DNA from: Natronospira proteinivora
GTDB taxonomy: Bacteria; Pseudomonadota; Gammaproteobacteria; Natronospirales; Natronospiraceae
Length of the DNA: 64,000 bases
Direction: 5' to 3'
NCBI RefSeq assembly: GCF_024170465.1
Contig: NZ_JALJYF010000001.1
Span: 1,178,001-1,242,000 of the forward strand
Positions 1 to 64,000 of the stretch are shown here, one piece after another. The notes below the pieces were generated by a model. It searched no databases. It worked only from the letters and a program-made list of their open reading frames with translations, and was not told the origin of the DNA. The stretch's first letter is position 1. Every line of letters begins with the position of its first letter. The position numbers were made by a program, and so were the translations under genes.

Positions 1-1425
1 GGTCGAGGCCAGTATCCCGAACACCACCACCACGGCAAAGGATTCAAAGAAGCGACCTATGATCCCCTCCATGAAGATCACCGGGCCAAAGATGGAAATC
101 AGTGACAGGGATGAAGCGATGATGGCGAAAAATACCTGATTGGAACCATCGATCGAGGCCTTGACCGGATCTTCCTCGCCTTCCTCCCGGTGTCGGTAAA
201 TATTCTCCAAGACCACAATGGCATCATCCACGACCACCCCAATCAACAATAGAATGGCCAGCATGGTCATGGAGTTCAGCGTATAGCCGAAAAAGTAGAT
301 CACCGAGACCACGGCCAGCAACGACACCGGAATGGAGGCCGCGATGATCAGCGTGGAGCGCAAACTCTTGAGAAAGAACCACATCACCAATGCGGCAAGA
401 ATCACCGCCAGAATCAGGGTCCTTTCCAGATTATCAATCAAATTATTGATGAAGACCGACTGGTCCGAAGACACCGTCAGCTGCATGCCGGGGGGGAGCT
501 GGGGTTCGATTTCTTCAGCTACCCGGCGTCGAACTTCATTGACAATCTCCACGGTATTGGTGCCGGCGATTTTCACCACACCAATACCAATGGTCTCCTC
601 TCCCTGGAAGCGGGCGAGACTACGGTAGTCATCCAGGCCATCTACAATCTCGGCCACATCACCCAGGCGGACCAAATGGCCTTCCCGATTAGCGATGATC
701 ATCTGGGCAAGTTCATCTGGATCGTCATACTCCATATCCAACTTGACCAGCTGTTCCCGAACACCCCCTACCAGGAAGCCGCCCGGTAACTGAAAGTGCT
801 CGGATTCCAGCACATCGATCACATCCTGAACAGCCAGCCGTTCAGCAGCCAGATCCTCCATGTCCAGCTCAATCCGGATATTACGCTCCCGGCCACCGCC
901 GATAAGAACATCCCCCACACCGGAAACGGTTTCCAGGCGTCGCCGGATATTATTATCGGCATAGTCGGAAAGTTGCTGCAGCGTTCGATCACCTTGCAGG
1001 GAAAGCCACATCACCGGCTGGGCATCGGCTTCCACCTTGCTGATAATGGGATCTTCCGCATCGGTGGGCAGCTGATTGACCACTTCCCGGACCTTGGCCT
1101 GGACATCGTTAAAGGCGACATCGATATCGACGTCCAGATCAAAGGTGATAGTAACCGAGGAAGTCCCCGGCGAAGAGGTGGACTGGAGGTCTTCGATACC
1201 CGGTACGGTATTAACCGTACGCTCGATTTCCCGAGTCACACTGGCATCCACAATATCCGGGTCTGCCCCCGGCATGACGGTCACCACCGATATAATGGGG
1301 AAATCAATATCCGGCAGACGATCGGTGCCAATATCGTTATAGCCAATGAGACCAAAGAGCACGAGGACCGCGCTCATCATGAAGGCCATCACATGGCGTC
1401 GAACGGAAAACTCTGGGAGTGTCAT
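1..1425 (-). CDS. RND efflux transporter permease (HAE1/AcrB-like), N-terminal part, truncated by window edge
   Basis: The reverse strand reads without a stop for 475 codons from an ATG at 1425 to the window edge. The protein starts MTLPEFSVRRHVMAFM, a first membrane helix follows, then a porter domain with the RND-typical LPDIDFP and GVGDVLIGG segments. Helices TM2-TM4 follow, including VVDDAIVVLEN, the TM4 stretch holding the proton-relay aspartates. This is the inner-membrane proton-driven pump of a tripartite exporter. It begins one base after the adaptor gene ends, so the two are co-transcribed and presumably regulated by the TetR protein upstream. Family is certain; substrates cannot be told. 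The C-terminal half lies outside the window. Confidence 0.93.
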   Translation of the reverse strand, partial: MTLPEFSVRRHVMAFMMSAVLVLFGLIGYNDIGTDRLPDIDFPIISVVTVMPGADPDIVDASVTREIERTVNTVPGIEDLQSTSSPGTSSVTITFDLDVDIDVAFNDVQAKVREVVNQLPTDAEDPIISKVEADAQPVMWLSLQGDRTLQQLSDYADNNIRRRLETVSGVGDVLIGGGRERNIRIELDMEDLAAERLAVQDVIDVLESEHFQLPGGFLVGGVREQLVKLDMEYDDPDELAQMIIANREGHLVRLGDVAEIVDGLDDYRSLARFQGEETIGIGVVKIAGTNTVEIVNEVRRRVAEEIEPQLPPGMQLTVSSDQSVFINNLIDNLERTLILAVILAALVMWFFLKSLRSTLIIAASIPVSLLAVVSVIYFFGYTLNSMTMLAILLLIGVVVDDAIVVLENIYRHREEGEEDPVKASIDGSNQVFFAIIASSLSLISIFGPVIFMEGIIGRFFESFAVVVVFGILAST

Positions 1426-1426
1426 A

Positions 1427-2557
1427 TCAGTCGTCCTCCCTTACCCGGATAGCGGCTCCATCCGAAAGAAAGTTGGCACCGTCGGTCACCACCACATCGC
1501 CGGGCTCCAGCCCGGAATGAATCTCCACCCATTCCGAGGTCCGAACACCGGTTTCCACTTCGGTCTCGACCACTTCCTCGTCATCCACGAGATAAACCAC
1601 CGTACCGGCAGGTCGTTGAACCAGGCTGATGGTGGGCACTCGGATGGCCTCTTCACGCTGCTCCACCACCACACGGGCTTCCACGGTCATTCCAGAACGC
1701 CAATTGCCGGGGTTCTCAAACTCCACAATGGCCCTAACCGAGCGTGACCCCGGATCCACCGCAGGCTGCAGCCGTGTCAGCTCACCCCTGACTTCACCAC
1801 TGCGTCCGCCTCGCGGATGGAGAATGACTTCCATACCCCGGGAGAGGCGATCTCCCACACTCTCGGGATAGGAAACGACCGCCCGATAGCGATCACGGGG
1901 CTGAATACGAAAAGCGGACGAGCCGGCGCTGATGTAACTGCCTTCCGAAATCATGCGCTCGTCCACCACGCCCGAGGACGGTGCCACGATTCGGGTCAGA
2001 CGGAGGTCCCGCTCGGCCTGGGCAAGCTGATGTCTGGCACTGCCAAGTTGTTCCCGGGTGGCATCCAGCTCGGCAGACAAGGCATCCCGATCCTGCTCGG
2101 TGGCATACTCCCGCTCCGACAAACGCTCCAAGCGCTGCAAATCCATTTCCATGCGCCGTACCTGAGCTTCCAACCGCGCCACTTCGGAAGCGGCCACATT
2201 GCGACCCAGTTCAAAGGGCTCACGCTCAATTCGTGCCAGAACGTCTCCTTCTTCCACCTCATCCCCTACGTCAGCCTCAATCCGGCGAATCTGACCCGCC
2301 ACTTCGGCCGCAACGGTTGGGCTGGAGAAGGTCTCCACCGTCCCCATGGAGCGCTCCACCTCGTCCACGGTAGCCACTTCCACTTCAGTCACTCGTACCG
2401 GGGTGCCCTCAGGACCTTCGTCATCACCATTATCCTCTGCCTGGTTGTCCCCGCAGGCCGACAGCGAAACGGCCAGGACAAGCAACATCAAGACTGGCAG
2501 CCGCCAGAGTGCCGACGTCATTCCCGGCGTCATGGGCATGCTGGTTTCCTTATTCAT
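1427..2557 (-). CDS. RND efflux periplasmic adaptor (HlyD/MFP family) lipoprotein
   Basis: Membrane-fusion adaptor that links an RND pump to an outer-membrane channel. From the ATG at 2557 the protein has 376 residues and a lipoprotein signal ending in the lipobox LSAC (Cys35). It continues with a split lipoyl domain (EVAGQIRRIEADVGDEVEEG), an alpha-helical hairpin rich in Glu/Arg/Leu (about residues 110-185), and a beta-barrel with a membrane-proximal domain. An upstream in-frame start at 2629 exists, but 2557 is preferred: it is preceded by a purine-rich ribosome site, overlaps the tetR stop by 8 bases, and places the signal peptide near the N terminus. Order tetR-adaptor-pump is typical. 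Confidence 0.9.
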   Translation of the reverse strand: MNKETSMPMTPGMTSALWRLPVLMLLVLAVSLSACGDNQAEDNGDDEGPEGTPVRVTEVEVATVDEVERSMGTVETFSSPTVAAEVAGQIRRIEADVGDEVEEGDVLARIEREPFELGRNVAASEVARLEAQVRRMEMDLQRLERLSEREYATEQDRDALSAELDATREQLGSARHQLAQAERDLRLTRIVAPSSGVVDERMISEGSYISAGSSAFRIQPRDRYRAVVSYPESVGDRLSRGMEVILHPRGGRSGEVRGELTRLQPAVDPGSRSVRAIVEFENPGNWRSGMTVEARVVVEQREEAIRVPTISLVQRPAGTVVYLVDDEEVVETEVETGVRTSEWVEIHSGLEPGDVVVTDGANFLSDGAAIRVREDD

Positions 2558-3257
2558 CGGCAGTCCTCTTCTTCTCTCTTGGATTGGAATCTTGGGGTTC
2601 GGTACAGCAGGCTTCCGAAAGGCAGCCATTAATCAGTAATTTCGCCATCAGGCGGCTAAAGCGGTCGGGGTCAACGGCCAAGTCAAAACCGGGAATACGA
2701 GTCAATACCCCACGGCCTTCGTGATAGCTGACACCCACTTTCATCAGCAACCAGGCGAGGAGATTGACGTCCAATCCGGCGGGCAGATCACCCTTCTCCT
2801 GACGGCGCTCCAGATGGCCTCTGAGCCGGGTAAAGGGTTCGGAAATCATTTCCGAAATCTGGGCCAGGGATTCGGGATTCCCTGCCATCATTTCCCGACG
2901 AACCAGTCGCAGCAGATGGTCACCATCATGCTCAAACGTCTGAAGCTGGTCCCGGATAAAACCCGCCATGCAATCTTCCAAAGTACCCGCCTCCCAGGAG
3001 CGATCCTCTACCAACCAAAGGACACGCTGATTGACCTGCCAGAGCACGGCCCGATGCAGGGCATCCTTGCTGGGAAAGTGATGGAACACCGTGGCCTTGC
3101 CCACGCCCGCTTCACGGGCGATGCGGGAAATGGAAACGCCTTCCACGCCGTGTTCCGCAAACAGACGAATCGCCACCTCCAGAATATTGCACGCCCCCTC
3201 CGAAAACGTTTCGGAAGAGCCGGGCCGGACGGGGCAGCGGGAAGGGTTATCGGCCAT
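2550..3257 (-). CDS. TetR/AcrR family transcriptional regulator
   Basis: 235-residue one-domain repressor with an N-terminal TetR helix-turn-helix (about residues 17-65; [19 protein letters not shown] is the DNA-recognition part) and a C-terminal ligand/dimerisation domain. It is the first gene of the efflux operon and overlaps the adaptor gene. A perfect 16-bp palindrome 25 bases before its start is the likely operator, so autoregulation together with the pump genes is expected. The inducing ligand is unknown. Confidence 0.9.
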
Positions 3258-3281
3258 GGGTACCTCGAATATTCAACGACC

Positions 3282-3297
3282 GACCGACCGGTCGGTC
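3282..3297. promoter_or_regulatory. Probable TetR operator
   Basis: Perfect 16-bp palindrome GACCGACCGGTCGGTC, preceded by further GACC direct repeats, 25 bases before the tetR start. Its composition resembles GACCGACCGGTC-type operators of other TetR proteins that control their own efflux operon. Position and symmetry are read directly; binding is inferred. Confidence 0.7.
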
Positions 3298-3424
3298 CGG
3301 GATGGGTCGGGATTCTACCCCTCAATCCCGCCATGTCAAGGAAAACGGGATCATGGATTGCGACACGGGGGTGGACGCGGTAGGGTTAGCCGCGATTTCA
3401 CTGGCATGGAAGAGGACACAGACC

Positions 3425-3679
3425 ATGGCGGAAAAGAAAGACAAACAGGTGGATTTCGAACAATCGCTCAATGAGCTGGAAGCCTTGGTGGAGCGTCTGG
3501 AGGGTGGCGATCTCAGTCTGGAAGAATCCCTGAAGGCGTTTGAATCCGGGGTTGCCCTGACCCGGCAATGCCGGGATGCCCTAACCCAGGCCGAACAGAA
3601 GATTCAGAAGCTGAGCGGAAATGGTGAGGATACGGAATTGAGCCCTTTCGAGGAAGATGAGGATGGCGAATCCAACTGA
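3425..3679 (+). CDS. xseB: Exodeoxyribonuclease VII small subunit
   Basis: 84-residue protein with the XseB signature: [26 protein letters not shown] followed in pieces by FESGVAL and an acidic tail. XseB binds XseA to form exonuclease VII, which degrades single-stranded DNA. The ATG at 3425 gives the usual family length; an earlier in-frame start would add an unconserved extension. It overlaps the ispA start, the conserved xseB-ispA-dxs order of proteobacteria. xseA is not in this window. Confidence 0.93.
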
Positions 3680-4577
3680 TTCCAGCACGGCAGGATACAC
3701 GGTGGAAGGCCATTTGAACCGATTGCAGGCCCGAATCGAAACGCAACTGAGCCAATGCCTCCCTGAGTCCCCGTCCCGGCATCAGCTGCTGGCTGCCATG
3801 GACTACGGCTTGACCGGTGGCGGCAAGCGATTGCGCCCCCTACTGGTCTACGCAGCCGGCGCCCTGCTGGACGCGCCCCAGTCGAGGCTGGATACGGTCG
3901 CCCTCTCGGTGGAAATGATCCACGCCTATTCCCTGATCCATGATGATCTGCCGGCGATGGATGACGACGACCTTCGCCGAGGACGACCCACCTGCCACCT
4001 GGCCTTTGATGAGGCCACGGCGATCCTGGCCGGCGATGCCCTGCAATCCGAGGCCTTCCGCCAGTTGGCCGGGATTACTCATCCCGACCCCGCCCGTCCT
4101 GCCCGCATGATCGCCCTGCTCGCCGAAGCCGCCGGCCCACTGGGCATGGCCGGCGGCCAGGCGCTTGACCTGGCCTTGACGGGCGGCCCGGCGGATGAAG
4201 CGGCCTTGACCCGTCTGCATGAACAAAAGACCGGCGCCCTTATCGCCGCAGCTCTTCAACTAGGCGGGCTGGCGGCGGATGAAATTCCGGATTCCCGGCT
4301 GGATCAGCTGGGTCATATTGGCCGGGACATCGGCCTGGCTTTTCAGATCCAGGACGATGTACTGGATGCCACCACCAACACCGAAGTCCTGGGCAAGCGA
4401 CAAGGCGCCGATGCCGCCCGGGCCCATCCCACCTTCACCAGCCTGCTGGGCACCGAAGAAGCCACACGACGCTACCGACAGCTTTACGCTGAAGCACTCT
4501 CGGCCCTGGCCCCCTTTGGTCAGCGGAGCGAGCTCCTGGCAGGTTTGATCGATGCGATGATGCAGCGATCGCATTGA
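3663..4577 (+). CDS. ispA: (2E,6E)-Farnesyl diphosphate synthase / polyprenyl synthetase
   Basis: Condenses IPP with DMAPP and GPP to give farnesyl diphosphate, precursor of undecaprenyl phosphate and the ubiquinone side chain. Both aspartate-rich motifs are visible: [19 protein letters not shown] (first, with the DDXXXXD spacing typical of bacterial short-chain enzymes) and DDVLD (second). The length of 304 residues matches IspA. The ATG at 3663 is preferred over 3657 because AGGA at 3651-3654 is then correctly spaced. It overlaps xseB and precedes dxs, so isoprenoid supply genes are clustered. Confidence 0.93.
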
Positions 4578-4608
4578 ACAATCATTTACCGACAATCCGG
4601 TGTTCAAC

Positions 4609-4638
4609 TTGATTGCACCCCCCTTGGGGGCGGATAAT
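4609..4638 (+). promoter_or_regulatory. Candidate sigma-70 promoter for dxs
   Basis: TTGATT (4609-4614) and GATAAT (4633-4638) are separated by 18 bases in the 90-bp gap between ispA and dxs, 29 bases before the dxs start. The spacer contains a short C-run/G-run hairpin (CCCCCCTTGGGGG). This is a sequence match only and could be an alternative to read-through from xseB-ispA. Confidence 0.45.
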
Positions 4639-4667
4639 TTGCCCTTGTCCCACTAAGCGTCCGCACA

Positions 4668-6569
4668 ATGACCCGAACTGACACCCAATACCCACTGCTC
4701 TCCGGTATCGAGAGCCCGGAAGACCTGCGCGCCCTGGACCGGGCCGAGCTGCCTGCAGTGGCGGAGGAATTGCGCCGCTTCATGGTAACGACACTCAGTG
4801 CCAGCGGCGGTCATTTCGCTGCCGGCCTGGGCGTGGTGGAACTGACGCTTGCCCTGCACTACGCCTACCGGACACCCCATGACCGGATTGTCTGGGATGT
4901 GGGCCACCAGGCCTATCCGCACAAGATTCTTACAGGCCGTCGCGAACAACTGCATACCATCCGCAAGCCCGGTGGCCTCGCCCCCTTTCCCAAGCGGGCG
5001 GAAAGCGAGTACGACACCTTCGGGGTAGGCCACTCCTCGACGTCCGTAAGTGCGGCCCTGGGCATGTCACTGGCCAATCGGGTGCAAGGCGGCGATCGCA
5101 AGGTCGCGGCCGTCATCGGTGACGGTGCCATGACTGCCGGCATGGCCTTCGAGGCCCTAAACCACGCCGGCTCAAGCAAAGCGGACATGCTCATCATTCT
5201 CAACGACAATGACATGTCCATTTCCGAGAACGTGGGGGCCCTGTCCAACTATTTCTCCCGGGTGCTTTCAGGTCGCCTCTATGGCGGCTTCCGGGAAGGC
5301 AGCAAGAAGGCACTGGAACTGGTCCCACCCCTGCGGGAGTTGGTGCGCCGCTCCGAGGAGCATTTCAAGGGCATGGTACTGCCCGCCACCCTGTTCGAGG
5401 AACTGGGCCTGAATTACATCGGCCCCGTGGATGGTCATGATGTGGACACCCTGGTGGAAACCCTGAGCAATCTCCAGGAACGCCCCGGTCCGCAGTTTCT
5501 GCATGTGGTGACCCGCAAGGGCAAGGGTTACGGACCGGCGGAGCTGGATCCCATCACCTGGCATGGGCCCGGCAAGTTCGACCCCGAGACCGGCAAGATG
5601 GCCCCAAAGGGAGCCAGCGGCCCCAGCTATTCCCAGGTCTTCGGTGAGTGGGCTTGCGACATGGCAGCCAAAGACGAGCGTTTTGTAGCTATCACCCCGG
5701 CCATGCGGGAAGGCTCGGGCTTGGTGGACTATCACAAGCGATTCCCGGACCGCTATTATGATGTGGGTATCGCGGAACAGCATTCCGTCACCCTGGCCGC
5801 GGGTCTAGCCTGTGACGGCATCAAGCCGGTAGTGGCCATCTATTCCACCTTCCTGCAACGGGCCTACGATCAGCTCATTCATGATGTGGCGGTACAAAAC
5901 CTGCCGGTTCTGTTTGCCATCGATCGGGCCGGTCCAGTGGGCGGCGACGGCTCCACCCATGCCGGCAGTTTCGATATCAGCTTCCTGCGCTGCATTCCCA
6001 ATATGGCCGTCCTGGCACCGGCTGACGAGAACGAATGCCGGCAACTACTCTATACCGCCTATTGCCATGAGGGGCCGGCCGCGGTTCGCTACCCCCGGGG
6101 CCAGGGGCCGGGCGCCGTCATCGAATCCGAGATGAGCGAACTTCCCTGGGGCAAGGCCAGACAGATTCGGCAAGGCAAGGGACTGGCCATATTGTCCTTT
6201 GGCGCCCTGTTGGCCGAGGCTGTAGAGATTGCCGAATTACTGAATGCCAGTGTCTGGGACATGCGGTTTGTGAAACCCCTGGACCGGGATGCTGTCGAAT
6301 CGGCAGCCGGGGAGCACGAAACCCTGGTTACCATTGAGGACAATACGATTCAGGGCGGTGCGGGAAGCGCCGTGCTGGAATGCCTGTCGGAATTGGGCGT
6401 TGAACGCCCCACGCTGACCATCGGCCTACCGGATGATTTCCTGGGCCATGGTTCCCGTGGGGACGTTTTAGGGGAAGCCGGCCTTACGGTCGAGCAAATG
6501 CACCGGCGTATTGAGCGTTGGCTGACGACGCATCTATCCGCTGAAAAGAAACAGAGCCAGGTTTCCTGA
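4668..6569 (+). CDS. dxs: 1-Deoxy-D-xylulose-5-phosphate synthase
   Basis: Thiamine-diphosphate-dependent enzyme that condenses pyruvate and glyceraldehyde-3-phosphate, the first step of the MEP isoprenoid pathway; DXP also feeds thiamine and pyridoxal synthesis. The 633 residues show the DXS order: N-terminal ThDP domain with [13 protein letters not shown] and the [15 protein letters not shown] motif, central pyrimidine domain ([33 protein letters not shown]), and C-terminal transketolase domain with VTIEDN. Length is normal. ispA lies just upstream and folE2 43 bases downstream. Confidence 0.97.
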
Positions 6570-6612
6570 AACCGTCCAGGCCACTTCTGACACAAAGAGG
6601 AATTTTCGGATC

Positions 6613-7434
6613 ATGAGCAAACAGACCGAGGCCAACGTCACCGCCATCGATGATGTCCAGGGCAGCGCCGATACCCGTCAGATCCCCATCAACAAGGTGG
6701 GCATCAAGGATATTCGCCATCCGGTGCGCGTCCGCGACCGCAGCGGCGGCGAGCAACACACCATTGCCAACTTCAATATGTATGTGGACCTGCCCCATAA
6801 CTTCAAGGGCACCCATATGTCCCGTTTCGTCCAGATCCTGGAAAACCAGGACCGGGAGATCACGGTCAAATCCTTCAAGGATATGCTCGGGGACATGACC
6901 GAACTGCTGGAAGCCGATGCCGGGCATATCGAAATGCGCTTCCCCTACTTCGTCAACAAGAAAGCCCCCATCTCGGGCGTGGAAAGCTTGATGGATTACG
7001 AAGTAGGCTTTCTCGGCGAGCGCAGTAATGGCCAAAACCACATGACCGTGGAAGTGGTGGTTCCAGTCACCAGTCTCTGTCCCTGCTCCAAGAAAATTTC
7101 CGACTACGGCGCCCACAATCAGCGCTCCCATGTAACCATCAAGGCTCGGATTCAAGATTTCGTCTGGATCGAGGAGCTCATCGACCTGGTGGAAGCCGAG
7201 GCCTCCTGCGAGCTGTATGGCCTGCTCAAGCGGCCTGATGAAAAGCATGTGACCGAACGGGCCTACGATAACCCCAAGTTCGTGGAAGACATGGTCCGGG
7301 ATATTGCCGTAGCCCTGAATCGGGATGAGCGGATTGTCGCTTACACCGTGGCCTCGGAGAATTTCGAATCCATTCACAACCATTCCGCCTATGCCTTGAT
7401 TGAGAAAGACAAGGAAGCGGAACAAAAGCACTGA
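6613..7434 (+). CDS. folE2: GTP cyclohydrolase IB (FolE2)
   Basis: Converts GTP to 7,8-dihydroneopterin triphosphate, the entry to folate and queuosine. The 273 residues carry the type IB markers: IRHPV near the N terminus, GTHMSRFV, and the [18 protein letters not shown] segment with the metal-ligand cysteine. FolE2 can use metals other than zinc, unlike FolE, and often serves in zinc-poor conditions. AGAGGA lies about ten bases before the start. The short gap after dxs suggests read-through; a strong hairpin follows the gene. Confidence 0.95.
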
Positions 7435-7443
7435 TTCATGAGC

Positions 7444-7475
7444 ACCGGGAGAGCGGCCCTTGCCGCTCTCCCGGT
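7444..7475 (+). terminator. Hairpin between folE2 and arfB (terminator-like)
   Basis: Perfect 14-bp stem (ACCGGGAGAGCGGC pairing with GCCGCTCTCCCGGT) with a 4-base loop, ten bases after the folE2 stop. No T-run follows, so it may be an attenuating or RNA-protecting hairpin rather than a full intrinsic terminator. Confidence 0.55.
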
Positions 7476-7502
7476 CACTCCGGATCGCCTCGGGTCACCT
7501 TC

Positions 7503-7919
7503 ATGCTGGAGATTTCCAATAACGTTCATCTTCCCGACGAGGAGATTGAACTCACAGCCATTCGTGCCCGTGGCGCAGGGGGCCAAAACGTCAATAAAGT
7601 TTCCACCGCCATTCAGCTGCGATTTGATATCGCCGCCTCCTCCCTGCCGGATTTCTACAAGGAACGGCTACTGGCATTGAGCGACCACCGCATCACCAAG
7701 AGCGGCCTGGTGGTCCTCAAAGCCGACGAGACCCGCAGCCAGGAAGACAACAAGGCCGCCGCCCTGGCCCGCCTGCAACAGCTCATCCGCAGCGTGGCCA
7801 TCACCCCCAAAAAACGCCGCCCCAGCAAACCCAGCAAACGCGCCAAAGCCCGTCGGGTGGACGAAAAGAAAAAACGGGGCAAGAACAAACGCCTGAGAAA
7901 ACCGCCCGGCATGGATTGA
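7503..7919 (+). CDS. arfB: Alternative ribosome-rescue factor / peptidyl-tRNA hydrolase ArfB
   Basis: 138-residue single-domain release-factor homologue. The catalytic GGQ motif sits in RARGAGGQNVNKVST near residues 24-26, and the C-terminal tail is very basic (KKRRPSKPSKRAKARR and KKKRGKNKR), as in ArfB/YaeJ, where it enters the empty mRNA channel of a stalled ribosome. It lacks the codon-recognition domain of RF1/RF2. Function: hydrolysis of peptidyl-tRNA on ribosomes stalled on mRNA lacking a stop codon. It probably acts as a stand-alone gene after the hairpin. Confidence 0.93.
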   Translation: MLEISNNVHLPDEEIELTAIRARGAGGQNVNKVSTAIQLRFDIAASSLPDFYKERLLALSDHRITKSGLVVLKADETRSQEDNKAAALARLQQLIRSVAITPKKRRPSKPSKRAKARRVDEKKKRGKNKRLRKPPGMD

Positions 7920-7926
7920 TTCCTGC

Positions 7927-8006
7927 CCTTCTGCCTTTCTTCGTGCCCTTCGTGTTCGCCTTTGTATTTAAAATCAATCACGAAGTACGCGAAGAAAGGC
8001 AGAAGG
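7927..8006. repeat. Inverted repeat of the CTTCGTG-type dispersed family
   Basis: A perfect 17-bp inverted repeat (CCTTCTGCCTTTCTTCG at 7927-7943 and its complement at 7990-8006) starts 8 bases after arfB. Related CTTCGTGCCCTTCGTG-like sequence recurs near 50330-50550 and 52870-52910. Together with the REPIN at 8142-8224 it accounts for most of the 344-bp gene-free gap 7920-8263. In between, 8115-8130 holds a GGCCAGGAATGGCC palindrome whose relative GCGCCAGGAATGGCGC occurs near 52765. Confidence 0.8.
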
Positions 8007-8141
8007 ACACGAAGGGGGGATTAGCTTAAGAAAGCTCTTCGAGCTCTGCGGATGCTCTGTGACCTCTGTGTTGCAAAGTACCCAGACCGCTCACAGCCGA
8101 AAGCGTCGGGCCAGGAATGGCCCTCCCACAGCGGTACCACC

Positions 8142-8224
8142 GTAGGAGCGGATTCATCCGCGATTGGCTTGACAGAGGGAATGGCGGTGGCTCAAAGCCC
8201 ATCGCGAATAACTTCGCTCCTACG
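8142..8224. repeat. REPIN (two inverted REP-like hairpins), copy 1
   Basis: GTAGGAGCG...CGCGAT (8142-8164) faces a complementary copy ending in GCTCCTAC (8201-8224). Each arm contains its own small palindrome (GCGGATTCATCCGC; GCGAATAACTTCGC). Two more copies with the same layout lie at 50388-50469 and 52560-52641; this one is in the opposite orientation, judged from the spacer. GTAGGAGC-type REP sequences are known in Pseudomonas and relatives. Confidence 0.85.
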
Positions 8225-8263
8225 GGCTTTTCCACCTTGGCGTCTTGGCGTGGGCCAAGGCTT

Positions 8264-9562
8264 TTAGCTGCTTAGTCGGGCCAGGAGCATACGCAGGAAT
8301 TGGCGCATGAAGCGCAGCTGGCAATCCGAGGAACAACGATCCACGGCGGTGGCGGTGAGCCGCAGGACCTCCACCTCCTCTGCGGCCACGATACTGGAAT
8401 CCCGCCGGACTTCATCCAGATAACCGGCCTCGCCAAAGCACTGACCGGCCCGCAACTGCCCCACCCGCTCGCCGCTTCGCTGAATGGCCACGCAGCCACT
8501 GACCAGTACGAAAAAACTCTGGTCCAGCTCCCCGGCCCGTACCACTGTTTCGCCTTCCCGGAATTCTTCCCAGCTGCCGGCATTGAGCAGCTCCCAGATA
8601 TCGGGATAGGCGAAATCCCGAAAGAAACTCAAATGGCGCAACTGGCGGAAACGCTCCTGCTCCACCAGCTGCTGACGCAGACGGGCGGCCTGCTTGAAGG
8701 CCTGGGAGAGATCAGCGGCAAATTCCAGCCCGGAGCGATAGCGCCTCCCGGGCTGCTTTTCCAGCGAGCGGTTGACGATTCGCTCCAGCTCCGGCGGCAC
8801 TTCTTCACGCAGGCGATGCACCGGCATGGGAGAGGCATAGCTCACCTGCTGGCGAAGCTTTTCCAGAGTATCGCCGTAGAAAGGCCGTTTACCGGTCAAC
8901 AGTTCGTAGAGGACCACACCCAAGGCATAGAGATCCGTTTCCCGGGTGGTGATATGTTTTGTCAGTTGTTCGGGGGGCATATAGCTGGGCGAGCCGATCA
9001 GGCCTCGTACCTGATTCAGCCCCCCCAAAGCCGTTCGGGCCACCCCGAAATCCACCAGGCGAACATCACCATCGCGGGTCAAGAGGATATTGCCGGGCTT
9101 GATATCCCGATGGATGACTCCTTGGCGATGAGCATATTCCAGGGCCCGCGCGCACTTAAAGGCCACTTCGACGGCCTTGCCCACGGGCAGCAGATGATCC
9201 GGGTGAGTGTGTTCGGACAGGGGGCGGGCACCGCTGATGTATTCCATCACCACATAGCGAACATCATCCAGCTCGCCGGCATCGAGAATCGGTAGGATAT
9301 TGGGGTGATCCAGCATCCCCGCCATCTGGGCTTCATTGAAAAAAAGCCGGCGCCGGATTTCGGCCTCTTCCGAGCTCAACTCATCGCTCGAGGTATAAAG
9401 CTTGACCGCCACGTCCCGGCCCCGATAAGCATCGTGGCAAAGATAGACGGTACTGGTACTGCCACGACCCAGCTCACGGGTCAGAATGTACTTCCCAATG
9501 CGCTTGGGTGCGGGCTTGTCCAGGGGGACAATCCGTTCCTTTCCTCGTTTCCGGCTCGTCAT
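8264..9562 (-). CDS. Serine/threonine protein kinase fused to a C-terminal cyclic-nucleotide-binding domain
   Basis: From the ATG at 9562 the protein has 432 residues. Residues 24-290 form a Hanks-type kinase: glycine loop GRGSTSTVY, catalytic Lys54, Glu77, HRDIKPGN (Asp153), DFG (171-173) and an APE-like PPEQ. A helical linker (about 290-330) leads to a cNMP/CAP_ED domain (about 330-430) with the phosphate-cassette-like FGEAGYLDEVRRDSS. No membrane helix is seen, so the kinase is cytosolic and may be gated by a nucleotide or another ligand. The cassette has Ser where many cAMP binders have Ala, so ligand binding is uncertain. It lies downstream of pgpA on the same strand and ends before the repeat block. 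Confidence 0.88.
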   Translation of the reverse strand: MTSRKRGKERIVPLDKPAPKRIGKYILTRELGRGSTSTVYLCHDAYRGRDVAVKLYTSSDELSSEEAEIRRRLFFNEAQMAGMLDHPNILPILDAGELDDVRYVVMEYISGARPLSEHTHPDHLLPVGKAVEVAFKCARALEYAHRQGVIHRDIKPGNILLTRDGDVRLVDFGVARTALGGLNQVRGLIGSPSYMPPEQLTKHITTRETDLYALGVVLYELLTGKRPFYGDTLEKLRQQVSYASPMPVHRLREEVPPELERIVNRSLEKQPGRRYRSGLEFAADLSQAFKQAARLRQQLVEQERFRQLRHLSFFRDFAYPDIWELLNAGSWEEFREGETVVRAGELDQSFFVLVSGCVAIQRSGERVGQLRAGQCFGEAGYLDEVRRDSSIVAAEEVEVLRLTATAVDRCSSDCQLRFMRQFLRMLLARLSS

Positions 9563-9674
9563 GGTGTTATTTCCCCAGGCGGATTGGGCCTCTTGATAAG
9601 CCACTACATAATGTAAACACGAATACCCACCGTCCACCAGCCCGCCCCGGGCCGGCGACACGATGGACAAGGAG

Positions 9675-10181
9675 CTACCAGTAGAACACCCAGAAGGCAT
9701 AACCACCCCAAAGCAGGACCGCCGCCATGACACCGGCCAGCACATCATCCATCATGATGCCGACACCGCCACCAACATGCCGATCCAGCAGGCTGATGGG
9801 CCAGGGCTTGAGCACATCAAAAAAACGAAAAAGCAGGAAACCCGCCACCAGAGTCCAGAGGGTTACCGGCACCACCAGCATGGTAATCAACCAGCCGGCA
9901 ATCTCATCCCAGACGATACCCGGATGATCGTGACTGTTCAGGCGCCGGGCGCTTTCCCCGCAAATCCAGAACCCCGCCAGCGTAACCAACAATGCCAAAA
10001 GCCCCTGTGCCCAGAGTGGCCAAGTAGCGGAAAGCAGGATCAAGGGCAAAGCGGCCACCGTACCCACGGTACCCGGGGCCTTGCGGGACAGACCCAGACC
10101 GAAGCCGAAAGCTAAAAAATGAACCGGCTGAGTGAATACCGTGACCGCTGGCGGGAAAGGCGCATGCTTACGCATCGTCAT
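9675..10181 (-). CDS. pgpA: Phosphatidylglycerophosphatase A
   Basis: 168-residue membrane enzyme that dephosphorylates phosphatidylglycerophosphate to phosphatidylglycerol. Family marks are RKAPGTVGT near the N terminus, HPGIVWDEIAG, RFFDVLKPWP and a final GGVGIMMDDVLAG, with hydrophobic helices between. The start at 10181 (or 10175) overlaps the end of thiL by 14 (or 8) bases, indicating translational coupling. The thiL-pgpA order after nusB is widely conserved in gammaproteobacteria. Confidence 0.93.
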   Translation of the reverse strand: MTMRKHAPFPPAVTVFTQPVHFLAFGFGLGLSRKAPGTVGTVAALPLILLSATWPLWAQGLLALLVTLAGFWICGESARRLNSHDHPGIVWDEIAGWLITMLVVPVTLWTLVAGFLLFRFFDVLKPWPISLLDRHVGGGVGIMMDDVLAGVMAAVLLWGGYAFWVFYW

Positions 10182-11136
10182 CTCCAAAATGGGAAAAACC
10201 AGCTTCCAGGGGCACAGGCTGGCCATCGCGATCCAGCACCGTCAGTTCCGGACCTTGGGTGATCTCGCCAATGTCGCTCAGCATGATTCCTTCTGCGGCG
10301 GCCTCTCGAACCAGGGTCTCAACCGCCTCCGGAGCTACGGCGCAGAGGATCTCGTAATCATCGCCGCCGGACAGAGCCAGGGCATCGGACTCTTCTTCGG
10401 CATGGGCCATGAGCGCGCGGGAACGGGGCAGACGTTGACTGTGGATCGTGGCCCCCACACCACTGGCCGACAACAGATGCGTCAAGTCCCCCACGAGGCC
10501 ATCGGACAAATCGATAGCAGCCCGGGCATGACGGGCCAACAGCGGCGACAGCGCCAGACGGGCCTGGGGGTAGAGGTAGCGCTTGAGCAGTTCTGATTCC
10601 ACCGCATCCGCCGCATGCCCATCCCCCAGAGCGATGTCCAGGCCGGCACGGGCATCCCCCAGGGTGCCGGACACCAGCAGACGGTCACCAGGGCGCGCCC
10701 CGCTGCGCTGAACCGCCTGACCATGCAGGGGCCCGAGCAGGGTCACGGCCACGGAAAGCGGTCCCCGGGTGGTGTCACCGCCAGCCAGGGTGACACCTGA
10801 GTCGCGGGCCAGGGACAGCAGACCATCGCTGAAATCGGCCAGCCAGGCCTCATCCACTTCCGGCAGACAGAGGGAGAGCAACATCCAGCGCGGCTGGGCC
10901 CCCATGGCCACCATGTCACTGAGATTCACGGCCAGCGCCCGATGGCCCACGGCCGCTCCGGGCGCATCATGCGGGAAATGAACATCTTCATTGATGGTGT
11001 CCATGACCCAGGCCAGATTCGTATTACCGGCCAAGACCACGGCACCATCATCACCGATACCAACAGGCAGATCCGCAGCCGGTGACACCGCCTGCCGGAA
11101 ATAGCGCTGGATGAGGTCGAATTCCCGCTGACTCAT
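10168..11136 (-). CDS. thiL: Thiamine-monophosphate kinase
   Basis: ATP-dependent phosphorylation of thiamine monophosphate to the active cofactor thiamine diphosphate. The 322 residues fit ThiL of the AIRS/PurM fold: N-terminal GIGDDGAVV, the NLSDMVAMGA segment with metal-binding aspartate, LAGGDTTRG, and IDLSDGLVGDL with SGGDDYEI further on. It lies 24 bases after the DUF2889 gene and overlaps pgpA; it supplies ThDP used, among others, by Dxs in this window. Confidence 0.95.
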   Translation of the reverse strand: MSQREFDLIQRYFRQAVSPAADLPVGIGDDGAVVLAGNTNLAWVMDTINEDVHFPHDAPGAAVGHRALAVNLSDMVAMGAQPRWMLLSLCLPEVDEAWLADFSDGLLSLARDSGVTLAGGDTTRGPLSVAVTLLGPLHGQAVQRSGARPGDRLLVSGTLGDARAGLDIALGDGHAADAVESELLKRYLYPQARLALSPLLARHARAAIDLSDGLVGDLTHLLSASGVGATIHSQRLPRSRALMAHAEEESDALALSGGDDYEILCAVAPEAVETLVREAAAEGIMLSDIGEITQGPELTVLDRDGQPVPLEAGFSHFGDDDA

Positions 11137-11160
11137 GGCCGTTCACTCACTGATGGGTGC

Positions 11161-11718
11161 CTAGCCTCGATCCGGCTTTTGATACCAGCGCGGATAGTGC
11201 TCCCGGACCACCGGGCCGTCCGAACGCAGGGCATGACAGGAATCGATATGACGGGGCTTGCCCCGACTGGCCACAGTGGGGTCTTTCTTCTTGAGCGGCC
11301 CGATGGTCTGAAAGGCCACGATGGCCAGGTTGTCCAGCAAGGTCACCAGATGGGTGCAGCCCTTAACACCTCCTACCTGCTCACGCATGGCCCGTGACCA
11401 GCCCGGTTTGACCACCAGACCCTCAACCCGGCGGAAGGCGGCGGTGATTTCCGGGCAAACCGCGAAGGGATGATCATCCATGGCCGCTTCCACCCGGTGA
11501 ATGAGAAAATCATCATCCAGGGTCATGCGCAGCCCCATTCGATGAATGAATTCCCCCGGCTGGATAACCCCCCGATACTGGTTCTCGAAGGGGTAGGTTT
11601 TTTCATCGGTGAGCCGGCCCTCGATATCCCAAAGACCGTCGTCCCGCTGAAAGCCCTCGCAAATGATCCGGCGCTCATGAATTTTGCGCCGGCCAGACTG
11701 ACTCTCCGGGAGCCCCAC
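11161..11718 (-). CDS. DUF2889 domain-containing protein
   Basis: 185-residue protein of unknown function whose sequence matches the DUF2889 pattern: HERRIICEGFQRDDGLWDIEG at the start (read in two parts), GEFIHRMGLRMTLDDD, and the conserved GVKGCTHLVTLLDN followed by AFQT. Translation starts at a GTG directly after the nusB stop, so it is coupled to nusB. DUF2889 proteins often stand alone in proteobacteria; its insertion between nusB and thiL, which are usually adjacent, is unusual. A metal-binding role for the conserved His/Cys residues is possible but unproven. Confidence 0.82.
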   Translation of the reverse strand: MGLPESQSGRRKIHERRIICEGFQRDDGLWDIEGRLTDEKTYPFENQYRGVIQPGEFIHRMGLRMTLDDDFLIHRVEAAMDDHPFAVCPEITAAFRRVEGLVVKPGWSRAMREQVGGVKGCTHLVTLLDNLAIVAFQTIGPLKKKDPTVASRGKPRHIDSCHALRSDGPVVREHYPRWYQKPDRG

Positions 11719-12159
11719 TTATCGGCCTCGCTCGGTCTTGCGCAACTCGGCGGCGGCCCGATCCAGTACCGCATTGATGAAACGGTGGCTGTCATCCGCG
11801 CCGAAGCGCCGAGCCAGGGAAACCGCCTCATCCAACACCACCCGCCAGGGCACTTCAATTCGATCCCGCAACTCCAGGGTAGCTACCATGAGGATAGCCC
11901 GCTCCACCGGGTCCAATTGCACTTCGGGCCGATCCAGAAAGGCATCGAATTGGGACTTGATGGTCGCCGGATCGGCCAGGCACTGGCGGACCAGGGCATC
12001 GAAATACTCCCCGTCCGCCCGGTCCATGCCGTCTTCCTCGTGGAACTGGGCCAGCAGATCCGCCGTGTCGGTGTCGGCCAGCTGCCATTGATAGACCGCC
12101 TGCACGGCCAGATGGCGGGCCCGGCTGCGGCGCTGGGCTATTTCTCGCGTTTCGCTCAT
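11719..12159 (-). CDS. nusB: Transcription antitermination factor NusB
   Basis: 146-residue all-helical protein that with NusE (S10) binds boxA of rRNA operons to allow antitermination. Typical segments are RRSRARHLAVQAVYQWQ at the N terminus, AILMVATLEL and VVLDEAVSLARRFG toward the C terminus. It overlaps the ribH stop by one base, the classical ribH-nusB arrangement. Confidence 0.95.
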   Translation of the reverse strand: MSETREIAQRRSRARHLAVQAVYQWQLADTDTADLLAQFHEEDGMDRADGEYFDALVRQCLADPATIKSQFDAFLDRPEVQLDPVERAILMVATLELRDRIEVPWRVVLDEAVSLARRFGADDSHRFINAVLDRAAAELRKTERGR

Positions 12160-12635
12160 CAGCTTCCGATCCGCTTTAGCAGATTGACCATTTCGATCAC
12201 GGCCGTGGTGGCTTCCACGCCCTTGTTGCCGGCCTTGGTACCGGAGCGCTCCACGCCCTGCTCAATGGTATCCACCGTCAACACGCCGAATCCCACCGGC
12301 AGCCCGGTTTCGTCCGACACCCGGCCCAGGCCGCGGGTGCATTCGCCGCAGACATAGTCAAAATGGGGCGTGGCCCCACGAATGACACAGCCCAGGGCCA
12401 CAATGCCATCGTACTGGCCGGTGGCCGCCACCTTGCGGGCCGCCAGGGGCAGCTCCCAGGCGCCGGGGACGCGAATGATTTCGATATCCGCTTCCCGAGC
12501 GCCGTGGCGACGCAGGGTATCCACCGCGCCTTCCACCAGCCGTTCCACCAAAAAGCTGTTAAAGCGAGTGGCCAGGATGGCGAACTTCGCCCCCTTCACC
12601 ACCATTTCACCTTCCACTGTCTTGATATCCGCCAT
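12159..12635 (-). CDS. ribH: 6,7-Dimethyl-8-ribityllumazine synthase
   Basis: Condenses 5-amino-6-ribitylaminouracil with 3,4-dihydroxy-2-butanone 4-phosphate, the penultimate riboflavin step. The 158 residues show the lumazine synthase hallmarks: [40 protein letters not shown] and the [10 protein letters not shown] segment. A 93-bp gap separates it from ribBA; it contains a weak inverted repeat (CCGAGGC at 12684 pairing with GCCTCGG at 12711), possibly a processing hairpin. No FMN riboswitch was recognised. Confidence 0.95.
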
Positions 12636-12728
12636 GATTCCCGTTCCTGCAATTATTGGGGGCTGTCCCCATTGTTACATTCCACCGAGGCAGGAACCGA
12701 TCATCTCCCCGCCTCGGAAAGCGTTCCT

Positions 12729-13847
12729 TTAATCCCCGGTGCCCACGTACTCCACCACTTCCAGTCCGAACCCGGAGATGCCCTGCATGCGTTTCGGCGC
12801 CGAGAGCACCTTCATCTTGCGGACACCCAGATCGGCCAGGATCTGGGCGCCAATGCCATAGGTTCTGAGCACGGTGGCCCCGTCATCACCCGGCGCCTCG
12901 TCGGGCTCGGGCAAGTCCGGCCCATGCTGCAATCGTTCAATCAGATCACGGGGGTTGTCCTCGGGCCGCAGAATCACCAGCACCCCGCCATCCCGGGCAA
13001 TCTTTTGCATGGCGTTACGCAGCGGCCAGCCCATGGACTGCCACTGAATGCCCACCACATCGCCCAGAGTATCCTGCAAATGCACCCGTACCGGCACTGC
13101 GGTCTCAGGGTCGATGTCACCGCGTGTCAGGGCCACATGCACAGTCTTGTGCAGATGATCCTCATAGGCATGCAAATCGAACTCGCCGAACTCGGTGGGT
13201 ACCTTGCGGCTGTAAATCCGCTCCACCGTGTGTTCATTGTCCATGCGATGACGAATCAAATCGGCAATGGTGCCGATCTTGAGATTGTGCTCGGCGGCAA
13301 AGCGCTCCAGATCCGGGCGGCGCGCCATGGTGCCGTCTTCATTCAGGATCTCCACGATGGTACAGGAGGGAATGGCGCCACTCAGGCGGCCCAGGTCACA
13401 GCCGGCTTCGGTATGCCCGGCCCGGGTCAGCACGCCACCGGGCTGGGCCATGATGGGAAAGATATGCCCCGGCTGAACCAGGTCCTCGGGCTTGGACTCC
13501 GGATCCACGGCCACCTGTACAGTGCGAGCCCGGTCGTGGGCGGAGATGCCGGTGGTTACCCCTTCGGCCGCCTCCACCGAGACCGTGAAGTTGGTGCCGA
13601 AGGAGGCATCGTTCTCGCTCACCATCAGGGGCAGGCGCAGTTGCTGGCAACGCTCCCGGGTCAGGGTGACGCAGATCAGGCCACGGCCATAACGGGCCAT
13701 GAAATTAATGTCTTCCGGTGTGACCCGCTCTGAAAGCATCATGAGATCGCCTTCATTCTCCCGGTCCTCGTCATCCACCATGATGACCATCTTGCCCGCG
13801 GCCAGGTCTTCCAGAATTTCATCGATATTGTTGAATTCAGTACTCAT
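12729..13847 (-). CDS. ribB: 3,4-Dihydroxy-2-butanone 4-phosphate synthase with a degenerate GTP cyclohydrolase II domain (RibBX type)
   Basis: Residues 1-205 are a complete RibB domain with [11 protein letters not shown] (25-35) and RAGHTE (142-147); it converts ribulose-5-phosphate to the four-carbon riboflavin precursor. Residues about 206-372 align with the RibA fold, but the zinc-binding cysteines of GTP cyclohydrolase II are absent: the corresponding stretch reads [14 protein letters not shown] and then IQWQ instead of a Cys-x-Cys motif. The second half is therefore probably not a cyclohydrolase, as described for RibBX proteins. A separate ribA must exist elsewhere. Databases may label the gene ribBA. 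Confidence 0.9.
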
Positions 13848-13911
13848 CTCGCCTCATCGACAGATAGGGGTGTACCGTGAACTGCGGCGCTTGACCGCCC
13901 ACAGTGCCTGT

Positions 13912-14556
13912 TCATGACTTTCCGGCCAATAAATCGTCCCGCCAGTCACCATCCGGGCCACGAGCATCCAGGCCCATGAGCCGTTCCAGATAGCGGGCCA
14001 CCAGATCAATCTCGATATTCACCCGACTGCCCACCTGACAGCCGCCCAGATTGGTTTGCTCGAGGGTGTGGGGGATGATGTTCACCTCAAAACGGTTCCC
14101 GCTGACGGCATTGACGGTCAGGCTGATGCCATCCACGGCAATGGAACCCTTGCGGGCCACATAGCGACTCAGCTGGGGCGGGAGCTCAAAGGCAAAACGC
14201 CAGGATCCACCATCCCGGCGACGCTCGCTGCAACGGGCCAGGCCATCCACATGACCGGTGACGAAATGCCCGCCCATGCGGCTGGCCGGGGTCAGGGACC
14301 GTTCCAGATTCACCTTATCTCCGCTGGAGAGTGCCCCCAAGCTGGTCAGCGACAGGCTCTCCCCAGATACATCAGCGGCAAAGCCGCCTGCACTGGGGTC
14401 CAGGGCGGTCAAACAGACCCCATTCACCGCAATGCTGTCCCCGACCGCCACGTCCTCGAAACCCAGGCCACGGGTATCAATCAGCAGACGGGCATCCCGC
14501 CCCTGATGCTGGATTGACTGCACCTTGCCCAGACCTTCCACCAATCCGGTAAACAT
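13912..14556 (-). CDS. ribE: Riboflavin synthase alpha subunit
   Basis: Dismutates two molecules of dimethylribityllumazine to riboflavin. The ATG at 14556 ([12 protein letters not shown]) is the universal family start and gives 214 residues; two homologous beta-barrel halves are visible, the first with [11 protein letters not shown] and the second with [12 protein letters not shown]. It begins four bases after ribD ends and lies in the ribD-ribE-ribB-ribH series, so flavin synthesis is one operon here. Confidence 0.95.
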
Positions 14557-14560
14557 TGTC

Positions 14561-15670
14561 CTACTCCCCTGCTCCGCCGGCACCCGGGCGCAGCAGCAAT
14601 CGAATATCCTCGCCAAGCCGGCGCACATCAACAATCTCCAGCGGCACACGATCCTCCATCGCCGCCAGGCCCGGCAGGTGAAACAGTCCCCGGGCCGCAT
14701 CCCCCATCAAATGCGGGGCCAGGTAGAGACAGATCTCATCCACCAGGCCCGCCGACAGAGCCACACCGGCCAGCTTCGGGCCGGCCTCCAGCATGACCTC
14801 ATTCACCTCATGACTTTGGGCCAATGCCTCCAGTACCTGACGCAAATCCGGCCGCTGACCACTCAGACGCCAGATCTCGGCACCGGCCTGTTCCAGAGCC
14901 GCTGCCCGCGCCTCTGAGGCCTGCTCGCCGCAGACCAGCAGTAAGGGCGCCTCCGACTCGAACAAGCGGGCATCCGGCGGCGTCTGCAATGTACTGTCCA
15001 GAATCACGCGGCGCGGCTGGCGGCAGGGCTCGGCCAGCCGGGCATCCAGGCGCGGGTTATCCGCCAGCACCGTACCGCTGCCACTCATCACCACCGAGCT
15101 CCAGGCCCGGCGCCGATGAACATCATCCCGTGAGGCCGCCCCGCTGATCCAGCGGCTTTCGCCACTGGCCATGGCGGTCCGGCCATCCAGGCTGGCCGCC
15201 AGCTTGACCGTCAACCAGGGCCGGCCCCGCCGCATGCGGCTGAAAAACCCCCGGTTCAGGGCCTCGGCCTCCTCCGCCAACAGGCCGTGGGCCACATCAA
15301 CTCCCTGCTCGGCCAGATAGGCCAAGCCCTTGCCAGCCACGGCGGGATTGGGGTCCTGGACGGCGGCCACCACCCGTTTCACGCCGGCCTCGGCCAGGGC
15401 CACACAGCATGGCCCGGTACGGCCCTGATGGGAACAGGGCTCCAGACTGACATAGGCGGTCGCACCCTGTGCTGCCTCACCCGCCTGTTGCAGGGCATTG
15501 ACCTCGGCATGCGCCTCGCCAGCCCGTTGATGCCAGCCCTCACCCACGATCTGATCGTCCCGGACCAGCACACAGCCCACCCGCGGATTGGGTTCCGTGG
15601 TGTAGATCCCTCGCTTGGCCAGAGACAGGGCCCGGCGCATGGCGTCAACATCGGCCGCAGAGAAAGTCAT
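14561..15670 (-). CDS. ribD: Bifunctional diaminohydroxyphosphoribosylaminopyrimidine deaminase / 5-amino-6-(5-phosphoribosylamino)uracil reductase
   Basis: Two successive riboflavin steps. Residues 1-145 form the cytidine-deaminase-like domain with the zinc motifs HAEVNAL and [11 protein letters not shown]; residues about 146-369 form the NADPH-dependent reductase with [10 protein letters not shown] and the SRWISG region. Length 369 is normal. Its start overlaps the nrdR stop by four bases (ATGA), the conserved nrdR-ribD coupling. Confidence 0.95.
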
Positions 15671-16206
15671 GAGCGCTTCTTGGACGAGCCCTTGCGGGGC
15701 TTGCCACTGCCCTCCGGCAACAGGGTCAGCTGCTGACGACGGGTAGCTGGATCGGGCGTGGCCCTCAGCCGTTCAATCTCCTCGCTGAAGGCATCCACAT
15801 CCTGGAAGCTGCGATACACCGAGGCGAAGCGCACATAAGCCACTTCATCCAGGCCCCGCAGCTCTTCCATGACCCATTCGCCAATCTGGCGGGAGGGGAC
15901 TTCCCGCTCCCCGGTGCCGCGAATCTGCTGCATGATGCGGGCCAGAGAAGCATCGATCGCCTCGGTATCCACCGGCCGCTTTTCCAGGGCCCGAGTGAAG
16001 CCGCCCCGCAGCTTTTCCTCGTCGAAGGGCACACGTGAGCCGTCCTGCTTGACCACCCGGGGCATCACCAACTCCGCACTTTCGAAGGTAGTGAAGCGTT
16101 CGCCGCAATGGGCACACTCCCGACGCCGGCGTACCTGACTGCCCTCGCCGGCCAGGCGGGAGTCAATCACCCGGGTATCGTCGTGATCACAGAAGGGGCA
16201 ATGCAT
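15667..16206 (-). CDS. nrdR: Transcriptional repressor NrdR
   Basis: Zinc-ribbon/ATP-cone regulator that represses ribonucleotide reductase genes at NrdR boxes when dATP is high. Cys3, Cys6, Cys31 and Cys34 form the ribbon, then the ATP-cone (about residues 49-139) with [13 protein letters not shown]. The 179 residues include a C-terminal extension with basic residues. It lies 33 bases after glyA, a conserved neighbour pair. No NrdR box was identified near genes in this window. Confidence 0.95.
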
Positions 16207-16239
16207 GCCGTCTTCGCTGCCTCGTTGCCGTCAGGGGAT

Positions 16240-17502
16240 TCAGTCGGACGCTTCGTAAACCGGGAAGCGCTGACAGAGTTCCTGGACCTCGCCCCGAACC
16301 CGCCGGATACGGCCCTCATCGTTGACGTCTTCCAGGATATGGGCCATCCAGTCCGCCAACTGCTTCATTTCCGCCTCACCCATGCCGCGGGTGGTCACCG
16401 CCGGGGTGCCGATCCGCAGACCGCTGGTCACGAAGGGAGAACGGGGATCATTGGGCACGGTGTTCTTGTTCACCGTGATGTTAGCCGCCCCCAGGGCAGC
16501 ATCCGCTTCCTTGCCACTGATGTCCTTGTCGATCAGGTCCAGCAGAAAGAGATGGTTATCCGTGCCACCGGAAACAATATTGAAGCCCTTGTCCGCCAAG
16601 GCCACGGCCAGGGTGCGGGCATTATCCACCACCTTCTGCTGGTAATCCTTGAACTCGGGCTTCAAGGCTTCCAGGAAGGCCACGGCCTTGGCGGCAATAA
16701 CATGCATGAAGGGTCCGCCCTGGGTCCCGGGAAAGATCAGGGACTGGAGCTTTTTGGTGATTTCCTCGTTCTTGCGGGCCAGAATGATGCCGCCCCGGGG
16801 GCCGCGCAGGGTCTTGTGAGTGGTGCTGGTGACCACATCCGCGTGAGGCACCGGGTTGGGATAAACACCGGCCGCCACCAGCCCGGAGACGTGGGCCATA
16901 TCCACCACCAGATAGGCGCCCACCTCATCGGCAATTTCGCGGAATCGGGCCCAATCCATCACCCGGGAATAGGCGGAGAAGCCGGCCACAATCACCTTAG
17001 GCTTGTGTTTTTTGGCCAGCTGGGCCACCTGTGCGTAATCCACCTCGCCGGTGGCCGGGTCCAGTCCGTACTGATTCACGTCAAAGAGCTTGCCGGAAAA
17101 ATTGGGCTTGGCCCCGTGGGTGAGATGCCCGCCATGATCCAGGCTCATGCCCAGCAGGCCATCACCCGGCTTCATCAAGGCCAGATAGGCAGCGGCATTG
17201 GCCTGGGAGCCGGAATGGGGCTGCACATTGGCGTAATCCGCCCCGAACAGCTGCTTGGCCCGCTCAATGGCCAGGTTTTCGGCCACGTCCACATGCTCAC
17301 AACCACCGTAATAGCGTTTGCCCGGATAACCTTCCGCGTACTTATTGGTCAGCACTGAGCCCTGGGCCGCCATCACCCGGGGGCTGGCATAGTTTTCCGA
17401 GGCAATCAGCTCGATATGCTCTTCCTGGCGGCGGCGCTCGGCCTCCATGGCCTCGTGAAGCTCTCGGTCGAAACCGGCGATGGTCATGTCGTTGCTGAAC
17501 AT
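16240..17502 (-). CDS. glyA: Serine hydroxymethyltransferase
   Basis: PLP enzyme that interconverts serine and glycine and charges tetrahydrofolate with a one-carbon unit. The 420 residues contain [24 protein letters not shown], and the PLP-lysine segment [14 protein letters not shown]. Start [12 protein letters not shown] is usual. It is the promoter-proximal gene of the glyA-nrdR-rib-nusB-thiL-pgpA series. The 146-bp upstream gap shows no recognisable glycine riboswitch. Confidence 0.97.
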
Positions 17503-17648
17503 GGCGCGAATTCCCTAGGTTGCTCTGGACTGGGTTGTTCTGGATTTTGACGTAAAGCGGCATTGTAACCGACACAGGCTCCGAGCCCCAGCCATGCGCC
17601 CTGGCAAAGCGATAAAGGCCCCATTGAACGGAATCACGCTCCGGAGGT

Positions 17649-18629
17649 TCAGCGGCTCGATCCACTTTCGATCAGGGCTTTCAGCACTGCGCTCCAGGCA
17701 ATGCCAATGTTTTCGCGATTGTAGCCACCGCCCCCAGTCGCCAGCAGGCGCCCCTGGGCGTGTCGATCCGCGATTCGGGCCAGACTCAGACTGGCGTGGT
17801 AATGGGCGGCGGCGCTATAGCGAAGATGGGTAATGGGATCCCCCGCCAGGGGATCGGCGCCGCATTGGAGCAGAATGAATTCCGGTTGCCAGGATTCCAG
17901 GAAATCCTCCACCTCTGCCCAGGCTTCGAAGAACTCCCGGTCACCGGCCCCCGGAGCCAGGGGCAGGTTCAACTTGGCCCCGTCAGCGGCACCCCGTCCG
18001 CTTTCCCCCGCACGCCCGGTACCGGGAAAGAGAAAGCGGCCGTCTTCGTGGATATCGGCAAAAATCAACGCCGGATCGTCCTCAAATCCGTAATACACCC
18101 CATCCCCGTGATGGGCGTCGATGTCCACATAGGCCACTCGTTGCAGGCCGTACTGGCGCTTCAGGTGCTCAATCACAACCCCACAGTCATTGAAGACACA
18201 AAACCCCGAGGCCCCATCACGGGCCGCGTGGTGAAGCCCGCCGATGGGCAAAAAAGCCCGGCGGCAATCCCCATGCATCAGGGCATCCGCAGCGGCAACA
18301 GCCGTACCCACCACATCCAGCGCGGCCTCATAAATGCCGGACTCCGCAGGGGTATCACCGCTATCCAGATAGCCCGTGCCAGCCCGGCTGCGCTCGGCAA
18401 CGAAATCCACGTAGTCATCGTCATGAAATAGCTTGGCCTGAAATTCATCCCCCGCCCGAGCCCCCAGTCGCTGAACCCGGTCCAGCAAGCCCTGATCCTC
18501 GGCAGCCCGCAAAAAAGCCGCCTGTCGATCCCGGCCGAAAGGATGCCCATCACTGAATCCATATCGGGCCAGACGCTCATCAGCATAAAGCTGGATTTGC
18601 GAGTGGGATTCAACCGCGTTATCGGGCAT
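17649..18629 (-). CDS. Histone deacetylase family hydrolase (AcuC/AphA-like)
   Basis: 326-residue zinc hydrolase of the arginase/deacetylase fold. The catalytic His pair is in GGLHHAARDGASGFC, metal ligands are in DIDAHHGDGVYYGF and near QCGADPLAGDP, and the C-terminal TGGGGYN matches the family tyrosine loop. Bacterial members deacetylate acetylated polyamines, acetoin-related compounds or protein lysines; the substrate here is unknown. GGAGAAGAG precedes the ATG. It is transcribed away from the amidoligase cluster through a 96-bp divergent gap and may be unrelated to it. Confidence 0.9.
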   Translation of the reverse strand: MPDNAVESHSQIQLYADERLARYGFSDGHPFGRDRQAAFLRAAEDQGLLDRVQRLGARAGDEFQAKLFHDDDYVDFVAERSRAGTGYLDSGDTPAESGIYEAALDVVGTAVAAADALMHGDCRRAFLPIGGLHHAARDGASGFCVFNDCGVVIEHLKRQYGLQRVAYVDIDAHHGDGVYYGFEDDPALIFADIHEDGRFLFPGTGRAGESGRGAADGAKLNLPLAPGAGDREFFEAWAEVEDFLESWQPEFILLQCGADPLAGDPITHLRYSAAAHYHASLSLARIADRHAQGRLLATGGGGYNRENIGIAWSAVLKALIESGSSR

Positions 18630-18725
18630 GCTCTTCTCCTATGCTTTCCCAGTCGGGGGGGCGGCCAGTATAGTGGCCCTGAGTTCAGACGATACCCCCA
18701 AATTATCAGAGCGAGATCATAGCCA

Positions 18726-19232
18726 TTGGGCAAGGCCAGTGAAAAGCGGGGCAACCAAAAGCAGCTACTGACCGTAGGCTGGCGGGAATGGCTCGCACTA
18801 CCGGAACTGGGCCTGAATCGCATCAAGGCCAAGGTGGACACCGGCGCCCGGACTTCCTGCCTGCATGCCTTTGACCTGGACCGTTTCCAGCACAATGGCG
18901 CGCCCTGGGTTCGCTTCGGCATGCATCCACGCCAGCTGGATAATGAACAGGTGATCTATTGCGAGGCACCCATCGTGGACCAGCGACCCGTCACCGACTC
19001 CGGTGGCCATCGAGAAGACCGCTTGGTTATTCAGACCCCGGTGCGGCTGGGCCAGCAAGAGTGGCCCATCGAGCTGACTCTGACTGATCGGGATATCATG
19101 CGATTCCGCATGCTGCTGGGGAGAACGGCCATGCGGGGGCGACTCCAGGTTGACCCGGGACGCTCCTTTCTCTGTAGTGAACCCGCCAGCGGGGATCTGG
19201 ATTCCGACGACGAAACTGCGGAAGAGGACTGA
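18726..19232 (+). CDS. Retropepsin-like aspartic protease, RimB/COG4067 family (often named ATP-dependent zinc protease)
   Basis: 168 residues; the segment [15 protein letters not shown] holds the DTGA active-site motif of retropepsin-like enzymes, and [11 protein letters not shown] closes the domain. Family members sit next to RimK-like ATP-grasp ligases and are thought to trim the peptides or tags those ligases make. The furthest upstream start is a TTG at 18726; no ATG or GTG fits in frame before the conserved region, so translation may be weak or the start is unusual. It lies 9 bases upstream of the rimK-like gene. Confidence 0.85.
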
Positions 19233-19241
19233 CTAACGCTT

Positions 19242-20147
19242 ATGAAGATTGCCGTGCTGTCGCGCAATGCACGCCTTTATTCCACCCGGCGACTGGTGGA
19301 GACTGCCCGTGAACGGGAGCATGAAGTCCGTGTCATCGATCCCCTGCGGTGCTATATGAGCATTGCCGGACACAATCCGGAAATCCACTACAAGGGTTCC
19401 AAGCTGGATCCGGTGGATGCAATCATTCCAAGAATCGGAGCTTCCATCACCTTCTACGGTACCGCGGTATTGCGCCAGTTCGAGATGATGGGAGTATTCC
19501 CCTTGAACGAGTCCGTCGCCATCTCCCGCTCCCGGGACAAGCTGCGCTCCCTGCAGCTGCTTTCCCGGCGCGGCATTGGCATGCCTGTTACCGGCTTTGC
19601 CCATTCTCCCGACGACACCCAGGACCTGCTGCGACTGGTGGGCGGCCACCCGGTGGTGATCAAGCTCACCGAGGGCACCCAAGGGGTCGGGGTGGTGTTG
19701 GCCGAGACCCGCAAGGCAGCGGAATCGGTGATTGATGCCTTTCGCGGCCTGCACGCCCACTTCCTGGTCCAGGAATTCATTAAGGAAGCCGGGGGTTCGG
19801 ATATTCGCTGTTTCGTGATCGGCGGCAAGGTGGTGGCCTCCATGAAACGCCAGGCCAAGGAAGGCGAATTCCGCTCGAACATCCACCGGGGCGGCAGCGC
19901 CGAGGTTATTCGTATTACGCCGGAAGAACGCTCCACGGCAGTGCGCGCGGCCCGCATCATGGGCCTGAATGTGGCCGGGGTGGATATTCTTCGCTCCAAC
20001 CACGGACCGGTGGTGATGGAAGTCAACTCCTCCCCCGGCCTGGAAGGTATTGAACGGGCCACCGGCAAGGACATCGCCGGCAAAGTCATCGAATTCATGG
20101 AAAAAAACGCCAAGGCCGGCAAGACCCGCACCCGCGGGCGCGGCTAA
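19242..20147 (+). CDS. rimK: RimK family alpha-L-glutamate ligase (ATP-grasp)
   Basis: 301-residue ATP-grasp amidoligase that adds glutamate residues to a carboxyl end; E. coli RimK modifies ribosomal protein S6. The N terminus [18 protein letters not shown] is family-typical, [15 protein letters not shown] is the start of the central domain, ATP-grasp residues lie in [17 protein letters not shown] and the metal site in [15 protein letters not shown]. The C terminus is basic (KTRTRGRG). Gene order protease-ligase-peptidase suggests a dedicated modification and removal module. Whether S6 or another protein is the target cannot be told. Confidence 0.92.
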
Positions 20148-20162
20148 ACCGAGACAGCAACC

Positions 20163-21206
20163 ATGCCACGCGCGTCCATTCGGATTGGAAACACCCAGGT
20201 CAAACCCGGCAGCCGGGAGACCATTGATCTGCCGCTGGGCCAGCTCTATACCCACAACCCCATCACCATGCCGGTGCACGTGGTCCATGGTAAACGCCCG
20301 GGGCCGACCCTGTTCGTCTCTGCGGCCGTCCATGGTGATGAGCTCAACGGCATCGAGATCATCCGCCGCGTCCTGCTGCGCCGCCACCTGCAACGGCTTA
20401 AGGGGACCCTGATTGCGGTCCCCATGGTGAATGTCCTGGGCGTGCTTCACATGTCCCGCTATCTGCCGGACCGCCGTGACCTGAATCGCAACTTCCCGGG
20501 GAGCGAACGGGGCTCCCTGGCGGCCCGCCAGGCCCATCTTTTCATGCGGGAGATCGTCTCCAAGGCCAATTACGGTATTGATCTGCACACCGCGGCCATC
20601 CACCGCTCCAATCTGCCCCAGATCCGTGCCAACCTGGATGACCCGGAAGTCATGGAACTGGCCGAGGCCTTCGGTGCCCCGGTGATGATGAGCTCAGATC
20701 TGCGGGAAGGCTCCTTGCGGGAACAAGCCTCGGCCAAGGGGATCAAGACCCTGCTCTACGAGGCCGGCGAAGCCCTGCGTTTTGACGAAGTTTCTATCCG
20801 GGCGGGTGAGCGCGGTGTCATCAATGTCATGCGCAAGCTGGATATGCTCAGCCCCACCCGTCGCAGAAAGACCCAGAAACAACCGGTGGTGGCCCGTTCC
20901 AGCCTCTGGGTCCGGGCCCCGGCCAGCGGCATCGTGCGCATGAACCTGGCCCTGGGCGCCCACGTTAAAAAGGGCCAGGTGCTCGGCCGCATCGCCGACC
21001 CCTTCGGTGAAAGCCAAACAGAGATGCACGCTCCCGCCTCAGGGGTCCTCATTGGCCGCTCGGAACTGCCCCTGGCCTATGAAGGCGAGGCCCTCTTTCA
21101 TATCGCCCGCTTCGAAAGCGCCCGGGAAGCCGCCGCCAGCGTGGAGGCCTTCCAATCCACCCATGATCCGGATGCCAACGAATACGGGGAACCGCCCATC
21201 CGGTGA
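20163..21206 (+). CDS. Succinylglutamate desuccinylase / aspartoacylase family metallopeptidase
   Basis: 347-residue member of the M14-like ASTE/AspA family (COG3608). Zinc ligands are in AAVHGDELNG and in DLHTAAIHRSN; RDLNRNFPG is the substrate-arginine loop. The C-terminal third (about residues 240-330) is a lipoyl/biotinyl-like barrel (RAPASGIVRMN, APASGVLIG). Such proteins accompany RimK-like ligases and may hydrolyse the amide bonds these form. The 15-bp gap to rimK supports one operon. Confidence 0.88.
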   Translation: MPRASIRIGNTQVKPGSRETIDLPLGQLYTHNPITMPVHVVHGKRPGPTLFVSAAVHGDELNGIEIIRRVLLRRHLQRLKGTLIAVPMVNVLGVLHMSRYLPDRRDLNRNFPGSERGSLAARQAHLFMREIVSKANYGIDLHTAAIHRSNLPQIRANLDDPEVMELAEAFGAPVMMSSDLREGSLREQASAKGIKTLLYEAGEALRFDEVSIRAGERGVINVMRKLDMLSPTRRRKTQKQPVVARSSLWVRAPASGIVRMNLALGAHVKKGQVLGRIADPFGESQTEMHAPASGVLIGRSELPLAYEGEALFHIARFESAREAAASVEAFQSTHDPDANEYGEPPIR

Positions 21207-21223
21207 AGGCCCTTCGGGACAGT

Positions 21224-21388
21224 CTCAAGCTACAAGCCTCAAGCTACAAGCCTCAAGCTACAAGCAAACCCGGCGGAATTCACGCCTTTCCATGTCGATC
21301 TCGGTCCGACGGTAGGACGTTCTCGACAGACTCGGAGTCCTAAAAACCTAATGATGCGCTTGTAGCTTGTAGCTTGAGGCTTGAAGCT
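21224..21388. repeat. AAGCTACAAGC repeat cluster upstream of ettA
   Basis: Three exact tandem 14-bp units CTCAAGCTACAAGC (21224-21265) face a complementary run (GCTTGTAGCTTGTAGCTTG and on, 21358-21388), leaving about 90 bases between the arms. A third, diverged copy lies right after ettA (23117-23150). These fill most of the 244-bp gap 21207-21450. They are dispersed palindromic repeats rather than CRISPR, since the units are contiguous and short. Confidence 0.8.
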
Positions 21389-21450
21389 CTGGTGTTAGTC
21401 CCGGATAATCCCGGGCCACATTCCATTCCCGACATTTCCTGGCGAGAACC

Positions 21451-23118
21451 ATGGCTCAATACGTTTACACGATGAACCGGGTGAGCAAGATTGTTCCCCC
21501 GAAAAAACAGATCCTGCGCGATATTTCCCTGTCCTTCTTCCCCGGCGCCAAGATCGGTGTGCTGGGCCTGAACGGGTCGGGCAAATCCACTTTGCTGCGG
21601 ATCATGGCTGGTATCGACACCGAGATTGAGGGCGAGGCCCGGCCCCAGCCCGGTATCAAGATCGGCTATCTCTCCCAGGAACCGGAGCTGGATCCCGAGA
21701 AAGACGTCCGCGGCAACGTGGAAGAAGGCGTGGCCGAGGTCAAGGCCCTGGTAGATGACTTCAATGCCGTCTCCGAACAGATGGCCGATCCGGATGCCGA
21801 CTTCGAGGCCCTGATGACCAAGCAGGCCGAGCTTCAGGACAAGATCGATTCGGCCAATGCCTGGAACCTGGAACGCCAACTGGAGCAGGCCGCCGACGCC
21901 TTGCGTCTGCCGCCCTGGGATGCGGATGTGACCAAGCTATCCGGGGGTGAAAAACGCCGGGTGGCCCTCTGCCGCCTGCTGCTGTCCGCTCCCGACATGC
22001 TGCTGCTGGATGAGCCCACCAACCACCTGGACGCCGAATCCGTGGCCTGGCTGGAGCGCTTCCTGGAGGAATACCCGGGCACTGTGGTGGCGGTCACTCA
22101 CGATCGCTACTTCCTGGACAATGTGGCCGGCTGGATTCTGGAACTGGACCGGGGCCATGGGATTCCCTGGGAAGGCAACTACTCCTCCTGGCTGGAACAG
22201 AAGGAAAAGCGGCTGGAGCTGGAAGAAAAGCAGGAGACCGCCCAGCGCAAGGCCATGCAGGCCGAGCTGGAGTGGGTCCGCCAGAATCCCAAGGGCCGCG
22301 CGGCCAAGTCCAAGGCACGACTCAAGCGCTTCGAGGAACTCTCCAGCCAGGAATTCCAGAAGCGCAACGAGACCAAGTCCCTGTATATTCCGCCGGGCCC
22401 GCGCCTGGGGGATCTGGTGGTGGAAGCCAATGGGGTCAAAAAGGCCTTTGGCGATCAACTACTGTTTGATGATCTGAGCTTCAACCTGCCCCCGGGCGGC
22501 ATCGTGGGTGTTATTGGTCCCAACGGCGCCGGTAAGACCACCACCTTCCGCCTGATCACCGGCGAAGAGCAACCGGACGGCGGTGAAATCCGGGTGGGTG
22601 ACACCGTGGAACTGGCCTATGTGGATCAGAGCCGGGACGCCCTAGACGACAACAAGTCGGTCTGGGAAGAGATCTCCGGCGGCGAAGACATCATTCAGGT
22701 AGGTAACTACCAGACCCAGTCACGGGCCTATGTGGGTCGTTTCAACTTCAAGGGGTCCGATCAGCAGAAGCAGATCAAGGAGCTCTCCGGTGGTGAGCGC
22801 AACCGGGTCCATCTGGCCAAGCTGCTCAAGTCCGGCGGCAATCTGCTACTGCTCGATGAGCCCACCAATGATCTGGATGTGGAAACCCTGCGGGCGCTGG
22901 AAGAGGCCCTGCTGGACTTCCCCGGCTGTGCGGTGGTGATTTCGCATGATCGCTGGTTCCTGGACCGGATCGCCACCCATATCCTGGCCTTTGAAGGCGA
23001 CAGCCAGGTGGAGTGGTTCGAAGGCAACTATGCCGAGTACGAGGACGACAAGAAAAAACGCCTGGGTGCGGATGCCGACCAGCCTCACCGAATCAAATAC
23101 CGGAAACTGGCGAGTTAA
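21451..23118 (+). CDS. ettA: Energy-dependent translational throttle protein EttA (ABC-F ATPase)
   Basis: 555-residue soluble ABC-F protein with two nucleotide-binding domains. Walker A motifs are GLNGSGKST and GPNGAGKTT; signature motifs [12 protein letters not shown] and [13 protein letters not shown]; Walker B regions [11 protein letters not shown] and [11 protein letters not shown]. The linker between the domains (about residues 240-315) carries the basic, helical EttA P-site tRNA-interaction motif. EttA binds the ribosomal E site and gates translation in response to the ATP/ADP ratio. Repeats flank the gene and a strong terminator follows it. Confidence 0.95.
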
Positions 23119-23150
23119 GCTGCAAGCTTCAAGCTACAAGCCCCAAGCTG
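23117..23150. repeat. Diverged AAGCTACAAGC repeat copy after ettA
   Basis: AAGCTGCAAGCTTCAAGCTACAAG-like sequence immediately after the ettA stop, related to the tandem units upstream of the gene. It precedes the terminator hairpin. Confidence 0.7.
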
Positions 23151-23155
23151 AAAAT

Positions 23156-23188
23156 AAAAAGGCCGCAGCATACGCTGCGGCCTTTTTT
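23156..23188 (+). terminator. Intrinsic terminator of ettA
   Basis: Perfect GC stem GGCCGCAGC/GCTGCGGCC with a 4-base loop, preceded by five A and followed by six T, so it can work in both directions. It lies 38 bases after the ettA stop. Confidence 0.93.
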
Positions 23189-23306
23189 GGGTCTTCGTGG
23201 AATTGCGGGGAAGTGATGAGGCCGATCCCGATCGGGAACTGTCGATCTCAGCAATTCGAACGAAGCCCAAGCTAACTCATCCCCCCCCACTACTTTCAGT
23301 CTGGAG

Positions 23307-23418
23307 GATCGAGCGCATGGTGGGATGTTCCAGGGCTGTGCGCGACAAGGATGTCGCGCCCAGAGCGTCTCAGGGATGGATTCACAGCGTCCCGGGAACA
23401 TCCCACCATGTGATCGAG
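23307..23418. repeat. Palindromic intergenic element, copy A
   Basis: A 16-bp perfect inverted repeat (CATGGTGGGATGTTCC at 23316-23331 and its complement at 23395-23410) encloses a second 8-bp palindrome (GCGCGACA/TGTCGCGC, 23340-23359). Copy B at 23627-23741 is the same element in the other orientation. The rest of the 806-bp gap 23119-23924 shows no credible gene. Confidence 0.8.
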
Positions 23419-23626
23419 CCGTGAAGCTCTGAAAGAAATTTATTCCCCCGGCTGGCAAAGTCTGATTCGCCTCGTAGGGTTTAGATGTGAATTGCATTCT
23501 GGCATTCAGCCATAGAAAGACTGCTCAACATTGGAATAGGGCAAGGTCCGGGCATCGCACCTTAGCGATTTTTCGGGCCGCTCCAACTAAAGCCAGCTTA
23601 GGGTGTTGTTATCTGTTTAATATCAC

Positions 23627-23741
23627 GGCTCGAGCACAGGGTGGAACTGTCCAGGGACGCATGGACCCATCCCTGGGGCTCTGTGCGCGACATCCCTGTC
23701 GCGCACAGCCCTGGCCAGTCCCACCCTGCACTCGATCCTCC
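23627..23741. repeat. Palindromic intergenic element, copy B (inverted relative to copy A)
   Basis: Read on the minus strand it follows copy A closely: GGTGGGACTGGCCAGGGC, then the inner palindrome around GCGCGACAGGGATGTCGCGC, then CAGGGATGG and a closing TCCACCC arm. Ends resemble each other (GGCTCGAG and CTCGATCC). Two copies within 450 bp in opposite orientation suggest a mobile or duplicating palindromic repeat. Confidence 0.78.
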
Positions 23742-23924
23742 TGAATTAAAGCAGTGGTTGGGGTGAGCTGGCGTCGACTTCGATTAGCTTGCCAATGTAG
23801 AGGCCTCGTCAAACCTCACTTTAGGCATTCTTTGGGTTCGCGTGGTGGGCAACCGGGTTGCGAATCATCCTAATGCTCCCCGCCATTCCACGAAGCCCCT
23901 TTATTAGCTCGCTGCTCGTAGCGC

Positions 23925-24665
23925 TTAATTCGAAGAGATGTACTTCTCTCGCCGGATGTTCTGAACCGGGAAACCGGCTTCTTTCAAGCGCGTGGCGGCC
24001 AGATCGATCATCTCCGGGTTGCCGCAGAGATAGACAATATCCCGCTCCGGATCCGGATTCACCGTATCCAGCTGATCCTGCACATAGCCCTTGTGGTCAA
24101 AGGCGCTGGGCTGTTCCGGCATGACCCGGCTATAGACGGCGTGGAAGTTGAAGCCATCGTGCTTCTCGGCGAAATGCCTGAAATCTCCCCCGTACAGCAG
24201 CTCCTCGGGGTTCCTCACACCCAAGAACAGCTCCACTTTGAAATCCTCCAGATCGATCCGCCGCTCCAGCTCCGGCAGCATGGCGCGATAGGGGGTTACG
24301 CCAGTACCGGTGCCAATCAGGAGATAACGGCAGGGGGGATCGTCCCGCAGGATGAAGCGGCCAAAGGGCCCCACCGCATCCACCGAGTCCCCGTGCTCCA
24401 TGGAAAACAACTTCTCGGTGGCACGCCCACCATCCACATGGGTCACCGCAATTGAGATGGCGGTAGCCTCGGCCTCTTCCGGAATGGAAGAAATGCTGTA
24501 ACTTCGCCGGAGCATGTCGTTTTCATGGGGCATATGCATGGTGAGGAACTGCCCGGGGATATAATCAATGACTTCCCCATCGGCGCGAGTAAAGGTCAGC
24601 TCCTTCACCCGGGGTGTGATCATGCGCGTGGATTGCAGCACCAGCTGGAATTTTTTGATCGCCAT
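23925..24665 (-). CDS. FAD-binding oxidoreductase, ferredoxin-NADP+ reductase family
   Basis: From the ATG at 24665 the protein has 246 residues. RRSYSISSIPEE is the FAD-binding RxYS motif, GTGTGVTPYRAML the pyridine-nucleotide-binding start, and YLCGNPEMIDLA the C-terminal NAD(P) loop. Such proteins move electrons between NAD(P)H and ferredoxin, flavodoxin or oxygenases. No iron-sulfur domain is attached. The C terminus (REKYISSN) extends beyond the aromatic end typical of Fpr, so the exact subfamily is open. It stands alone between the repeat gap and the divergent methyltransferase. Confidence 0.85.
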   Translation of the reverse strand: MAIKKFQLVLQSTRMITPRVKELTFTRADGEVIDYIPGQFLTMHMPHENDMLRRSYSISSIPEEAEATAISIAVTHVDGGRATEKLFSMEHGDSVDAVGPFGRFILRDDPPCRYLLIGTGTGVTPYRAMLPELERRIDLEDFKVELFLGVRNPEELLYGGDFRHFAEKHDGFNFHAVYSRVMPEQPSAFDHKGYVQDQLDTVNPDPERDIVYLCGNPEMIDLAATRLKEAGFPVQNIRREKYISSN

Positions 24666-24841
24666 GAACGGCCTCTCGCTTGACGGTCTGGATGGACCGG
24701 CACCCTGCCGGAATTGTCCCAAAAGCGGTATGCTAACAGACTGATCTATTTGGACCCCATACCGCCTGGCCGGCATGGGGCCCGGGAGACGATCGGAAAC
24801 CGCCTCCCCTTCCGGCAACTCCATTGACAGGAGTCAATGCA

Positions 24842-25708
24842 ATGCAAACAAGATATTCCGTGATAATCGGCCTGCTCGGCTTTATTGGGCTGGCCGCCTG
24901 TGCACCAACAACCCCCACCGACGGCGAACAACGGGAAGCCACCCGGGATGCCCTGACGGAGGCCGCGGAGGGCGCGCATCGCTCCGAGTCGAACCGGGCG
25001 CGTAATAGTGCCCGCAATCCCGTGGAGACCCTGGATTTCTTCGGGCTCCGGCAGGACATGAAAGTGGTGGAATTATGGCCGGGCGGCGGCTGGTACACCG
25101 AAGTACTGGCCCCAACCCTGAACGAAAACGGACGTCTGGTAGCAGCCAGCTTCGATACCGAATCGGAGGTGGAATATCAGGCCCGAATCGGCAAGGCCTA
25201 CCTGGAGAAACTGGCCGAGGACCCGGACTTGTATGGCCCGGTGGAAATAGTGGCTTTTGATCCGCCCCGCAAGGCCAGCCTGGGAGAGCCCAATTCAGCG
25301 GACATGGTGGTCACCTTCCGCAATCTGCATGGCTGGGTCAATGACGATGTCGCCGAGTCCGTCTTTCGGGCCGTGCTGGAAGTCCTGCAACCCGGCGGCA
25401 CCTTCGGCGTGGTTCAGCACCGGGCCGAAGCGGGCCAGGATGCCAGCGAAACCGCACGCAGCGGTTATGTACCGGAAGACTATGTGATCGAGCTGGCGGA
25501 ACGAGTGGGTTTCCGGCTTCAGGACCGGAGCGAGACCAATGCCAATCCCCGGGACAGCAAGGATCATGAATACGGTGTCTGGACCTTGCCACCCAGCATG
25601 CGCGCCTGTCGCGACCTGGATGGTGCGGAAAAAACCGACTGTGAAGACCACTATCGATCCATCGGCGAGTCCGACCGCATGACCTTGAAGTTTGTGAAAC
25701 CGGAATAA
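24842..25708 (+). CDS. Lipoprotein with class I SAM-dependent methyltransferase domain
   Basis: 288 residues starting MQTRYSVIIGLLGFIGLAAC, a lipoprotein signal with lipobox LAAC. The mature part has a Rossmann-like motif VVELWPGGGWYTEVLAP (motif I) and later motifs DMVVTFRNLHGW and VLQPGGTFGVVQH. Similar predicted exported methyltransferases occur in many proteobacteria, with unknown substrate; SAM in the periplasm is unexplained. The start at 24842 is chosen because AGGAG lies 8 bases before it; an upstream TTG at 24824 would put extra residues before the signal. Confidence 0.85.
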   Translation: MQTRYSVIIGLLGFIGLAACAPTTPTDGEQREATRDALTEAAEGAHRSESNRARNSARNPVETLDFFGLRQDMKVVELWPGGGWYTEVLAPTLNENGRLVAASFDTESEVEYQARIGKAYLEKLAEDPDLYGPVEIVAFDPPRKASLGEPNSADMVVTFRNLHGWVNDDVAESVFRAVLEVLQPGGTFGVVQHRAEAGQDASETARSGYVPEDYVIELAERVGFRLQDRSETNANPRDSKDHEYGVWTLPPSMRACRDLDGAEKTDCEDHYRSIGESDRMTLKFVKPE

Positions 25709-25758
25709 AGCCCAAGGGCTGCATCTGGTTCGCCGGGCTCGGACCCCGGTTGATAAAC

Positions 25759-25790
25759 GAGCAGCCCCGACTTCAACGGCGGGGCTGCTC
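25759..25790. terminator. Hairpin between convergent methyltransferase and hutG genes
   Basis: 11-bp perfect stem GAGCAGCCCCG/CGGGGCTGCTC with a 10-base loop in the 103-bp convergent gap. T-rich sequence is weak on both sides, so termination strength is uncertain. Confidence 0.6.
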
Positions 25791-25811
25791 TGGTTCAGAG
25801 ACAGCGGATGA

Positions 25812-26624
25812 TTAATCCATGGACTGGATCAAACGCTCAACCACGGCTCTCAGGATCTGGCGAGTCTGATCAAAACGCTCGTGCTGAGGGCCATTCTCCG
25901 GGTCTTCCTCGTTCATATAGACCCGCTGCGCCATTTCAATCTGGCAGGCCTCGACCTGCTCCATGGCCCCGTAATGGCGGGTGATATACCCCCCCTTGAA
26001 GGGGTAGTTGCGAACCACCCGAAGCCCGGCCGCTTCAAAACCGGACTGCAAACCACCTACCAGCCATTCACCGCAGGTCCGGCCTTCCTGGTCGCCCAGA
26101 TAGATATCGTTGAGCAACTCGTCGTTAATCTGCGTCGGCGCCGACATGATGCTATGGGCGTCGATCAATACCGCCCGGCCGAACCGTTCCCGGGTGGATT
26201 CGAGCAGCGCCTGGAGCTTGGCATGGTAAGGGGCATGGTAGAGCTGACGACGGCGCTCGATCTCCTCCGCATCCGGGGGATGGGTCCAGATATCCTCTCC
26301 GTGAAAGGTATGGTTGGGCACCAGTCCGGTTTCAAAACGCCCCGGATAAAGCGGCTTGTTTTCCGGGGGCCGGTTTAGGTCCACCACGAAGCGGCTGAAA
26401 ACCGCATGGATGGTGGTTACACCCAGTTCCGGCAGGAAATCGTAGAGTTCATGAAGATGCCAATCGGTATTGGGCAAGGCATGCATCTTGGGCTGGGCAA
26501 AGAAACGGGATACACCCTCCGGCACCCTCACCCCGGTGTGAGGAATACTCACCACCAAAGGCACCGCTTCCCCACTCGCTTCGCGAATGATAAACGGGCT
26601 ATCCGGATCCGATTGATCACTCAT
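25812..26624 (-). CDS. hutG: N-formylglutamate deformylase
   Basis: Last step of the five-step histidine pathway: N-formyl-L-glutamate to glutamate and formate. The 270 residues match the N-formylglutamate amidohydrolase family: VSIPHTGVRVP near the start, NTDWHLHELYDF, VVDLNRPPENKPLYPG and DAHSIMS. It lies 35 bases after hutF in the same direction, matching the pathway order. Confidence 0.93.
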   Translation of the reverse strand: MSDQSDPDSPFIIREASGEAVPLVVSIPHTGVRVPEGVSRFFAQPKMHALPNTDWHLHELYDFLPELGVTTIHAVFSRFVVDLNRPPENKPLYPGRFETGLVPNHTFHGEDIWTHPPDAEEIERRRQLYHAPYHAKLQALLESTRERFGRAVLIDAHSIMSAPTQINDELLNDIYLGDQEGRTCGEWLVGGLQSGFEAAGLRVVRNYPFKGGYITRHYGAMEQVEACQIEMAQRVYMNEEDPENGPQHERFDQTRQILRAVVERLIQSMD

Positions 26625-26659
26625 TCTGGCCTCCCCTTGTTTTCCGTTCTTCTCGGCGT

Positions 26660-28024
26660 TTATTGATAGATGCTGCGAACCACCTGGGCAAAGGCCCGGC
26701 GGCGCTCCTCGACCCCTTCCATGGAACCGGCCTGCACATGACGGCGTCCGGCCACATAGACATCGGCAATGGCATCCCGGTTGCCGCCGATAAGCAGGGC
26801 ATCCAGGGCCGTCTCCGACCCATGCCCGGCCAGAGCCGGGCTGTCCGGGTCCAGCACCACCAGATCGGCCCGGGCGCCGGGCTGAATGGCGCCGGCAAAT
26901 TCATCTTCACCCGCCGGATCTTCACCCAGGGCACGGGCGCCAGCGGTAGCCGCCATCTGCCAAAGAGCGGCACCAATGCCGCTATCATCGGCCAACAGTA
27001 GACGCCGCTCCCGGCGCAGGCGCTGACCATACTCCAGCAGGCGCAACTCTTCCACGGCATCCACCCGGCAGTTACTGTCCGAACCGATGGCTAGGCCACC
27101 ACCCAAGCGCAGGTATTCCACCGCTGGGAAAAAGCCGTCCCCCAGATAGGCTTCGGTCAATGGACAGATCACCACCCGGGCCCCTCGTTCATGGATGCGG
27201 CGCAATTCATCGGGACCAGCATGGGTGGCATGGACCAGGTTCCAGTGGGCATCCAGCTCAACATGGTCCGCCAATACGGTCAGCGGGGCCCGGCCGTGGC
27301 GGGCCTGGCAGTCCATCACTTCCTTGCGTTGTTCGGCCACATGGATATGGATGGGAATATCCGGCCCCAGGGCCTGGCGGGACGCACTGACCAAGTCCTT
27401 CAAGAGCTCAGGTGGTACCGCGCGCAGGGAATGGGGCGCCACGCCCGGGGCCAGATCGGCCAGCTGCTCCAGCAGGCCCATGAATTCCTCGACATTCCGA
27501 TGCACAAAGCGCTTCTGACCCTCCCCCGGCGCCTGGTCAAAGCCGCCGGTCTGGTAGTAGACCGGCAGCAACTTGAGATCGATGCCCACCGTTGCGGCGG
27601 CTTCCGCCACCGCTCGAGCCATCTCCGGCCCCCGGGCACCTGTCGGATCGTGATGAAGATAATGAAACTCCGCCACCCGGGTAAAACCACCCAACAGCAT
27701 TTCGGAAAACACCCATTCTGCGATAATGCGCATCTGCTCCGGGGTCACCGCCGCAGCCAGGCGATACATATGATCCCGCCAGCTCCAGAAGGAGTCTTCG
27801 CCGGCGGGTTTTTCACCGAAACCGCTCATGGCCCGCTGAAAGGCGTGGCTGTGGGCATTGGGGATGCCTGGCAGGGCCAGCCAGCCGTCGTAATCCAGCG
27901 TTTTCCGGCTGGCATCCAGCTGATCAATGGCCTGGATTCGCCCGCTTGAGCTGACGACGACGGCGCAGTCGTTTAACATCCCCTGCGGTGTCAGGATATG
28001 ACGGAAGGTGAGTCGCTGAGTCAT
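26660..28024 (-). CDS. hutF: Formimidoylglutamate deiminase
   Basis: Zinc amidohydrolase that converts N-formimidoyl-glutamate to N-formyl-glutamate and ammonia. The 454 residues show the amidohydrolase pattern: GIPNAHSHAFQRAM with the metal-binding HxH, IHIHVAEQRKEV, HATHAG, and the GSDSNCRVDAVEELRLLEY segment typical of HutF. With hutG it defines the formylglutamate branch. It is transcribed divergently from hutI with only 33 bases between the start codons, so its promoter must overlap coding sequence. Confidence 0.93.
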   Translation of the reverse strand: MTQRLTFRHILTPQGMLNDCAVVVSSSGRIQAIDQLDASRKTLDYDGWLALPGIPNAHSHAFQRAMSGFGEKPAGEDSFWSWRDHMYRLAAAVTPEQMRIIAEWVFSEMLLGGFTRVAEFHYLHHDPTGARGPEMARAVAEAAATVGIDLKLLPVYYQTGGFDQAPGEGQKRFVHRNVEEFMGLLEQLADLAPGVAPHSLRAVPPELLKDLVSASRQALGPDIPIHIHVAEQRKEVMDCQARHGRAPLTVLADHVELDAHWNLVHATHAGPDELRRIHERGARVVICPLTEAYLGDGFFPAVEYLRLGGGLAIGSDSNCRVDAVEELRLLEYGQRLRRERRLLLADDSGIGAALWQMAATAGARALGEDPAGEDEFAGAIQPGARADLVVLDPDSPALAGHGSETALDALLIGGNRDAIADVYVAGRRHVQAGSMEGVEERRRAFAQVVRSIYQ

Positions 28025-28057
28025 GTCCGCTTCCCTGTTTCAGTTCAAGGAGTTGCC

Positions 28058-29242
28058 GTGTACGACCTGATCATCAGGAACGCGAGAGTATATCCAATGG
28101 CCGGCTCCATCCAGCAGGCCGAGTATGACAGTATCGCTGTCCAGGACGGGCGCATCGCCGCTCTCGGGGTGCCCGACGACGCCTCGGCCCTGGATACGGT
28201 GGATGCCCATGGCCGCGTGCTCATGCCCGGGCTGGTGGATTGTCACACCCATGTGCTCTACGCCGGTCACCGAATGGATGAGCACGCCCGCAAGCTGGAA
28301 GGGGCCAGTTACGAGGAAATTGCCCGCTCCGGTGGCGGCATTCTATCCACCGTGAGCGCCGTACGCGAGGCCAGTGAGGAAGAACTGGTGGCCCAAAGCC
28401 TGGCCCGGGTCAATGCCATGCAAGCCGAGGGGGTGACCCTGATGGAGGCCAAAAGCGGCTACGGCCTGGATACGGCCAATGAACTCAAGATGCTCAGGGC
28501 CATCCGGCATCTGGACCGGGAAACGGCAGTCAAGCTCTCCCCCACCTTCCTGGGGGCACACTCCATTCCCAAGGACCGGGGCCGGGAAGCCTATATGGAT
28601 GAACTGGTGGACACCACCCTGCCTGCCGTCATCCAGGAAGGCCTGGCCGAGACCTGCGATATCTACGTGGAAAAGATCGCCTTCACCGTCGAAGACATGG
28701 AGCGACTGTTTACCAAGGCCCGGGACGGCGGCCTTCGACTGCGGGCCCACACCGATCAACTCTCCAATATGGCCGCCACCCGCCGGGCCGCCGAACTGGG
28801 GGCCCTGTCCTGCGATCACCTGGAATACACCGAAGCCGCCGATATCAAGGCCATGGCCGAGCACGGAACCGCCGCCGTCCTGCTGCCAGGCGCCTTTTAC
28901 TTTCTGCGGGAAACCAAGCTACCCCCCATCGCCGGATTCCGCGATGCCGGGGTGCCCATGGCCGTTTCCACCGACATCAATCCCGGCTCCTCACCAGTGG
29001 TCAGTCTGCAGGCCGCCATGCACATGGCCGCCATCTTCTTCGGCATGACCGCCGAAGAGATTCTGCTGGGGGTCACCCTCAACGCGGCGCGCGCCATGGG
29101 CGAACTTGAACACCATGGCAGTATAGAAGTGGGCAAGCAGGCGGACTTGACCCTCTGGGACATGCCCGGTCCGGAATTCCTGGTTTACCAACTCGGCGGC
29201 ATTCGCCCCGAGCGGATTTATATTGGAGGACAGCCCGCGTGA
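28058..29242 (+). CDS. hutI: Imidazolonepropionase
   Basis: Hydrolyses 4-imidazolone-5-propionate to formimidoyl-glutamate. The GTG at 28058 is preferred over earlier in-frame codons because AAGGAG lies 5 bases before it and the family begins at YDLIIRNA. The 394 residues contain LVDCHTHVLYAGHR, MEAKSGYGLD, RAHTDQLSNM and STDINPGSSP, all typical for HutI. Its last four bases overlap the hutH start (GTGA), so the two are translationally coupled. Confidence 0.95.
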   Translation: MYDLIIRNARVYPMAGSIQQAEYDSIAVQDGRIAALGVPDDASALDTVDAHGRVLMPGLVDCHTHVLYAGHRMDEHARKLEGASYEEIARSGGGILSTVSAVREASEEELVAQSLARVNAMQAEGVTLMEAKSGYGLDTANELKMLRAIRHLDRETAVKLSPTFLGAHSIPKDRGREAYMDELVDTTLPAVIQEGLAETCDIYVEKIAFTVEDMERLFTKARDGGLRLRAHTDQLSNMAATRRAAELGALSCDHLEYTEAADIKAMAEHGTAAVLLPGAFYFLRETKLPPIAGFRDAGVPMAVSTDINPGSSPVVSLQAAMHMAAIFFGMTAEEILLGVTLNAARAMGELEHHGSIEVGKQADLTLWDMPGPEFLVYQLGGIRPERIYIGGQPA

Positions 29243-30735
29243 GCAATGAAGCGTTAATACTTGATGGCGAATCCCTGACCCTGAAACAGCTGCAGGCCTG
29301 GGAAGCCGATCCCGGGCCGGTGAAACTGGCGGATCAGGCCCGGGAGAAGATGCAGCAATCGGTGGATGCCGTTCAAAAGGTCATCGACGAGGAACGCACC
29401 AGCTACGGCATCAATACCGGTTTTGGTGCCCTGGCTCGCAAGCGCATATCCCGGGACAAGGTGGTTCAGCTTCAGTACAACCTGGTCCGCAGCCACAGCT
29501 GCGGGGTGGGCGATACCCTGTCCCCGGCCCTGACCCGCCGCCTGATGCTGCTCAAGGCCAATGCCCTGGCCGTGGGCTGCTCCGGTATTCGGGCGGATGT
29601 GGTGGACACCCTGCTGGATTTATTGAACGCCGATGTACTGCCCCTGATCCCCGAACGCGGCTCCGTGGGTGCCTCCGGCGATCTCGCCCCACTGGCCCAT
29701 TTGGCCCTGGCCTTGATCGGTGAGGGTGAGGCCCTGCACCAGGGGGAAGTCATCGAGGGGCGCGATGTACTCGCCGTGGTGGACCGGGAGCCGGTGGTGC
29801 TGCAGGCCAAGGAAGGGCTGGCCTTGCTAAACGGTACCCAGCTGTCCGCCAGCCTCTCCATCGAGGGCCTGTTCCATCTGGAAGCCCTCTGGCAGGCATC
29901 GGTGGCCGCCGGGGCCCTGAGCGTGGAAGGTCTGGCAGGTAGCTACAGCCCCTTTGATGCGCGCCTGCACGCCGTGCGCCGCATGCCCGGCCAGATCCGG
30001 GCCGCCGAGGCCCTGCGGGAATGGCTGACTGACAGCGAAATCCGTGAGAACCACCGTAATTGCACCCGCGTGCAGGATCCCTATGCGCTGCGCTGCATGC
30101 CCCAGGTCTTCGGCGCAGCCCGGGATACCCTGGATCATGCCCACCGGATCCTGGAATGCGAACTCAATGGTGTCTCGGACAACCCCCTGATTTTTGAAGA
30201 GGAAGTGATTTCCGGGGGGAATTTCCATGCCGAACCCATCGCCATGATCTCTGATTTCCTGGCCATTGCCGCCGCCGAACTGGGCAGCATTTCCGAGCGC
30301 CGCAGTGACTGCCTGGTACGCGGCGTCAATCCCGATCTGCCCCTGTTTCTGACCGAAGAAGCCGGAGTGGAGAGCGGCTTCATGATCACCCATGTCACCG
30401 CCGCAGCCCTTGCCTCGGAAAACAAGACCCTGGCCCATCCCGCCTCGGTGGATTCCATCTCCACTTCGGCCGGCCAGGAGGACCACGTCAGCATGGCGCC
30501 CTGGGCTGGCCTGAAGCTGACCCGTCTCTGCGACAACCTGGCGCGAATCCTGGCCATTGAGCTGCTGACGGCTTCCCGAGCCGTGGAACTGCAGTCACCC
30601 CTCAAGACCACGATGGAACTGCAGAAGCTGCTGAGCTGGATCCGGGACATCGTGCCCGCCCATACCGGTGACCGTCGAATGGACGGTGATATCGAGGAAC
30701 TAGCCGACGCCCTTCGAGGTCTGCCCGAGGTATGA
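29239..30735 (+). CDS. hutH: Histidine ammonia-lyase
   Basis: Removes ammonia from histidine to form urocanate, the pathway entry. The 498 residues include GSVGASGDLAPLAHLAL; Ala145-Ser146-Gly147 cyclise to the catalytic MIO group. SYGINTGFG and SDNPLIF are also family-typical. The start is a GTG overlapping hutI. Its stop overlaps the start of the TonB-dependent receptor, so that receptor is likely co-expressed with histidine degradation. Confidence 0.96.
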   Translation: MSNEALILDGESLTLKQLQAWEADPGPVKLADQAREKMQQSVDAVQKVIDEERTSYGINTGFGALARKRISRDKVVQLQYNLVRSHSCGVGDTLSPALTRRLMLLKANALAVGCSGIRADVVDTLLDLLNADVLPLIPERGSVGASGDLAPLAHLALALIGEGEALHQGEVIEGRDVLAVVDREPVVLQAKEGLALLNGTQLSASLSIEGLFHLEALWQASVAAGALSVEGLAGSYSPFDARLHAVRRMPGQIRAAEALREWLTDSEIRENHRNCTRVQDPYALRCMPQVFGAARDTLDHAHRILECELNGVSDNPLIFEEEVISGGNFHAEPIAMISDFLAIAAAELGSISERRSDCLVRGVNPDLPLFLTEEAGVESGFMITHVTAAALASENKTLAHPASVDSISTSAGQEDHVSMAPWAGLKLTRLCDNLARILAIELLTASRAVELQSPLKTTMELQKLLSWIRDIVPAHTGDRRMDGDIEELADALRGLPEV

Positions 30736-32834
30736 AACCACAAGCAAGATTGTCCAGTCTGCTTCTGACCACTCTAACCCTGGCCGCGCCCGGTACCCTC
30801 CTCGCCGAGCAAGCGCCGATAGAAAACGATGGAAACGAGGCCATTGACCTGGATCGTGTCATTACCACCACGACCCGCAGTGAACGACTGCTGGCCCAGG
30901 AGCCTGCGTCCGTCGCTCGCCTGGAACAGGAGGAGATTGAGCGGGTGGGTCACCGCCACATCAGCGAACTCAGTTTTCGCATTCCCGGCAGCTGGATCAC
31001 CAGCAACAGTGGTCAGGAGCATCTCACCGCCATCCGCTCGCCGGTACTGACCGGCCCTGGCGCCTGCGGTGCCTTCCAGTTTCTGGAGGATGGCATTCCC
31101 ATTCGAGCCGCCGGCTTTTGCAATGTGAACGGCCTGTTTGAAGTCAATTCCGAACAGGCGGCGGGCATCGAGGTCATCCGGGGTCCGGCCAATGCCCTTT
31201 ATGGCTCCAACACCCTACACGGTACCATCAATATCCTGAGCCGTGATCCGGCCGACGGCTCGCCACGACAATTTTCCCTGGAAGCCGGACCGGACGCTTA
31301 CTATCGCGCCGGCGCCTCGCTCTCTGATCAAGACCAGCAGCGCTGGCGGGTCAGCACACTGCTCACCGAGGACGGGGGCTGGCGGGATGACTCCGGGGTC
31401 AGCCAGCAGAAGCTCAATGCCCGTTATCACACCACCCTGGGGGCCGGCGAACTGCAGTGGCTGTTTGCCGGCAGCTGGCTGGACCAGGACACTGCCGGCT
31501 ACGTTGAAGGGCAGGACAGTTATCGAACACGCCCCAGAGACAACGACAACCCGGAAGCCTTCAGAAAGGTCGAAGCGCAACGCCTGGCCGCTCGCTGGCA
31601 AGCACCATTGGCATCCGACACGGAATTGGAACTCACGCCGTATTTCCGCAATACGGAGATGGACTTTCTTCAGCACTTTCTGCCCGGCCAGCCCCTGGAA
31701 CATAATAGCCAACAAAGCCTGGGGCTGATGAGCCGGATTGAGACGAGCCTCGGTCCGGGACGCCTCAATCTGGGCCTGGACCTGGAATACACCGAAAGCG
31801 ATCTCAGCCAGTACCAGGATGGGGAGGTGGAAGACGATAACGACTTTCTGCGGGAGACCCGCCCACCAGGCGCTCATTACGATTATGATGTGGATGCTTG
31901 GCTGGTGGCCGCCTACCTCCAGCATCACCATCCCCTGGGACAGCGCTGGGCCGTGGAGGCCGGGGGACGGCTGGAATACCTGGGTTACGATTACCGCAAT
32001 AACCTGGAAGCCGGAAACAACCGGGCGGATGGAACCCCCTGTGGCATGGGAGGCTGCCTTTACACCCGGCCCGAAGACCGCTCGGACAGTTTCACCACCA
32101 GCACTTTCAATCTGGGGCTGACACACCAGCTCAGTGGTCAACACACCCTCTTCACCCGCGTTGCCCAGGGCTACCGGGCCCCCCAGGCCACCGAACTCTA
32201 CCGCCTGCAAAGTGGTCAGACCGTGGCGGATCTGGAGCCCGAGGCCATGGATTCACTGGAACTGGGGAGTCGGGGCCATCTCGGCGATGTACGGTACGAA
32301 CTGGTAGCCTATTACATGGAAAAGGACAATTTCATCTATCGAGATGCCGAAGGATTCAATGTGAGTGATGGGGCCACCCGGCACCGGGGTGTGGAAGTGG
32401 ACCTGCACTGGCAACTCAGTGAACAGCTGAGTCTGGCGGCCAATGCCACATCGGCCCGCCACACCTGGGCCTTCGACCGTCAGGACGGGGAGCCCATCCA
32501 TCGCGGGGATGAAGTGGACGGCGCCCCCCGTCACCTGGGCTCCGCCCGCTTAAGCTGGCAACTGAACCCAGGCATGAACCTGGAATTGGGCGCCAATTAT
32601 CTGGGTAGTCACTACCTGGATGCAGCCAATGAACATCGCTACCATGGGCACACAATTTTTTCGCTCAAGTCCCGGCAACAGCTCAGCGAGAACTGGACCT
32701 TTCATACCCGCATTCATAACCTGACGGACCGGGCCTATGCGGAACGGCCAGATTACGCATTCGGCAATTATCGCTATTTCCCAGGGCGGGAAAGAAGTGT
32801 CTTTTTCACAGTGGAATATCAACAACCCCATTAA
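30732..32834 (+). CDS. TonB-dependent outer-membrane receptor coupled to hutH
   Basis: 700 residues: signal peptide (about 1-25, ending TLLAEQ), plug domain (about 40-165; FLEDGIPIRAAGFCNVNGLFEVN, read in two parts, and GIEVIRGPANALYGSNTLHG), then a 22-strand-type beta-barrel ending in the aromatic-rich FTVEYQQPH. The start codon overlaps the hutH stop (ATGA). TonB receptors bring scarce metal complexes or large nutrients across the outer membrane; linkage to hut genes suggests uptake of a histidine/urocanate-related or metal-histidine ligand, but this is inference. Four cysteines in extracellular-type loops could form disulfides. Confidence 0.88.
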   Translation: MKPQARLSSLLLTTLTLAAPGTLLAEQAPIENDGNEAIDLDRVITTTTRSERLLAQEPASVARLEQEEIERVGHRHISELSFRIPGSWITSNSGQEHLTAIRSPVLTGPGACGAFQFLEDGIPIRAAGFCNVNGLFEVNSEQAAGIEVIRGPANALYGSNTLHGTINILSRDPADGSPRQFSLEAGPDAYYRAGASLSDQDQQRWRVSTLLTEDGGWRDDSGVSQQKLNARYHTTLGAGELQWLFAGSWLDQDTAGYVEGQDSYRTRPRDNDNPEAFRKVEAQRLAARWQAPLASDTELELTPYFRNTEMDFLQHFLPGQPLEHNSQQSLGLMSRIETSLGPGRLNLGLDLEYTESDLSQYQDGEVEDDNDFLRETRPPGAHYDYDVDAWLVAAYLQHHHPLGQRWAVEAGGRLEYLGYDYRNNLEAGNNRADGTPCGMGGCLYTRPEDRSDSFTTSTFNLGLTHQLSGQHTLFTRVAQGYRAPQATELYRLQSGQTVADLEPEAMDSLELGSRGHLGDVRYELVAYYMEKDNFIYRDAEGFNVSDGATRHRGVEVDLHWQLSEQLSLAANATSARHTWAFDRQDGEPIHRGDEVDGAPRHLGSARLSWQLNPGMNLELGANYLGSHYLDAANEHRYHGHTIFSLKSRQQLSENWTFHTRIHNLTDRAYAERPDYAFGNYRYFPGRERSVFFTVEYQQPH

Positions 32835-32872
32835 TGCGTGAGGGGCACCCCCCCCACAGGAGCCTTCGAGAC

Positions 32873-33775
32873 ATGATCAAGATTCTATACACCACCCTGA
32901 GTCTGACCGCCTGCCTTGGCCTGGCCGCCTGTTTTGATGGAGCCCAAAACGACACGGGCTTGATCTCCGTCTATGTGACCGACGCTCCCGTGGATGAAGC
33001 TGCCGCCGTCTATGTCACCTTTACTGCTGTGGAGCTGCAGCACGAAAATGGTGATCTGGAACGAATAGAGTTGGACGAACCCCGTCAGATCGATTTACTA
33101 AGGCTGCAAGGTACAAATTCAGAACGCTTGCTCCGCGACGCATCGATCCTCGCGGGTGAGTACGAATGGCTTCGACTGGATATTCTTGCCGAGCCGGGCG
33201 ACATGGATTCATTTGTGGAAATGGAAGATGGAGGTCAACACCCCCTGCACCTTCCAGAAGAATACCGCGAAGGATTGAAAACATCTCAGGGATTTGAAAT
33301 CGCCGAGCAAGGCATTCTGGAGTTCACGGTCGACTTCGATCTGCGCAAATCTTTGCTAAAACCCAACAATGCTGGTGACGACTACATCCTTCGCCCAGAA
33401 CTGCGACTGGTGGACAACGATATCGTGGGAACACTTCAGGGCCGGGTTCGGGACGACTGGGCCAACTTGGATGAATGCACCCCGGCCGTTTACCTTTATG
33501 AAGGCCATGAAGCCGAGACCGGGAGTGAAGGCAGCGAAAACCCACCCTTGACCTCGGCTCTGGTTTCACTCAACACTTCAAACGGGGACTATCGTTATTC
33601 CTTCGGCTTCCTGCCTCCGGGCGAGTATACCGCCGCATTCACCTGCGATGCCGGCTGGGATAATCCCATTGAGGACAATGACATCGAATTCCTGATGAGT
33701 CTCGATGTAGAGATCGAGGAAGACGAGTCTACCGAAGCTCATTTTGAGAACGACGACGACAATGGAGACGACTAA
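32873..33775 (+). CDS. DUF4382 domain-containing lipoprotein
   Basis: 300 residues beginning with a lipoprotein signal ending LAAC (Cys20). The N-terminal half fits DUF4382: VYVTDAPVDEAAAVYVTFTA and a VELQHENGD segment with a beta-sandwich pattern. The C-terminal half resembles a carboxypeptidase-like regulatory fold (NGDYRYSFGFLPPGEYTAAF). The end is very acidic (EDESTEAHFENDDDNGDD). AGGAG precedes the ATG at 32873; an alternative start at 32834 overlaps the receptor stop. It may be a surface partner of the receptor, but no function is known. Confidence 0.8.
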   Translation: MIKILYTTLSLTACLGLAACFDGAQNDTGLISVYVTDAPVDEAAAVYVTFTAVELQHENGDLERIELDEPRQIDLLRLQGTNSERLLRDASILAGEYEWLRLDILAEPGDMDSFVEMEDGGQHPLHLPEEYREGLKTSQGFEIAEQGILEFTVDFDLRKSLLKPNNAGDDYILRPELRLVDNDIVGTLQGRVRDDWANLDECTPAVYLYEGHEAETGSEGSENPPLTSALVSLNTSNGDYRYSFGFLPPGEYTAAFTCDAGWDNPIEDNDIEFLMSLDVEIEEDESTEAHFENDDDNGDD

Positions 33776-33792
33776 AAAGCACATTGCTTGGT

Positions 33793-33817
33793 CCCGGCCG
33801 GGGTCACTCCGGCCGGG
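33793..33817 (+). terminator. Hairpin after the DUF4382 gene
   Basis: 9-bp perfect stem CCCGGCCGG/CCGGCCGGG with a 7-base loop, 18 bases after the stop codon. No T-run follows. It likely marks the end of the hutI-hutH-receptor-DUF4382 transcript. Confidence 0.55.
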
Positions 33818-33894
33818 TCTGACGGGCCATATGACTAGCCCCCTACAGCCAGTTAAGGTAGTATTCCCAATTTTCCGCCAGTCAGGCCTAAGTC

Positions 33895-34482
33895 ATGTCC
33901 CATAGAACCAGCCATCTACCCGAGGCTCGCAACGCCGTCCACCATTTCATTCGTGAAATGCGCTACCACGAGGCGTCGAGACAATTACTGGCATTGGCCT
34001 ATATTCTGGTCCTGGCGGTGTTTGCGGATGGCCAATGGCCGGCGTTCTACTGGGTCGGTTTTGGTACTGCCACAGTGGGCATGCTGATCCGTCTTTGGGC
34101 CTCCGGCCATGTAAAGAAAAACAAGGAATTGGCCACTGATGGACCCTATGCCTATGTCCGCCACCCCCTCTATGTTGGCAATATTCTGCTTCTAGCAGGT
34201 TTCTGTATCGCATCCCAGCTTTGGTGGTCAGTGCCGGTAATGCTGGCTTTCCTCTGGTTCTACTATCCCACCGCCATTTCCTACGAAGACCGCAAGCTAC
34301 GGCAACTATTCGGGGATCAATGGGAGCAATGGTCTGCCAACACCCGAGCCCTACTACCCCGCTTCCAGGGTCGGGGCTTCCGTTTCGGAGGCTGGTCGCT
34401 TCGACAAAGCCTGATGAGCAATGGCGAACCACTTATCATTGCCTACGTCATCTATTGCGGCTGGCATCTGGTCGTCCTCTGA
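33895..34482 (+). CDS. Isoprenylcysteine carboxyl methyltransferase (ICMT) family membrane protein
   Basis: 195-residue integral membrane protein with about five hydrophobic segments. The conserved core GPYAYVRHPLYVGNILL (RHPxYxG motif) and the following EDRKLRQLFGDQWEQW segment match the phospholipid/isoprenylcysteine methyltransferase group. The bacterial substrates are mostly unknown. It is 15 bases upstream of a small kinase gene, so the pair is likely one unit lying between the hutH and hutU blocks. Confidence 0.82.
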   Translation: MSHRTSHLPEARNAVHHFIREMRYHEASRQLLALAYILVLAVFADGQWPAFYWVGFGTATVGMLIRLWASGHVKKNKELATDGPYAYVRHPLYVGNILLLAGFCIASQLWWSVPVMLAFLWFYYPTAISYEDRKLRQLFGDQWEQWSANTRALLPRFQGRGFRFGGWSLRQSLMSNGEPLIIAYVIYCGWHLVVL

Positions 34483-34497
34483 CCTCGCCCTGCCGGC

Positions 34498-35208
34498 ATG
34501 ACTGAGACCATACTTCCGGAAAGCTTCGAAAAACACTTGGTGGACTGGGCCACCACGGCCCGTCGGGAAAACCGCCACCATCTCTCCAAGGGCTATCAGG
34601 GTCAGGTTCTTCTCTATCGGGATGAAAAGTATCAGCTGGTGGTAAAGGTTCCACCCCGCTGGTGGCCCTATTCCTGGCTATCAGCTCGCATGCTCCGACA
34701 TGAAGCCCGGGTCTATGAACGCCTGCAGCATATTGACGGCATCCCTCGCTGTTACGGACTGCTGAACAACCGTTTTCTGGTACTGGATTTCATTGAAGGG
34801 GATTGTCTGAGGGAGGCCAGTCTTCGTCAGCGGGAAAAATTCTACGAAACATTTCTGGGGATCATTCGTCGAATGCATGCCCGGGGCGTGGGGCATGCGG
34901 ATCTCAAGCGCAAGGACAACATTTTGGTGACGCCAAACGACCAGCCCTACTTGATAGATTTCGGGGTCGCCACGCTACGCCGACGGGGGGGGTGGCACCC
35001 CATCAATAACTTTCTGTTCAACGTGGCCCGCCGCTTTGATCTCAATGCCTGGGTCAAGCACAAATACCGCCGACGGCTGGAAGACTGCTCCCCACGGGAT
35101 CAACGTTATCTGCATCGTACCTGGATGGAGCGCAGTGGCCGTTGGATCAAGCGGCAATATCGGCGACTGACAGGAACGAAAATGCGCAATCGCTCCTCTG
35201 GCCGCTGA
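34498..35208 (+). CDS. Small lipopolysaccharide-kinase-like / RIO-like protein kinase
   Basis: 236 residues with a compact kinase core: LVVKVPP carries the likely ATP-binding lysine, LVLDFIEGD resembles a hinge, GVGHADLKRKDNILV is the catalytic loop (HxDLxxxN) and LIDFGVA the DFG motif. The C-terminal 60 residues are strongly basic. The pattern is closest to Kdo/heptose kinases and other eukaryotic-like small kinases. Substrate unknown; the ICMT gene is its only close partner. Confidence 0.75.
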   Translation: MTETILPESFEKHLVDWATTARRENRHHLSKGYQGQVLLYRDEKYQLVVKVPPRWWPYSWLSARMLRHEARVYERLQHIDGIPRCYGLLNNRFLVLDFIEGDCLREASLRQREKFYETFLGIIRRMHARGVGHADLKRKDNILVTPNDQPYLIDFGVATLRRRGGWHPINNFLFNVARRFDLNAWVKHKYRRRLEDCSPRDQRYLHRTWMERSGRWIKRQYRRLTGTKMRNRSSGR

Positions 35209-35237
35209 TTTCCGATCAAGGCAAAATAGCGGAGTGA

Positions 35238-35840
35238 CTAGTCAAATCGGCCCACACCCGCAAAGCGGGAGGCCCAGTATTGTTTTTCCAGGCTGGCCCA
35301 GGATACGCGGCTACCCGGCGACGGAGAATGCAGAAAACGTCCATTCCCTCCGTAGATTCCCACATGGCTGATACTGATTCCATCCACCGCGAAGAAGATC
35401 ACATCACCTTCTCGCATATTTGTCCGATCCACCGGCTGGGCCTCCCGAAACTGCCGGGTGGTGGTTCGGGGCACCTGGATACCGGCCTGGCGATAGGCAT
35501 ACTCCACCAAGCCACTGCAATCAAAGGCCCTGGGCCCATTGGCACCGAGTCGATAAGGCCGCCCCTTGACGGACAGGGCCGCCTGAACCACCGCTGAGCC
35601 GTCACCAGGTTCTGCAGGCATCGACGGCGGTGCCTCTGCCTCTGGCCCCTCCGGCCAACTCAAGGCCCCGCTACGTGCTACCTCGCGGCTGTCCACCACC
35701 GGCCCCGGCCAGTTCAACAGGCCACCCCCTTCTCCACCGGATTGGCCGCCCTGTCCCTCCGGCCAGCTGGCGCAGGCAGCCAGCAAGGCCATGCCTGCCA
35801 GGGCAGACAACATCCAGGTAAAGCGAGGCCGGGAGGCCAT
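35238..35840 (-). CDS. NlpC/P60 family (C40) cell-wall peptidase lipoprotein
   Basis: 200 residues: lipoprotein signal with lipobox LAAC, a Gly/Pro-rich linker, then a C-terminal NlpC/P60 domain (about residues 85-200). The catalytic Cys lies in AFDCSGLVEYAY, His in SHVGIYGG and the third polar residue in LHSPSPGS. It probably cleaves peptidoglycan stem peptides in the periplasm. The ATG at 35840 overlaps the hutU stop; a GTG three bases upstream is also possible. The overlap implies co-expression with hutU, an odd pairing. Confidence 0.88.
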   Translation of the reverse strand: MASRPRFTWMLSALAGMALLAACASWPEGQGGQSGGEGGGLLNWPGPVVDSREVARSGALSWPEGPEAEAPPSMPAEPGDGSAVVQAALSVKGRPYRLGANGPRAFDCSGLVEYAYRQAGIQVPRTTTRQFREAQPVDRTNMREGDVIFFAVDGISISHVGIYGGNGRFLHSPSPGSRVSWASLEKQYWASRFAGVGRFD

Positions 35841-37507
35841 CACCGATCCAGCATGGGCATATCCACGCCCCGCTCCCGGGCAATGGCCTTGGCGTGCTCA
35901 TAACCGGCATCGGCATGACGCATGACGCCACTGCCCGGATCATTCACAAGCACCCGGGACAAGGCTTTCTCTGCCCGCTCACTGCCGTCCGCCACGATCA
36001 CCACACCGGAATGAATGGAATAGCCCATGCCCACACCCCCACCGTGGTGGAGGCTTACCCAGGAGGCGCCCCCGGCGGTATTCAGCATGGCGTTTAGCAG
36101 AGGCCAGTCCGCCACCGCATCACTCCCATCCGCCATGCCTTCGGTCTCCCGGTTGGGCGAAGCCACCGAACCGGAATCCAGATGGTCCCGACCGATAACG
36201 ATCGGTGCCTTGAGCTCGCCCTTGCGAACCATTTCGTTGAAGGCCAGGCCCAGCTGGTCCCGCTCCCGATAGCCCACCCAGCAGATCCGGGAGGGCAAAC
36301 CCTGAAACTGGATTCGCTCGGCCGCCGCATCCATCCAACGCATCAGCTCCGTATTTTCGGGAAACAACTCCTTGACCTTCTTGTCGGTCTTGTCGATATC
36401 CTCTGGATCCCCCGACAGTGCCACCCAACGGAAGGGCCCCACCCCCTCACAGAATCGAGGCCGGATATACAGCGGCACAAAGCCCTTGAAATCAAAGGCA
36501 TTCTCAACACCGGCATCCTGGGCCATGGCCCGGATATTGTTGCCGTAATCGAAAGCAGGCACGCCTTTCTCATGGAAGCCGAGCATCGCTTGAACCTGGG
36601 CAGCCATGGAAGCCTTGGATTTTTCAACGTAGGCCCGGGCATCCTGCTCCCGCAGCTTTGCCGCCTCTTCCAGGGAATAACCCACCGGAATATAGCCATT
36701 CAGGGGATCATGGGCCGAGGTTTGGTCAGTCACAAGATCGGGATATCGATTGCCGGCCAGAATCTGGGGAAAGACTTCGGCAGCGTTGCCCAAGAGACCG
36801 ATGGAACGGGCTTCACCTTCTTCCAGCGCCTCATCCAGCAAGGCAAAGGCCTCATCCAGGCTGTCCGCACGGCAGTCCAGATAGCCGGTTTCCAGACGCT
36901 TGTTGATCCGGCTGACATCCACCTCAACCGAGATGGAAGCCAGGCCGGCAATAGAGGCAGCCATGGGCTGGGCCCCGCCCATACCGCCCAGACCGCCAGT
37001 AAGCAGCCAACGCCCGGCCGGGTCTCCCTTGAAATGCTGGCGAACCGCTTCGGCAAAGGTTTCATAAGTACCCTGAACAATCCCCTGAGAACCGATATAA
37101 ATCCAGGAGCCAGCCGTCATTTGCCCGTACATCATCAGGCCCTGCTTATCCAGCTCATGGAAATGATCCCAATTCGCCCATTTGGGTACCAGGTTGGAAT
37201 TGGCGATCAAGACGCGGGGAGCCGACTCATGGGTCCGGAACACGCCCACCGGCTTGCCGGACTGAATCAGTAGGGTTTCATCATCCTCCAGGCGTTTAAG
37301 GGTATCGACGATGGCATCAAAACATTCCCAGTTCCGTGCTGCTCGGCCAATACCGCCATAAACCACCAGTTCCTTAGGGTTCTCTGCAACCGCTGGATCC
37401 AGATTATTGTGCAGCATCCGCAATGCGGCTTCCTGAACCCAGCCCTTACAACTCTTCGCTGCCCCCATCGGCGCATGCAATTCCACGTCTCGAAAACGCT
37501 GAGTCAC
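35840..37507 (-). CDS. hutU: Urocanate hydratase
   Basis: Second step of histidine breakdown: urocanate to imidazolonepropionate with a tightly bound NAD+. The 555 residues have the urocanase order, including [35 protein letters not shown] (read in parts), the [17 protein letters not shown]+-binding stretch, and [16 protein letters not shown]. It is separated from the other hut genes and on the opposite strand to hutI/hutH. No hut repressor gene was recognised in the window. Confidence 0.96.
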
Positions 37508-37740
37508 GGTTCAACTCCCTAATCAAGGAAAAATCAGTGACTTATTGTACCAGCGCCGGGCTGCGTCCCAAGTGCTGTGGATTATGGCCTCCAAATCCGA
37601 ACCTACCCGAGCTGAACTCAAGCTGCTTCAGATCATGCACGAGAAAGGCATCGTCACCCGGGAGAAGGACCAGCACGGCAAAGCTTGTATAAGAAGCCCC
37701 GCCCTTTCGAAGCGGGGTTCTCCTCTTTTCGGCCGCTGAC
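37508..37740. other. Intergenic region hutU-purL with terminator-like hairpin
   Basis: Gap between the hutU start and the purL end. It contains a hairpin at 37695-37719 (CCCCGC/GCGGGG core), placed to terminate purL on the minus strand. A 51-codon open frame (37584-37739, plus strand) covers most of the gap and spans the hairpin; its PTRAELKLLQIMHEKGIVT stretch vaguely resembles a winged-helix start, but it has no good ribosome site and I do not call it a gene. Confidence 0.5.
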
Positions 37741-40700
37741 TCAGGCCAGCCAGCGGCGGGCGTTACGAAACATCCGCAACCATGGCCCGGCATCACCCCG
37801 CCACTCCTCCGGGCGCCAGGAATGATTCACCATGCGTGTAATCCGCTCCGGGTGGGGCATCATGATGGTCGCTCGGCCATCCGCCGTGGTCAGCCCGGTA
37901 ATGCCATCCGGTGAGCCATTGGGATTGGCGGGGTAAGACGTGGCCACCTGGCCCTGGTTATCCACATAACGCATGCTGACCAAGCCCTCGGCTTCCACCG
38001 CCCGGCGATCCGCCGCCTGGGCGAACTCGGCCCGACCTTCACCATGGGCAATGGCGATGGGCAGGCGGGAGCCCTCCATGCCGCTCAGGAACAGGGAGGG
38101 GCTTTTCACCACTTCCACCAGGCTGTAACGGGCCTCGAATTGCTCGGAGCGATTACGCAAAAAGCGCGGCCAATGCTCGGCCCCCGGAATCAGCTCGTTC
38201 AGGGCAGACAGCATCTGACAGCCATTGCAGACCCCCAAGGCAAAATGGTCGGGATTGCTGAAAAAGCGGGAGAAGATTTCCCGGGCCTGGTCGTTATAGA
38301 GAATGGACTTGGCCCAGCCTTGCCCGGCACCCAGCACATCCCCGTAGGAGAAGCCGCCACAGGCGACCAGGCCCTGCATGGCGGAAAGCTTTTCGCTGCC
38401 TTCCAGGATGTCGTGCATATGCACGTCCACCGCCTCGAAACCGGCCCGATGAAAACTGGCGGCCATTTCCACATGCCCGTTCACGCCCTGCTCGCGCAAC
38501 ACCGCCACCCGGGGCCGGCTGCCGGTATTCACAAAAGGTGCGGCCACATCGTCTGCCGGATCGAAACTCAGTTCGGGCTGCATGCCCGGGTCGGCTGAAT
38601 CCAGAATGGCCGCCAGTGCCTCATCGGCACAGACCGGGTTATCACGCAGGGACTGCATGCGATGGCTGACCCGACTCCAGCTGGACAGCCAATTAAACAG
38701 GGATGCCTCACTCAGGGTTTGATCCCCCTGGGCCAGGCGGATCAGCTGATCATTTCGGGGCCGACCCAGACCATGCAGGCAGTCATCCAGGCCCACCTGG
38801 GCAAAGGCGGTCATCAGCGCTTCCCGGTCCGCATCCGCCACCTGGATCACCGCGCCCAGCTCTTCGTTAAACAGGGCTGCCAGGGCATCGTCCCCCAAAC
38901 CTTCGAGGTTGGCGTCCAGGCCACAACGCCCGGCAAAGGCCATCTCGGCCAGGGTGGCCAGCAAGCCGCCGTCAGAGCGATCGTGATAGGCCAGGATTCG
39001 ATCCTCGGCCAGCAGGGACTGGACCGCTTCGAAGAAAGCGGCCAAATCATCGGACTGGTCCAGGTCCGGGGCCGTCTGGCCAAAGCCTTCATGTACCTGA
39101 GCCAGAATGGAGCCGCCCAGGCGATTCTGGCCTCGACCCAGATCCACCAGGAAGAGTTCGCTGTCGCGGCGGGGCAGAAGCTGTGGCGTGACGCTGCGGC
39201 GCACATCCGTCACCGGGGCGAAGGCCGAGACGATCAGTGACACCGGCGAAACCACACTGTGGGCCTGGCCGTCTTCCTCCCAGCGGGTTTTCATGGACAG
39301 GGAGTCCTTGCCCACCGGAATAGTCAGGCCCAGCTTGCTGCAGAGCTCGTGACCCACCGCCTTGACCGTATCGAAGAGAATGGCGTCTTCCTGTTCGTGG
39401 TTGGCGGCCGCCATCCAGTTGGCGGACAGGCGGATCTTGCGCAGATCGCCGATATGGGCCGCGGCGATATTGGTCACCGCCTCGGCCACCGCCATGCGAC
39501 CGGAGGCCGGCCCGTTAATCACGGCCAGGGGACTGCGTTCGCCCATGGCCATGGCTTCGCCGGTAAAGCCCTCATAGCCCGACAGGGTCACGGCGCAATC
39601 GGCCACCGGCACCTGCCAGGGGCCCACCATCTGATCCCGGACGCTTAAGCCGCCCACGGTGCGATCGCCAATGGTGATCAAAAAGCGCTTGTCGGCCACA
39701 GTGGGGTGGGACAGGACCCGCTCTATGGCTTGGGCCAGATCCAGACCCTGGGTATCAAAGGGCAACGGCCGGGGACTGGGCCGCCAGCTGTCCCGGGACA
39801 TCTTGGGGGTCTTGCCCAGCAAGACCTCCATGGGCATGTCCACCGGCTGATTGCTGAAATGGGAGTCCACCACCGTCAGGCGGGGATCTACCGTGGCCTC
39901 GCCCACATCGGCATAGGGGCAGCGCTCCCGATCACAGATGGCATCAAAGCGGGCCATGTCCTCGGCAGCCACCGCCAGCACGTAACGCTCCTGGGCTTCA
40001 TTGCACCAGATTTCCATGGGCGACATGCCCGGCTCCACACTGGGAATCTGGCGCAGGTCGATGCGCCCGCCCCGCCCGGCATCGTCCAGGATCTCGGGAA
40101 TGGCATTGGACAGCCCGCCCGCCCCCACGTCGTGAATGGAGAGAATGGGGTTTTCCCCACCCTGGGACCAGCAGCGATCAATCACTTCCTGGCAACGGCG
40201 TTGAATCTCCGGGTTGTCCCGCTGTACGGAGGCAAAATCCAGCTCGGCATCGCTGCTGCCGCTGGCCACCGATGAGGCCGCACCACCGCCCAGACCGATC
40301 AACATGGCCGGACCGCCCAGTACCACCACCCGGGCACCGGCCGGCACGGTCTGCTTTTCCACATGCCCATCGCGAATATTGCCCATGCCGCCGGCGATCA
40401 TGATGGGCTTGTGATAGCCGCGCACCGGGGCCTCGCCGGCCTCGGCCTGCTGTTCAAAGCTGCGGAAATAACCGGCCAGATTGGGCCGGCCGAATTCATT
40501 GTTGAATGACGCCGCCCCGATGGGCCCGTCCAGCATGATGTCCAGCGCCGAGGCAATACGGTCCGGGCGACCATGGTCCTGCTCCCAGGCGGCTTCCGCC
40601 CCCGGAATACGCAGATTGGAGACCGAGAAACCGGTCAGGCCGGCCTTGGGCTTGGCACCGATGCCGGTGGCCCCTTCATCCCGGATTTCGCCGCCGGAGC

Positions 40701-41631
40701 CGGTTGCCGCCCCCGGGTAGGGGGAGATGGCAGTGGGATGGTTGTGGGTCTCCACCTTCATGATGATATTCGCCGGCTCTTGATGCAGGCGATAGACCCG
40801 CTGGCTGTCGGGGAAATAACGAGCCGTTTCATAACCCGCCACCGCCGCGGCATTGTCGCGATAGGCGGACAAGACCCCCTCGCTGTTGGCGCGGTAGGTA
40901 TCGCGGATCATGTCGAACAGGCTCTGGGCCTGGGCCTCGCCGTCAATGGTCCAATCGGCATTGAAGATCTTGTGCCGGCAATGCTCGGAATTGGCCTGGG
41001 CGAACATCATCAGTTCCACATCGGCCGGGTCCCGGCCCAGCTTGCCGAAGCTGTCCACCAGGTAGTCCACTTCATCGTCGGACAAGGCCAGCCCCAGGCA
41101 CCGGTTGGCTTCCTCCAGGGCCTGGCGTCCCTGGTCCAGCACCGGCACGGTGGCCACTGGGGCCGGCTCGGCTTGGCGGAACAGGGCGGCGGCCTGCTTG
41201 AGATCGCTCAGAGCCGACTCGGTCATGCGGTCATGGAGGGCAGCGGCCACGGTCTGCCATTGGGCATCATCAAGCGAGTCATCGGCGAATACCCGATAAC
41301 GGACACCGCGCTCGATGCGGCGGATATCATCCAGCCCGCAACGATGCAGAATATCGCTGGCCTTGCTGGACCAGGGCGACAAGGTTCCCAGGCGCGGTGT
41401 CACCCAGATGGTGGCGGCCTCCCCTTCCCGGCCGTCGGCGGCAGGCGAACCGTCATCCAGCAACCGCCCCAGCAGGGTGCGTTGATCGTCATGCAGTTCG
41501 CCATCAATGTCGGCGAGGTAGAACCAGTCAGCAGTGATGTCTTTCAGCTGTGGCAGCTTCTCGCGCAGGGTGGTAGTGAGTTTCTCGAGGCGAAAATCGG
41601 ACAGGGCGCTGCCGCCGGGAAAATGCTGCAT
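37741..41631 (-). CDS. purL: Phosphoribosylformylglycinamidine synthase (single-chain, large type)
   Basis: Fourth purine-synthesis step: FGAR plus glutamine and ATP to FGAM. The 1296 residues match the proteobacterial single-chain enzyme: N-terminal PurS-like part, linker, two ATPase (AIRS) domains with [20 protein letters not shown] and [18 protein letters not shown], and a C-terminal glutaminase with catalytic Cys in [13 protein letters not shown] and the final HPER dyad region. Length is standard. It stands alone with about 100-bp gaps on both sides. Confidence 0.97.
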
Positions 41632-41729
41632 GTCGGATACTCTGGCGCTGTTGTGGGGAAGGTGCGGGAAAGCGGGAATTTTACCGGAGGCGGGCGACTC
41701 GGGCCAGTGGGCAAGGGGCCCGCCGACCG

Positions 41730-42497
41730 CTAGATTTCATACCAATCGCTGGGCTTGTCCTGTCGGGCCACTTCAATTCGCTCATCTGCCCAGCCCAAGG
41801 GGCCGGCCAGGGTCTGGCGGGCCAGCTCAAAGGCATTGTTCTTCTCGCTGATGTGAGCGGCCACCAGGCGCTCCAGCTCAGCCGTGTCGCCGGCTTCCAG
41901 AAAGGCCCCAGACTGGCCGTTGCTCAAATGACCGAAAGGACCGCCCACCCGCTGTTTCAAGCTGGATGGGTAAGGCCCGGCCGCCAGCATCCCCGGATCG
42001 TGATTGGCTTCCAGCACCATCATCTGGCAGCCGGCATAACTGCGAAGCACATGGGGAGTGATATGGCCGAGGTCGGTGAGCAGGCCCATGCGGGCATGAC
42101 CATGCTGAAAGACGAACTGCACCGGCTCCCGGGCATCGTGGGGGACGGCAACCGGCTGAATGCCCAGGCCACCCAACTCAAAGTCACCATGGGCGGAAAT
42201 CAGACGCCAGTCCACATCCGCCTCATCATCCACGGCCAGGCGGGTGCCATGGGTGGCGAAAACCGGCAGGCCGTGTTTTCGGGCCAACCGCCCCACCCCG
42301 CTGGCATGGTCGGCATGCTCGTGGGTCAGCAAAATGGCGTCCAGCTGAGCCGGATCCCGGTCCAGCACCGCCATTCGGCGGGCAATCTCCCGGGCCGAAA
42401 AGCCGCAGTCCACCAGGATCCGCGCCGAGCCGGCTTCCACCAGCAGGGCATTGCCGCGGCTGCCGCTACCCAGAAAGGCGAAACGCAGGGCCGTCAC
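41730..42497 (-). CDS. MBL-fold metallohydrolase (YycJ/WalJ-like)
   Basis: 255 residues with [15 protein letters not shown] at the start and the metal motif [10 protein letters not shown] (HxHxDH); further ligands lie around [18 protein letters not shown] and GHLSNGQS. The pattern is that of YycJ/WalJ, implicated in Gram-positive bacteria in coordinating replication or wall growth and possibly acting as a nuclease. Its start overlaps the DUF1820 gene stop by four bases. Confidence 0.88.
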
Positions 42498-42823
42498 TGG
42501 CCGCCCTTGCCCGGTCCCGGGCCGTAAACGGGGAACGGTGTCACATTGCCGCTGCCTTCGCTGATTCGGGCGGTGCCACGACGGGACACCTGGTCAATGC
42601 GAACAATGGCGTGCATGGGCAGCAATGTGCTCTGGACCCCTTCAAATTCATCCCGGAGCTTTTCCTCGCTGGGATCCACGACCACAGTACTGCGCTCGCC
42701 GAAGAGGAAACCGCCAATTTCCACGAAACCAAAGAGATGGCCCTGGTTAACGTGTTCGGCGTAGAGCTCGTAAACCTTGTCCTGATTGTGAAAAACAACC
42801 CGAAAAATGCGTTCTTTGGCCAT
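42494..42823 (-). CDS. DUF1820 family protein
   Basis: 109-residue small soluble protein with the family opening RIFRVVFHNQDKVYELYA and LFGFVEIGGFLFGE. DUF1820 proteins are restricted largely to gammaproteobacteria; function unknown. It overlaps the following MBL-fold gene, suggesting joint expression. Confidence 0.88.
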   Translation of the reverse strand: MAKERIFRVVFHNQDKVYELYAEHVNQGHLFGFVEIGGFLFGERSTVVVDPSEEKLRDEFEGVQSTLLPMHAIVRIDQVSRRGTARISEGSGNVTPFPVYGPGPGKGGQ

Positions 42824-42932
42824 GATTTTGTCCTGCGATTGCCGGAACCGCCTAAGGCAAGGCGCGAGAGTTTACCATGAGCACCAAAACGATCGGCAGG
42901 AAGCCATCCGTGGCGAGATCCGGGTGGATCGA

Positions 42933-42962
42933 GAACGGGAGCGGCTAATCGCCACTCCGTTC
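42933..42962 (-). terminator. Hairpin downstream of the universal stress protein gene
   Basis: On the minus strand GAACGGAGTGGC pairs with GCCGCTCCCGTTC with one bulge, 12 bases after the usp stop. No T-run, so moderate confidence. Confidence 0.45.
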
Positions 42963-42974
42963 CCGACCGATCCC

Positions 42975-43913
42975 TTATTCGTCTTTCAGTTTCTCGTAAT
43001 CGCTGACAAAACCATCCGGCTTGACCGCCAGCACGTCACAGCCCACCTGATCCAGGATAGCCTCCGCGGTACTGCCAATCACCGCCCGCTTGAGACCACG
43101 CCGATTCACGGTGCCCAATACCAGCAGATCCGCCCGGATATCATCCGCCAGTACCGGAATCACCTTCTCCGGCGCCCCCTCTCGTTGATGAACGTGGCTG
43201 GTGTCCACCCCGCTCCCTGAGCAGGCTTCATCCAGAGCCTGTCGCTGGGACTCGCGATAAGCCTTATGGGCAGATTCGACAGTATCCACCTCAGCGGCCA
43301 TATGCTGGCCCAGCAGGCTGGGCAAGGCTTCCATGGCATGCCCCACATGTAACTCGGCTTGATACAGCTCGCTCATGCCTTGGGCGGCGTCCAGAATACT
43401 GCCGTCCAGGCTTTCCGGCTTGCCCCAGGCATGCATGGGATCCAGCGCTGCCAAGACCCGTTGAATGCTGGGCGAAGGGCGGGACTGAACAAGCATCAAG
43501 GGTACTGGACAATGACGCAGCAAACGCCAGTCCGCCGGCGCCCAGCCCTTGCGCGGCCCAGTCTCGGCATCCTTCACGATCAAATCCGGGGTCAATGCCA
43601 GGGCCATCTTGATGATCTCGCGGGAGATCGAATCCGCCCAGATCACTTCTCCGTGAACCTTGAGCCCCTCCGCCTTGAGCGGTTCCATCTGCTTCTGAAG
43701 CCATTGGCGGCGATCGGCCACATGGTCGGCGATGGCACGATCCACAGTTTCACGGCGGGCAAAGGGATTGCGGCCCACTGACTTGTCCCAGGCCAGAACG
43801 AATAGACTGAGCTCGGCGCCGGAACGGCGGGCCATATCCACGGCCCGGTCCAGCGCACCTCCTGTGGGACCATCATCCCGGATGGCGGCGGCAATATGCT
43901 GAATCTGCTTCAT
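42975..43913 (-). CDS. Universal stress protein with tandem Usp domains (UspE-like)
   Basis: 312 residues made of two Usp domains (about 1-150 and 155-312). The second keeps the ATP-loop-like GTVNRRGLKRAVIGSTAEAIL (two parts: G-x2-R-x-G near the start and GSTAE). UspE-type proteins support survival under anaerobic or stationary stress. AGGAG lies 6 bases before the ATG at 43913. Upstream is a Dnr/FNR-like half-site pair with a TAGAAT -10 at the proper distance, so anaerobic or nitric-oxide-linked induction is likely. Confidence 0.9.
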   Translation of the reverse strand: MKQIQHIAAAIRDDGPTGGALDRAVDMARRSGAELSLFVLAWDKSVGRNPFARRETVDRAIADHVADRRQWLQKQMEPLKAEGLKVHGEVIWADSISREIIKMALALTPDLIVKDAETGPRKGWAPADWRLLRHCPVPLMLVQSRPSPSIQRVLAALDPMHAWGKPESLDGSILDAAQGMSELYQAELHVGHAMEALPSLLGQHMAAEVDTVESAHKAYRESQRQALDEACSGSGVDTSHVHQREGAPEKVIPVLADDIRADLLVLGTVNRRGLKRAVIGSTAEAILDQVGCDVLAVKPDGFVSDYEKLKDE

Positions 43914-43943
43914 GATCACTCCTGAAATCCCGTTATAGGGGCA

Positions 43944-43986
43944 ATTCTACGCCTTCAGCCCAGTCTCGCATGCTGACCCAGATCAA
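43944..43986 (-). promoter_or_regulatory. Candidate Dnr/FNR-dependent promoter of usp
   Basis: CTGAC-CCAG-ATCAA (43973-43986; one mismatch to TTGAC-N4-ATCAA) is centred about 42 bases before the start site predicted from the minus-strand hexamer TAGAAT (43949-43944). This is the class II spacing of FNR-type activators. The same box lies about 113 bases before the chemoreceptor gene on the other strand. Confidence 0.6.
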
Positions 43987-44092
43987 TCGAGGACCAATCA
44001 TCGACGGCAGGAACCAAGTTACATTCGAACCCTCTAAAGTTTTAAAATTGATTGCCGTCATATAGAAATATACCCAGAGTTAATTTAAACCC

Positions 44093-45412
44093 ATGAGTCT
44101 TTCATCCAATCTACACATTAACAAAACCAATCTCGCCGAGCGCCTGTCCTTTCTCAAGCTGGGGTCAGACGAAATTGCGATGCTTGCCCGATTGGACCGC
44201 TGGATGGCCCGTCGCGCGCCCTTGATTGCCCGGCGTTTCTATGATTTCCAATTCAGCCACGCCCTGTCACTGCGCTTTTTTCGGGCCTATTGCGAACGAC
44301 GCGGTACTCGCCTGGAGCATCTGCGGAATCACCTGGAAGCCGCCCAGAGCCAATACCTAAAGGACATTACCCAACATGCTCGAGAAGGGGGGCTGGGTTT
44401 GGCTTACTTCGAAAACCGCCTATCCATTGGCAAGCTCCACAATGACATCGGCCTACCCATGAAGCTGTACTTGGGCTCCTATTCCCTATACCGGGAATTG
44501 ATCGACCAACAGCTGTGGCGGGATTTTTTCTGGCGCCCCTTTTTCCGTCGCCGAGCCATGGTCGCCCTGGATCGAACACTATTGCTGGACATGCAGGCAG
44601 TCACCGATGGCTTTCTCATGGATGTACTCAACACCCTGGACATGAGTCACCGCATCCAGGTTCATGATGAAAAGAATGACCTCACTGATCACATTATCGA
44701 TTACAAGGACCATATGCGCTCCATGCTCTCGGGCATGGGCCGCACGGCCAATGACCTGGAGCGGACATCCGATGAACTCGGACGAATGATCGAATCCCTT
44801 TCCAGCGGCGCCCAGGAAGAAGCCGCCGCCATCCAGCAGATGAATGCCAATCTTCAGGGTATTGAGCAGCTGACCCGGGACAATGAGGCCCGAACCCGGC
44901 AGGCGGCCCGAACAGCCACCGGGCATGGTGACGATCGTGACAATGCCGTCGCCGCCATGGAAGAAATCCGGCACTCCTCCCAGGAGATCACCAGCATTGT
45001 GGAAATGATCAATGACATCGCCTTCCAAACCAATCTGCTGGCGCTGAACGCGGCCGTGGAGGCAGCCCGGGCCGGCCATGAAGGGCGGGGCTTCGCCGTC
45101 GTGGCCACCGAGGTCAAGCGCCTCTCCGACCGCACCACCGAATCGGCGGCCCGCATCCGCCAGCTGATTGAACGCTCTGCAACCACCATTGAGCAGGGCA
45201 GCAGCTATGTACAGCAGGTGTCCGGGCAAGTGGAGGAAATCGCCGCCGCCCTTGCCGAACAGAGCAATGCCATCGGTGAACTGAGCGGGGCGGCCCGGGA
45301 AATTGACAGCACGGCCCAGTCCAATGCCTCGGAATCCGGGCGCCTGCAGGACCTCGCCGGCGAGCTGAAACAAAGAGCCACGCAACTACAGGGCACTCTG
45401 GGCCACGTTTGA
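44093..45412 (+). CDS. Globin-coupled methyl-accepting chemotaxis protein (HemAT-like)
   Basis: 439 residues without membrane helices. Residues about 10-180 form a protoglobin sensor; His116 in [20 protein letters not shown] sits where HemAT has its heme-ligand histidine. A helical linker leads to the signalling domain (about 215-439) with the conserved hairpin tip [20 protein letters not shown] followed by [13 protein letters not shown]. HemAT proteins steer cells according to oxygen, and globin domains also bind NO. No other chemotaxis genes are in the window. The upstream region shares a Dnr-like box with usp. Confidence 0.92.
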
Positions 45413-45477
45413 ACGGCACGGAAACCGCCGGAATCAATGGAAGTCACACCTGTCTTATCCCGTGAAAGGCACTGGAG

Positions 45478-45491
45478 TTGACCCGGGTCAA
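45478..45491. promoter_or_regulatory. Dnr/FNR-type box upstream of nadA
   Basis: Perfect palindrome TTGACCCGGGTCAA, identical to the box between ubiT and the chorismate mutase gene at 58399. A -10-like TAAAAT lies at 45542-45547, which would place the box near -70 rather than -41.5. Confidence 0.6.
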
Positions 45492-45580
45492 GGCACAGGG
45501 ACCGCCTAGCTGGCACGCTCCGCGCAAGGATCGGAATGGTGTAAAATCGCGCCCGGATGAATGAGCAAGGTGATAAAACC

Positions 45581-46609
45581 ATGAGTGATGTTCACAAGCA
45601 GGCGCTGCCTGAAGCAACCCCGGAACTGCTGGAAAGTCTGAAACCAGTCTACGAGAAGGTCCGGCATGTGATTCCGGAGGTGGAATGGGCGGTGCATGCC
45701 CCCTACGTGGCACGCATCAACGAGCTGAAGAAAACGCGCAATGCAGCGATTCTGGCTCATAACTACCAAACGCCGGATATCTTCTACGGGGTCGCCGATA
45801 TCACCGGTGATTCCCTGGGCCTGGCCCGGGACGCGGCCAAGGTGGACGCCGATGTCATCGTCCAGTGCGGGGTGCACTTCATGGCCGAGACCTCCAAGAT
45901 CCTGGCGCCGGAAAAGACCATCCTGCTGCCCGACATGGATGCCGGCTGCTCCCTGGCAGAGGGCATCACCGGAGCCGATGTGCGCCTGCTCAAGGAGCGC
46001 TACCCGGGTGTACCGGTGGTGGTTTATGTGAATACCTCCGCTGAAGTAAAAGCCGAAGCCGACATCTGCTGCACCTCCTCCAATGCCGTGGAAGTGGTGG
46101 AGTCCCTGGGTACCGACCGGGTGATCTTCGCCCCGGACAAATACCTGGGCCAATGGGTGGCTTCACAAACCAATGTGGAGATCATCCTTTACGAAGGTTC
46201 CTGCGAGGTACATGAGCGCTTCACCGGGAAGGAAATCGAGAGCTATCGTCAACAGCACCCGGGAATCTATGTACTGGCCCATCCGGAATGCCCCCAGGAC
46301 GTCCTCAAGGAAGCAGACTATGTGGGCTCCACCGGCCATATGATCAAGCACCTGGACGAGACCCGTGCGAAGCAGGTGGTGATGATCACCGAATGCTCCA
46401 TGAGCGACAACGTGGCCGCCGAGCATCCCGAGAAGGACTTCATCCGGCCATGCAACCTCTGCCCCCATATGCAGCGGATCACCCTGCCCAAGATCCTGCA
46501 GGCCCTGGAGAACATGGCACCGGAAGTGACCGTCCCGGAGAAAGTCATCGCCGGAGCGCGGGATTCTCTTCAGCGGATGCTGGAGGTGGGCAAGAAGCAG
46601 GCGGCCTAA
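45581..46609 (+). CDS. nadA: Quinolinate synthase
   Basis: [4Fe-4S] enzyme joining iminoaspartate and dihydroxyacetone phosphate to quinolinate for NAD synthesis. Cluster cysteines are expected at Cys123 (DAGCSLAE), Cys208 (YEGSCEVHE) and Cys294 (CNLCPHM), matching the E. coli pattern. Substrate residues lie in [10 protein letters not shown] and the TSSNAVEV stretch. The ATG at 45581 has AAGGTG before it; an earlier ATG at 45557 has no clear ribosome site and would add 8 residues. nadB and nadC are not here. Confidence 0.95.
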
Positions 46610-46631
46610 GCCGCAAAAGGCAAGCTGAAAT

Positions 46632-46665
46632 AAAAAAGGCCGCTCTATTCAGAGCGGCCTTTTTT
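46632..46665. terminator. Intrinsic terminator of nadA (bidirectional)
   Basis: Perfect 10-bp stem AGGCCGCTCT/AGAGCGGCCT, 4-base loop, A-run before and T-run after. It serves nadA and, read on the minus strand, the small gene at 46694. Confidence 0.93.
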
Positions 46666-46693
46666 CATCCGGCACTTAGTCCGCGCACATCAG

Positions 46694-46891
46694 CTACGCC
46701 GCCTGGGTTTCCATTCCTTCGCGAATCCGATCCGCAATATAGGCATTCACCTCGGTGACGCCATGTTCCTTGACCAGCGAGAAGTATTCACGCATCAGTA
46801 CCGGATCACTCTGGATACGGATGAACACCTGCTGGGAAATGGGCCCGGAAAAACGCTCCAGGAGTCGATTCGCAAACTGGTTCAGGTCCAT
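46694..46891 (-). CDS. Small hypothetical protein (65 aa)
   Basis: Compact, mostly helical 65-residue protein (MDLNQFANRLLERFSGPI at the start, VNAYIADRIREGMETQAA at the end). I do not recognise a family. Support for it being a gene: an AAGGAGA ribosome site lies 7 bases before the ATG, amino-acid composition is normal, and it ends 28 bases before a strong bidirectional terminator. It is not adjacent to a partner gene in the same direction. Confidence 0.6.
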   Translation of the reverse strand: MDLNQFANRLLERFSGPISQQVFIRIQSDPVLMREYFSLVKEHGVTEVNAYIADRIREGMETQAA

Positions 46892-47004
46892 GACGGTCTC
46901 CTTTGCCAGGAAAAGTTTGGGCTGTCAGACTCAGAATAGCCCGAAAACACAAAAAGTCAACAATTTCTGGCATTTGGAGAGACTACCTAATAGAGCACTC
47001 TAAA

Positions 47005-47886
47005 CTACTCACCATTAAAACTTTCCATAAGCTTATGAAAATTCTCAACTTCTGAGTCATCGAGCGGCAACAGGGGCTGGCGCACATCTCCCACGGGTAG
47101 CTCAAATCTGAGCCCGGCACCGAGCTTCGCTTTCTGGTTGTAGGCGCCCGATTCCATGCTCTGGATCACCGGCAACATGCCCCGCATGCCTTCCCGCAAG
47201 CCAGCCTGATCACCAGCGGCGGCCAGGCGTAGTAATTCCGCCTGTTCGCGGGGGAAAATATTCGCCGAGCCACTGATCCAGGTCTCCACGCCCCACCACA
47301 GATGATCCGCTGCCTGATCATCACAGCCGCAGATCAGACGGAAATCCCCCAGATCCTGCCCCATCAGGGACAGGAGGCGACTCATATCCCCACTGCTTTC
47401 CTTGATACCCACAATACTCGGATGGGCAGCCAGGGCCTTGACGGTCTCTTCCTCAATGGTCACCCCAGCCCGGTCGGGAAAGTCATAAAGGATCAGGTCC
47501 AAGGGCGTGGCATCGGCCACCACCTGGAAATGGGACTCGATCTCGTGCTGCTGGGGCAAGCTATAAGCGGGTGGCGACATCATCAGGCCGTCGCATCCCA
47601 AATCCTCGGCCTGCTTTGCCCGGCGAATCCCCTCCGCCGTGTTGAGGGCATTGATGCCGGCAACCACCGGCATGCGGCCATTCACCCGGGCCACAACACG
47701 TCGTATCAAGGTCTCCCTCTCCTCGTCGTCTAGGGTGTAGTACTCGCCCGTGGTGCCACCAACAATCAAACCGGCAACACCGGACTCAATCTGTATTTCC
47801 ACCAAAGCATCCAGAGTGGAAAAATTGAGGTGATTATTGTCATTAAAAGGCGTGATGAGGGGTGTGAAAAGACCCTTGAGTTGCAT
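47005..47886 (-). CDS. DapA-family lyase, probably 1-pyrroline-4-hydroxy-2-carboxylate deaminase
   Basis: 293-residue TIM-barrel aldolase of the dihydrodipicolinate synthase family, with GGTTGEYYTL, Tyr134 (LILYDFPDRAG) and Schiff-base Lys162 (VGIKESSGD). Its neighbours are an FAD amino-acid dehydrogenase and a two-cysteine proline-racemase-type epimerase, which together are the hydroxyproline route; this points to the deaminase that makes alpha-ketoglutarate semialdehyde rather than to lysine synthesis. The final semialdehyde dehydrogenase is not in the window. Confidence 0.82.
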   Translation of the reverse strand: MQLKGLFTPLITPFNDNNHLNFSTLDALVEIQIESGVAGLIVGGTTGEYYTLDDEERETLIRRVVARVNGRMPVVAGINALNTAEGIRRAKQAEDLGCDGLMMSPPAYSLPQQHEIESHFQVVADATPLDLILYDFPDRAGVTIEEETVKALAAHPSIVGIKESSGDMSRLLSLMGQDLGDFRLICGCDDQAADHLWWGVETWISGSANIFPREQAELLRLAAAGDQAGLREGMRGMLPVIQSMESGAYNQKAKLGAGLRFELPVGDVRQPLLPLDDSEVENFHKLMESFNGE

Positions 47887-47922
47887 GACAGTCTCCTTGA
47901 CGGTGAATAAAAACGGATTCGT

Positions 47923-49194
47923 TCAACCCTTCGGACGACCAAATCGGCTGAGACGATAGGGCTCAATAGAAACCGGTGGGGGCCCACCCTCGGCTAAATC
48001 GCGCACAATGCGGGCGGTAAAGGCGGCCTGGGTCAGCCCCAAGTGGTGATGACCAAACGCCAGCAGTAGACGGCCATTGGCCCCAATGCGATCAATGACC
48101 GGCAAGCAATCCGGCAGGGTGGGCCGAAACCCCATCCAGGGTTCGGCCTGATCATCATCCAAGTCCCGGGCCAACAGCTGATTGGCATGAGTGCGAAGCA
48201 CCCAGGCGCGGCGCCAGTTGGCGGGGCGCTCCAGACCAGCAAACTCCACGGTACCGGCCAGGCGCAAGCCCCCCTGCATGGGTGTCATGATGAAGCGCCG
48301 TTCCGCCGAAGCAATGGCCATGGGCAGACGATCGCTTTCAGCCGGCAACATCAGGTGATAGCCCCGTTCGGTATCCAGCGGCGGATTGACACCGCTGGCC
48401 TGGCGGACCAGGTTCCGGGAGTGGGCCCCGCAGGCCAGAAGCAGCTGGCTAGCTCGATACGGGCCTTTATCCGTCTCCACCCGGACCGTATCGGCTGAAA
48501 CCGTCAGATCCCCGGCCTCAGCCTGAACAAAACGGGCCCCCTGCTCCCGAGCCGCCACCCAGATATGCTCCAGCAGCATCAGCGGGTCGGCCACATGCCC
48601 GGTGGCGGTGAAATGCAGGGCCCCCAGCACCGAATGGCCCAGCGCCGGGACCCGCTCCCGGGCCTCGTCTCCATCGATGGCCGTCACCGGGATATCGCAT
48701 GCCTGCATTTGTTTCATGGCCCGCTGGAGCTTTCGCTGGGTGGCAGGTCGTTCAAAGACCGTCAGCGATTCCCGACTGCGAATCAGATCCTGGCCGCCGC
48801 TGCGACCCAGCAAGTCTTCCCAGGCGGCCAGGCTGTTGCCACTGAGCTGGGCCAAGCCCTCCATGGTCCGACGCTGCTGTGCCGGGCGCATGTTCAAGAG
48901 CATTCGAAACAACCAGGGGGTGATGCGATGGGCATATCGCCAGTCGATGGCCAGTGGCCCCAAAGGATCCAACAACAGCTTGGGTACCTGCCAGAGAATG
49001 GAGGCATCCGCAACGGGAAAGATCTGTTCGGTGGCCAGATGTCCGGCGTTACCCTGGGAGGCGCCGGCCCCCGGGTACTCTTTATCCATAAGCAAGACTC
49101 GGCGCCCGGCACAACTCAGTTCATAGGCCGCCGTAACCCCGATGATGCCTCCGCCAATAATCACGATATCTTCTAGCTGATCCGTATCGGACAT
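47923..49194 (-). CDS. FAD-dependent D-amino-acid dehydrogenase (DadA-like), probably D-hydroxyproline dehydrogenase
   Basis: 423 residues with the N-terminal FAD motif IIGGGIIGVTAAYELS and the DadA-like GASQGNAGHLA. The C-terminal AFGHHHLGLTQAAFTARIV segment closes the FAD site. It lies 36 bases upstream of the DapA-like lyase on the same strand and divergent from the epimerase gene, so oxidation of cis-4-hydroxy-D-proline to the pyrroline is the likely reaction. Electrons probably pass to the respiratory chain. Confidence 0.83.
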   Translation of the reverse strand: MSDTDQLEDIVIIGGGIIGVTAAYELSCAGRRVLLMDKEYPGAGASQGNAGHLATEQIFPVADASILWQVPKLLLDPLGPLAIDWRYAHRITPWLFRMLLNMRPAQQRRTMEGLAQLSGNSLAAWEDLLGRSGGQDLIRSRESLTVFERPATQRKLQRAMKQMQACDIPVTAIDGDEARERVPALGHSVLGALHFTATGHVADPLMLLEHIWVAAREQGARFVQAEAGDLTVSADTVRVETDKGPYRASQLLLACGAHSRNLVRQASGVNPPLDTERGYHLMLPAESDRLPMAIASAERRFIMTPMQGGLRLAGTVEFAGLERPANWRRAWVLRTHANQLLARDLDDDQAEPWMGFRPTLPDCLPVIDRIGANGRLLLAFGHHHLGLTQAAFTARIVRDLAEGGPPPVSIEPYRLSRFGRPKG

Positions 49195-49295
49195 GGTTTC
49201 TTGTTTTCCTGATCAATTGAAAGCCAACCGCCACTTGCTCCGACCACGGTCAGCTGTAATCCTACCGCCCTGGCTCACACAATCCGACCCCGACC

Positions 49296-50297
49296 ATGAA
49301 ACTAGGCACTTTCTTCTGCATCGACGCCCATACCTGCGGTAATCCGGTCCGACTGGTGACCAGCGGCTATCCGAACCTTCGGGGCCGGACCATGAGCGAA
49401 AAACGCCAGGATTTCCTGGCCCATCATGACTGGATTCGCCAGTCCCTGATGTTTGAGCCCCGGGGCCATGCCGTGATGTCCGGTTCCCTGCTGCTGCCGC
49501 CCTGCTCCGATGATACCGATGCCTCGGTACTGTTCATCGAAACCAGTGGCTGTCTGCCCATGTGCGGTCACGGGACCATCGGCACCATCACCGCCGGCAT
49601 CGAATCCGGCCTGCTCAAGCCCCGAATCCCGGGCCGGGTCAGTCTTGATGTCCCGGCCGGCCGGGTGGATGCCGAGTACTGGATGGAAGACGAACGGGTG
49701 GATAGCGTCCGGATTCGCAATGTGGCCAGCTATCTGGCCCATCGCGATGTGCCCATCCAGGTTGAAGGCCTGGGCGAGCTGCGGGTGGATATCGCCTACG
49801 GCGGCAACTTCTACGCCATCGTCGAACCTCAAGCCAACTGGGCGGGCCTGGATCGGATGAGCGCTGACGAGATCCTGCATTTCTCACCGCTCGTCCGCCA
49901 GGCGGCCCATGAGGCCGTGGAGTGCGTGCACCCGGATGACCCCACGGTCAGCGGCGTTTCCCACACCATGTGGACGGACGCTCCGCGTGCCGAGGGGGCC
50001 CACGCCCGTAATGCGGTCTTCTACGGTGAACGGGCCATTGACCGTTCACCCTGCGGTACCGGCACCAGCGCGCGGATGGCCCAACTGGCCGCCCGCGACC
50101 GATTGCAGCCCGGCGAGGACTTTGTTCATGAAAGCATCATCGGCAGCCTTTTTCACGGCCGGATCGAGGACAGCACCCGGGTGGGTGAACACCCCGCCAT
50201 CATTCCCAGCGTGAAAGGCTGGGCCCGGATCACCGGCCACAACACCATTTTCGTGGATGACAGCGACCCTTTCTGGCAGGGCTTCGAGGTCCGCTAA
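49296..50297 (+). CDS. 4-Hydroxyproline 2-epimerase (proline racemase family)
   Basis: 333 residues of the proline racemase fold. Both catalytic cysteines are present: Cys90 in LPMCGHGTIG and Cys253 in DRSPCGTGTSAR, which separates epimerases/racemases from the dehydratases that have Thr in place of the second or first cysteine. With the divergent dehydrogenase-lyase pair it forms the start of trans-4-hydroxy-L-proline catabolism, a collagen-derived or plant-derived nutrient. Divergent 101-bp spacing suggests a shared control region; no regulator gene is seen. Confidence 0.87.
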   Translation: MKLGTFFCIDAHTCGNPVRLVTSGYPNLRGRTMSEKRQDFLAHHDWIRQSLMFEPRGHAVMSGSLLLPPCSDDTDASVLFIETSGCLPMCGHGTIGTITAGIESGLLKPRIPGRVSLDVPAGRVDAEYWMEDERVDSVRIRNVASYLAHRDVPIQVEGLGELRVDIAYGGNFYAIVEPQANWAGLDRMSADEILHFSPLVRQAAHEAVECVHPDDPTVSGVSHTMWTDAPRAEGAHARNAVFYGERAIDRSPCGTGTSARMAQLAARDRLQPGEDFVHESIIGSLFHGRIEDSTRVGEHPAIIPSVKGWARITGHNTIFVDDSDPFWQGFEVR

Positions 50298-50387
50298 GTC
50301 CCCTAAAACGGATCCTTTCATGCCCTTGGTGTTCACTTGTCATTTTAAAATCCAACACGAAGGGCACGAAGGTTTTTAATGGCTGCC

Positions 50388-50469
50388 GTAGGAGCGAATT
50401 TATTCGCGAATGAGCCTGAAACCGCCTTCATTTCCTCCGATAACCAATCGCGGATGAATCCGCTCCTAC
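50388..50469. repeat. REPIN copy 2 and surrounding repeat block
   Basis: Arms GTAGGAGCGAATTTATTCGC and its counterpart ending GCTCCTAC at 50469. Flanking CTTCGTG-type sequence lies on both sides (about 50318-50375 and 50500-50550), in inverted orientation, so the REPIN is nested in an outer inverted repeat. This fills the 275-bp gap 50298-50572; no gene seen. Confidence 0.85.
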
Positions 50470-50572
50470 GGTGCCTCGGCTGTGGCCCCACCCCACAAAA
50501 CCTTCGTGCCCTTCTGCCGTTCTTCGTGCCCTTCGTGTTGGCTTTTTAAGACATCGGCCCAGGAAAGACCCA

Positions 50573-51769
50573 CTACCCCGGTCGGCCATCGGCGCGGGGG
50601 CTGGTGAGGATGGGTAGATAGGCGATGGCAAAGATCAGCCAGGCCAGGATCCAGAAAAGCGCTGAGCTGCCAAATAACCATTGCATGGGGATGGGCGTCG
50701 AAAAGCCGGTCATCAGCCGCAGTACCGCCGCCAGAGTGACCAGTACAAACGCTACCGTAATCCACGCCGTCGCCTGAATCGGGCGGCCCGTATGCCCCAA
50801 GGAAACCCGTGCCAGCATGCCCAGGCCCAGGGCACCCAAGGCCCCCACGCTGACCGCATGCCCGGCCGTGGAGTAAGGCGTCCAGTCAAAGGCCAGACTC
50901 CCGGCGCGCAAGAAAAGGGAAACGGCCAGCCAGAGATAGCCCAGGTGCAGAATCCACAGCATGGGTTCCGGCCACGTCCCCCAGCTACGCCAGAGGGTCA
51001 GCTGCATCATCAACAGCACCGCAGCCCCCACCATCAAGGGAATGGCCATCACATTGAAGCCCAGATGATAGGCCGCCAGACCACCAAGAATGGTTATCGG
51101 TGCCGCCACGACCATACTCGCAGACCGCCGAACCGCCAGGTGGGGCAAGCGCCGTTCCGTGAAGAAAGGAATAATGCGTTGGCCCATAACCACCATGAGC
51201 AGCAACATCAAGTCCAGGCCACTGCGCATCATGGCAAAACGCCATTCCGGCAGCACCCCCAAAGCCGACAACTGAAAGACGGTGGCGGCCAATGCCACGC
51301 CGCCGAGAATGGGAATAAAGCGGTAATTGCGGCGATTACCGGCACGCAGCAGGCTGAGACTCAGCAGAAGCGTCGCCCCCCAGAGTGCGACTCCATCCCC
51401 AAGCAGCACCAGCGCCAGTGGGATGAGCTCGGGCAGAAAACCACCCAAGCGGGCCAGCAGCCAGCCAAGGAAGAGAACCAGGGTCGGCCCTGGCGAGGCA
51501 ACGGTCCGGCCAATCCAGTTAGCGGAAGCGGTCAGCAGAAAACCGATCACAATGGCCCCGGCGAAACCGAACACCATGTGGTAGCCATGCCAGAGAAAGG
51601 GATTCCCCGACAGATTCATGCTGCCACTGGCCAGCATGCCGCCCCACCAGGCCCCGTGGAAAACAGCGAACCAGGCCGCGGCCAGAAAGAATACCCGGAA
51701 TGGCTGATGAAACAGCACGGGCCAGGGCATACCCCGGGTCCTCGCGTCCATGGATGGGGTGCTGCTCAT
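50573..51769 (-). CDS. nnrS: NnrS family heme-copper membrane protein, copy 1
   Basis: 398 residues with about 12 hydrophobic helices. NnrS-type features are LFHQPFRVFFLAAAW at the N terminus, the WHGYHMVFGFAGAIVIGFLLTA helix (read in parts) and VMGQRIIPFFTERRL. NnrS proteins are induced with denitrification and protect against nitrosative stress. The ATG at 51769 has GGGAGA before it. A degenerate Dnr box lies 72 bases upstream. A second nnrS gene is nearby. Confidence 0.9.
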   Translation of the reverse strand: MSSTPSMDARTRGMPWPVLFHQPFRVFFLAAAWFAVFHGAWWGGMLASGSMNLSGNPFLWHGYHMVFGFAGAIVIGFLLTASANWIGRTVASPGPTLVLFLGWLLARLGGFLPELIPLALVLLGDGVALWGATLLLSLSLLRAGNRRNYRFIPILGGVALAATVFQLSALGVLPEWRFAMMRSGLDLMLLLMVVMGQRIIPFFTERRLPHLAVRRSASMVVAAPITILGGLAAYHLGFNVMAIPLMVGAAVLLMMQLTLWRSWGTWPEPMLWILHLGYLWLAVSLFLRAGSLAFDWTPYSTAGHAVSVGALGALGLGMLARVSLGHTGRPIQATAWITVAFVLVTLAAVLRLMTGFSTPIPMQWLFGSSALFWILAWLIFAIAYLPILTSPRADGRPG

Positions 51770-51840
51770 GTCATTTCTCCCGTCCCGATGTTGGGAATTG
51801 GCGCAGCCCGGAGTCTGCACCGAAAAGGCCGAGAGAAAAC

Positions 51841-51854
51841 ATGACCGGGATCAA
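51841..51854. promoter_or_regulatory. Degenerate Dnr/FNR-type box between nnrS1 and fabA
   Basis: ATGAC-CGGG-ATCAA has one mismatch to TTGAC-N4-ATCAA. It lies 72 bases before nnrS1 and 95 before fabA, which are divergent. A weak -10 candidate for nnrS1 is the minus-strand CAGACT at 51818-51813. Confidence 0.5.
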
Positions 51855-51948
51855 AGAATTGACGCCAAGGACGGTATTGGCCACCATACCCCGCTTGAAC
51901 CGGGCCCCAATGGCCCGCTCGGCAACCCATAGCCATTGAGACCGACCC

Positions 51949-52464
51949 ATGAGTGAACGCCCCAACAGCCTGGATTATGATCAGTTGATTGAATGCGCCG
52001 AAGGCAAGATGTTCGGCCCCAAAAACGGGCGCCTGCCCCTGCCCCCCATGCTCATGTTCGACCGGATTGACGAAATCCGTGACGAGGGCGGGGAATACGG
52101 CAAGGGCATTATTCGCGCCACCTTGAACATCAATCCCGACCTCTGGTTCTTCCAGTGTCATTTCAAGGACGATCCGGTCATGCCGGGCTGCCTGGGCCTG
52201 GATGCGCTTTGGCAGCTAGTGGGCTTTTACCTGGTCTGGGAAGGCAATCCGGGGCGGGGTCGCGCCCTGGGCGTTGGCGAGGTGAAATTCACCGGCCAGG
52301 TGATGCCCGACGCCAAGGTGGTGGAATACCGCATCGATATGCGCCGGGTAATCCGCCGGGGCCTGAACATGGCCATCGCCGATGGCCAAATGAGCGTGGA
52401 TGGCGAGGTGATCTACACCGCCAAGAACCTGCGCGTGGGCCTGTTCGGGGCTGACGAGGTCTGA
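51949..52464 (+). CDS. fabA: 3-Hydroxydecanoyl-[acyl-carrier-protein] dehydratase/isomerase
   Basis: 171-residue hot-dog enzyme; dehydrates 3-hydroxyacyl-ACP and isomerises trans-2- to cis-3-decenoyl-ACP, the oxygen-independent route to unsaturated fatty acids. Catalytic His is in [21 protein letters not shown], whose Asp is also catalytic. Length equals E. coli FabA. The usual partner fabB is not adjacent. Its setting among anaerobic-respiration genes, next to a Dnr-like box, is unusual. Confidence 0.95.
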
Positions 52465-52530
52465 TACCACTCCCTGGTCTCCGTCTCCCTCCTTCAAACT
52501 AGGTGGCATTGGTCCGCTTGATTTTTAATA

Positions 52531-52820
52531 CGGAGATCACGGAGGGACACGGAGTTGCTGTAGGAGCGAATTTATTCGCGATTGGGCTCTAAGCCGCCAT
52601 CGTGCCATCCGGTAGCCAATCGCGGATGAATCCGCTCCTACGATTTGAATGATCGGCTCCTCCCTGAACCTCGCCCCTTCGGGGCCTTCCGCGTTTCGGA
52701 AGTTCAAAAGCGTTCCATACGCTTTTGTCTTGCCGCGAGTTGGTCTTTCCCGAGCCCCGTCGCGCCAGGAATGGCGCTCCCACAGAACACCCTTCTTCAC
52801 CCTCCTCCGTGATCTCCGTG
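52531..52820. repeat. Composite repeat block with outer CACGGAG inverted repeat and REPIN copy 3
   Basis: A perfect 16-bp outer inverted repeat (ACGGAGATCACGGAGG at 52531-52546, complement at 52805-52820) encloses a REPIN (52560-52641) and a GCGCCAGGAATGGCGC palindrome near 52765. CTTCGTG-type sequence follows at about 52868-52902. This is the main content of the 472-bp gap 52465-52936; no gene is evident. Confidence 0.82.
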
Positions 52821-52936
52821 TCAAAACCCAAAGGCACTAAATACCGCCCAGACCAAGCAGTTACCCCCTTCGTGCCCTCCTGCCTTTCTTCGTGTCCTTC
52901 GTGTCCGAATTTCAAATAGACAAAACCCCACCAAGC

Positions 52937-54139
52937 TCAATCCCGCCGATGCTGTAGAAGCTTGGGCGCAAAGCCCAGAGTGAAAATCAAAAAGGCCAGA
53001 ATCCAGGCGATGGCCGAGAGGCTGTAACCCCATTGGGGCGGCATGATGGCCGGCCAGGCGGCCAGCAGGCGGGGGATGGCGGCAAGGGCTATCAGCGCAA
53101 AGGCAGGCACCAGCCAAAGGGGCGCGCGGATCTCATGGCCGCCATGCCCCTGGGTGACCCGGGCCATCATTCCCAGGGTCAGGCAGCCCATGCCACCGAC
53201 CGTGATCGCATGGACAGTATCTGAGAAGGCCATCCAGTCCCAGGCAAGGGAGCCGCCCCGGAGAAACAGGGCCAGCCCCAGCCAGAAATACCCCAGATGA
53301 AGGATCCAGAGCATGGGGTGCCGCCGGGTGCCCCAGGGCGACCAATAGAACAGACGAGCCATGAGAAAGCAGCCCGCGAACCAGCTGAACATGGCGGCCA
53401 CCCCACCCGGAACCAGCCAGGTAAGGACCACCGAAATCACGACGAAGGCGGTGGCGTAAAAACCCAGCCAGTCGGGATCCATCACATCCAGGTTGGGGAG
53501 CTTGCGCTGGGTAAAAAAGGGAATCACCCGCCCGCCCATGATGACCATCAGGATCAGTACCAGATCCACCGCAGCCCGCAACAGCCAATCCTGCCAGTGA
53601 GGAATCACCTCGATAAAGGACAGCTGTACCAGAATCGCCGCCAAAGCCAGGCCACCGGTAATGGGCAGAAAGCGCAGATTGCGCCGATTCCCACTCAACC
53701 ACAAAACTCTGGCCAGGGCGAGCGTCAAGCCACCCAGCACCAGGCCGTCACCGATCAGCACCAGCAGGGGTGACAGTCCCAACAAGGCGGCCAACCGGGC
53801 CAGTAACCAAGCCAAAAACAAGAACAGCAATCCCGGTGCATTGACGCTGCGATATCCGGTCCAGTTCTCCGAAGCGGTCAGAATGAAACCGCAAATTACT
53901 GCAGCGGCAAAGCCAAACAATAACTCATAGCCATGCCAGGCAAAGGAAATCGGAGCGGGTATCGTCCACAGACCCTGGAGATGGGCCAGCCACAGCAGCA
54001 TATGGATGACCGCATACGCAGCGGCGCCCAGAAAGAACAAACGATAAGGCTGTCTCAAAACGGAATGCATAAAGGGTTTCCCGGCACGGGCAGTGAACAC
54101 CTTGACCACCGTCAAGGACGACAACAGGCTCATCAACAT
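52937..54139 (-). CDS. nnrS: NnrS family heme-copper membrane protein, copy 2
   Basis: 400 residues from the start at 54139, with about 12 membrane helices and the same landmarks as copy 1: RQPYRLFFLGAAAY, WHGYELLFGFAAAVICGFIL and VIMGGRVIPFFTQRKLPNL (read in parts). AGAGG lies 6 bases before the ATG at 54139; an internal ATG at 54070 with GGGAAA upstream would remove 23 residues and leave the Dnr box outside the gene, so the start is uncertain. The copies are clearly diverged, not a recent duplication. Confidence 0.88.
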   Translation of the reverse strand: MLMSLLSSLTVVKVFTARAGKPFMHSVLRQPYRLFFLGAAAYAVIHMLLWLAHLQGLWTIPAPISFAWHGYELLFGFAAAVICGFILTASENWTGYRSVNAPGLLFLFLAWLLARLAALLGLSPLLVLIGDGLVLGGLTLALARVLWLSGNRRNLRFLPITGGLALAAILVQLSFIEVIPHWQDWLLRAAVDLVLILMVIMGGRVIPFFTQRKLPNLDVMDPDWLGFYATAFVVISVVLTWLVPGGVAAMFSWFAGCFLMARLFYWSPWGTRRHPMLWILHLGYFWLGLALFLRGGSLAWDWMAFSDTVHAITVGGMGCLTLGMMARVTQGHGGHEIRAPLWLVPAFALIALAAIPRLLAAWPAIMPPQWGYSLSAIAWILAFLIFTLGFAPKLLQHRRD

Positions 54140-54142
54140 ACT
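54102..54142 (+). promoter_or_regulatory. Dnr/FNR-type promoter of ubiU
   Basis: TTGAC-CACC-GTCAA (54102-54115) is centred about 41 bases before the start expected from CATACT (54137-54142), class II spacing. The box falls inside the longest nnrS2 reading frame. Confidence 0.65.
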
Positions 54143-54174
54143 CTGCCTCTCTCATTCAGTCGAGGGAGTGTGTC

Positions 54175-55170
54175 ATGGACCTGGTCTGCCCGGCAGGCAG
54201 TTTGCCCGCCCTCAAGGCTGCCGTGAATGCCGGGGCGGATGTGGTGTATCTGGGGCTCAAGGATGCCACCAATGCCCGTCATTTCGCGGGGCTGAATTTC
54301 ACGCCCAAACGCATTCGCGAAGCCGTGGCCTACGCCCACGCCCGAGGCAGCAAGGTGTATATGGCCATCAACACCTATGCCGACCCTGCTGGCGTTGCGC
54401 GTTGGCGCAATGCCGTGGATCAGGCCGCCGATCTGGGAGCCGACACCCTGATTCTGGCGGACACCGGGGTGCTGGACTATGCCGCCCGCAAACATCCCGA
54501 CCTGCCCCGGCATCTGTCGGTACAGGCTTCGGCCACCACCCGCCAGGCCCTGGACTTCTACCATCGTCACTTCGGCATCCGGCGCGCTGTCCTGCCCCGG
54601 GTACTGGCGGTTCAGCAGGTCCGGGCCCTGGCCGCCGACACGCCGGTGGAACTGGAAGTCTTTGCCTTCGGCAGTCTCTGCATCATGGCCGAGGGTCGCT
54701 GCCAACTCTCCTCCCATGTCACTGGCCAGTCCCCTAATATGGCCGGGGTCTGCTCCCCCGCCGCCCATGTCCGCTGGCAGGAAGAGGGGGACATTCTGAA
54801 ATCCCGACTCAATGAAAAGCTCATCGACCGTTTCGAAAAGCAGGAACGGGCCGGCTACCCCACCCTCTGTAAGGGCCGCTTCCTGACCAACGGACAACGC
54901 CACCATGCCCTTGAGGCCCCCACCAGCCTCAATACCACCGAATTATTGCCGGAGCTCAAGGCCATGGGGATTGCCGCGGTCAAGATTGAGGGCCGTCAGC
55001 GCAGTCCAGCCTATGTGCAGGCGGTGACGCGAGTCTGGCGAGAACTGCTGGATTCCCTGGATCGCAATCCGGAGGGCTTCAAGCCGGCTCCGGAGGGACA
55101 AAAAACCCTGTCCCGGCTTTCGGAAGGCAGCCAGACTACCCTGGGTGCCTATGCCAGAACCTGGCAGTAA
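54175..55170 (+). CDS. ubiU: Oxygen-independent ubiquinone hydroxylase subunit UbiU (U32 family)
   Basis: 331 residues of the U32 peptidase-like family. Cys169, Cys176, Cys193 and Cys232 occur at the same positions as the [4Fe-4S] ligands of E. coli UbiU. With UbiV it hydroxylates the ubiquinone ring using prephenate as oxygen donor, so that ubiquinone can be made without oxygen. GAGGGAG precedes the ATG. ubiV follows after 28 bases and ubiT lies 2.7 kb away under its own Dnr-type box. Confidence 0.94.
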   Translation: MDLVCPAGSLPALKAAVNAGADVVYLGLKDATNARHFAGLNFTPKRIREAVAYAHARGSKVYMAINTYADPAGVARWRNAVDQAADLGADTLILADTGVLDYAARKHPDLPRHLSVQASATTRQALDFYHRHFGIRRAVLPRVLAVQQVRALAADTPVELEVFAFGSLCIMAEGRCQLSSHVTGQSPNMAGVCSPAAHVRWQEEGDILKSRLNEKLIDRFEKQERAGYPTLCKGRFLTNGQRHHALEAPTSLNTTELLPELKAMGIAAVKIEGRQRSPAYVQAVTRVWRELLDSLDRNPEGFKPAPEGQKTLSRLSEGSQTTLGAYARTWQ

Positions 55171-55198
55171 TGAAACAACTTGGATCAGGAGGGTTTGA

Positions 55199-56071
55199 AT
55201 GCGCATCAGCTTGGGACCGGTATTGTATTTCTGGCCGCGGGATAAGGTCTTTGACTTTTATCGGCAGGCGGCGGATTGGCCCGTGGAACGGATTTATCTG
55301 GGCGAGACCGTCTGTTCCAAGCGCCGGGAACTGCAACTGGACGACTGGCTGGAGATCGGCGCTGAGCTTACCGAGGCCGGCAAAGAAGTTCTGCTGTCAT
55401 CATTGACCCTGATTGAAGCCCGTTCCGAGGCCGGTGTGCTTAAGCGCCTCTGTGACAGCGGTGTCCGCATTGAGGCCAATGACTATTCCGCCGTGGCCAT
55501 GGCTGAAGAACGGGGCCTGCCCTTTGTCGGCGGTCACAGCCTCAATCTCTACAATCGGCCCGCCATTGACGTGCTCAAGCGTGCCGGTATGTTCGCCTGG
55601 GTGCCGCCACTGGAAATGAACCGGGAACAACTGGCCCAGGTTATTGAAATCGACCCCGGCATCGAGACCGAGGTCTTCGCCTTCGGTCGCATGCCCCTGG
55701 CCTGGTCGGCCCGCTGCTTTGCCGCCCGTGCCCATAACCGGCCCAAGGACGACTGCGGCTTTGTCTGCATGGACTACCCGGACGGCCTCAGCCTGAAAAC
55801 CCAGGAAGAAGAAGACTTCCTCGTGATCAACGGCATTCAGACCCAATCCCATCAATGCTTAAATCTTATCCAACACCTACCAGAACTAAACCGCATGGGT
55901 GTGAACTGGATTCGACTGAGCCCTCAGTCCCGATATATGAATGAGATCGTAAAGTGCTGGCAGCAGGCTATTGATGGTGACATTACAATGAAGCTTGAGA
56001 CCCAATGGTTGCCTGGCGCCCCCGTTGACGGATACTGGCGGGGAATGCCCGGGATGACGGCAAGTCTCTGA
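55199..56071 (+). CDS. ubiV: Oxygen-independent ubiquinone hydroxylase subunit UbiV (U32 family)
   Basis: 290 residues. Cluster cysteines Cys39, Cys173, Cys186 and Cys190 reproduce the 13- and 4-residue spacing of E. coli UbiV (ARCFAARAHNRPKDDC and GFVC). UbiV pairs with UbiU for anaerobic ring hydroxylation. AGGAGG lies before the ATG. It is followed by a DUF3565 gene and a small exported protein in the same direction. Confidence 0.94.
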   Translation: MRISLGPVLYFWPRDKVFDFYRQAADWPVERIYLGETVCSKRRELQLDDWLEIGAELTEAGKEVLLSSLTLIEARSEAGVLKRLCDSGVRIEANDYSAVAMAEERGLPFVGGHSLNLYNRPAIDVLKRAGMFAWVPPLEMNREQLAQVIEIDPGIETEVFAFGRMPLAWSARCFAARAHNRPKDDCGFVCMDYPDGLSLKTQEEEDFLVINGIQTQSHQCLNLIQHLPELNRMGVNWIRLSPQSRYMNEIVKCWQQAIDGDITMKLETQWLPGAPVDGYWRGMPGMTASL

Positions 56072-56107
56072 ACAGAAGGACAGGCAGAGCAACTGCACGG
56101 ATGAGAG

Positions 56108-56338
56108 ATGACTCAATCCAAGACTGATAATCAGCGCCCACCTCGGGCCATTATCGGCTTCCATCGTGACGAGGAAGACCATTGGGTGGCAGACCTGATA
56201 TGCGGCCATACGCAGCATGTCAGACACCTGCCGCCGTGGATCAACCGTCCCTGGGTGATGACGGAAGCCGGTCGAGCTCGAATGATGGGTTATCGCCTTC
56301 GCTGCAAACAATGCCTGGACGAGGGAAAAACCGGATGA
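56108..56338 (+). CDS. DUF3565 domain-containing small protein
   Basis: 76 residues with the DUF3565 pattern: AIIGFHRDEEDHWVADLICG, HTQHVRHLPPW and RLRCKQCLDEG. The Cys/His content (CGH...C..C) suggests a metal site. The frame lies 36 bases after ubiV and likely belongs to that transcript. Function unknown. Confidence 0.82.
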   Translation: MTQSKTDNQRPPRAIIGFHRDEEDHWVADLICGHTQHVRHLPPWINRPWVMTEAGRARMMGYRLRCKQCLDEGKTG

Positions 56339-56373
56339 AACATAGCATAAGACACTGGAAGAGGAGATTGGGT

Positions 56374-56673
56374 ATGAAACCGATATGGATGACAACCCTA
56401 ATTTTCCTGGCTTTGCTGCTGAATTCACCGCTTCATGCCGAAGAGGCAGAAAGCTGGCTGCCCAGTCTGCAGACCCAAACACCGGAAGAAGGATTCCAGT
56501 TGGCGCTGACACTGGCCCGCAAGGGGGTGACCGAGACCCAGGGGGACCCAGAAGTTCTGCACGGGGAGCGTCCGAAATATTCGCAGGACGCGGAAAGCCT
56601 GATTGCGGCTTCCCAGGTGGTGGCCACCCACTTCCAGACCATTGCCGCAGCCAATGACTACTGGCGGGATTGA
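56374..56673 (+). CDS. Small exported hypothetical protein
   Basis: 99 residues from the ATG at 56374, preceded by GAGGAG. Residues 1-22 are a signal peptide (LIFLALLLNSPLHA, cleavage after HAEEA-like A). The mature part is short, polar and helical, ending AAANDYWRD. An earlier start at 56335 overlaps the DUF3565 stop but gives an extra basic stretch. Family not recognised; a periplasmic role linked to anaerobic growth is only suggested by position. Confidence 0.65.
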   Translation: MKPIWMTTLIFLALLLNSPLHAEEAESWLPSLQTQTPEEGFQLALTLARKGVTETQGDPEVLHGERPKYSQDAESLIAASQVVATHFQTIAAANDYWRD

Positions 56674-56713
56674 TGGCGTTGTTACCTAGCAACGGGCAAG
56701 ACTACAACGGCAG

Positions 56714-57865
56714 TCAAGTCATACGAATCGATACCGGCAATCGGGCAAAGCCGCTGGCCGGAAATACGGCCAGCTCCGCCTGACCCCGACGGGCCGGTTG
56801 CAGATCCTTGATCTGCGTTAACAGGGATTCCATAAACACCCGTAACTCCATCCGGGCCAGGCCGGCCCCGGGACAGACATGGATGCCTGCGCCATAGAGC
56901 AGATTGTCGGCCGGGCTACGATCGAAGCACAACTCATCAGGCGCCTTGTGGGCTTCAGGGTCTCGGTTGGCGGCCACCCAATTCAGGGACAGCCGCTCTC
57001 CTTTTCGAATCAGGCGACCACCCAGTTCTACATCCCGGGTAGCCACGCGCCGATTAGCCCCCAGCGGGCCATGGCGGCGGAGGACCTCGTCAACAGCCAT
57101 GGGTATATGGGCTGGACTGCGCTTCAACCACGACAACAATCCAGCCTCCTGAATCAGGACATCCACCAGAATCCCCACGGAAGCAGAAATGGTCCCCACC
57201 TCGCCCACTGTCCAGTTGCGCAGAAGACTGGTGATGGCCTCTCGATCCAATGGCTGGCCATTGACGCGCTCATGCATCAGGGCTGCTGTTAGATCGGATT
57301 CCGGCGGAGCATCCTGACGGGCATCCAGAAGCTCGTCCACCATGGCACGGAAATCCACCGCAATGCGGGCCATGGCCGGCCGGTCGGCGGCCAGCGTGGC
57401 TGCATGATTGCGATGGTTCCAGTTGATAAGACGATCGGCATAGGTGCTTGGCCAACCTAGAAATTTGCACTGGGCCCGGGCGGCAAAGGGCAGAGCCAAG
57501 TCCGCCATGACCTCGGTTTCATCCTCTCGGATCTTTGCCAACAGCGCCCGAGTTATGTCACGAACACGGGGCTCAAAGGCCCTGATCCGTTCTGGGAAGA
57601 AATAGGGTTCGATCATTGCCCGGTAGGGGCCATGCTCCGGTGGGTCCATGCCGTTGGGGACGGAGATATGTCGGGACACTGCATTGCTGAAACTGTCGTG
57701 ATCATGGAGCACGCGCAAGACATCGGCATGCCGAAAGAGCGACCATCCCTGATAATCACTCCAAGCCACCGGACAACGTCGACGCATCTCATCATAAGCG
57801 GCCCGCTGATCCCGCTGGACCACGGAGGCGCGAGGGTCCCAATCGGGCTGGCGCTTCTGCTTCAT
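56714..57865 (-). CDS. Cytochrome P450 lacking the I-helix acid, next to ubiT
   Basis: 383 residues from the ATG at 57865 (GGAG before it). Heme-ligand Cys331 is in YGAGIHVCPGAGLAR (Tyr replaces the usual Phe), and ExxR is Glu260-Arg263. In the I-helix, WTVGEVGTISAS has Thr225 but Gly224 where most monooxygenases have an acid; NO-reducing fungal P450nor also lacks that acid. It is 26 bases after ubiT in the same direction, so it is likely transcribed from the Dnr-type box at 58399. No ferredoxin or reductase partner is adjacent. Its reaction cannot be told from sequence. Confidence 0.88.
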   Translation of the reverse strand: MKQKRQPDWDPRASVVQRDQRAAYDEMRRRCPVAWSDYQGWSLFRHADVLRVLHDHDSFSNAVSRHISVPNGMDPPEHGPYRAMIEPYFFPERIRAFEPRVRDITRALLAKIREDETEVMADLALPFAARAQCKFLGWPSTYADRLINWNHRNHAATLAADRPAMARIAVDFRAMVDELLDARQDAPPESDLTAALMHERVNGQPLDREAITSLLRNWTVGEVGTISASVGILVDVLIQEAGLLSWLKRSPAHIPMAVDEVLRRHGPLGANRRVATRDVELGGRLIRKGERLSLNWVAANRDPEAHKAPDELCFDRSPADNLLYGAGIHVCPGAGLARMELRVFMESLLTQIKDLQPARRGQAELAVFPASGFARLPVSIRMT

Positions 57866-57891
57866 GGAATGCTCCGTAAAAGCAATTATCT

Positions 57892-58341
57892 TCAAGATAC
57901 CCAGGCGGCACCGAAGGCCACGGCCCGGCGAAGCGGCAAGGGCAGCTCTTCCAGTTCAATACTGTCCAGAAGGTTCTTCACCAGCAATCCCATCTCCGTA
58001 TCCCCTTCCACGGTCAGCCGGCGCTCGAAGAACAGGGTATCCGGATCCTCACGGCGGCTGGCCAAGAGTAGAAATTCCCGCACACCCCCCGTCACCGTCA
58101 CTGCGGGACGGCCCCGCCCCAGGAGCTTGATCCGATCGTTCTCCAGAGTCAGGAACCAGTGCAGGCCGATATCGGAAATGGCCACTTCCACCACTTCCCC
58201 CCGGAGGAAGTCCAGATCGCCATCTTCAATCGACTCGGCCAGTACATTCTGCAGCAGCGGCTCCATGATCAGAGCCTGGCAACGTATGGGGGTGTATTGC
58301 ACCGGCAGTCTCAACAACTGAGGAAAGGATTGCATGAACAT
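57892..58341 (-). CDS. ubiT: Anaerobic ubiquinone biosynthesis accessory factor UbiT (SCP2 domain)
   Basis: 149 residues with an SCP2 lipid-binding fold: FLTLENDRIKLLGRGRPAVTVTGGV (in parts) and the FFERRLTVEGDTEMGLLVKN stretch typical of UbiT. UbiT binds ubiquinone intermediates and is required with UbiU/UbiV for oxygen-independent synthesis. A minus-strand GATAGT (58376-58371) lies about 41 bases from the centre of the TTGACCCGGGTCAA box, so expression is likely Dnr-dependent. Confidence 0.88.
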   Translation of the reverse strand: MFMQSFPQLLRLPVQYTPIRCQALIMEPLLQNVLAESIEDGDLDFLRGEVVEVAISDIGLHWFLTLENDRIKLLGRGRPAVTVTGGVREFLLLASRREDPDTLFFERRLTVEGDTEMGLLVKNLLDSIELEELPLPLRRAVAFGAAWVS

Positions 58342-58370
58342 GGCTATCTCACGCTTCAGGGCAGAAGCAC

Positions 58371-58441
58371 ACTATCCGGGATGCCATCTGATGTTTCCTT
58401 GACCCGGGTCAATTCAGCACCCCCCTCATTGGCGCTAGGAT
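58371..58441. promoter_or_regulatory. Divergent Dnr/FNR-type promoter region ubiT / aroQ-hemerythrin
   Basis: Perfect palindrome TTGACCCGGGTCAA at 58399-58412. On the plus side TAGGAT (58436-58441) and on the minus side GATAGT (58376-58371) both lie at the class II distance (about 41.5 bases from box centre to start). One symmetric box can thus serve both directions. Confidence 0.7.
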
Positions 58442-58470
58442 AATCCGTCATTCCCGGCGGGAGAGATGGG

Positions 58471-58752
58471 ATGCGTGAACTGGATATCAAACAGCTACGA
58501 GATACGGTCGACGAGCTGGACGCCCAGTTGGTCCAACTCCTGGCCCAACGCATGCAAGGCGTCGAACAGATTCAATCCCTGAAACGGCTCAGCGGACAGG
58601 CCTGTCGGGAAGCCGAACGGGAAGCCGATATAATTCGACGCATCCACAGTACCGGGCGACGGCAGGGCCTGGACCCGGACTGGCTGGAATCACTCTTCCG
58701 AAAGTTATTCGAATTTTCCGAGCGTTTTGCCCGGGAGGAAGTGACGCCATGA
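58471..58752 (+). CDS. Chorismate mutase (AroQ-type) domain protein
   Basis: 93 residues, all-helical chorismate mutase type II: LRDTVDELDAQLVQLLAQRM is the characteristic first helix (in two parts), with Arg, Lys (SLKR) and the RLxRKL-like stretch placed as in AroQ. It would convert chorismate to prephenate. Prephenate is the oxygen donor of UbiU-UbiV, which could explain its presence here. Its stop overlaps the hemerythrin start by four bases. Confidence 0.85.
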   Translation: MRELDIKQLRDTVDELDAQLVQLLAQRMQGVEQIQSLKRLSGQACREAEREADIIRRIHSTGRRQGLDPDWLESLFRKLFEFSERFAREEVTP

Positions 58753-59204
58753 AACGCAGCCCTACCCTCCAACCTCTTTCGCGGGAGCATAATACGGCAC
58801 TCAAGCTGGCCCGGGATGCTCGCCAGGCCGCCGCCCACGGGAGCGAGAAGGAAGTAGCCGGGGTATGGCGGCGCCTCTGCCGTACCTGGTTCACCGAGAT
58901 GGCCAGTCATTTCCGCGCCGAGGAGGAGCTGCTCTTCCCCCTGCTCCAGGCACAGGGCGAGACCGAACTGGTAAAGCAGCTTTTACGCGAACATCAGGCC
59001 ATGCGACGAACCCTGGAGGATGCCAATCGCCAGGATCGCGCCCGGCTGGATGCGATTGGCAATGTGCTAAACGATCACGTTCGACGGGAAGAACGGGAAG
59101 CCTTCCCGAAGCTCGAAGCTTACCTGAGCCCGGAGACTGCGGAGAGAATTGACCATGGTCTGGCACTCACCCTGGCGTCTTTGAAGGAGAAACAGGCGTC
59201 CTGA
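58749..59204 (+). CDS. Hemerythrin-like (HHE) domain protein
   Basis: 151-residue four-helix protein with di-iron ligands in LSREHNTAL, HFRAEEELLFP, LREHQAMRR and DHVRREEREAFP. HHE proteins bind oxygen or nitric oxide or deliver iron for cluster repair (RIC/YtfE-like role), plausible beside Fe-S enzymes and denitrification. It is coupled to the chorismate mutase gene by ATGA overlap and lies just upstream of the dnr gene. Confidence 0.88.
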   Translation: MKRSPTLQPLSREHNTALKLARDARQAAAHGSEKEVAGVWRRLCRTWFTEMASHFRAEEELLFPLLQAQGETELVKQLLREHQAMRRTLEDANRQDRARLDAIGNVLNDHVRREEREAFPKLEAYLSPETAERIDHGLALTLASLKEKQAS

Positions 59205-59295
59205 TGACGCAACAGGCCGTTTTCTGATACTAATTAGTGGACCCAGGCCGCTTGGAAACCCAAATCTGGCACACCACCCGAGAGAGTCGAAGGCC

Positions 59296-59991
59296 ATGGA
59301 AACCATACAGGATGAAAAGCTCGAAGCACTGAAGGGCCATCGCCTCCTCGGCGTGCTTAGCGAGAATGCCCGACAGACCCTTCTCAAGGACAGTCTCGAA
59401 TTGGAAATGCCCAGTGGCACGACCCTCTTCCGTCAGGGAGAGAGTGCCCGTTTTCTGCACGTGGTGTTGGAAGGCCGGGTAGCCTTGATTGGCAGCTCCG
59501 ACCACAAAGACGAGACCGTGGTGGAGTTTTTCCGGGAAGGTGATGTCTTCATCATGCCGGCTGTGGTACTTGAAATGCCCTACCTCATGTCGGCCCGCAC
59601 CGTGGACGACTCCCGCATTCTCCTGATTCCCGCCACCCCCTTTCGGGAAGAGGTGGAATCCAACGCGGCACTCAACCTGGCCGTTACCCATGAGCTCTCC
59701 CGTCACTGGCGGCTGCTGATCCGTCAGGTCAAGGATCTCAAGCTACGGTCCGCGCCCCAGCGCCTGGGCTCCTACCTCCTCAGTCTGGCCGATACGGATC
59801 AACAGTCCGGGGTTGTGGAATTGCCCGAGCAACGCGGCATGCTCGCCCGCCGTCTGGGTATGACACCGGAGAATCTGTCCCGGGCCTTCAACCGCCTTCA
59901 GGACAGCGGTGTCCGCTCCCGTGGGCGTCAGGTGATGCTGGATGATATTCCCGCCCTCCGGGAATTTTGTGCCTATGACGAGCTCGTCTGA
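59296..59991 (+). CDS. dnr: Crp/Fnr family regulator, Dnr-type
   Basis: 231 residues: N-terminal cNMP-like sensor domain (about 20-140), dimer helix, C-terminal HTH (about 165-215). Recognition residues Glu192, Ser195 and Arg196 (PENLSRAFNRLQ) match the E..SR pattern of FNR, predicting TTGAT-type half-sites. Only one cysteine (Cys225) is present, so no FNR iron-sulfur cluster; Dnr/NnrR proteins instead sense NO via heme. Boxes of this kind precede at least five transcription units nearby. No clear box lies upstream of dnr itself. Confidence 0.88.
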   Translation: METIQDEKLEALKGHRLLGVLSENARQTLLKDSLELEMPSGTTLFRQGESARFLHVVLEGRVALIGSSDHKDETVVEFFREGDVFIMPAVVLEMPYLMSARTVDDSRILLIPATPFREEVESNAALNLAVTHELSRHWRLLIRQVKDLKLRSAPQRLGSYLLSLADTDQQSGVVELPEQRGMLARRLGMTPENLSRAFNRLQDSGVRSRGRQVMLDDIPALREFCAYDELV

Positions 59992-60116
59992 GTTATGCAT
60001 CAAGGCCTTCTGCAACAAACGACAATAAGCGGCTTGACGTCATTGGGTTAAATCATCCACCACAATCAAAAAAGATCATGCCAAGCCGCTGTTTTATCAG
60101 CCAAATCGATCGAGAT

Positions 60117-60185
60117 TTGATCTTAATCAATTAGAATCCACGGTTGACACAGGTCAAGGTTGACCGGGCTCCCCTTCCTTAAGCT
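60117..60185 (+). promoter_or_regulatory. narK promoter with two Dnr/FNR boxes
   Basis: TTGAT-CTTA-ATCAA (60117-60130) and TTGAC-ACAG-GTCAA (60144-60157) are both perfect palindromes, 27 bases apart centre to centre. TAAGCT (60180-60185) can act as a -10 for the second box at -41.5, which puts the first near -68.5. The rest of the 230-bp gap after dnr shows no gene. Confidence 0.75.
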
Positions 60186-60221
60186 CTCCCATAAGACCTC
60201 AACGAATGGGAGAGCAGCTAG

Positions 60222-61499
60222 ATGGCCTCGCCACGCTTCAAGCAGTACTCGGTACTCAGCGCCAATACCATTGCCTTCACGATCTGCTTCATGGTCTGGA
60301 CCATGTTCGGTGAAATCGGTGTGCCCATCGCTGATGAATTAGGTCTCAATGAGACACAGTTTGGCGTTCTAACGGCTGTACCGATTCTGATTGGCTCCCT
60401 GGTGCGCCTACCCTTGGGGGCCTGGACGGACAAGTTTGGTGGACGGCCAGTTTTTTTCATTCTCATGCTGGTCACAGTTCCAGCCATCTGGCTGGTCCAG
60501 TTTGCCACCGAGTACTGGCAGTTGCTGGTTCTGGGCTGCTTCGTGGGCCTGGCCGGCGGGGCCTTCTCGGTAGGCATCAGCTACACCGCCAAATGGTTCC
60601 CCCGGCATCAGCAGGGCACGGCCATGGGCATCTTCGGTGCCGGTAACGCCGGTGCCGCTGTCACAAAATACATTGCCCCCACGGTCATTGTGGTACTCAG
60701 CTGGCAGCATGTGGCGAATTTCTATGCCGCCATCATGCTGGTCACTGCGATTCTGTTCTGGTTCTTCACCTACTCCAATCCAGAACACAAGAACACTTCG
60801 ACGCCCACGCTCCGTGAACAGGTGAAGGTGCTTAACGACCCCAAAGTTTGGAAATACTGCCAGTACTACTCGGTGGTCTTTGGCGGCTATGTGGGGGTCT
60901 CACTCTATCTGACCCGCTATTACATGATGGAGTACGACATCGGTATTCAGGTAGCTGCCCTGATTGCCACCATCTTTGTACTCCCCTCCGGTGTCATTCG
61001 CGCTTTTGGTGGCTGGCTGTCCGATAAATTCGGCGCCCACAATGTGACTTGGTGGTGCATGTGGTCCAGTCTCATCTGCTTCTTCTTCATGTCTTACCCG
61101 CACACCGAGTATGCCATTGCCACTCGCGATGGCGGGACCATTGAATTTGCCTTCGGTCTGCCCATCTGGTTGTTCACCGCCCTGCTTTTTGTGGTCGGGA
61201 TCGCCTGGGGTCTGGGCAAGGCATCGGTCTTCAAGTACCTCTCCGATGATTACGACCGCAACCTGGGTTTGGTCTCCGGCATGGTGGGCCTGGCCGGCGG
61301 CCTGGGCGGCTTCCTCTTGCCAATCATGTTCGGCGCCCTGATCGACCTCACCGGGGTCTCCACTAGCATCTGGATGCTTTGCTTCGGTTTCACCCTGGTC
61401 TCGGTGATCTGGATGTGGTGGACCGAGCGGCGTGAGCCGATCCTCACCCGTGACCGCCATCACCAGCCCGCAGTGAAGACGGCAAGCGATACCGAATAA
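60222..61499 (+). CDS. narK1: Nitrate/nitrite transporter, NarK1 type
   Basis: 425-residue major facilitator protein with 12 predicted helices. Signatures are the GAWTDKFGGRPVF loop after TM2, GNAGAAVTKYIAP with the nitrate-signature Gly-rich helix, and GGWLSDKFGAHNV. NarK1-type carriers are thought to be proton-nitrate symporters that start denitrification. Expression is predicted from two Dnr-type boxes just upstream. narK2 follows after 33 bases. Confidence 0.9.
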   Translation: MASPRFKQYSVLSANTIAFTICFMVWTMFGEIGVPIADELGLNETQFGVLTAVPILIGSLVRLPLGAWTDKFGGRPVFFILMLVTVPAIWLVQFATEYWQLLVLGCFVGLAGGAFSVGISYTAKWFPRHQQGTAMGIFGAGNAGAAVTKYIAPTVIVVLSWQHVANFYAAIMLVTAILFWFFTYSNPEHKNTSTPTLREQVKVLNDPKVWKYCQYYSVVFGGYVGVSLYLTRYYMMEYDIGIQVAALIATIFVLPSGVIRAFGGWLSDKFGAHNVTWWCMWSSLICFFFMSYPHTEYAIATRDGGTIEFAFGLPIWLFTALLFVVGIAWGLGKASVFKYLSDDYDRNLGLVSGMVGLAGGLGGFLLPIMFGALIDLTGVSTSIWMLCFGFTLVSVIWMWWTERREPILTRDRHHQPAVKTASDTE

Positions 61500-61532
61500 C
61501 AATCTGAACCACCGACACGAGGAGCCTGTTTC

Positions 61533-63128
61533 GTGAAAACCAATCGGGACATCGAAAACTGGAATCCAGAGGACACCACACTCTGGGAGCGTGAAGGCAA
61601 GCGTACTGCCAACCGCAATCTCTGGATCTCCATTCCCGCCCTGTTGCTGGCCTTTGCGGTCTGGCAGATGTGGGGAATGATCACGGTTCAGATGCTGAAC
61701 CTGGGTTTTCCTTTCAGCCAGACTGAACTATTCACCCTAACCGCCATCGCCGGGCTGACGGGGGCGACACTGCGCATCCCTGCCTCCTTCATGATCCGAA
61801 TCGCCGGTGGGCGGAACACCATTTTCTTTACCACGGTACTCATGATCCTGCCCTGCCTGGGCGCCTACTTCGCTTTGCAGTCCACAAACACACCACTTTG
61901 GGTGTTCGTGGTGCTTGCCGGCTTGTCCGGTATCGGGGGCGGCAACTTTGCGGCCTCCATGAGCAACATCTCCAACTTCTTCCCGAAGAAACAACAAGGC
62001 CTGAGCCTGGGTCTCAATGCCGGCCTAGGCAACTTCGGTGTCACCACCATGCAGATCCTCATCCCGCTGGTGATGACCATGGCTGTATTTGGCGCCCTGT
62101 CCGGCTCCCCCATGAGCTTGGAAAGTTCCAGCGGTACGCTGATCGGTCGCATTGAAGCCGGCACCGACACCTGGATACAGAATGCCGGTCTACTCTGGGT
62201 GATACTGCTTATCCCCGTCAGCATTGCCGCCTGGTTCGGCATGAACAATCTACGCACGGTCACCCCGGCTCCCGGCCATCCCGTCACGGCCTTCGGCAAG
62301 ATTCTGGGACTTTACGGGGTGGGCTTCCTGGCAGCCGCCGTTGGCTTGTGGCTGTTCCTGCCACAACCGGTGGGCCTGGGCGTGCTAAACATGTGGATTG
62401 CCCTGCCGCTGATCGTGCTGCTGACCCTGGGAATAATGAAGCTCATCCCCGGTGCCATACAGACGAACCTGAATAAGCAGTTCGTGATCTTCAAGGATCG
62501 GCACAACTGGGCCATGACGGTGCTTTATATCGCCACATTTGGCTCCTTCATCGGTTTTTCCGCTGCCCTGCCTTTGTCCATCGAAGTCATCTTCGGGCAA
62601 ATGATGGAGAACGGTGAACGGGTATCAAACCCAGATGGACCCAGCGCGCTGACCTATGCCTGGATTGCACCTTTCATTGGTGCTCTGATCCGGCCGGTGG
62701 GGGGATGGCTCTCCGACCGCTTCGGTGGTGCGCTAATCACTCAGATCATGCTTGCCGTCATGGTCCTGGCCTCACTCGCCGTGGGTTGGGTGATGCTGCA
62801 GGCCTATTATTCGGAATCACCCCAGGATTGGTTCTGGTCTTTCCTTGGTCTATTCCTGGTCATCTTCGCCGCCGCCGGCATTGGCAACGGCTCCACTTTC
62901 CGTTCCATCGGCGTGATGTTCGACCAGACACTGAAGGGCCCCGTCCTGGGGTGGACCTCGGCCATTGGTGCCTATGGTGCCTTTCTTGCCCCGCGGGTCA
63001 TGGGCGAACAGATTGAGGCGGGCAGTCCCGAGATTGCCCTTTATGCCTTTGCCGCCTTTTATGCCCTCTGCCTGGTCATTAACTGGTGGTTTTACCTTCG
63101 CAAGAACGCTTACATCAAAAATCCCTAA
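61533..63128 (+). CDS. narK2: Nitrate/nitrite antiporter, NarK2 type
   Basis: 531-residue MFS protein with an N-terminal extension typical of NarK2 (NWNPEDTTLWEREGKRTANRN in parts). Nitrate-signature helices contain GGGNFAASMSNI and GLNAGLGNFGVT, and GGWLSDRFGGAL marks the TM8-9 loop. NarK2-type carriers exchange external nitrate for internal nitrite. Translation starts with GTG after GAGGAG. In some denitrifiers narK1 and narK2 are fused; here they are separate adjacent genes followed by narG. Confidence 0.9.
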   Translation: MKTNRDIENWNPEDTTLWEREGKRTANRNLWISIPALLLAFAVWQMWGMITVQMLNLGFPFSQTELFTLTAIAGLTGATLRIPASFMIRIAGGRNTIFFTTVLMILPCLGAYFALQSTNTPLWVFVVLAGLSGIGGGNFAASMSNISNFFPKKQQGLSLGLNAGLGNFGVTTMQILIPLVMTMAVFGALSGSPMSLESSSGTLIGRIEAGTDTWIQNAGLLWVILLIPVSIAAWFGMNNLRTVTPAPGHPVTAFGKILGLYGVGFLAAAVGLWLFLPQPVGLGVLNMWIALPLIVLLTLGIMKLIPGAIQTNLNKQFVIFKDRHNWAMTVLYIATFGSFIGFSAALPLSIEVIFGQMMENGERVSNPDGPSALTYAWIAPFIGALIRPVGGWLSDRFGGALITQIMLAVMVLASLAVGWVMLQAYYSESPQDWFWSFLGLFLVIFAAAGIGNGSTFRSIGVMFDQTLKGPVLGWTSAIGAYGAFLAPRVMGEQIEAGSPEIALYAFAAFYALCLVINWWFYLRKNAYIKNP

Positions 63129-63233
63129 TCCCGGGAAACATGAGATGCCTATAGAGATACTTGAAACCATAACGTTGGGTCATGAGCCCGCCAACGCGCC
63201 TGACGGGCAAAGCAGCCTGCAAGGAGTCACAGC

Positions 63234-64000
63234 ATGAGTCACTTTCTCGACAATCTGACCTTCTTTCGACGTGAGAAGGAGCCGTTTTCCGACGGTCACG
63301 GCATCAAAACCGATGAAAGCCGTCGCTGGGAGGACAGCTACCGTTCTCGCTGGCAGCATGACCGCATTGTGCGCTCCACCCACGGGGTGAACTGCACCGG
63401 GTCCTGTTCCTGGAAGATTTACGTAAAAAACGGTCTGGTGACCTGGGAAACCCAGCAGACCGATTACCCGCGTACCCGGCCCGGTTTGCCCAACCACGAA
63501 CCCCGCGGCTGTGCCCGGGGCGCCAGCTACTCCTGGTACATCTACAGTGCCAACCGGGTGAAATTCCCCATGATCCGCCGGGTGCTTTTGGAACTGTGGC
63601 GGGAGGCCCGTCAACAGCACAAGGATGCCGTGGATGCCTGGCAATCCATTGTGGAAGACCCGGAAAAAGCGAAAAGCTATAAGTCCCGGCGTGGCCTGGG
63701 CGGATTTGTGCGGGCTGACTGGCTTGAGGTCAATGAGATCATTGCCGCGGCCAATGTCTACACCGCCAAGCAATATGGCCCGGACCGGATCATTGGCTTC
63801 TCCCCTATTCCGGCCATGTCCATGGTCAGCTATGCCGCCGGTACCCGCTACCTGTCGCTGATTGGCGGCACCTGCATGAGCTTCTATGACTGGTACTGCG
63901 ATCTGCCGCCGGCCTCTCCCCAGACCTGGGGCGAACAAACCGACGTGCCGGAATCCGCCGACTGGTTCAATTCCACCTTCCTGATGATGTGGGGCTCCAA
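63234..64000 (+). CDS. narG: Respiratory nitrate reductase alpha subunit, N-terminal part, truncated by window edge
   Basis: The 255 codons from the ATG at 63234 (AAGGAG before it) read [13 protein letters not shown] and match NarG. The His50-Cys54-Cys58-Cys93 set ([11 protein letters not shown] and RGCARG) holds the FS0 [4Fe-4S] cluster with a histidine ligand, and [19 protein letters not shown] is typical further on. NarG carries the molybdenum cofactor and reduces nitrate at the cytoplasmic side. No twin-arginine export signal, as expected for Nar. narH, narJ and narI should follow outside the window. Confidence 0.95.

Follow-up and report, generated by a model that had tools for sequence, protein, structure and literature searches.

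Oxygen dependence is the expectation for cytochromes P450, and the question raised by this locus is what such an enzyme does directly downstream of ubiT, among genes of anaerobic ubiquinone synthesis and denitrification. The window, that is, the whole stretch of 64,000 nucleotides analysed here from Natronospira proteinivora (contig NZ_JALJYF010000001.1), carries the P450 gene at 56714–57865 on the reverse strand (PF00067, 57 bits against a cut-off of 22.8). The open reading frame starts with an ATG at 57865 and encodes 383 amino acids followed by a stop codon; 26 bp separate it from the stop codon of ubiT, and it is the sole P450 found in the organism's own genome. All superfamily features (Cys heme loop, ExxR and P450 fold) were present in the translated protein. 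The ExxR motif (E260–R263) and the C-helix residues H78/R82 were intact, the heme motif YGAGIHVCPG (codons 324–333; 56867–56896, reverse strand) provided Cys331 as the ligand and had Tyr324 in place of Phe, and the AlphaFold model showed a P450 fold with a mean pLDDT of 89.5. The acid–alcohol pair of the I-helix, a usual but not universal P450 trait, was absent: the alcohol was kept at position 225, with no acid at 224. Residues 215–233 of the helix read LRNWTVGEVGTISASVGIL, including LRNWTVGEVGT, and codons 220–225, VGEVGT, lie at 57191–57208 on the reverse strand; Gly224 replaces the acid and directly precedes Thr225, and Glu222, three residues before Thr225, is an acid gained where Gly is normal. 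The placement behind ubiT, the VGEVGT reading and the Tyr for Phe had all been pointed out in a preliminary description of this DNA, and each was confirmed on the translated frame or its coordinates. An origin of these features by chance or artefact was ruled out by the conserved family described below and by the intact catalytic motifs.

To our knowledge, only one P450 has been firmly established as an NO reductase, and it comes from a fungus. In that enzyme, P450nor (CYP55A1 of Fusarium oxysporum), NO is bound at the ferric heme, two electrons are taken directly from NADH, and a second NO then reacts (PMC10743073). The window P450 resembles P450nor in its fold, in the context of NO metabolism and, together with its family, in having no acid directly ahead of the I-helix Thr. 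However, the I-helix of P450nor reads AGNAT, as seen on PDB chains, without the extra Glu, whereas that of the family reads GE[VIL]GT, and on this signature membership of the P450nor family is not supported. CYP55 was absent from the best 60 of 409 solved relatives, and P450nor was absent among the fold matches listed, which is not an exclusion. The likeness to P450nor that had been suggested at first was therefore not supported as kinship, since the best solved relatives were ordinary monooxygenases: EryK, CYP142, CYP109 and CYP125 by fold (22–28% identity), and EryK, CYP109 and CYP125 by sequence (up to 28–29% identity). CYP109, CYP125 and CYP142 have the class I bacterial P450 fold in common with the window protein and are steroid or lipid hydroxylases. 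EryK (CYP113A1, the erythromycin C-12 hydroxylase; 28% identity, Z 43) also has no acid in its I-helix (AGHIT); it differs in being an O2-dependent hydroxylase of antibiotic biosynthesis and in having no Glu three residues before the Thr. Because of EryK, the missing acid alone proves nothing: its loss is real and family-wide, but it is weakened as a hint of NO chemistry, being compatible with O2 chemistry. These matches, together with the retained Thr225, favour the strongest rival explanation, in which the protein is an O2-dependent class I monooxygenase acting under micro-oxic conditions on a by-product of denitrification, such as a nitrated or nitrosated compound, with electrons from a generic ferredoxin. 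We regard this explanation as somewhat unlikely, for reasons given by the family and its gene neighbourhoods.

At least 319 relatives of the window P450 were recovered by searching genomes and by a single GTDB contig scan; the 319 were found with a seven-row alignment as the query, and a single-protein query found none. Eighty of the 319 were kept (50–59% identity), and residues were counted in an 88-row alignment, in which a few rows duplicate one locus. Position 224 was acidic (D/E) in 0 of the 88 rows, being Gly, Ala or Ser instead, Glu222 was invariant, and position 225 was Thr or Ser in every row; position 324 was Tyr or Trp, replacing Phe. As the patterns used in the scan lay outside the I-helix, its conservation was not selected for. 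The unusual trait is a combination: no member has the acid at position −1, and all have an invariant Glu at −3. In the tree, the family sequences formed one group (support 82/84) with ordinary P450s outside it; the window P450 itself sat on a long branch of uncertain placement. The closest sequences, beside the family, were those of an AGHGT group (loci L003, L027 and L126), which have LRNW...GT in common with it and AGHGT instead of GExGT; the member at L003 has an NsrR-like gene and one resembling a nitroreductase gene in its vicinity. The substrate-recognition segments, placed by analogy, were more conserved than the remaining protein, unlike those of secondary-metabolism P450s, suggesting one shared substrate.

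Within the window's class the gene is rare, occurring in 6 of 369 genomes, and the annotated plasmid records examined label a family member merely 'cytochrome P450'. In the open literature searched, which leaves most subscription journals outside, we found no account of a P450 family linked to bacterial denitrification; this is not proof, and we regard the family as distinct, widespread and apparently undescribed, marked by an I-helix signature and a context of its own. Another unassigned P450 of a denitrifier, Hden_0697 of Hyphomicrobium denitrificans, was compared by description; it differs by its sox–tusA sulfur-oxidation locus, and a role in signal transduction has been proposed for it (PMC12423496).

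The surroundings of the P450 gene agree with the ubiquinone and denitrification cluster that had been recognized from the sequence alone. The reverse strand carries ubiT (57892–58341; NF047962, 135 bits, cut-off 46.9) and two copies of nnrS (52937–54139 and 50573–51820; PF05940, 304 and 289 bits, respectively), and the forward strand carries ubiU (54175–55170; NF047963, 547 bits, cut-off 440) and ubiV (55199–56071; NF047965, 379 bits, cut-off 275). Also on the forward strand are a gene for a hexameric tyrosine-coordinated heme protein (HTHP) convergent with the P450 gene (56374–56673; PF11534, E 7e-36), a hemerythrin-domain protein that is weakly RIC-like (58749–59204; PF01814, 59 bits; TIGR03652 below cut-off) and, by profile search, a Crp/Fnr-family regulator (59296–59991) and two narK genes (60222–63128). 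Just past the window end, narGHJI and molybdenum-cofactor-like genes were read by eye from the sequences. Elsewhere in the genome, one cluster (C1:1353128–1358230; positions 6128–11230 of L130) encodes qNorB together with a NirV-like protein and a NirK-like one that scored below the family cut-off. The organism thus has an NO reductase of the qNorB type; a cNorB query gave no match, and no cd1 nitrite reductase was found in the genome with PF02239. From the nar genes at the window and the NirK-like, NirV-like and qNorB genes elsewhere, N. proteinivora is probably a nitrate-to-N2O denitrifier. Its NirK may be of a divergent type.

The promoter region of the ubiT–P450 unit was consistent with this setting. 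A motif scan placed a Dnr/FNR-type palindrome, TTGACCCGGGTCAA, at 58399–58412, its centre about 64 bp ahead of the ubiT start, and a −10-like GATAGT read by eye at 58371–58376 lies at the spacing that a class II FNR-type promoter needs. The palindrome supports the Dnr-type promoter suspected earlier as a predicted element, and ubiT is the probable first gene of a ubiT–P450 operon. Six copies of the strict palindrome TTGAY-N4-RTCAA were counted in the 64 kb window against 0.08 expected under a first-order model, and five of the six precede nadA, nnrS/ubiU (54102–54115, between the two genes), ubiT–P450 or narK (two copies, at 60117 and 60144). The Crp/Fnr-family regulator encoded nearby is a candidate activator acting on these boxes. 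Among homologues, with related species weighing in the counts, a loose FNR-like box stood upstream of 15 of 78 P450 genes, whereas 32 of the 749 remaining genes at these loci had one (p 7e-6), and the excess of strict boxes was marginal (6/78 versus 24/749, p 0.055). Perfect boxes were also found 119–126 bp upstream of the gene in four Pseudomonas/Halopseudomonas members without local denitrification genes.

Two further genes with such boxes were observed. The quinolinate synthase gene nadA (45478–46609) lies behind a Dnr-type box in the window, and nadA adjoins the P450 gene in L045, L046 and L058. A small chorismate mutase gene (PF01817; 58471–58752, forward strand) has the Dnr-box intergenic region in common with ubiT; since the box at 58399 sits between these divergent genes, it could also serve the chorismate mutase, whose predicted product, prephenate, may matter for anaerobic quinone hydroxylation.

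Neighbouring genes across the family were called by codon composition and marker tblastn, as length clustering had picked antisense frames. A strict marker of denitrification, NO response or ubi function lay within 8.5 kb of the P450 gene at 32 of the 67 loci of at least 14 kb, compared with 1 of 40 control windows drawn from carrier genomes (p 1.3e-7); the markers were picked after some loci had been seen, and related species were counted separately. Counted by taxon label, linkage was found for 22 of 38. The linked state changed at least 10 times on well-supported tree branches, indicating that linkage was gained or lost repeatedly. Core markers were absent at 44 of all 83 loci, of which three had narG or norB and one an NsrR-like gene. 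The contexts were diverse: a heme-d1/nirS cluster in Halomonas, Billgrantia and Sideroxydans; nnrS, norR, NsrR-like genes, RIC/YtfE, Hmp-type globins, HTHP, narXL/narK and norB in various lineages; and, on plasmids of Paraburkholderia/Caballeronia, narGHJI, a peptidylprolyl isomerase gene, narK, one more gene and then the P450 gene, all on one strand. ubiU, ubiV or ubiT was near the gene in the window, Porticoccaceae, Marinobacter-like genomes, Mesorhizobium, Microvirga and Billgrantia. Linkage to nar, nir, NO-response and ubi genes taken together thus stood far above the background in several lineages without being universal; it was not consistent for ubi genes by themselves (12/83), and about half of the loci had no marker nearby.

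Even so, the genomes tested nearly always encode an NO reductase. NorB, as cNorB or qNorB, was matched in 37 of 40 carrier genomes, 34 of them with a cNorB match, compared with 68 of 229 genomes of the class, and UbiU in 37 of 40 compared with 63 of 229 (Fisher p < 1e-13 for each); the carriers are phylogenetically non-independent and include Alphaproteobacteria and a planctomycete, and the background was drawn from the window's class alone. The high frequency of UbiU bears on the suggestion that the P450 performs a quinone-related step, that is, one alongside UbiT, UbiU and UbiV in the ubiquinone pathway that needs no O2. The gene adjoins ubiT in the window and ubiUV in Porticoccus and Mesorhizobium, and it belongs to a ubiT-containing cluster in Marinobacter-like genomes. 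However, ubi linkage is one context among several, most UbiU-bearing genomes of the class have no such P450, and three carriers gave no UbiU match. In addition, UbiT, UbiU and UbiV are reported to take the place of the O2-dependent hydroxylations with no P450 involved (Pelosi 2019, cited in PMC12423496). A quinone step is thus very improbable, and quinone biosynthesis was rejected as the main role of the P450 because ubi linkage is inconsistent across the family.

The HTHP gene suggests another explanation, a heme-thiolate enzyme driven by peroxide (a peroxygenase or a peroxidase) that needs no redox partners and acts at low oxygen, perhaps together with HTHP. CYP152 peroxygenases carry Arg-Pro in place of the acid–alcohol pair. 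The substitution of the pair in CYP152 is documented, and in other P450s, too, changes to the pair make peroxide use more favourable (PMC10750395); peroxide electrocatalysis by HTHP has also been reported (PMC4813847). The GExGT family, in contrast, keeps Thr or Ser at 225 and has no CYP152-type Arg-Pro pair, and an HTHP homologue was near the P450 gene at only 11 of 83 loci, which makes a peroxide-driven enzyme improbable. The same 11 loci suggest that HTHP may belong to the denitrification gene set.

Neither a redox partner nor an NADH site was identified for the window P450. Within the family, Methylophaga and one Verrucomicrobium have a gene for an NAD-binding reductase directly after that of the P450, as the monooxygenase explanation would have it; against that explanation, no redox partner or catabolic gene adjoins the P450 in a conserved manner, the substrate-recognition segments are unusually conserved, and the linked genes serve anoxic metabolism. 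The lack of a conserved partner, together with the NO-regulon context, would also suit a heme protein that binds NO without catalysis, as a sensor or scavenger, or else a heme-thiolate enzyme with a non-redox reaction, for example, a dehydratase. Against this, every catalytic P450 motif is retained, as is the Thr of the I-helix, and no fused sensor domain was present; we consider this explanation quite unlikely.

Some possible electron-transfer proteins were noted. In the window, a FAD/NAD-binding reductase gene (23925–24837) has a strict Dnr-type palindrome at 24824 and is a possible electron donor of the same regulon; its product is 22% identical to the P450-adjacent reductase of L051. An orphan SdhB-like Fe-S protein was encoded at 11 loci; at the Marinobacter-like ones, its gene lies upstream of the P450 gene and shares its strand. 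In Halomonas and Marinobacter-like genomes, it stands near both the P450 and HTHP genes, without visible partner subunits (L041, 10580–11365; L039, 12567–13325). This Fe-S protein is a possible redox partner of the P450.

Here, we propose a model by summarizing the above results. Membership of the P450 in a denitrification/NO-response regulon is well supported and very probable, its induction being predicted. The explanation that we tentatively prefer as a whole, while granting that it may prove wrong, is an NO-linked accessory heme-thiolate enzyme of this gene set, made with UbiT. The soluble P450 and UbiT would be co-transcribed and activated by a Dnr/FNR-type regulator at low oxygen in the presence of nitrogen oxides. 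The P450 would then most probably handle NO, or a small molecule derived from it, and not varied organic substrates; NO-directed chemistry itself is a plausible but tentative part of the model. Glu222 and Thr225, which are separated by about one helical turn, would take the place of the distal acid–alcohol pair for O2 scission. At 100 degrees per residue, Glu222 could face the distal pocket, and the two residues may relay protons to an Fe-NO or Fe-NHO species, with electrons from NADH directly or from a partner protein. A more specific form of the model is rather unlikely: a bacterial P450 would convert NO to N2O, or take NO as a co-substrate, through a mechanism that arose independently of fungal P450nor and in which the relay acid was moved from −1 to −3.

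As the family occurs mainly in nitrate-breathing bacteria, often beside NO or anaerobic-quinone genes, it may be an overlooked enzyme of NO metabolism. A conserved P450 family that accompanies the genes of nitrate, nitrite and NO metabolism across several bacterial phyla and has a relocated Glu is a testable candidate for anaerobic or NO-directed P450 catalysis; if the proposal is true, an NO-directed P450 in many denitrifiers would be an uncounted source of N2O or sink for NO.

Genes for SelD, a methionine gamma-lyase-like PLP enzyme and a SLAC1/TehA-type transporter also recurred beside the P450 gene in Marinobacter and Comamonadaceae (L060, L061, L075, L080 and L102; L070, L078, L084 and L088).
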